IMG/VR virus record: IMGVR_UViG_3300031227_000439 | Coordinates: 1 to 23,512 of that record | DNA from: a virus | Reading direction: 5' to 3' (one strand) | DNA: 23,512 nt | In this document: positions 1-23,512 of the stretch, piece after piece | How the letters are laid out: each line of letters begins with the position of its first letter | How positions within the stretch are numbered: position 1 is the first letter of the stretch | Position numbers and translations under genes: made by a program | Notes under the pieces: generated by a model | What the model saw: only the letters and a program-made list of their open reading frames with translations | Told to the model about the DNA's origin: nothing | Database searches by the model: none

Positions 1-101
1 AAAAGAAATTCTTTAAAGAAATAGCCATATATCACATTTTCATATTATTATATCAATATATATAATTAGTAGAAACAACAACTAAAAAATAATTGATAAT
101 T

Positions 102-314
102 ATGGATGACAAATTAAAGTATTTCAATTGGTTAATAGATAATAATTATAGTAAAGAATCGCATCAAACGGTATATAACTATCTTTCACAATACAAAATA
201 CATTCTGATATATTTATACCCAAAGGGTTAAGTATTTCAAATGATTACAATAAAGAATTCCAACAATTTCTAAGGGAGAAAAAATTAACTCGTATACTAA
301 ATGAAGGAAATTAA
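102..314 (+). CDS. Hypothetical 70-aa protein
   Basis: Small soluble protein of 70 residues, rich in Asn, Lys and aromatic residues, with no domain I recognise. I chose ATG 102 over the in-frame TTG at 93 because the bases before 102 (TAATTGATAATT) resemble the A/T-rich leader before many starts in this window. Its end overlaps the start of the GIY-YIG gene by 14 nt, so the two are probably co-transcribed and translationally coupled. It lies on the opposite strand to the structural cluster and may belong to an early or accessory unit that continues to the left. Function unknown. Confidence 0.55.
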   Translation: MDDKLKYFNWLIDNNYSKESHQTVYNYLSQYKIHSDIFIPKGLSISNDYNKEFQQFLREKKLTRILNEGN

Positions 315-648
315 GATATATAAGATAATAAATAAGGACACACAGGAAGTGGTATATATAGGTTCAACAAAGAGATCTATTAAACAGAGAGGGAAAGAAC
401 ATAAGCAGAATATAATGCACCCAGAAAAGCACAAGTACATTAGGGACAATTCCTGCGAAATTAGGGTGATTGAGTATTGTGATTTAGCTGATAAGCGCAA
501 GCGAGAAGACTTTTGGATTAATTTATGGAAGCCAAGATTTAACAGAAGATTTGAGATTGCTAAGAAGAGAGTTAATGTTAATAAACAAATTGAGATGAAG
601 ATGGCTGATGATAAGGCAAAAGAAATAATCAAAAGATTACAAAAATAA
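301..648 (+). CDS. GIY-YIG endonuclease domain protein
   Basis: 115-aa protein with a GIY-YIG nuclease core. The first half-motif appears as IYKI (residues 6-9) and the second as VYIGST (18-23). The helix QRGKEH supplies the expected Arg30 and His34. Glu69 in REDFWINLW fits the metal-binding glutamate, followed by an Asn in KPRFNRRF. The C-terminal tail (about 85-115) is Lys-rich and may contact DNA. There is no separate recognition domain, so this is a minimal nuclease like the free-standing homing-type or repair nucleases common in phages. Known of the family: it cuts DNA with one metal ion. Inference: a selfish or accessory nuclease; its target is not visible. It is convergent with the structural genes, with a hairpin just after its stop. 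Confidence 0.85.
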   Translation: MKEIKIYKIINKDTQEVVYIGSTKRSIKQRGKEHKQNIMHPEKHKYIRDNSCEIRVIEYCDLADKRKREDFWINLWKPRFNRRFEIAKKRVNVNKQIEMKMADDKAKEIIKRLQK

Positions 649-651
649 AAA

Positions 652-686
652 AGAGCGTCAGGAATGACATTAAACCTGATCGCTCT
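652..686 (-). terminator. Hairpin terminator ending the structural cluster
   Basis: Imperfect inverted repeat: AGAGCG-TCAGG at 652-662 pairs with CCTGATCGCTCT at 675-686, giving 11 bp with one bulged base and a 12-nt loop. Read on the - strand it is followed by a T-rich run (complement of 639-651), which fits intrinsic termination of the long - strand unit. On the + strand no T tract follows, so any stop for the convergent GIY-YIG gene (stop at 648) would be weaker. It is the most GC-rich hairpin in the neighbourhood. Confidence 0.75.
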
Positions 687-778
687 CTAAAAATAAACAA
701 AACTTTTTATTCATAAATTATAGTAGAATTGGTTGATTTTTTGTTTCCATTATATAACTTATTCTTTCAGTTATGTAA
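687..778. other. AT-rich interval with no gene seen
   Basis: Short stretch between the cluster's terminator and the microprotein stop. I see only very short open frames (about 10 codons on the - strand) and no strong hairpin. It probably forms the 3' untranslated end of the - strand transcript. Confidence 0.5.
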
Positions 779-882
779 TTATTTTTTTGGAGTAGCACAA
801 CCTCCTCTACCTTTATTTACTCTTTTTCCTTTTCCTGATCCATCTTTTTTGGTGTTCCTTTTTTTACTATTTTCTTTTTCAT
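779..882 (-). CDS. Lys/Gly-rich microprotein read through a possible -1 frameshift
   Basis: From ATG 882 the zero frame gives MKKKIVKK, then a short tail ending after 21 residues. Codons 6-8 contain GT A-AAA-AAA G, a classic slippery heptamer. Shifting to the -1 frame there gives a 34-aa product ending with NKGRGGCATPKK and TAA at 779, with a DGSGKGKR segment in the middle. The -1 frame has no ATG of its own, only possible ATT or CTT starts. The ATG at 882 has the same TAATAAAAATT leader as large genes here, so it is probably a real start. This could be programmed frameshifting, a one-base homopolymer error in the assembly, or a decayed gene. The strongly basic product could bind nucleic acid. 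It would be the last gene of the cluster. Not recognised with certainty. Confidence 0.45.
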
Positions 883-932
883 AATTTTTATTATTTTTAA
901 TAAGTTAAGCCACTTAATTTCTATTTATTTTT

Positions 933-1460
933 TTATAAGTCTGAACCAAGATACCATCCATTGTCAAAACTTTTTTCTCCATTACAACCAATAAAAGTTG
1001 CATATAATGGATATGTTGCTATATTTGTTTCTAAATAATCTAACATTCTGGCTACATATGATTCAGCATCATTTTTATAACCTTTTCTCCTATTTTCATA
1101 GGATATTTTATTCACTGAATAATCTGAATGTTGTTGTTCTATTCCTTTATTTGTAATTTTTGAATCAAAATCTGGGGCTGATCTATATAATGTATAATAT
1201 AATAAAATATATTTTATATAATTATCTCTTAGAATTTGATTTTTTTCTACAACATAATCATCAATATCACCACCTGGATTTTCAGCATAACCTGTATATC
1301 CTGATATAATTTCTGCTAGTAAATTATCACCTATAACATATCTCAATTCTATATCTTGTGATTCTAAGATGTGCATGGATAAAAATTGTGTAGATACATT
1401 TTGCATGACTGGTGAATAATCTTTAATGAATTGTTCCCCAATAAGTTTAATTTTCGCCAT
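933..1460 (-). CDS. Head-tail connector (neck) protein
   Basis: 175-aa soluble, mostly helical protein. The N-terminal part (about 22-60), with T-Q-F---HI-ESQDIELRYVIGDNLL, matches the layout of head-tail connector proteins in Bacteroidota phages, which bind below the portal. The central IKYILLYYTLYRSAP and the later Arg-rich helix with YVARMLDYLETN-ATYPLY also fit that family pattern. Its ATG overlaps the portal stop as TAATG, which indicates translational coupling and is the usual place for a connector. The C-terminus carries an aromatic NGWYLGSDL tail. Assignment rests on pattern and position; another neck or head-completion protein is possible. Confidence 0.6.
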   Translation of the reverse strand: MAKIKLIGEQFIKDYSPVMQNVSTQFLSMHILESQDIELRYVIGDNLLAEIISGYTGYAENPGGDIDDYVVEKNQILRDNYIKYILLYYTLYRSAPDFDSKITNKGIEQQHSDYSVNKISYENRRKGYKNDAESYVARMLDYLETNIATYPLYATFIGCNGEKSFDNGWYLGSDL

Positions 1461-2752
1461 TATTTTTTAATTTTTTTTATAATTTTCTTAATAAAATTAT
1501 CATCAGTTATTTCAACTTCATCACCTTTATCCTCTATAACTTCTTCTGTTGTGTCTTTTATTTCATCTTCTAAATCTTCATATCCTAAATAATTTCTTCT
1601 TTCGTTTGTAGTTAAAACATCAGTACTTATAACAGTATTAATCATATTCATATTTGGGTTTAGAATTTCTATTTCAGACATTTTATTTATATTCATAATT
1701 TTATTTATTGTTAATAAAATTAATTTTTGATATGGTTTAATATATGATTCAATAAAAACTTGTGTCGCACTAATTAATTCTTTTGTATTTCCCAAACTTC
1801 CTGGTTGTTCTAAAGAAGCTAAACATCTAGGTATTTGATGCCCACTTACTATATTATTAGTTATAGTTTTTTCTAAAACTTCAAATTTCTTATCCATATT
1901 AGAAATTTCTAATTGTTTAATTTGTGGAGCATTTTCACCGTCAGAATAAAAAACAATTACTCTACCAGCATTATCACTACCTTTATATTTCGCATTTATA
2001 CCTTTCATGAAGGTATCTTTTTCTTCCATAGAAGGTTCAACACCTTCAAATATAACCATCATACCTGGATTGAATCCATTATATAAGGCTGAATTATGAA
2101 AATTACTAATTTCAACATTTGTGTCTAAATCTACTAAACTTGAAATGTAATCTGGATAAGCATAATAATCATTTGATGGTTCATCTTTTTTAATATACAA
2201 AATTTGAGGTTTACTCTTATTCTTTTCTGTATTAAAAGATACAAATTTTATTAAACCATCTTCCATTGTATATCTTCTATATTCATCTGTTTTTTCATTT
2301 GAAGGATTATAATAAAATTCTTCAACATTATTTTTACTATTAATTTTTCCACTTCTCATTTTATAAAAAGGCATGTGATATATTTCAACTATACTTTTAC
2401 CATTCCTACTCCATATAATTTGTAAATATGAACCACCATAAATAAAAAAGTCTAGTCCTATTTGTGATAAAAGTTGTTCCATATTTTGTTGTGGATTAAC
2501 TTTATCAATAAATTTTTGTGTTTTCTTATCAATTTTATCATCTACATTTTCAAACATAATTCCTGTACCATTAAACATATTTGTTTTCTTTTGAATAATT
2601 GCTCTATGAATTGAACTATTTGTATAATAATTTAATAGATCATAAGGTAATCTATTATCTTTACCAAAAGACACAAGATCATTTTCTTGATCTTCATATA
2701 TTACTGGTTTCTCATAATTTTTATCAAAAAAATTGAAGGCTTGTATATCCAT
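1460..2752 (-). CDS. Portal protein
   Basis: 430-aa protein with HK97/SPP1-type portal features: an N-terminal segment on orienting input (DNRLPYDLLNYYTNSSIHRAII), a wing-domain-like FIYGGSYLQIIW around residues 101-115, and a long stem/crown region. Near the C-terminus is VLTTNERRNYLGYEDL, the turn often seen as VLTxNExRxxLGLxPL in phage portals, followed by an acidic then Lys-rich tail. Portals form the dodecameric ring at the capsid vertex through which terminase pumps DNA. The leader before the ATG closely resembles that of the scaffold gene. Unusually, it lies downstream of capsid and tail genes and far from terminase. Confidence 0.85.
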   Translation of the reverse strand: MDIQAFNFFDKNYEKPVIYEDQENDLVSFGKDNRLPYDLLNYYTNSSIHRAIIQKKTNMFNGTGIMFENVDDKIDKKTQKFIDKVNPQQNMEQLLSQIGLDFFIYGGSYLQIIWSRNGKSIVEIYHMPFYKMRSGKINSKNNVEEFYYNPSNEKTDEYRRYTMEDGLIKFVSFNTEKNKSKPQILYIKKDEPSNDYYAYPDYISSLVDLDTNVEISNFHNSALYNGFNPGMMVIFEGVEPSMEEKDTFMKGINAKYKGSDNAGRVIVFYSDGENAPQIKQLEISNMDKKFEVLEKTITNNIVSGHQIPRCLASLEQPGSLGNTKELISATQVFIESYIKPYQKLILLTINKIMNINKMSEIEILNPNMNMINTVISTDVLTTNERRNYLGYEDLEDEIKDTTEEVIEDKGDEVEITDDNFIKKIIKKIKK

Positions 2753-2770
2753 AATTTTTATTTTATTTTT

Positions 2771-3124
2771 TTAATCATTTATTGTATAAATAATATCATC
2801 ATCATCAATTGTATTTATTGTTGGTATATTTATATTTACAAATAAAACATTTTCATAAATAACAGATGTTGAATTATATATTTTGATATCATAAAAACCT
2901 CTTGTTAAATACATAGTTTGTGCTGATAAAACTTCATCATCATAATTTTCAACTAAAGTAAATTCCCACTCAGTATATCTATCATTTGTATAACCTGAGG
3001 CTATTATTTCTTTTTCTTCATTTGTTTCTTGTGAAGTAATTTTTATTGTGTTACCTGATGCTAAAGTATAATAATCATCTGTTCCTATTGTTATATAATT
3101 TATTCCTGAATTACTAAAAACCAT
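2771..3124 (-). CDS. Small beta-rich virion protein, role unknown
   Basis: 117-aa protein that looks mostly beta: alternating Ile/Thr/Tyr strands, no membrane segment, and an acidic IDDDDIIYTIND end. The segment MYLTRGFYDIKIYNS with a following VLFVN strand resembles small structural proteins in Bacteroidota phages, where a short beta sandwich ends in a strand describing a GxYxYxVY-type repeat. Its exact place (head, neck or tail) is not evident. It is the first gene after the leftmost copy of the 35-bp element and sits directly upstream of portal, 18 nt apart, suggesting a head or neck role. Confidence 0.55.
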   Translation of the reverse strand: MVFSNSGINYITIGTDDYYTLASGNTIKITSQETNEEKEIIASGYTNDRYTEWEFTLVENYDDEVLSAQTMYLTRGFYDIKIYNSTSVIYENVLFVNINIPTINTIDDDDIIYTIND

Positions 3125-3137
3125 TGTTATTATTTAT

Positions 3138-3172
3138 TTTTATATAAAAGTATATATCTTGTGTTTTGTTTT
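3138..3172 (-). promoter_or_regulatory. 35-bp late-promoter-like element, copy A
   Basis: Read on the - strand: AAAACAAAA, 12 bp, ACTTTTATATAAAA. It ends 13 nt before the ATG at 3124 of the small virion protein gene. It follows the terminator of the preceding 172-aa gene, so it is well placed to restart transcription for the portal unit. Confidence 0.75.
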
Positions 3173-3183
3173 TTTATTATAAA

Positions 3184-3213
3184 AAAAGACCATAAAATTA
3201 ATTATAGTCTTTT
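3184..3213 (-). terminator. Hairpin terminator after the 172-aa virion gene
   Basis: AAAAGAC at 3184-3190 pairs with GTCTTTT at 3207-3213. A mismatch and four further A/T pairs extend the stem inward around a 6-nt loop. On the - strand the stem runs into a T7 tract, as expected of an intrinsic terminator. It lies just after the stop at 3233. Confidence 0.7.
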
Positions 3214-3232
3214 ATCATTATTACATTATAGA

Positions 3233-3751
3233 TTATAACAAAGTAATAGCATCTTCATCAACCTCACTAGCTGGTTGACCTTCCATTGCTGTAAACTCTA
3301 AAGTATATCCATTAAGATCACTTAAAGCTTTACCAGTCATAGCAGAACCACCTGATACATTGATACCATCTTCGGCACCACATAACCAGAATTTACCATT
3401 CTTGTCTTTTACAATTGCTAAGAAATTTCCAGCTGTTAAAGATCTTATTTGTAATCTTTTCTCGCCAGTCATTTTGCTAAAAATTGCATTTATTTTTTGT
3501 TCATATCCAACAGTACCATTTTCTAATGACACTTGATATGTTTCAGTAAAGTCTGAAGAAATTTTATTTGGTGTGAATTCATACCATCCAGTTATACCTG
3601 AAAAACTCGTAATTATTTCATTAACATCTTCACCAGCATAATCACTCATTGAAGTGATACCTGTTGGGTAGTTTGTTAAATATAACGTATACATTCCACC
3701 TGCATTATCTCTACAACCTCTATCTATACCAGCATTTATTAAACAGCTCAT
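3233..3751 (-). CDS. Virion structural protein, candidate tail tube
   Basis: 172-aa protein beginning MSCLINAGIDRGCRDNAGG, a Cys- and Gly-containing start seen in structural proteins of Bacteroidota phages. It continues as beta-rich sequence with FTETYQVSLENGTVGYEQKINAIF, a fixed NFLAIVKDKNGKFWLCG strand pair, and a C-terminal LNGYTLEFTAMEGQPASEV. This layout is compatible with a tail tube-like beta-barrel subunit, and no other gene in the window is a better tube candidate. It follows capsid directly, with terminators on both sides but no 35-bp element upstream, so it probably depends on read-through from the capsid unit. A head decoration role is the main alternative. Confidence 0.6.
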   Translation of the reverse strand: MSCLINAGIDRGCRDNAGGMYTLYLTNYPTGITSMSDYAGEDVNEIITSFSGITGWYEFTPNKISSDFTETYQVSLENGTVGYEQKINAIFSKMTGEKRLQIRSLTAGNFLAIVKDKNGKFWLCGAEDGINVSGGSAMTGKALSDLNGYTLEFTAMEGQPASEVDEDAITLL

Positions 3752-3775
3752 AATTTTATTTTTATTTTTTTAATA

Positions 3776-3804
3776 AAAAGTGGATATATAAAATATCCAC
3801 TTTT
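3776..3804 (-). terminator. Perfect hairpin terminator after the major capsid gene
   Basis: AAAAGTGGATAT at 3776-3787 and its exact complement at 3793-3804 form a 12-bp stem with a 5-nt loop. The stem is followed on the - strand by TTTTTATT. It sits 10 nt after the capsid stop, so partial termination here could set the ratio of capsid to the next gene. Confidence 0.8.
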
Positions 3805-3813
3805 AGTTTATAT

Positions 3814-4707
3814 TTACGCATTCTTTAATCTTACAACTTCTGCTCCAAATTTATATGAAACACCAAATTTCCATTGTGCCATGATATAAAAAACTTCTTC
3901 TGGTTTATAAGGGTCAGCTACAAGTCTAAGTCCTGAGATATTTTCCTTTTCATCATAAACTCTGATTATGTTTTTATCATAAGTTGCATATATTTCATTA
4001 TCAGCGATATAAGCTTCTGCTCTTATTATTGCATTAGGTATACCATATATTTTATATTCATTTGTGTTATCTACACCAGCATCAATCAAACCATATGCAG
4101 CAGATGAGTTAAGAACCCATTTTCTGTATAGATCTAAAGATTTATAATTCATATGAAATACAATTTGTCCTTGATCTCTCATAGCAGGTGTGTAATTACT
4201 ATATATTGCATCTATAGCATCATCTATATTTGTATTTGATAATGTTTGTCCAGTTGCATATATTGATACATCAGATGTTAAAACAGCAGCATCAGCTTTC
4301 CATTGTGTTACTAAACCAGCAAATGTTGTTGCTGAAGTACCAACCCAGAACATTTCATCAGTTTGTAATTTTATTTGGTTTGATAAACTATTTATTGTTT
4401 CTTTCATAACATCAATATCTTCTAAACCTTTATCTTTGTAATCAGCAATACAAAAACTATCCTCAAATTTCATGTGTTTAGTTTCTATATCTTTTTCCGT
4501 AAAAGTTGTTGCTCCTGATACTGTTAAAGCACAAGCATAATCTTGAATACTAGCAACTGCACTAATATATTTTACACTTTTTTTATATGGAACATTCATT
4601 TCCATACCATATTTTTTATAATCTTCGCTAAACAGAACGCTCGCTTGAAACATTTGTGAAGCTTTTTGTGTGAAGTCCGTTAATGAACTTACTGTGAATC
4701 CAGCCAT
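3814..4707 (-). CDS. Major capsid protein (HK97 fold)
   Basis: 297-aa protein placed after protease and scaffold genes, as expected for the main shell subunit. It starts MAGFTVSSLTDF and has a helical central part (about 80-120, including IADYKDKGLEDIDVMKET and QIKLQTDEMFW). A domain follows with YTPAMRDQGQIVFHMN and YKIYGIPNAIIRAEAYI. It ends in the strand pair EEVFYIMAQWKFGVSYKFGAEVV, a frequent C-terminal pattern of capsid proteins in Bacteroidota phages. There is no long N-terminal delta domain, consistent with a separate scaffold gene. A strong hairpin follows. The fold is inferred from order and pattern, not proven by the sequence alone. Confidence 0.8.
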   Translation of the reverse strand: MAGFTVSSLTDFTQKASQMFQASVLFSEDYKKYGMEMNVPYKKSVKYISAVASIQDYACALTVSGATTFTEKDIETKHMKFEDSFCIADYKDKGLEDIDVMKETINSLSNQIKLQTDEMFWVGTSATTFAGLVTQWKADAAVLTSDVSIYATGQTLSNTNIDDAIDAIYSNYTPAMRDQGQIVFHMNYKSLDLYRKWVLNSSAAYGLIDAGVDNTNEYKIYGIPNAIIRAEAYIADNEIYATYDKNIIRVYDEKENISGLRLVADPYKPEEVFYIMAQWKFGVSYKFGAEVVRLKNA

Positions 4708-4749
4708 AATTTTTTAATTATTTTTTTTATAATAATATAAATGAATATA

Positions 4750-5238
4750 TTATTTATTATTTTCCATCCATCTTTGATGTCTTGCAAATTCAGTATCACC
4801 CTCAATTACTGGCTTAACTTGATTTATAATTGCTTCTGTAACAGGAGCATTTTCTAAGATTTCTATTTTTTCCATTAATTCTTTATTTTCTTTCATTAAT
4901 GTTTCTTCTTTATTTTCTTCAACTTTAACTTCTTCTAAACCTTCTGGTTCAATTATATTTTTTAATTCAGCAACCATTTGTGCTAAATCTACAATTTGTG
5001 CTTGAAGTCCTTCTAATGTTAATCCTTCTTCTTCAACTACAGGTTCAACATTAGGTAATTCATCTACTAAATCAACTTTAATTTCTTCTTCAACAACTGG
5101 AGTTTCTTCAAGATCAATTTTAGTATCTTTTTCAACTACAGGAGTTTCAACTACAGGAGTTTCAACTACAGGAGTTTCTTCAACTTTGTTTTCATTAAAT
5201 AATGTAGTGATTTTTCCTAATAAATCTTTTGCTATCAT
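4750..5238 (-). CDS. Probable capsid scaffold protein
   Basis: 162-aa, very acidic protein starting MIAKDLLGKITTLFN. A longer frame could start at 5277, but ATG 5238 carries the usual AAATAAAAATT leader and avoids overlapping the protease gene, so I chose it. Residues about 20-75 are low-complexity Glu/Val/Pro repeats (TPVVE units). A coiled-coil-like region follows (LEGLQAQIVDLAQMVAELKNI and MKENKELMEKIEILENA). The basic C-terminus with FARHQRWMENNK could be the capsid-binding tail. Scaffolds guide shell assembly and are removed before packaging. Position between the XkdF-like protease and the capsid gene supports this role strongly; sequence identity to a known scaffold was not assessed. 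Confidence 0.7.
   Translation of the reverse strand: MIAKDLLGKITTLFNENKVEETPVVETPVVETPVVEKDTKIDLEETPVVEEEIKVDLVDELPNVEPVVEEEGLTLEGLQAQIVDLAQMVAELKNIIEPEGLEEVKVEENKEETLMKENKELMEKIEILENAPVTEAIINQVKPVIEGDTEFARHQRWMENNK
5131..5175. repeat. Three tandem 15-nt repeats in the scaffold gene
   Basis: The unit TTCAACTACAGGAGT occurs three times in a row with no mismatch, encoding TPVVE on the - strand. Partial copies nearby (another TPVVE, and VVEEE) show the low-complexity arm grew by slippage. The copy number could vary between related phages. Confidence 0.9.
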
Positions 5239-5248
5239 AATTTTTATT

Positions 5249-5872
5249 TTATTTTTTATTAGTGAATAAATCACCAATTTTAGTTAATAACAAATCAATT
5301 TCTTCATCTGTCAATTCACTAATATCTTTATCTAAATTTATATCTAAATCTGTTTTAATTTTATTTGTATAAACTTCTACTGAAAACCCTTTGAATTCTC
5401 CATTTTTAACATCTTCCCATATTTCATCATTTTCTACTTTATATGAAACATACCATGTTCCTTTTGGTGTTGGTAATCCTAATTCATTTTCATTTTTACT
5501 CAACCATGATTCAATTAATTTTACACCATTACCATTTAATGAATGTTGTAATGTTATATTGTTTTGTTTATTGTTTAATAAAAAATCATAAGCCAAATTT
5601 TCAACAGTTATTTTACTAAAATATACATAGTATTCTTCATCTGTTTGAAAATTATATCTGTATATTTGTTTATCAGGAACTAAGGCTACACCTGTTATAA
5701 TTCTTTTTTCTTCATTCTCTATCTTAAAATTTAATTTTTCTTGTTTTTGAAAAGTTAAAAAATCTATATCAACAGCTGGACAATCAACTAAACTCATAGC
5801 AGTTATACCATTAGTCTTTTTATTTCCAATTATTAATTCATATACTTTTAATTTTTTGTCTTCTTTTTCCAT
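5249..5872 (-). CDS. Prohead maturation protease, XkdF type
   Basis: 207-aa protein with the XkdF-like serine protease pattern (Peptidase S78-related). It has ITGVALVPDKQIYRYN, then EYYVYFSKITVENLAYDFL. The likely catalytic His follows in ITLQHSLNG, then PKGTWYVSYKVENDEIWEDV. The likely nucleophile is Ser in GEFKGFSVEVY. In this family the enzyme cleaves scaffold and capsid precursors inside the prohead. The gene is directly followed by scaffold and capsid, the usual order, and is the first gene after a 35-bp element. The N-terminal part (MSLVDCPAVDIDF) also fits the family. The Asp/Glu-rich C-terminus may be the part trimmed on activation. Confidence 0.85.
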   Translation of the reverse strand: MEKEDKKLKVYELIIGNKKTNGITAMSLVDCPAVDIDFLTFQKQEKLNFKIENEEKRIITGVALVPDKQIYRYNFQTDEEYYVYFSKITVENLAYDFLLNNKQNNITLQHSLNGNGVKLIESWLSKNENELGLPTPKGTWYVSYKVENDEIWEDVKNGEFKGFSVEVYTNKIKTDLDINLDKDISELTDEEIDLLLTKIGDLFTNKK

Positions 5873-5886
5873 TTAATAAAATTATA

Positions 5887-5921
5887 TTTTATATAAAAGT
5901 TAATTTATAATGTTTTGTTTT
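5887..5921 (-). promoter_or_regulatory. 35-bp late-promoter-like element, copy B
   Basis: AAAACAAAA, 12 bp, ACTTTTATATAAAA on the - strand, ending 14 nt before the protease ATG at 5872. It lies between the tape measure terminator and the capsid unit in a true intergenic gap. Confidence 0.75.
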
Positions 5922-5924
5922 TCA

Positions 5925-5957
5925 AAACCCTATAAAACCTATATGAATATAGGGTTT
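5925..5957 (-). terminator. Hairpin terminator after the tape measure gene
   Basis: AAACCCTATA at 5925-5934 and its exact complement at 5948-5957 form a 10-bp stem with a 13-nt loop, 16 nt beyond the tape measure stop. On the - strand only a short T run (TTTTG) follows, so termination may be partial. Confidence 0.65.
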
Positions 5958-5973
5958 ATAGTCTATATTTTTT

Positions 5974-8580
5974 CTAAAATTCTACACTTGTTTTTATATC
6001 TATATCTTCTGTTTGTTGATCACTTATATCATGTGATACAACATAAACTTTTTTACTTTGTAAAACATTTGCTAGTCTTTCATAATCTATTATATCACTA
6101 GTATTTGTTGAATCACCATTTGTATTACCGGCAGAGTTTATTGAATTTAATAATGGAGTATAACGTTGTGTGGAGGCTCTATTTATAATATATTCTCCAC
6201 CCTCGGCTTCTACGTCACCCATATTGATTCCACCAGCGGCATGTAAAGGTCCATTTAATATACCACCACCAGCGGCATATTCTGTGTTTGAAATTGTTGA
6301 AGTTTGTATAACTGCATCTGCTGCAATAATTGCTGTTTGTATTCCGGCAAGTATTGCTCCAGCTGGACCCATTTCAGCATAACCAGCCCAAGTCCCAATA
6401 ATAGCTGATGCTGCATTCATTATTACATTTGCTATCTGGAATTTTTTGTTTTTATTAAATGCTTCTTCTTTTGCTTCATTTTCTGCTTTTAATTGATCTT
6501 CATTCCTATCTGTTTTAGCTTTATTAAAATTTTCATCAAGTTTATCTAATTTTGATGTATATTGTGATTCAGTTAATAATCCATCTTTATATTGTTTTTC
6601 TAATCTTTTTTTATCATTTATAAATTTTCTTTCAGCTAATTTATCTTCATCACTATATTTTTTGTTTATTTTTGTTAATTCTAAATCTCTTTGAGCATCA
6701 TTAAAGGCCATTAATTGATTTGAAATAGACATAACTTGATTGAAATTTTCATTTCTCATATCAATAGTGTCTTGTTGTTTTTGTGCCTCTGTTTCTGCAA
6801 GTTTTTTATCAGTTTCTATTTTTAATTTTAATAAATCAGCATCAGTTTTTTCTTGGTTCTTAGTTTTTATATCATTTAATTTATCTACATCATCAATATA
6901 TTTATTATCAATTTTTAATAATTCTAATTTTAATTTTTCAGCAGACCATTTTTCTATTGTAGCTTTTTCCTCTATAATTACTTTATTTTTCTTTAATAAT
7001 TCCTTATATATTTTAACTCTATCATCTACTTCTTTTTGTGTTGCAATTGTAGTGTCTTTTAATTCTCTTTTATTTTGTTCCAAATATAATTTACTCTGTA
7101 TTTCTAAAGCTGTTAATTGTTGCTTCATGAATAATTCATCATTCTTTAATATCTGTTTATTTGTGTCTTCATTTATTTTTATTCTTGTAGTAGCATATAT
7201 ATAATTTGCTTCTTGGATAAGTGCTGTGTTTGAACCAGCAGCAACTAATCTTGCATCATGTTCTTGTTTTGCTATTCTCAATAACATTTTTTGATTATTA
7301 ACTAATCTTTTTGTTTCTTCATCAATTAAATCTTGTGTTAATTCTGCTTCACCTTCTAATACACTTTTGTTTTTTGCTTCATTATATTTTACTTGTGATT
7401 TTAATGCCTTTAATGTATCAGCTAAACCTTTTAATCTTATCTTATTTTGTTCTCTTATTGTGTTTGTTTCAACTTCTGTGATCTTTGCTCTATCTTCTTC
7501 TACATTTTTCATTTGATTTATTATTTTAATACCATCATCCCTAAATTGTGCTTTTGCTTTTGTTAATTTACCAATATCTTCTATTGTTGATAATGTTCTA
7601 CCATTTTCATCTTCCCATGCTTTTATTGCTGTAGCATGTTTATCCCTCAATAATTTTATTTCTGCATCAGCTAATTTTTTTGTTGTATTAAAATCATCAT
7701 TTACTTGACCTAATTTTTCTTTTGCTAAATCTTTAGAAGCTTTTAATCTATCTACTTCACTTTTTGTTGTATCTTTAATAATAGCATCCAGCTCTTTCAT
7801 TTTTGTCATAGCTCTTGCTGTTGTCGCATCATTTACAGCTCTTTCTACAGCAGTTTCTCTTAAAGTTTTATTGTATTCTTTTTGTGCATCAGCAGCATCC
7901 CCCATAGCTTTCGCTAATTCTCCTGCTGCTTTTGCTGCTTCCTTAAAATCTCCTTGAAAAATCAATTTAATAATTTCACCAATAGCCTCTAATGAATTTA
8001 CAAACGTATCAATCATAGCTGATATACCAGCAATTTGATCACTAATCCATTCAGTTATAGGCTTAAATTTACTTAAAGCAGCAACCATTAAACCCATTAA
8101 TAATACAATAGCTGTCACAATAAGTCCTATTGGATTTGCTGCTACAACTACACCAAAAGCTCTTACAGCTCCCATAGCTCCTTGTAATAATTTTGGTAAT
8201 GACCCTATAATTCCACCAAATTTACCGAACATTCCAGCACTTTTACCCATAGTAGTACCCATTTTACCAGTACTTTTTGTTGCTCCAGCAGCACTTTTAC
8301 TCATTTTATCAGTACTTTTTGTTGTACTTTGTAATGTTTTATCAGTAGATTTATATTCTTTGTTTAATTTACCAACCTGTTTCTCATTATTTTTTATATT
8401 TGTAGCATTTTTAGTAAATGCTTCACTATTCTCTTTACCAGAATTTTTCAATTGAGTTTGTGATGCTTCTAAATCTTTTGTAGATTGATTTAATGTTGTT
8501 ATTTCTGTATTGATATCCTTTAAAGAATTCTCCATTGCTTGCGCATCAAGATTAATCTTATATGTTATTTCTTCCGCCAT
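5974..8580 (-). CDS. Tape measure protein
   Basis: 868-aa protein with the classic layout. The N-terminal helical coil is rich in Lys/Thr/Ser (about 1-120), followed by a Gly-rich segment. A hydrophobic segment lies near 140-165 (VVVAANPIGLIVTAIVLLMG). A long heptad-like, highly charged coil spans about 240-690. A hydrophobic Ala-rich helix with IIGTWAGYAEMGPAGAIL precedes the C-terminal AAGGGILNGPLHAAGGI and EGGEYIINR, an ending I associate with tape measures of Bacteroidota phages. Tape measures set tail length and help DNA entry; by the usual rule of about 0.15 nm per residue the tail would be near 130 nm. It is placed after fibres and holin rather than before the tail tip genes. Its start overlaps the holin end by 23 nt. 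Confidence 0.88.
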   Translation of the reverse strand: MAEEITYKINLDAQAMENSLKDINTEITTLNQSTKDLEASQTQLKNSGKENSEAFTKNATNIKNNEKQVGKLNKEYKSTDKTLQSTTKSTDKMSKSAAGATKSTGKMGTTMGKSAGMFGKFGGIIGSLPKLLQGAMGAVRAFGVVVAANPIGLIVTAIVLLMGLMVAALSKFKPITEWISDQIAGISAMIDTFVNSLEAIGEIIKLIFQGDFKEAAKAAGELAKAMGDAADAQKEYNKTLRETAVERAVNDATTARAMTKMKELDAIIKDTTKSEVDRLKASKDLAKEKLGQVNDDFNTTKKLADAEIKLLRDKHATAIKAWEDENGRTLSTIEDIGKLTKAKAQFRDDGIKIINQMKNVEEDRAKITEVETNTIREQNKIRLKGLADTLKALKSQVKYNEAKNKSVLEGEAELTQDLIDEETKRLVNNQKMLLRIAKQEHDARLVAAGSNTALIQEANYIYATTRIKINEDTNKQILKNDELFMKQQLTALEIQSKLYLEQNKRELKDTTIATQKEVDDRVKIYKELLKKNKVIIEEKATIEKWSAEKLKLELLKIDNKYIDDVDKLNDIKTKNQEKTDADLLKLKIETDKKLAETEAQKQQDTIDMRNENFNQVMSISNQLMAFNDAQRDLELTKINKKYSDEDKLAERKFINDKKRLEKQYKDGLLTESQYTSKLDKLDENFNKAKTDRNEDQLKAENEAKEEAFNKNKKFQIANVIMNAASAIIGTWAGYAEMGPAGAILAGIQTAIIAADAVIQTSTISNTEYAAGGGILNGPLHAAGGINMGDVEAEGGEYIINRASTQRYTPLLNSINSAGNTNGDSTNTSDIIDYERLANVLQSKKVYVVSHDISDQQTEDIDIKTSVEF

Positions 8581-9010
8581 TATTTAATTTGTTTTTTATT
8601 AAAAAATCTACTTTGTCTTTTATTATTAAAAATAATTTATTTTTTGTTATGATAAACATATTATTGAAAATTGAACTAACTTCACCTGCACAAAGCAAGC
8701 CAACTAATAATGTTGTAAAGTCCCACATACCAGAAAGAAAAAATGTTGATTGAAATAAAAATAATGATAATATAGCCATTAAATAGGCTGTTAATTTATT
8801 ACCTGTACCTCTTACTAATCTACTAAATCTTATTTTCTCTTTTGTTTTTTTCAATGCCCATAATTTTACAACCATATCAACCATTATCAGTATCAACATT
8901 GTCAATAAACTCATTTGTATCGGTGCAAACCATGCTAAACCTAAACCTAAACACTTGAATAACCAAGAGGATGTTTTCATATTTAACATGAATAATTTAA
9001 TGTATTCCAT
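8558..9010 (-). CDS. Phage holin (holin_4_1-like)
   Basis: 150-aa membrane protein with hydrophobic segments at about 15-32, 33-51, 74-95 and 97-110. The sequence DMVVKLWALKKTKEKIRFSRL followed by GNKLTAYLMAI and then GEVSSIFNNM matches the holin 4_1 pattern: an Asp in the first helix, a basic loop, and an E-SI-NN helix near the end. Holins form inner-membrane lesions that release endolysin and time lysis. No endolysin gene is visible in the window. It lies between the fibre genes and the tape measure. The start at 9010 has the A-rich leader; the end overlaps the tape measure ATG. Confidence 0.78.
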   Translation of the reverse strand: MEYIKLFMLNMKTSSWLFKCLGLGLAWFAPIQMSLLTMLILIMVDMVVKLWALKKTKEKIRFSRLVRGTGNKLTAYLMAILSLFLFQSTFFLSGMWDFTTLLVGLLCAGEVSSIFNNMFIITKNKLFLIIKDKVDFLIKNKLNNGGRNNI

Positions 9011-9053
9011 AATTTATTTTTTATTTTTTATTAGTTAATTCACTTATATTTCT

Positions 9054-10883
9054 TTATTTCCAATCAGCAGGAATAGCAGCATAATTTGTTAAATTAGTAG
9101 CACCATCAAAACAATCAGTTCCTGTTGGCTCCGGGACTAAATCCCATAACGCAGGTGCATTTCCTACCAAACCAGTTCCTATACCATCAAAACAATTTGC
9201 GTATGATGTAGCACCTGTACAATTATCAAATAAACCTGAAGGTATGCCTGTTATTGATGTATCATCCCTAAAAGTGTTTGAAAAACTTTCTACTTTTGTA
9301 TTATAATCAAATAACCCACTTGGTATTGCTGTTAATGATGGCATCTTTGAAAAGGCATAACGAAAAGTTGTAACCTCTATATTATTATCAAACAAATTAT
9401 CTGGTATTGTTGTTAATGATGAGCAATATCTAAACATAAAACTCATATCAGTAACACCAGTATTATAATCAAATATACCACTTGTGATTCCTGTTATATC
9501 AGTGACATAAAAAACACCAGAAAAGTTTGTCACTTCTGTATTATATCTAAATATATCTACTGGTATATCAGTTATATTTGTATTAGCAAAACAAGAATCA
9601 AATCTTGTCACTTCTGTATTATATCTAAATATATCTACTGGTATATCAGTTATATTAGTATCATGAAAACAAAAAGCAAAGTTTTTCGATAATATATTAT
9701 TATCAAATAAATTATCTGGTATAGATGTAATTGGTGTTTTATTAAAAATATAAGAAAATTGTAAATTATTTATATTATTATCAAATAAACCACTTGGTAT
9801 TTCTGTTATATTTGTTTCAGCGAAGCAATAATCACATCGTGTCATATCAACAACATAATCAAATAAACCTGATGTTATACCTGTTAAATCACTTCTATTA
9901 AAAGTAGCATAGAAATCCCAGGCTTTTATTGTATATCTAAATAAATCAGTTGGTATTTCTGTTATACTTGTGCTATCAAAAGTCCTTAAAAATTTTAATG
10001 CTTCTGTATTATACTTAAATAAATCATCTGGTATAGATGCTAATGAAGAACATAAATAAAATGTATATTGAAATGTAGTCACTAATGGTGTATTATCAAA
10101 TAGACCAGAAGGTATAGATGTTATAGGTGTGTCTTCAAAAACACTTGCAAAATTTACAGTAAGAACACAATTATCAAATAACCCAGTAGGTATAGATGTT
10201 ATATCTGTATTATCAAAACAACTTTGAAAATTTCCAGCATTAACAGAATTATCAAATAACCCACTTGGTATAGATGTTATTGGTGTATTCTGAAAAGTTT
10301 TTACAAAACTACCATTAACAGTACTATAATCAAATAAACCACTTGGTATAGATGTTATATCTGTTGTAGAAAATGCTTCTGTAAATGATCCTGTTACTCT
10401 ATTATAATCAAATATACCACTTGGTATAGATGTTATAGATGTGTTCTTACAAAATACATTAAAACTTAAAACCTCGGACAATCTACCATTTTCATCTGGT
10501 AATGTTGTTAAATTAACACAATTATTAAAGTTTATTTGCTTCAATCTCATATTATTCCCAAAGCTTTTTATTTCAGTTATAAAAGGAGCAATAGCTCCAT
10601 TATTTACGTAAAATGTCTCACATTTACCTTCAATTGATATATCATATGTTCCGGCAGAAGCAAATATATGAGTATTATTTGCATCATTATAAGTAATTAT
10701 ACTATCACTTATAGTTCCATCACCCCAATTAACTATATAATTATATTCATAACCAGAAGATGTTGGGAGACTTATAGATTGTGCTGCTCCTACCACTACC
10801 GTAAATATAAAAGGTTCTATTGTATAATTTAACAAATTATTATTATCTGTTAATAAACTATTATTTATTTTTAATAATCCCAT
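9054..10883 (-). CDS. PKD plus leucine-rich-repeat adhesin/tail fibre
   Basis: 609-aa protein. Residues about 22-95 form a PKD-like domain, with NWGDGT at 52-57 and HIFASAGTYDISIEG. From about 112 to 560 there are 16 repeats of about 25 residues, typically ITSIPSGLFDYNT-VTSF---F--T, resembling BspA-like leucine-rich repeats of surface proteins. The C-terminus (PALWDLVPEPTGTDCFDG and NYAAIPADW) looks like a cap. Known: PKD and such LRR domains bind proteins or glycans on surfaces. Inference: a receptor-binding or surface-adhesion component of the virion, because it lies between a fibre and the holin. There is no signal peptide, which fits a virion part rather than a secreted host protein. It has recent internal duplication. 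Confidence 0.75.
   Translation of the reverse strand: MGLLKINNSLLTDNNNLLNYTIEPFIFTVVVGAAQSISLPTSSGYEYNYIVNWGDGTISDSIITYNDANNTHIFASAGTYDISIEGKCETFYVNNGAIAPFITEIKSFGNNMRLKQINFNNCVNLTTLPDENGRLSEVLSFNVFCKNTSITSIPSGIFDYNRVTGSFTEAFSTTDITSIPSGLFDYSTVNGSFVKTFQNTPITSIPSGLFDNSVNAGNFQSCFDNTDITSIPTGLFDNCVLTVNFASVFEDTPITSIPSGLFDNTPLVTTFQYTFYLCSSLASIPDDLFKYNTEALKFLRTFDSTSITEIPTDLFRYTIKAWDFYATFNRSDLTGITSGLFDYVVDMTRCDYCFAETNITEIPSGLFDNNINNLQFSYIFNKTPITSIPDNLFDNNILSKNFAFCFHDTNITDIPVDIFRYNTEVTRFDSCFANTNITDIPVDIFRYNTEVTNFSGVFYVTDITGITSGIFDYNTGVTDMSFMFRYCSSLTTIPDNLFDNNIEVTTFRYAFSKMPSLTAIPSGLFDYNTKVESFSNTFRDDTSITGIPSGLFDNCTGATSYANCFDGIGTGLVGNAPALWDLVPEPTGTDCFDGATNLTNYAAIPADWK
9160..10550. repeat. Sixteen coding LRR repeats of about 75-81 bp
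   Basis: DNA of the LRR domain repeats with a period of about 25-27 codons; the block GGTATAGATGTTAT recurs many times. Repeats 11 and 12 are almost identical: 9527-9578 and 9605-9656 match over 52 nt at a 78-nt offset. Confidence 0.85.
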
Positions 10884-10890
10884 ATTTTAT

Positions 10891-13800
10891 TTATTCTACT
10901 AAAGCTATTTTATAAAGTGTTCCACCTATCTCAACCTCTACAAAATCAGTTGTGACTAATGTTACTCCACTTGTTATTACATCACCTAATTTCCATGTGG
11001 CTGAACCACTTGAAGGATCCGATGTTGTTAATGTTGAAACATTTGTATTTCCATTTATGTTAGAATCTGCATGTGAGACATATAATTGTCCGCCATAAAC
11101 AATAGCTGTCTGTATCTTACCATCACTTGACATTGCTATTCCTCTCCAAGATCTAGAACTATCTTTTGCTGTCCATGTATATCCATAATCATTTGAAATA
11201 TAAATATAACCAGTTGCAACAGCTGTCTGTATCTTACCATCACTTGACATTGCAATATCTCTCCAATCTTCTGATGTTGCTTTTGCTGTCCATGTATATC
11301 CATAATCATTTGAAATATAAATATAACCATTATCAACAGCTGTCTGTATCTTACCATCACTTGACATTGCAACACTATCCCAAGTTCTTGAACTATCTTT
11401 TGCTGTCCATGTATATCCATAATCATTTGAAATATAAATATAACCATGATATTCAACAGCTGTCTGTATTTTACCATCACTAGACATTGCAATGCCACTC
11501 CATTCTTCTGATGTTGCTTTTTGTGTCCATGTATATCCATAATCATTTGATACAAAAATCTCACCATGATATTCAACAGCTGTCTGTATCTTACCATCAC
11601 TTGACATTGCTATTCCTCTCCAATATCTAGAACTATCTTTTGCTGTCCATGTATATCCATAATCATTTGAAATATAAATATAACCAATTGCAACAGCTGT
11701 CTGTATCTTACCATCACTTGACATTGCTATTCCTCTCCAAGATCTAGAACTATCTTTTGCTGTCCATGTATATCCATAATCATTTGAAATATAAATATAA
11801 CCAGTTGCAACAGCTGTCTGTATCTTACCATCACTTGACATTGCAACACTATCCCAAGTTCTTGAACTATCTTTTGCTGTCCATGTATCACCTATATTAC
11901 TCAAATATAATTGATTTTCAGTTATTCCAACTCTACCAAAATAAGCACCACCATGTAATTGTGATAAAGCCATTTGGTCTGTACTCAAATAACTTTGGTT
12001 TTCTGTACCACCTGTTATATTACCACCAATAGCTAAATTATCTGTTGATGTTACAGGTGAAATTATTGATCCACTTCTATCCCAATATGAATTTGCATCT
12101 ACATAATTTGTAATAGCAGAAGCTGTAGCTAATTCATTAGCTGTTGATCCTGAATCTAAAACATCTACTATATCTGTTATTAAATCACCATCATTAAATG
12201 ATATACTATCAGCAGAAAAACCACCATCTACTACTGTATCACCACTTAAAATAATTGTATCACCACTTGTAGATAAACAAGAACAGGTTTTATTAATCCA
12301 TGTTCCACCACTATAATATAATGTTTGTCCTTCTGTAGGACTTGTAATTGTTGTGTCTGTTAAATTTACTAATGTTGCTCCATGTATTGTTGTTGCTGAA
12401 ATTGTATCTACTATAAGATGTTGAACATTTAATTCTGAAATTAAAGTGTCTTCAACATCAGTTAATCCAGTTATTGTTTCTCCATCAAAAATTATATTAC
12501 CATGTAATGTTGTGTCACCAGTTATAGTTAAATATCCTTCAACATCCAAACCTACATACATTTCAATTCCGTCTTTAGTAATTAACATTCGCTTTGATCC
12601 AGCACTATCATTTATACCAGCATCACTTGTCCAAAATTGTAATTTAGTAGCAGAATTATAAGAACCCAAACCACCACCAAAATAAGTATTATTTTCAGCT
12701 GTAGTATTATATGAGAAAAATGCCATTACTGGATCATTTGTTGTGTAATAATTAGAACATACTATTCCACCTTGTGAAACAGCACTACCTGTTATTTCTC
12801 CTACTTTTATAAAGCTATCAGTACCATTTATTAAATTTATATTATCATATACGTTTAATTCTCCACCAATACTTAAACCACTAACATTATATGTCAATCC
12901 AGTAGAACCAATCAAATTATTTCCATCACTATAAGCGACTTGTGTATCTGTTATTGTTGTTCCAGTAGTTCCACCTACATAAGCCTTTATAGCATCTGCT
13001 GTTGCTAATTCATTTATTGTTGCTGATACACTCAAATCTGTTGTTATTCCACTTATTGTTTGACTATCAAAAATTATATTACCATTAAATGTAGTGTCAC
13101 CTGATATAGTTAATGAAGATGTTGGTGAATTTGTATTTATACCTACACCATTTGAAGCTCTAATTAAAAATTGTGATTGATCTGTACTATTAAAATCTGT
13201 ACCAGTTCTATCAGACCAAGTAAAAGTTCCTGTATGATTTGAACCAGCTCTATTACCAATTGCAAAAGAATCAGTTCCTGTAGCAGTATTTGTAGTACCA
13301 AATGAAAAAGAATTATTACCTTGGGATATACAATTATACCCACCAGCAAAAGATCTATAACCAACATTCAATATATCCCATTGATCTGCTGTTACAAGTC
13401 CTATTCTAAAAGCAGCTTTGTTTGGGATCCACATAAATCTTGTTCCTGAACCAGTTATTGGTAAAGAACCATTCGTTCCTTCTGAATATATTGTACCATT
13501 AACTTTTAATTCATTAGTGTTAAAAGTTAAATCAGCAGATCCAACTAAATTAGTCCCATCACTATAAGCGACTTGTGTATCTGTTATTGTTGTTGTTAAA
13601 TCATCTAAACTTGTATCACCTGAAAGGAAATTAGCATCTGTCTCTGTTTCTGTATAGTATCTTTCATCATGATTGTGTGTAGGATCCCACTCAACATCAG
13701 TAGTTCCTTCCATTGTAAATGTTACAGGATTTGTATTTCCAGAACCACTTACAGCAGTCAAATAATAATTTCCAGTTAATTCACCTTCAATATCATATAC

Positions 13801-13923
13801 AGCTTTTGCTGTTGCTAATTCATAATGTGTTGAAGCAGAACTAACTAATTCAGTTATTCCAGTTATATTTGTAACACCACTAGCATCAAATGTGTTATTA
13901 ATTTCAAATTGTTTTACTCTCAT
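10891..13923 (-). CDS. Large tail fibre with a seven-repeat Asp-box beta-propeller
   Basis: 1010-aa protein. The N-terminal two thirds consist of phage-fibre modules, with ELATA-AI-Y, TITDTQVAYSDG twice, GDTTFNGNIIFD and GDTTLHGNIIFD. From about 671 to 953 there are seven repeats of 39-40 residues, each with a core like SNDYGYTWT, then W-GIAMSSDGKIQTA. SNDYGYTW is an Asp-box (S-x-D-x-G-x-T-W). Six copies are canonical; the first blade (SNIGDTW) lacks the Asp, and a last strand LYVSHADSN probably closes the ring. Seven repeats predict a seven-bladed propeller. The C-terminal WKLGDVITSG and VEVEIGGTLYKIALVE looks like a fibre tip or trimerisation end. Sialidases use the same fold, but no catalytic residues are evident, so glycan binding is more likely than cleavage. 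Role: host recognition at the tail tip. Confidence 0.8.
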   Translation of the reverse strand: MRVKQFEINNTFDASGVTNITGITELVSSASTHYELATAKAVYDIEGELTGNYYLTAVSGSGNTNPVTFTMEGTTDVEWDPTHNHDERYYTETETDANFLSGDTSLDDLTTTITDTQVAYSDGTNLVGSADLTFNTNELKVNGTIYSEGTNGSLPITGSGTRFMWIPNKAAFRIGLVTADQWDILNVGYRSFAGGYNCISQGNNSFSFGTTNTATGTDSFAIGNRAGSNHTGTFTWSDRTGTDFNSTDQSQFLIRASNGVGINTNSPTSSLTISGDTTFNGNIIFDSQTISGITTDLSVSATINELATADAIKAYVGGTTGTTITDTQVAYSDGNNLIGSTGLTYNVSGLSIGGELNVYDNINLINGTDSFIKVGEITGSAVSQGGIVCSNYYTTNDPVMAFFSYNTTAENNTYFGGGLGSYNSATKLQFWTSDAGINDSAGSKRMLITKDGIEMYVGLDVEGYLTITGDTTLHGNIIFDGETITGLTDVEDTLISELNVQHLIVDTISATTIHGATLVNLTDTTITSPTEGQTLYYSGGTWINKTCSCLSTSGDTIILSGDTVVDGGFSADSISFNDGDLITDIVDVLDSGSTANELATASAITNYVDANSYWDRSGSIISPVTSTDNLAIGGNITGGTENQSYLSTDQMALSQLHGGAYFGRVGITENQLYLSNIGDTWTAKDSSRTWDSVAMSSDGKIQTAVATGYIYISNDYGYTWTAKDSSRSWRGIAMSSDGKIQTAVAIGYIYISNDYGYTWTAKDSSRYWRGIAMSSDGKIQTAVEYHGEIFVSNDYGYTWTQKATSEEWSGIAMSSDGKIQTAVEYHGYIYISNDYGYTWTAKDSSRTWDSVAMSSDGKIQTAVDNGYIYISNDYGYTWTAKATSEDWRDIAMSSDGKIQTAVATGYIYISNDYGYTWTAKDSSRSWRGIAMSSDGKIQTAIVYGGQLYVSHADSNINGNTNVSTLTTSDPSSGSATWKLGDVITSGVTLVTTDFVEVEIGGTLYKIALVE
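11066..11911. repeat. Seven near-identical 117-120 bp propeller repeats
   Basis: The block CTGTCTGTAT begins at 11106, 11223, 11340, 11460, 11580, 11697 and 11814, giving steps of 117, 117, 120, 120, 117 and 117. Most differences cluster in short blocks: SSR versus TSE after the Asp-box, and ATG, EYHG, DNG or AIG before the next strand. Confidence 0.9.
12923..13594. repeat. Duplicated fibre module, two copies 633 nt apart
   Basis: An identical 39-nt tract lies at 12923-12961 and 13556-13594 (encodes TITDTQVAYSDG). Related copies of the GDTT--GNIIFD block also occur near 12480 and 13065, indicating module duplication inside the fibre gene. Confidence 0.8.
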
Positions 13924-13938
13924 ATTTTTATATTCTTT

Positions 13939-14970
13939 TTATATTTGTGCTTCAAATGTCCAAACACCACTTGTTCTTTTTTGTGTTTCTAAATAACCTA
14001 ATGTGTTTATAAATGTTCTATAACTACCATCTACACTTTCTGTTCCGTAATAATGGTAGGTTGCTATATTTTGAAATATATTCTTAATGTTTGTGTCTCC
14101 ATTTATAGTAACATCATCACTAAATATAGTAGCACCACTAAAAGTTTTTGTATCAAGAATTGTCACGTCACCAGAAATAGGAACATAACTTCCACCTACA
14201 GCTGTTATAACTTTTTCATCAATATATGTTTTTACAGCTAATGCTGAACCTATGTTTGTGTTAGAAGCAAATGTTAAACCTGTGTCTGTAATTATTTCAT
14301 CAAAATAATTTCCTTCTGTGTCATATAAATTTGTAAATGTTGTGGTTCCTGATAAATTAACATCATCACTAAAACTTTTATCACCTTCTATTGTTTGGTT
14401 ATTAATTAAATCTACAAATAAACTTGAACCTTCTACACTTTCTAAACTTGTCTCGGCTCCATTTATTCTAATTAATTCCATGCCATTACCAGAAAATGTT
14501 GTGCCTCCTGTTAATTGCTCAAAACTATTTATATAATCTTTTTCTACATATGAACCACTCTCACCAACTAATATCATATCATTAGTTATACCTGAAGGTG
14601 TGTCTGTTAAATTTGTTATTGTTGTTGCTATTGTATTTGTTATAAATTCAACAGCATTACCAGCAGCATTTACAGCTAGTATTGTTGAAGCTGAATATGA
14701 ACCTGGTGTGTCAGATAATTCTAAAAAACTTGAAGTACCTGATGAAGAAGCAATTTCTACAATTTCATCACCAAATCTACCCCATATTCTATCATCTGAT
14801 GTGTTTAAGAATAATTCTCCATCATATAAATCTGTTACTAACCATCCACCTTGTGTATGATCTAAAACATCTACCGCTGTTGAGCCACTTGGGATTGTAG
14901 GAACCTCAGAAGATATACTTGATCTTTTTAAAGTCATTCTTCTGTTAAAAATTTCTAAATTATTTGACAT
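13939..14970 (-). CDS. Tail fibre/appendage protein
   Basis: 343-aa protein with modular fibre sequence. An N-terminal segment (about 1-75) contains STAVDVLDHTQGGWLVTDLYDGELFLNTSDDRIW, which would attach to the virion. It is followed by FLELSDTPGSYSASTILAVNAAG, a motif common in phage fibres, and repeated Ser/Thr/Gly beta segments with TNLTDTPSGI, SGTTTFTNLYD and FSGATIFSDDVTINGDTNI. The C-terminus YHYYGTESVDGSYRTFINTLG and GVWTFEAQI looks like a trimeric tip. No enzymatic motif is seen. It is first of the fibre series and has a 35-bp element just upstream. It shares style, not clear identity, with the next fibre gene and may be a base to which longer fibres attach. Confidence 0.75.
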   Translation of the reverse strand: MSNNLEIFNRRMTLKRSSISSEVPTIPSGSTAVDVLDHTQGGWLVTDLYDGELFLNTSDDRIWGRFGDEIVEIASSSGTSSFLELSDTPGSYSASTILAVNAAGNAVEFITNTIATTITNLTDTPSGITNDMILVGESGSYVEKDYINSFEQLTGGTTFSGNGMELIRINGAETSLESVEGSSLFVDLINNQTIEGDKSFSDDVNLSGTTTFTNLYDTEGNYFDEIITDTGLTFASNTNIGSALAVKTYIDEKVITAVGGSYVPISGDVTILDTKTFSGATIFSDDVTINGDTNIKNIFQNIATYHYYGTESVDGSYRTFINTLGYLETQKRTSGVWTFEAQI

Positions 14971-14985
14971 TATTAATTGTTAATT

Positions 14986-15020
14986 TTTTATATAAAAGTA
15001 TATTATGAAAATTTTGTTTT
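14986..15020 (-). promoter_or_regulatory. 35-bp late-promoter-like element, copy C
   Basis: AAAACAAAA, 12 bp, ACTTTTATATAAAA on the - strand, 15 nt before the ATG at 14970. Its upstream end touches the stop codon of the 98-aa gene. It would drive fibres, holin and tape measure. Confidence 0.75.
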
Positions 15021-15317
15021 TTAACATGATTTTGGTTCATAACAAATAGTATCATGTATATTAATCCAGAATTTATAACCTAAATTAATCATTCTTTGGT
15101 GATGTCCTTCATGAACATTTATCATAGCTTTTAATTTATTATGTCCACAACAACAACCTTCTGTCCTTATTTCATTATCCCATAACAATTCTATTTCATC
15201 CACAATACATTTATCAATACATATTTCTTTATTATTCCACCAACTTAATCTTATTACTTGATTATCATAAGATCCTATTTCTACATTTTTACAATTACAC
15301 ATATTATTGGTTTCCAT
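15021..15317 (-). CDS. Small Cys-rich phage protein (CNCKN type)
   Basis: 98-aa protein with likely metal-binding Cys and His: Cys7, Cys9, Cys33, Cys37, Cys55-57 and His59 in GCCCGHNK. MCNCKNVEIGSYDNQV and LLWDNEIRTEGCCCGHN followed by MINLGY is a recurring pattern in small phage proteins of unknown function. No enzymatic role is evident; a zinc-stabilised fold is inferred. It overlaps the tail hub gene by 14 nt. An alternative ATG at 15302 (Met6) would avoid the overlap and starts closer to the CNCKN motif. It lies between tail hub and fibres, but family members are not known to be structural. Confidence 0.65.
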   Translation of the reverse strand: METNNMCNCKNVEIGSYDNQVIRLSWWNNKEICIDKCIVDEIELLWDNEIRTEGCCCGHNKLKAMINVHEGHHQRMINLGYKFWINIHDTICYEPKSC

Positions 15318-18300
15318 CTTGTTTTTTCATACTATCAATCCAATTATCTTCATATATTTCATCTTCTCCTGAATCAATAATTCCAGCATCAGTAAAAGGT
15401 TCTTGTGTAACATTTAATCCACCAGTAGTCATGATATTTGTTTGTTGTCCAGTTTCAACTTTTACATTATTAATATATGATGTTCCTATTTCATCTGTTA
15501 TAATTAAATTAGAACAATTTGTTAATGTTACTCCTTCACAACTTGTCATTGTTATATTTGTTGAATTATTTACTATATTATTCTCACCTGAAATTGTAGA
15601 ATCACTTGTACTCATTATTGAATTATTATCATTTATTACTATAAGATTTGAAGAATTACTTATTGTGTTTGCATCACCATTTACAGAACTATCAATCAAA
15701 TCTATAATTGTATTTTCAACACCAATTATATCAGTGTTTATATTTATACTATCTGAACCACTTGGTATTTCTTCTTTTGGTATATATTCAGTAGGTTCAG
15801 TATTTCCTATATTTCTTTTATTTAATTTATATAATTCTATTTGTGTAGGTTTCAATGGTGACCAATTTTTAATTTTATTTATAAAATATAGTTCATTTTG
15901 TATTCTCACTAATGTGTTCATTTTTAATTTCACAAAATCTAAAGCATCAAGCCAAAATTCAGCAATTAACATATAAGAATTTTTATCACTAAAGGAGCCT
16001 ATATAATCCTTCCAGTAATTTGTGAATAAATTATCATAATCATAATTTATATCTGTATAAACTCTTTTTGGTGTCTTATAGGTTAAATGAAATTTATTAT
16101 CAACATCATTTCTATTTGAAATAATAATAGGTTTAATTGTTTCAGTATTTAATTCTATATCTCTAAGTGTCATGTTTGATGCTGTTGTAGCTTTATTCAA
16201 AAACATAAAATTAAAAGGTATATTATATTCATTTTTTAATATAGGATTATTTTCATCATCAAATCTTTTTATTTCAGCCATATTAAAACTAACACTATCA
16301 GTAGAACCACTATCAATTCTCATTTGTTTATCTTTAGAGAAAATGAATATAGATGAATTCATATAATCTGATTTTATTTTAGATTGTTCATTATCTGATA
16401 TATATTTTAGATTACCAACCTTTTCATTAAAATCATTAAAGTATTTATCATTCTCAACTAAATTATATTCCTTAAATAAAAAATTATTTATTCTTGGAGT
16501 TATTAAAGATAAAATCTTCTTATCAATTTTTTTATCTAATATAATTTTTTCAGTTAAATCATAACTATCATCAAGGTAAAACTCATTATGTATATCAAAA
16601 CTAATAATCTTTTCATATTTATCTACACTAATATACAAATTAAACATATTTGTTAATGTTTTTATATATTTCATTTGTGTTAATTCATCATCACCTAAAT
16701 ATAACATAGGCTCCTGTAAAATATCAGGATATACAAATTCTATATTTTCTACTTCACTTTCTAATTTTAAATTAAAGTCCCACCTGAATTGTATTTCTTG
16801 TCCAGTTGAACCTCCAATTGTATCAATTTTTTTAATCTTAAATTTTAGAAATGGTGCTGCATCATTACTAAATGTTTCATCTTTATACAAATAAACAGCA
16901 GGTAATAAAAAATCTATTGTTGTTGTGTTGTCTCCTATTACTAAATAATCTTCTTCATCTTCATCATTATCCCATTTTAATTTATTATTCCATGTTTTTA
17001 CCTTTTGTCCAGAAGCATGTAAACCATCTGTTGTAGGATATACAATATATAAATCTAATTCATATTCATCATAAAAATCAGAACCACTTACCAATGCTCC
17101 ACCAAAAACATTTATTTCTCCTGTAATTCTTATGTTTGTTCTTTGGTCTTTTCTTGGTGAAAGTGTCCACCAGCCCAATGGTTGAGTATTTAAAATAGAA
17201 ATTGAATTATATAGCAACGTAGGGCGTCTACCATAATTAAAATTTTGATATTCATCAGCATGTGCAACGTTATATGATTCTCCTAAAACAGCAAAATCAC
17301 CATCTATATTTCTTCCTACTAAACTATTAACAGTTGCTAAACAATGTGTAAATTCTGGAGTTATTATTTCTTGTTCATCATATTCACTAACCTCATTAGT
17401 TATAATTGGTGAATATAATGGTACTACTAAACTCTTAAAAATATCATCATCAAATAAACTTCCATCTATAGTATAACCTTCATTAGTAAACATATTTGTT
17501 AATATAGTTTTAGCTGGAATAACTGGTATCATATCTTTACCTAATAAACCTTTTGTGTTGGCTATCTCTTGACTATTATATGAAAAAGTATTCATATAAT
17601 CTCCTGTTTCCATTTGCTTACCTCTATTCATTATACCAAATGAATAATCTTGGTTTGCTTCAACTAATTCTTTACCATTATCATAAGCACTCACTAAACT
17701 TTCTATATTTGATATACTTGTATCTATACTAAAATCAGTTTCTAAATTCATTAATAATTTATCTGTTAAAATTGTGAATATATCTATAGCATCACTTTTA
17801 TATAAAACATTAAAGTATTTTGAACCTGTGTCTGTTGTTATTATATTTTTTAATTCTAAATTTCCTAACCCTATATCAATTCCATTTACAACCAAAAAAC
17901 ATTTTTGTAATGTTAAAACATTGAAAAATGGATCTGAATCATTATGGTTCAAATAACCAAAAAACTTTTGGTTAATTTCTGTTGCTGGTAATAAAAATGT
18001 TTGTGAATATAAACTTTTTATTTTATCTGGCTCCATTATATCTTTTAAAGACTTTGATAAAACCATATCAGCTTTTTCATCAACGCCTAATTGAAGCCAG
18101 TAATATGGTTCTACTGTTGTTGTATTAAAAATTGAAGTGGTGTGTGTGTTTATAAGTCCAGTTATTGTTGTGATGTTTATATCATAAATATAAACATCAT
18201 CATCACCATCAATAGCAAAAAATAAATCTTTATTGTTTCCTGCCTTTGTAATTTTTTTAGTATATGTTCCATCTGTCTGAAATTCTGTAGGTCCAAAATA

Positions 18301-18612
18301 ATTCTCAAAAAGTGGAGCATATGTATAATCTGAACCATCAACATCAACAGCTCTAATATATAATCCACCTGTAGAAGTATTATTAACATAATGAATCTTG
18401 AATGTTATTTCATATTCTCCTGTTTCCTCAAATATATCATTTAGATATATTTTTCCTTTTTTATATAATCTTATTGCATTATATTCTAAATATGTTGCCT
18501 CTTTATCTGTTTTATCATTATTATAAAAATATAAAAACTCTGTATTTGTTTTTGTAGAAACAATAGAAGATTTATATATATTTTTTTGTGTCTTAGCATA
18601 TAATTCAATCAT
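15304..18612 (-). CDS. Tail hub/baseplate protein with beta-helix-like C-terminus
   Basis: 1102-aa protein. An N-terminal carbohydrate-binding-like beta domain (about 1-150) has TGEYEITFKIHYVNN and GLYIRAVDVDG. It is followed by the block characteristic of tail hubs in Bacteroidota phages: LSKSLKDIMEPDKIKSLYSQ, TFLLPATEINQKFF, then LTLQKCFLVVNGIDIGLGN and YFNVLYKSDAIDIFTIL. A C-terminal part (about 965-1060) is rich in short Asn/Ser/Thr strands such as ISNSSNLIVIN, GVTLTNCSNLIIT and TSYINN, suggesting a beta-helix. It probably forms the hub at the tail tip and carries fibres. Its ATG overlaps the preceding stop as TAATG, coupling the two. The family assignment rests on pattern; no lytic domain is seen. 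Confidence 0.75.
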   Translation of the reverse strand: MIELYAKTQKNIYKSSIVSTKTNTEFLYFYNNDKTDKEATYLEYNAIRLYKKGKIYLNDIFEETGEYEITFKIHYVNNTSTGGLYIRAVDVDGSDYTYAPLFENYFGPTEFQTDGTYTKKITKAGNNKDLFFAIDGDDDVYIYDINITTITGLINTHTTSIFNTTTVEPYYWLQLGVDEKADMVLSKSLKDIMEPDKIKSLYSQTFLLPATEINQKFFGYLNHNDSDPFFNVLTLQKCFLVVNGIDIGLGNLELKNIITTDTGSKYFNVLYKSDAIDIFTILTDKLLMNLETDFSIDTSISNIESLVSAYDNGKELVEANQDYSFGIMNRGKQMETGDYMNTFSYNSQEIANTKGLLGKDMIPVIPAKTILTNMFTNEGYTIDGSLFDDDIFKSLVVPLYSPIITNEVSEYDEQEIITPEFTHCLATVNSLVGRNIDGDFAVLGESYNVAHADEYQNFNYGRRPTLLYNSISILNTQPLGWWTLSPRKDQRTNIRITGEINVFGGALVSGSDFYDEYELDLYIVYPTTDGLHASGQKVKTWNNKLKWDNDEDEEDYLVIGDNTTTIDFLLPAVYLYKDETFSNDAAPFLKFKIKKIDTIGGSTGQEIQFRWDFNLKLESEVENIEFVYPDILQEPMLYLGDDELTQMKYIKTLTNMFNLYISVDKYEKIISFDIHNEFYLDDSYDLTEKIILDKKIDKKILSLITPRINNFLFKEYNLVENDKYFNDFNEKVGNLKYISDNEQSKIKSDYMNSSIFIFSKDKQMRIDSGSTDSVSFNMAEIKRFDDENNPILKNEYNIPFNFMFLNKATTASNMTLRDIELNTETIKPIIISNRNDVDNKFHLTYKTPKRVYTDINYDYDNLFTNYWKDYIGSFSDKNSYMLIAEFWLDALDFVKLKMNTLVRIQNELYFINKIKNWSPLKPTQIELYKLNKRNIGNTEPTEYIPKEEIPSGSDSININTDIIGVENTIIDLIDSSVNGDANTISNSSNLIVINDNNSIMSTSDSTISGENNIVNNSTNITMTSCEGVTLTNCSNLIITDEIGTSYINNVKVETGQQTNIMTTGGLNVTQEPFTDAGIIDSGEDEIYEDNWIDSMKKQDGNQ

Positions 18613-19943
18613 TAATATCTTACATTATTTTGTGAAATTAAAAATTTTAATTTATATTTTTTTAATCCTTTTCTTTTCTTATTATAAATTATGGCTTTCT
18701 TCTCTAAACTTATAACACTGACCCACTCACTATTTATATTCATATAAACTTCTGTTGAATGAAAAAGATCCTCTAGACCATCTATTTGTGATTGATTCAA
18801 AAAATCTGTGTGTAATTCATACCATGTCTCAACCTCATTCCTGTAAACATTCATTCCTTTATTATAATTATTCTTTACAACTTTTTCTGTGTCAAAATTC
18901 AAGGTGTTTATATTTTGATTATAAATATCTTTATTCATAGATATATTCTTTTCATTTGCTTTTTGAAATAAATAATAATCTACTCCGCCTTTTGTATTTT
19001 CCCAGGCAACATTTATACTTGTAAAATTACAATCTTCTACAATTGTAAAAGTGTGCTTCTTTGTCACCTGTCCACCTGTTCCATTTGGCCATGTATAACC
19101 ATGTATTTCATATTTCTCAATATAATTTGTATAATCTACTCCTAAGTAAGTAAATGTTAATTTATTTGTTCCATCAGTGTATAAATATAATAATGTATTT
19201 GTACTTATATTTGCTCCTACTTCTGGATAAATATATCTTAAATAAAACTTTGTGTTTTTCCAATTATTTAATCCTACTGGTAATTCTATCATATAATCAT
19301 CTCCACTTGTGCTTGCTGTATATTGATCAGAAGCAGTAGCATTCCAATATGGATTAGCCTCACCCAAAACAATAATTTTATCTATTCCTGTACCTGCTAC
19401 AAATGTTATAGTCATATATGTTTGGTATATTTTTGCGACATTTGTTGCTGTTGGTTCGACATTCAAATTACCATTATATGTTCTAAAAGTGAAATCATCT
19501 GTTGCTCTTATATTATGATTAACTGGCATGCTAACTAAAAAATCTGTTGTATCAGAATAACCTGGTATGTAATTATCAGGAGAAAAATCTGGATCTGAAT
19601 ATCTTAATCCTGTTTTAACTAACCAAGAGGTTTCTGTTCCACCACTATATTCCTCAACACTCTCATTATAAACAACAACATTGTCTTCTATATTACTTAT
19701 AGAGGTTATACTAGGATTGAAATTGAATGAAGTTTTTGATTTTAGTATCTCTGTAGGATCATTAAAGCTTAATTTGTCCTCTAAAGGCACTGTTGTACCA
19801 TTAAAAAACACACCATCCATGTCTGTTAGACTATATTTATAGTAAAAATTTGTAGATGTTGTTAAATTTGTCTTATAAGTATAGTATGTTGGTAAGAAAA
19901 CTGAATGTAAATTGTCTGGTAATTGTGTTTTAGTTATAGACAT
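18612..19943 (-). CDS. Distal tail-like protein
   Basis: 443-aa protein, beta-rich, no membrane segment. The middle has TFTIVEDCNFTSINVAWENTKGG followed by VDYYLFQKANEK, a layout seen in distal tail/baseplate proteins of Bacteroidota phages (a W-N--GG--Y--F strand pair). The C-terminal domain NKGMNVYRNEVETWYELHTDF, then LNQSQIDGLEDLFHSTEVYM, then a Trp-containing strand, also occurs in this family. It should sit between the tail tube and the hub encoded next. It is the first gene after a 35-bp element. Start at ATG 19943 agrees with the element's spacing. Confidence 0.65.
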   Translation of the reverse strand: MSITKTQLPDNLHSVFLPTYYTYKTNLTTSTNFYYKYSLTDMDGVFFNGTTVPLEDKLSFNDPTEILKSKTSFNFNPSITSISNIEDNVVVYNESVEEYSGGTETSWLVKTGLRYSDPDFSPDNYIPGYSDTTDFLVSMPVNHNIRATDDFTFRTYNGNLNVEPTATNVAKIYQTYMTITFVAGTGIDKIIVLGEANPYWNATASDQYTASTSGDDYMIELPVGLNNWKNTKFYLRYIYPEVGANISTNTLLYLYTDGTNKLTFTYLGVDYTNYIEKYEIHGYTWPNGTGGQVTKKHTFTIVEDCNFTSINVAWENTKGGVDYYLFQKANEKNISMNKDIYNQNINTLNFDTEKVVKNNYNKGMNVYRNEVETWYELHTDFLNQSQIDGLEDLFHSTEVYMNINSEWVSVISLEKKAIIYNKKRKGLKKYKLKFLISQNNVRY

Positions 19944-19956
19944 TAATATATTTTAT

Positions 19957-19991
19957 TTTTATATAAAAGTATATTAATAATTTTTTGTTTT
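19957..19991 (-). promoter_or_regulatory. 35-bp late-promoter-like element, copy D
   Basis: AAAACAAAA, 12 bp, ACTTTTATATAAAA on the - strand, 13 nt before the ATG at 19943. It overlaps the stop codon of the gp10-like gene by one base, and would drive the tail tip genes. Confidence 0.75.
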
Positions 19992-20410
19992 TATGGCTTC
20001 AGTGATACAGATAACCTGTCATATATCTCCTTATTTATATCATTCATGACTAAATTTAGATTCTGTTTGACTATATCATCTATACTTTTGTCTATATTTG
20101 TTAGAAATGGGTGAGGTTTTGTTCCATATTTCGATATGTTTGTTATAACTCCCCAAGGTGGTAGGTTTTTACTTGCTGCCCAGGCTATTATACTCTGAAC
20201 ACCTTTACTATTTAGATGATGTGGTCTAGTTCCATCATTAACAAATTGTGCATAATCCTGCATTTTTATATCAATTGAATTAGTATTAACTAACACAGTT
20301 ATATTATTTCTTAATTTACCAGTATGTGATATACCAGCTGCATCAATTCTACTCTGTATTTCTTTTACTATCTCATCACCTATTGTTTGTAGTTTATCTT
20401 GTATAGTCAT
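19991..20410 (-). CDS. HK97 gp10-like tail completion protein
   Basis: 139-aa protein with the HK97 gp10 pattern: a helical N-terminus (about 1-25), GKLRNNITV at about 31-39, then DYAQFVNDGTRPHH around 52-65. AWAASKNLPPWGV follows, with GTKPHPFL near 95-102 and a C-terminal amphipathic helix. Such proteins join the tail to the head or complete the neck. It lies after the methyltransferase, with 3 nt between stop and ATG, so the methyltransferase appears inserted into a tail-completion unit that includes the gene at 21533-21970. Confidence 0.78.
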   Translation of the reverse strand: MTIQDKLQTIGDEIVKEIQSRIDAAGISHTGKLRNNITVLVNTNSIDIKMQDYAQFVNDGTRPHHLNSKGVQSIIAWAASKNLPPWGVITNISKYGTKPHPFLTNIDKSIDDIVKQNLNLVMNDINKEIYDRLSVSLKP

Positions 20411-20413
20411 TAT

Positions 20414-21523
20414 TTATAATTTATTTTGTAGGTATATTATATTAAAAATCTTTTCTAAAACATTCACCACAATAGAATTACCAGCTTGTTTATATAATTC
20501 TCTATCAGTATGTATATCACAAACTTTATTATATTCTTTCTTTGTAAACCCCATTAATTTCCAACATTCTAATGTTGTTAATTTTTTTATTTTATTATCA
20601 TTTAATAAAATATGTAATGAGAGACTTGTTGTTAGTGTTGGTGCAATTGAATCTATATTATATATTTTTGAATCAGATTTCCACTTAGAATAACTTATTA
20701 AATTTATATGTTTTATATTATTTTTTGTATTATTAAATTTTATATCATTAGGTAAATAATTTTCCATATCAGGTCTCAAATACTTTTCATCTATAGGTTC
20801 AAGAATATCTTTAATTCTCAATTTTGTCATAGTTCCTTTAACATTTTCTTCAATGTTATCAATTTCTTTTAATGATGAAACCATATAACATCTATTTCTA
20901 TTTTGTGGTATATCATAATTACTTGCTTTTAAAACTAAAACATAATTATAATAACCTTTGTTTTTTAGAAAATCTTTCCATTTATTAAAACCTTCAATAT
21001 GTGGTTTATGTAAAATAGCATCAACATTCTCCATCAATAAAATTTCTGGCAATTCTTTAATCTCACCTAATAATCTACCAACTTCCCATAATAATGAACT
21101 ACTCTTACCATCATACAAACCAGTTTGTTTTCCTAATATAGATATATCTTGGCAAGGAAATGAATATGTTAATAAATCACAATTTAATTTTGAACCATCA
21201 ATATCCATTATAGAACCTAAATTTTTACTATTAATGTGATTTTTATATAATAAATTTAATTTATCTTCTTTCAATCTTTTTATTTTTGTTGGTTTTTTTG
21301 TATCTGAAGAAAAAGTACAATCTTTTAATCTTTCTAATATATCCTCTTTTTTTAATGGTATATAATTAGGATCAGGTGTATGTATTTCACCATAAGATAT
21401 AATTGAATTTATACTCCACTCACTTATACCTACAACTTCATGTTCTATATTTTGGTTTTTTAATGCCTGTGTTTGTGATCCTATACCAGAAAACAATTCT
21501 ATTACTTTTATAATCTTTGTCAT
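20414..21523 (-). CDS. DNA cytosine-5 methyltransferase
   Basis: 369-aa C5 methyltransferase with its motifs in order: motif I VIELFSGIGSQTQAL (7-21, SAM binding), motif IV SFPCQDIS (121-128, catalytic Cys124), motif VI LMENVDA (163-169), motif VIII QNRNR (207-211), and C-terminal AGNSIVVNVLEKIF (motif X, about 347-360). The variable target recognition region (about 225-300) gives no visible clue to sequence specificity. No partner restriction endonuclease is adjacent, so it is an orphan enzyme, probably protecting phage DNA from host restriction. It sits within the - strand structural cluster, 9 nt from the gene before and 3 nt from the gene after, so it would be expressed late. Confidence 0.92.
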   Translation of the reverse strand: MTKIIKVIELFSGIGSQTQALKNQNIEHEVVGISEWSINSIISYGEIHTPDPNYIPLKKEDILERLKDCTFSSDTKKPTKIKRLKEDKLNLLYKNHINSKNLGSIMDIDGSKLNCDLLTYSFPCQDISILGKQTGLYDGKSSSLLWEVGRLLGEIKELPEILLMENVDAILHKPHIEGFNKWKDFLKNKGYYNYVLVLKASNYDIPQNRNRCYMVSSLKEIDNIEENVKGTMTKLRIKDILEPIDEKYLRPDMENYLPNDIKFNNTKNNIKHINLISYSKWKSDSKIYNIDSIAPTLTTSLSLHILLNDNKIKKLTTLECWKLMGFTKKEYNKVCDIHTDRELYKQAGNSIVVNVLEKIFNIIYLQNKL

Positions 21524-21532
21524 TTTATTTTA

Positions 21533-21970
21533 TTATTTTTTAGGTATTGTACATGAATTATTTGTCTGTATAAAATCAACTTCAACTTTCCAATTCCAAC
21601 CAGCTGTTAAATCATCAAATTTTCCTGTGAATGGATTAGTAGTTATATTTTCTGTGTTTATAGAAAACCCATAGTCTTCATCACTCTCCATAAATTCTGT
21701 GACTATATCATTACCAATCATATATAAATTACTCATTATATCTAATAAATTATCACCTCTCTCCAAATCCATAATATATATTTCAAGGTTTAATTTTGAT
21801 AAACTATTTATCTTATTTGTAGATACTGGCATGACATGCATATATGGATATAATAAATCTTTTGTTGATATGTTATATAATTCTCCAAAACCAAATTGGT
21901 TTATCTGTTTATGACTTGTTGCGAATGTTTCAAGTCTTGTGATTATTGTTTTTATACTTACCTGGCTCAT
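21533..21970 (-). CDS. Tail terminator-like protein
   Basis: 145-aa protein of mixed helices and strands. The end DLTAGWNWKVEVDFIQTNNSCTIP matches a recurring C-terminal pattern (D-LAGW--------------C-IP) of short virion proteins in Bacteroidota phages. Their size and position beside an HK97 gp10-like gene fit a tail terminator or tail-completion role. Internal segments include YPYMHVMPVSTNKIN and LEIYIMDLERGDNLLDIMSNLYMIGNDIV. It is first after a 35-bp element. The alternative is a neck protein. Confidence 0.55.
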   Translation of the reverse strand: MSQVSIKTIITRLETFATSHKQINQFGFGELYNISTKDLLYPYMHVMPVSTNKINSLSKLNLEIYIMDLERGDNLLDIMSNLYMIGNDIVTEFMESDEDYGFSINTENITTNPFTGKFDDLTAGWNWKVEVDFIQTNNSCTIPKK

Positions 21971-21984
21971 TTTAATTAATTATT

Positions 21985-22019
21985 TTTTATATAAAAGTTA
22001 AAAACCACTTGTTTGTTTT
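21985..22019 (-). promoter_or_regulatory. 35-bp late-promoter-like element, copy E
   Basis: AAAACAAAC (one change from the others), 12 bp, ACTTTTATATAAAA on the - strand, 14 nt before the ATG at 21970. Its upstream two thirds lie inside the end of the 256-aa gene (stop at 21998). Confidence 0.72.
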
Positions 22020-22768
22020 TTCAACCTCTCATTTTCTAAATCTATTGATCTTTTCTTCCAACTTAACCAATTCAAAAAACTTGTTAGTGGCGCATCAAAT
22101 ATATTTTTGTTATTGATATAATAAAACTCCTTAGCATTATCATAACATATTCCTGCCCAACCTGTATCATCAGTTTCTACTTCTTCTGGCTCTTCTCCTT
22201 CTTCATAATCACCATCATCTTCCTCTTCTTCAATTGAAAATAAATTCTCATAACTTTTTAATTTGTTTTTTCTCCATGAAGTTAAATAATTTATAGGTGC
22301 AGTTATTTCTGATACACTCATATTTTTTATTATTTGTTTTAATAATTTATCTTTTTGTTTCATAAGTAAAATAATATCTTCATCAGGATCACAATTATCT
22401 TCCAATAACAATAAAGCCATTATAGTCTCTAATTTGTTTTTTATATCAGAAGTTAAAATATAATCTAAATCTATAAACCTACCTACACTCACAAGGTTCA
22501 AGTCTATTAATTTTTTATCAAAATAAGATTTTTTTAATTTGTGAGTTGAAATTGGCTCATTTATTATATTATTCCATTCAATCTTTTTTATCTCTTCTGT
22601 AGGTATATACCTCGCTAACTCAGAAGGTATATCACTCAACATATATAATAAACCTGTGTAATCTTGATCCTGAATAATTTTATATACATCATTATATTCT
22701 GTTAATGAAATCTCATGTAGTTTTTTTATAATATATTTTGTGTTGTTTATTTCTATAAAATAATCCAT
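21998..22768 (-). CDS. Unrecognised acidic 256-aa protein
   Basis: 256-aa soluble protein with an N-terminal small beta domain (FIEINNTKYIIKKLHEISLTEY), helical middle part, and a long acidic run (about 175-205, rich in Glu/Asp). The C-terminal domain with GWAGICYDNAKEFYYINN and FLNWLSWKKRSIDLENERLKK resembles the C-terminal helix of phage tail-assembly chaperones, but this is a weak resemblance. Its start overlaps the end of the 90-aa gene by 16 nt. Placement beside terminase gives no firm role; a tail-assembly factor is the best guess. No catalytic motif is visible. Confidence 0.5.
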   Translation of the reverse strand: MDYFIEINNTKYIIKKLHEISLTEYNDVYKIIQDQDYTGLLYMLSDIPSELARYIPTEEIKKIEWNNIINEPISTHKLKKSYFDKKLIDLNLVSVGRFIDLDYILTSDIKNKLETIMALLLLEDNCDPDEDIILLMKQKDKLLKQIIKNMSVSEITAPINYLTSWRKNKLKSYENLFSIEEEEDDGDYEEGEEPEEVETDDTGWAGICYDNAKEFYYINNKNIFDAPLTSFLNWLSWKKRSIDLENERLKKQTSGF

Positions 22769-23025
22769 TGGTCTTCTTCTGTAAAATCTATTTTATTTAG
22801 AATTTTGTCTTTTTCTAATATATCTGGTTGTATAAACATCTGGGCTGGGAACCTGCCTGCATCTAATTTTCCTGTTCTATTATCTATCATAAACTTATCT
22901 TTTTGTGAATTAGAACAAAAAGATGGTCTATCAATTTTTCTTTCCACTATATTTATTTTCTTTGTTCCACCTTCTGTTCCAACCCTATTATTATCTATAT
23001 CTAATATACTCAAATTTATATCCAT
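22753..23025 (-). CDS. Unrecognised 90-aa protein beside terminase
   Basis: 90-aa protein with no recognised domain. It contains Cys/Ser/Gln/Lys around RPSFCSNSQKDKF and a segment KLDAGRFPAQMFI that recalls the GRFPAN strand of some DNA methyltransferases, but it is far too short to be such an enzyme. It starts 3 nt after the terminase stop and overlaps the next gene by 16 nt, so all three are probably translated from one transcript. Its place immediately after terminase could suggest a packaging or assembly accessory; this is only inference. Confidence 0.55.
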   Translation of the reverse strand: MDINLSILDIDNNRVGTEGGTKKINIVERKIDRPSFCSNSQKDKFMIDNRTGKLDAGRFPAQMFIQPDILEKDKILNKIDFTEEDQWIIL

Positions 23026-23028
23026 AAT

Positions 23029-23512
23029 TTAATATATTTTTAATGTTGTTTTTGATTTTGATAAAATAGTCTGTGCATACCTTATAGCATCTATTAAATG
23101 GTTGAAATCATCAATAGGCTTCTCTATTATTAAATCATTCTTATCCTTCATCCAGCCATAATTTCTTAACTCATTAATTAAATGTTTATCATCCTTATTT
23201 ATGAACATTTTGAATATATACATTTTATTTATACCATCTATAATTGTGGTTTTCTTAACCTTATGAATGTTATAGCCATGTTTATATAAAAAATTTGTTA
23301 ATTCTGGCCTAGCACTCTCAGCAATTATTCTATCCCTACCTATATTCAAGGTGTCCATTCTATCTTTCAATTGTTGAGGATCTAATCCACTCTCATATAA
23401 TTTTGTCTCAATAAAAATTGTGAAGTCTTCATACATTGTCAATTTTACAATAGCTGTAGGATCAATATAACCATAATCTAAACCATATACAACTTTTTTA
23501 ATCTTTTTATTT
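23029..23512 (-). CDS. terL: Terminase large subunit, C-terminal nuclease domain (partial)
   Basis: The last 160 residues of the large terminase; the 5' part lies beyond the window edge at 23512, so the ATPase domain is not visible. The frame continues upstream of the first internal ATG (23442) without a stop. The nuclease RNase H-like core is present: first acid in VVYGLDYGYIDPTAI, second in IIAESARPELTNFLYKHGY (Glu, as in the T4 gp17 nuclease), and third in IDDFNHLIDAIRYA. The enzyme cuts concatemeric DNA and powers packaging into the prohead through the portal. Here portal is about 20 kb away rather than adjacent. Confidence 0.9.
   Translation of the reverse strand, partial: NKKIKKVVYGLDYGYIDPTAIVKLTMYEDFTIFIETKLYESGLDPQQLKDRMDTLNIGRDRIIAESARPELTNFLYKHGYNIHKVKKTTIIDGINKMYIFKMFINKDDKHLINELRNYGWMKDKNDLIIEKPIDDFNHLIDAIRYAQTILSKSKTTLKIY

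Follow-up and report, generated by a model that had tools for sequence, protein, structure and literature searches.

The window analyzed here, a stretch of 23,512 nts of viral DNA (positions 1 to 23,512 of IMG/VR record IMGVR_UViG_3300031227_000439), very probably contains a conserved single-frame microprotein gene that lacks one base of an A-run, owing either to an assembly or sequencing error or to a private, probably inactivating mutation, and not a decoding signal. Judging from the homologous sequences compared, this is a real and conserved gene that ordinarily occupies one frame, and the window copy is broken by one base. With that base missing from the A-run, the zero frame ends early and the conserved core falls into the -1 frame. 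What appeared to be a recoded gene is reduced in this way to a one-base homopolymer difference, as shown by a near-identical relative. A small, highly conserved protein remains that matches nothing in the standard libraries searched; it is present both on viral contigs that differ widely in base composition and in archaeal metagenome-assembled genomes (MAGs), and its length of only about 37 residues makes it easy to test.

On the minus strand of the window, a 21-codon ORF runs from the ATG at 882 to a stop codon ending at 817, and is preceded by an A-rich leader comparable to those before the portal protein gene and the gene of a DUF6712 protein. Both the ORF and the leader, likened there to those of large genes in the window, had been pointed out in an earlier reading of the letters alone (the sequence-only reading), and both are indeed seen in the DNA. 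Between 904 and 782 the -1 frame is open; a stop codon follows at 779-781, and the frame reads ...DGSGKGKRVNKGRGGCATPKK. Its continuation to 779 without an ATG, also claimed earlier, was confirmed by translation, and a search of the frame (904 to 782) for ATG, GTG, and TTG codons found none. Against the family HMM, the -1 frame alone scored 42.2 bits, compared with 54.1 bits for the intact protein of the near-identical contig described below. The claim that this downstream frame is real coding sequence is borne out by its high conservation in the family. The window copy matches the family profile, and it has no single intact frame with a start codon. The microprotein gene lies downstream of the DUF6712 and portal genes on the same strand, and the closest annotated matches of the portal protein are found in Nonlabens phages (26% identity). 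Further downstream, a GIY-YIG nuclease gene (window 301-648; Pfam E 4.1e-8) is encoded on the plus strand, opposite to the microprotein gene.

A portal-protein scan of viral contigs yielded one contig, IMGVR_UViG_3300025697_000198 (L001), which is the one near-identical contig available for comparison. Over positions 1-2507 of the window (2.5 kb) it is 99.8% identical, with 4 mismatches and 2 gaps, and it encodes MKKKIVKKGTPKKDGSGKGKRVNKGRGGCATPKK, a protein of 34 residues, in one ATG-initiated frame (L001:1627-1731). In the base-by-base alignment, the differences consist of one base in the second of two A-runs within the gene and a small patch upstream of it. A variable-length pattern spanning the junction of the two frames had matches in L001's contig only. 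The sequence-only reading had located the shift at the first, seven-base A-run, but this place is wrong: since the zero frame gives the family residues KGTPKK and the -1 frame gives DGSG..., the break must lie at the second run, 15 bases downstream. The features concerned are summarized in the table. The intergenic patch, in its L001 version, is a near-palindrome.

Table. Features of the split microprotein gene and its surroundings (window coordinates; L001 is the near-identical contig)
Feature	Position	Strand	Remarks
First A-run, seven bases, GTAAAAAAAGG	859..865	-	Run named by the sequence-only reading; identical in L001; not the break site
Second A-run, six bases, CCAAAAAAG	845..850	-	Frame breaks here; L001 has one base more at this place, as do six other members with the same context
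Zero-frame part of the microprotein gene	817..882	-	MKKKIVKKGTPKK from ATG 882, then out-of-frame residues up to the stop; KGTPKK is the family N-terminus
-1 frame part, conserved core DGSGKGKRVNKGRGGC and stop	779..844	-	HMM score 42.2 bits
Small intergenic patch with four substitutions and one gap	920..928	.	Apart from the second A-run, the sole place in 2.5 kb that differs from L001; corresponds to L001:1580-1589
Upstream gene, Pfam DUF6712	933..1460	-	Pfam E 7.3e-15
Portal protein gene	1460..2752	-	Pfam PF04860 E 2.6e-16; PHROG portal E 5.5e-27

The family has the core KGxPKRDGSGxGxRxNxGRGGC, and its proteins are about 37 residues long. Viral sequences were scanned with the degenerate pattern GSGxGxRxNxGRGGC, which covers only codons downstream of the junction, and at least 120 viral stretches were found. 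In all of the 120 listed stretches, the motif and its upstream flank are in one frame, nearly all of them in short proteins; a start codon is present 5-20 codons before the core in 117 (110 ATG, 5 GTG, and 2 TTG), and the median length is 37 residues. Another three scans, narrower in scope, yielded 17, 44, and 20 stretches, overlapping in part. Pooling of the scans, after 18 duplicates had been dropped, resulted in at least 151 distinct viral members, L001 included; four loci that repeat the window or L001's contig (L002-L005) and an annotated phage locus (L126) were left out of this number. A same-frame junction together with an in-frame start was observed in every listed viral member (151/151), the start being 5-25 codons upstream in 147 and further upstream in the other 4. 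The four residues before the core are P[KR]x[DN] in 142 of the 151, and the other nine are same-frame variants. Runs of 7 or 8 A's at the junction occur in nine of the listed members, including L001, all of them in frame. Among the matches listed, the window copy is the sole broken one, and, as far as these sequences tell, no other copy shares its split. Moreover, the conservation extends to flanking residues outside the search pattern, such as the P at position -4 (103 of 106 distinct sequences). The viral contigs carrying the family range from 28 to 64% GC (158 loci).

Programmed -1 ribosomal frameshifting at the A-run, by which the two frames would be joined as the normal mode of expression, could account for a downstream frame that is conserved yet has no start codon, and the 21-codon ORF does contain two slippery heptamers in the zero frame, A-AAA-AAA and A-AAA-AAG, the second of which has the letters of the strong slippery heptamer of bacterial dnaX. 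The sequence-only reading was correct in that A-AAA-AAA stands in the zero frame; the run it took for a slippery site is not unusual, however, as in the window 21 ordinary ORFs together contain 68 slippery heptamers in frame under the same definition. No downstream stem-loop was detected (MFE -5.4 kcal/mol, z 0.16; equalled or bettered by 106 of 200 shuffled sequences). An AGGA is located 5 bases before the heptamer, nearer than the Shine-Dalgarno-type spacing of roughly 10 bases in dnaX frameshifting. In comparison with dnaX-type sites, the window copy shares the letters of the zero-frame heptamer A-AAA-AAG, whereas it has no stimulatory structure, its split is not conserved, and its relatives are intact in a single frame. 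Because L001 and all 151 listed viral members are single-frame, programmed frameshifting is not supported, and as the normal mode of the family it is refuted. We therefore rejected it, considering also the lack of structure and the commonplace nature of the heptamers, and regard it as very improbable. Single-frame relatives and a longer A-run had been named by the sequence-only reading as what would tell against its interpretation; both are found in L001, and the single frame in 151 of 151 listed members.

Given the dnaX-like A-AAA-AAG and the upstream AGGA, some ribosomes could still make the full-length product from the window copy. A true deletion in a living virus might then be tolerated, with low-level slippage or a non-programmed (corrective) frameshift at the A-run supplying some full-length protein, and the remaining run is indeed a slippery heptamer in the right frame. 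Corrective and 'savior' frameshifting are described in general terms in Atkins et al. 2016 (PMC5009743), where bacterial transcriptional slippage is discussed for runs of nine A's or T's, against the six A's here; moreover, no stimulators were found, and the split arrangement is present in no related copy among the matches listed. A real deletion would in principle allow low-level corrective frameshifting, but six A's without stimulators make a weak case, and we consider this explanation unlikely. With regard to the quality of the record, the 21 large ORFs of the window are intact despite 74 homopolymer runs of at least 6 bases within them, so the record is not generally error-rich. These intact ORFs make a careless assembly somewhat less likely, as does the scarcity of other differences from L001 (a single patch in 2.5 kb), and a true mutation is thus possible. 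The nearby difference at 920-928 may reflect two real haplotypes, which would suit a tolerated deletion, or one poorly resolved spot. A chance likeness would fit two conserved-looking pieces of AT-rich intergenic DNA that are short, low-complexity, and lysine-rich, but this idea is hardly credible in view of the 42.2-bit HMM score of the -1 frame, when 106,310 frames from 100 Markov-1 random windows produced no match to the family HMM at E<=10, and it is refuted by a family of at least 151 homologues whose flank is conserved outside the pattern (P at -4, 103/106). Among the three readings offered earlier, namely a tiny protein made by frameshifting, an error in the homopolymer, and gene decay, the programmed frameshift is contradicted by L001 and the 151 of 151 single-frame listed members, while a homopolymer error or private mutation stands once it is moved to the second run.

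We also scanned 84,980 species genomes with the pattern and found it in 21 stretches, mostly from archaeal MAGs. In Micrarchaeota, the motif forms the C-terminal tail of a DUF134 protein in 6 of 6 stretches (loci L131, L132, L133, L135, L140, and L142; Pfam E 1e-26 to 3e-32). Free-standing copies were identified in Asgard archaeal MAGs (loci L145, L146, L139, L143, and L137). Cellular genes are among the neighbours of L145 (a riboflavin-transporter component and a pyridoxal-phosphate enzyme) and of L139 (a GH57 enzyme), and one neighbour of L143 matches an IFT52 GIFT domain. At some other loci the neighbours match phage terminases, and part of the archaeal copies may therefore be viral. Within one Asgard class, 5 of 83 genomes carry the gene, as do 5 of 97 sampled genomes of the phylum to which a Micrarchaeota genome belongs; because of this patchy occurrence, a core cell component of the ribosomal-protein kind was rejected as a candidate.

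Among 106 distinct members, Lys and Arg together make up 35% of the residues, Gly 24%, and acidic residues less than 3%, with a mean net charge of about +12; only four aromatic residues occur in total, and exactly one Cys is present in 104 of the 106. AlphaFold2, run with 99 sequences, gave no confident fold (mean pLDDT 58.9), and the microprotein is predicted to be disordered. Pfam, PHROGs, and NCBIfam gave no match at E<=10 for any of five queries: three members, a composite, and the protein of L001. The L001 protein had no match among solved structures. A tblastn search of the 34-residue protein against phage records is uninformative, since the low-complexity filter hides the query. A 38-residue composite query had no match in 50,697 phage records (tblastn); its control produced 141 local matches at the same database size, under default tblastn settings that possibly differ from those of the main search. 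Among the papers listed on small proteins, DUF134/DUF5320, dnaX, and peptide strings, none described the family. It appears that the family is uncatalogued in the libraries searched (Pfam, PHROGs, and NCBIfam).

Several known systems bear some likeness to this family. DUF5320 proteins (PF17253) are small and Gly-rich, with a similar DG[ST]G...GRGxGxC pattern; that profile matched none of the five microprotein sequences at E<=10. DUF134 (UPF0251; PF02001) comprises predicted helix-turn-helix (HTH) proteins whose C-terminal tail is the microprotein motif in the 6 Micrarchaeota loci, whereas the free-standing microproteins scanned with Pfam have no DUF134 domain. Among phage and microbiome surveys, conserved small-gene families have reportedly been predicted by Fremin and colleagues in 2022, and such families are likewise predicted in GMSC 2024 (PMC11364881). 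The predicted families are very short conserved ORFs without known function, and the microprotein family is of the same kind.

From its composition, the disordered model, and the one fusion to an HTH protein (DUF134), we infer only that the microprotein might have a nucleic-acid-binding role. The intact protein, being basic and Gly-rich with one conserved Cys, could act as a disordered nucleic-acid-binding accessory peptide. Tentatively, the members may constitute an undescribed family of about 37 residues, disordered, strongly basic, and with a single Cys, common to many uncultivated viruses and patchily present in Asgard and DPANN archaea, which might serve as a portable nucleic-acid-binding module, found as a free gene in viruses and as the tail of a DUF134 HTH protein in Micrarchaeota.

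The genomic position of the gene was also considered. In a scan of 111 upstream and 102 downstream genes, judged by the best 25 of 106 families and the best 25 of 117, the immediate neighbours often match PHROG head-tail adaptor/connector, portal, and terminase families, as an uncontrolled tally. In 46 records longer than 15 kb, drawn from 80 listed, a PF17289 terminase was present in 8, its distance from the gene being about 0.2, 2, 6, 7, 7, 14, 27, and 59 kb, and a PF04860 portal in 5, about 10 to 61 kb away. As there is no fixed position, a place beside head or packaging genes was dropped as a clue to function.

Some further observations were made on these records. One 43 kb contig (G041, the record of locus L073), the only two-copy record among the 46 examined, carries two nearly identical motif copies near its ends (118-162 and 39840-39884), which are perhaps an end repeat or a duplication. 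In the window itself, the protein encoded at 9054-10883 contains many ITSIPSGLFDYN-like repeats that look like leucine-rich repeats, and the protein encoded at 10891-13923 has several WTAKDSSRxWRGIAMSSDGKIQTAV-like repeats and is probably a structural or fibre protein.

Follow-up and report, generated by a model that had tools for sequence, protein, structure and literature searches.

A recently homogenised Asp-box propeller with mosaic loops in a predicted phage tail-fibre gene

The fibre gene and its surroundings

The DNA analysed here, which we call the window, is the 23.5-kb phage record IMGVR_UViG_3300031227_000439 (G000; 23,512 nucleotides). Family and profile matches in the window to portal, large terminase and tape-measure proteins assign it to the tailed phages, and the portal has a distant likeness (26% identity) to the portals of Nonlabens phages, from which a Bacteroidota host is a guess. 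A sister record (G001, locus L078) matches the window at 100% and ends before the fibre gene described below. Past the window's end it runs on until it arrives at the genes with which the window begins (the GIY-YIG ORF, the ORF at 933-1460 and the portal); this points to a genome of probably about 33 kb that is circularly permuted or circular. The sister record also encodes a CoiA-like competence nuclease homologue (L078:9654-10352; Pfam CoiA_N, 37 bits) beside a DUF3987 gene, possibly with a link to recombination. The genes around the fibre gene are as follows.

5974-8580: tape measure, in the tail cassette
8558-9010: holin (Pfam Phage_holin_4_1)
9054-10883, minus strand: repeat protein of 609 aa, in the gene adjoining the fibre gene
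10891-13923, minus strand: tail-fibre protein of 1010 aa (open reading frame)
13939-14970: fibre-like ORF in the tail cassette, next to the propeller gene
15304-18612 and 18612-19943: tail-module-like ORFs, neighbours in the tail cassette

The fibre gene lies between baseplate- or fibre-like ORFs on one side and the holin and tape measure on the other, and the relative phage L002 has the same gene order, with a diverged propeller gene in the matching tail cassette. The N-terminal two thirds of the protein, for which a search found no relatives, are shaft-like (with a weak Pfam match to YadA_head at residues 201-226), and a propeller (residues 643-963) lies close to the C terminus. The Pfam BNR/Asp-box match reaches 30.8 bits, above the curated cut-off of 27. 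Gene position and fibre-like architecture suggest a virion protein at the fibre tip that would bind the host surface.

The adjoining gene (9054-10883, minus strand) encodes leucine-rich-like repeats of about 26 residues (TSIPSGLFDYN), with weak matches to DUF285 and, at the N terminus, to PKD, and a match to PHROG 9915. Its 78-bp DNA repeats match at up to 92%, so that two surface proteins with amplified repeats are encoded side by side. Upstream of the fibre genes, a stretch of about 56 bases (14966-15021) recurs in the sister record at 80-88% identity (G001:C1:3426-3479, 5455-5485 and 11353-11410) and might be a promoter or leader element of the phage.

Repeat array, predicted fold and related propellers

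The repeat array that had been noticed in the fibre gene is confirmed at the position given. TRF reports a period of 117, 6.7 copies and a score of 1131 at 11100-11888, and the array reads in frame on the minus strand as six full Asp-box units of 39 or 40 codons (11149-11856) with a half-unit at each end. In the order of the protein, its parts are:

11911-11997, minus strand: adapter segment LSTDQMALSQLHGGAYFGRVGITENQ, directly before the propeller; it also precedes the propellers of some relatives
11857-11916, minus strand: leading half-unit NQLYLSN-IGDTWTAKDSSRT, expected to complete blade 7 as its last strand (model strand 23-36)
11740-11856, minus strand: unit 1, 117 bp (WDSV... ATG ... 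DSSRS), chimera-like, its left part resembling unit 5 and its right part unit 6
11623-11739, minus strand: unit 2, 117 bp (WRGI... AIG ... DSSRY)
11503-11622, minus strand: unit 3, 120 bp (WRGI... EYHG, EIFV ... ATSEE)
11383-11502, minus strand: unit 4, 120 bp (WSGI... EYHG ... DSSRT)
11266-11382, minus strand: unit 5, 117 bp (WDSV... DNG ... ATSED)
11149-11265, minus strand: unit 6, 117 bp (WRDI... ATG ... DSSRS)
11050-11148, minus strand: three strands of blade 7 at the trailing end, WRGIAMSSDGKIQTAIVYGGQLYVSHADSNING, lacking an Asp-box; similar ends occur in L008 and L023/L026
11104-11255, minus strand: copy A of a 152-bp exact repeat (units 6/7)
11695-11846, minus strand: copy B of the same repeat (units 1/2)

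Each unit follows the pattern W..(V/I)AMSSDGKIQTAV-(V2)-GYIYISNDYGYTWTAK-(V1), and all six full units carry the Asp-box turn SNDYGYTW, which conforms to S-x-D-x-G-x-T-W. Here V1 denotes the D-to-A connection (DSSRx or ATSEx) and V2 the B-to-C hairpin (ATG, AIG, EYHG or DNG); these are the two loop blocks, SSR/TSE and ATG/AIG/EYHG/DNG, as originally described. The original prediction had counted seven repeats of 117-120 bp, which is right for the number of blades but not for that of full repeats, there being six with two partial ends. Pairwise DNA identity of the units is 80-97%, and the array contains exact repeats of 152 bp (the longest), 81 bp and 62 bp. Amino-acid changes in the framework are found in unit 3 only and synonymous framework changes in unit 4 only; with unit 3 left out, all amino-acid differences sit within the two loop blocks.

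An AlphaFold2 model built on an alignment of 44 rows of related propellers (A6) gave a confident propeller (pLDDT 93.1, pTM 0.89). Its top Foldseek match is Ycf48, an Asp-box propeller, and VIA-align matches to the solved structures of the highly repetitive propeller 2ymu (Z 31.4) and the designed seven-bladed v13WRAP-T (Z 30.8) span the full length of the model (residues 14-294 or 20-294). The array is thus confidently predicted to fold as a closed seven-bladed Asp-box ring of four-stranded blades, and the closure proposed as a check on the propeller was obtained. The alignment proved necessary, because AlphaFold2 run on the single sequence left the ring open (pLDDT 56, pTM 0.54) and gave a sheet whose fold matches carried no meaning; the A6 model took the place of this one. 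Sliding windows of L011, tried as added alignment rows, collapsed into one register and were dropped.

By strand count, blade 7 takes its last strand from the leading half-unit and its first three from the trailing part. Such completion of a blade from both chain ends is the usual velcro closure of propellers. In the model, the D, V1 and A segments fall on strand 23-36, and B, V2 and C fall on strand 43-54. Given this antiparallel meander topology, the V1 and V2 turns should lie on one face, which the variable residues would share, and the invariant A-B turn (SSDG) and Asp-box on the opposite one.

Relatives were drawn from two viral loci (by direct search), 13 genome contigs and then dozens of viral contigs; related propellers are present at about 50 loci of IMG/VR. 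In a tblastn search with the propeller as query, 50,697 phage records gave no match at 1e-5, and the only ones at E<=5 were weak, from Vibrio and Achromobacter. Blades were counted per locus with a blade HMM: single propellers gave 7 or 8 detected domains, tandem ones 13-14 and 20, and diverged ones six, most likely because end blades there fall below threshold. Counts in most related loci are 7, 14 or 20-21, centred on seven or its multiples. Blade number is thus about constant at seven across relatives, in keeping with the demands of ring closure, which argues against blade-number change as a mechanism.

The adapter consensus LS(T/V)DQMxLSQLxGGAYFG(R/H)VG(I/L)TENQ is shared by the window and the five-propeller fibre L023/L026, where the full form stands before four of the five propellers; it is weaker in L027, L022 and L008. 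Among the viral contigs no full form was found beyond L023/L026, and with this as the sole other confirmed phage, the idea that the adapter serves generally as an attachment point for other domains is not supported.

Consecutive seven-blade Asp-box propellers occur within single fibre genes, five in L023/L026 and about seven to eight in L024, on viral contigs of 66 and 105 kb. A 2539-aa protein encoded on a contig of Candidatus Vogelbacteria (L013:3274-10890) is built like a fibre and belongs to a CPR bacterium or its prophage; besides a Peptidase_S74 intramolecular chaperone and LVIVD repeats, it has two Asp-box propellers of seven blades each. The sister fibres L040 (aa 1040-1125) and L044 differ by a single 42-aa unit of a ASITEANDTVSSTS-like repeat, a change in repeat number that falls outside the propellers.

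Homogenised blades and mosaic loops

Internal DNA identity is higher in the window propeller than in any other parsed (median 84%; next 76%), and divergence at four-fold synonymous sites between its blades is 0.080, against 0.28-0.72 in 11 other propellers. Mean identity among its full blades is 79.9%, compared with 54.4% to relatives' blades at the same position and 54.2% at other positions. The equality of the latter two values means that blade position carries no memory, which is a sign of recent re-amplification or homogenisation, as had been proposed from the likeness of the repeats. With the leading half-unit counted, median internal identity is 75% at the amino-acid level, above the value of >60% that defines highly repetitive propellers (PMC9218822); across the roughly 50 viral propellers internal identity runs from about 25% to 75%.

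The arrangement of the loops is a mosaic. A pairwise compatibility test on 16 informative sites, only two of them from V2, found incompatible pairs in 15/16 comparisons of V1a with V2, 8/12 of V1b with V2 and 8/48 of V1a with V1b, against 1/28 within V1a. Reading V1 with the V2 that follows it, all four combinations of classes exist in the array: DSSR-ATG (unit 1), DSSR-EYHG (unit 3), ATSE-EYHG (unit 4) and ATSE-ATG (unit 6). The shuffled loop blocks of the original prediction are borne out by both results. The high V1a-V2 incompatibility, set against that within V1a, shows that the blades did recombine. In unit 1, V1 is that of unit 5 and V2 that of unit 6, and the 81-bp exact repeat (distance 474 bp) and the 152-bp exact repeat (591 bp) meet there; the unit looks like a chimera of these two and bears the footprint of recombination.

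The suggestion that shuffling is ongoing in the population fared less well: the few near-identical sister pairs (L042/L043, L049/L050 and L053/L054) have no loop change in their propellers. The shuffling process is accordingly one that we infer from a single array, as none of the sister genomes found has its loops in another order.

Nei-Gojobori proportions over the six full units were pS 0.317 and pN 0.335 for loop codons, and pS 0.060 and pN 0.031 for framework codons. Loop pN about equals pS, with few synonymous sites there, so that positive selection is not directly indicated. The two V1 classes carry different charges (DSSR vs ATSEE/ATSED), and loops are the variable parts in all aligned relatives. 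A fixed blade number together with identical loops across relatives had been named as evidence that would count against the shuffling; the number is indeed about fixed, but loop sequences differ between relatives.

Three other explanations have to be weighed. One is the ordinary birth of a repetitive propeller, in which one blade was recently amplified, its turns tolerate change and the loop pattern plays no part in host range. Propellers of this highly repetitive kind are common, Asp-box and viral ones among them (PMC9218822), amplification of one blade occurs in all propeller lineages, and both the variability of loops in all aligned relatives and the similar pN and pS of the loops fit relaxed turns. 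This account is possible, although we think it rather unlikely, because relaxed point mutation cannot raise loop divergence to about fivefold that of synonymous sites in the framework (0.335 vs 0.060), and multi-base loop alleles recur across units in a way that is incompatible with a tree. With relaxed constraint alone insufficient, the loops would be either older than the framework or under diversification. Old loops on a young framework is the reading we favour, since loop pN is close to pS and both V1 classes (DSxRxW and ATSxxW) are present in L023/L026.

The unit order and the mosaic might also be partly false, through mis-joining of near-identical units in a short-read metagenome, the exact repeats of 152, 81 and 62 bp being near read length. 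We consider this very improbable: loop-to-loop linkage needs only 36-45 bp of identical sequence, far under the usual read length, the sole repeat above 81 bp is one two-copy pair with one consistent path between unique flanks, the reading frame is intact, and the unit count exactly closes a seven-blade fold. There is similarly little to commend a glycan-cleaving enzyme of sialidase or xyloglucanase type in place of a binder, even though Asp-box propellers are common in such enzymes and the A6 profile matches xyloglucanases and, more weakly, sialidases. The best profile matches are to sortilin and the best folds are Ycf48 and repetitive or designed propellers, all non-catalytic; near-identical blades leave no unique catalytic cluster, and blade arginines are confined to the repeated V1 loops. 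Pfam gives the BNR repeat alone and no sialidase-type family, in agreement with the earlier remark that catalytic residues are not visible, and Pfam families and arginine positions in the sequence do not reveal the arginine triad with Asp/Glu/Tyr of a GH33-type sialidase.

Proposed mechanism and comparison with known systems

We consider it reasonably probable that the array is the receptor-binding head of a tail fibre, with recently homogenised blade cores and loops reassorted on one face. A closed seven-bladed Asp-box propeller would hang from the fibre shaft via the short conserved adapter, and blade copies would recombine by unequal crossing-over or gene conversion, for which the identical 36-bp and 45-bp framework blocks would provide homology. 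Blade cores would in this way have been homogenised recently, while the V1 and V2 turns stayed diverse and were reassorted, altering one surface of a fixed scaffold. That surface would bind a ligand, and diversity of its loops would be of benefit. A further step, which we offer only tentatively, is that this is a retroelement-free host-recognition device, in which two loop cassettes per blade, flanked by framework homology arms, are exchanged among seven positions at constant blade number. If true, the binding face would be re-mixed combinatorially and ordinary recombination inside a repeat propeller would let phages vary their receptor-binding surface with no need of a retroelement, as a parallel to the HNWD receptors of fungi. 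The roughly 50 viral propellers would make the cycle of propeller amplification and divergence directly testable in fast-evolving genomes.

Targets of diversity-generating retroelements (DGRs) such as tentaclins (PMC10743442) likewise carry their variable residues at the tip of a phage fibre, on a scaffold that stays fixed. In the window, by contrast, the loop differences affect all bases, are not adenine-specific and include 3-bp indels, and no reverse transcriptase was recognised among the scanned ORFs of the window and of the remainder of G001, in a genome that is possibly incomplete; a DGR was therefore rejected as an unlikely source. Ycf48/HCF136 (PDB 5ojr, 2xbg) is also a seven-bladed Asp-box propeller, Ycf48 being non-catalytic and peptide-binding, but it is a photosystem assembly factor with diverged blades and 15% identity to the window propeller. 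Phage-encoded Asp-box propellers are found in the 'outer capsid protein' of Vibrio phages VP2 and phiVC8, whose sequence match to the window is weak (E 0.3-1), and in the multi-propeller IMG/VR fibres L023/L026, which share the adapter, and L024; in all of these the blades are far more diverged.

The WD40 sensors HET-D/HET-E (HNWD) of Podospora anserina have concerted repeats with hypervariable surface sites (PMC12222747). Like them, the window propeller has near-identical repeats in concerted evolution, with recombination between copies and a small number of hypervariable sites on one surface, in the window a putative interaction surface. They differ in being WD40 fungal immune receptors rather than Asp-box propellers, in a repeat number that varies (about fixed at seven in the window's relatives) and in reported diversifying selection (PMC12222747), where window loops have pN close to pS.

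Pereira and Lupas (2022; PMC9218822) have described highly repetitive propellers from every major lineage, including those with Asp-boxes and those of viruses. In the literature covered, which takes in a minority of subscription journals, no account of such loop mosaics in the Asp-box propellers of phages came to light. The window propeller resembles those described in its median blade identity above 60%, its predicted closure and in blades closer to each other than to other propellers. It differs in sitting in a phage tail-fibre gene and in loops that form a recombination mosaic on frameworks nearly without synonymous differences; highly repetitive Asp-box propellers, viral ones included, being already known, the new part is the loop mosaic in a phage fibre.
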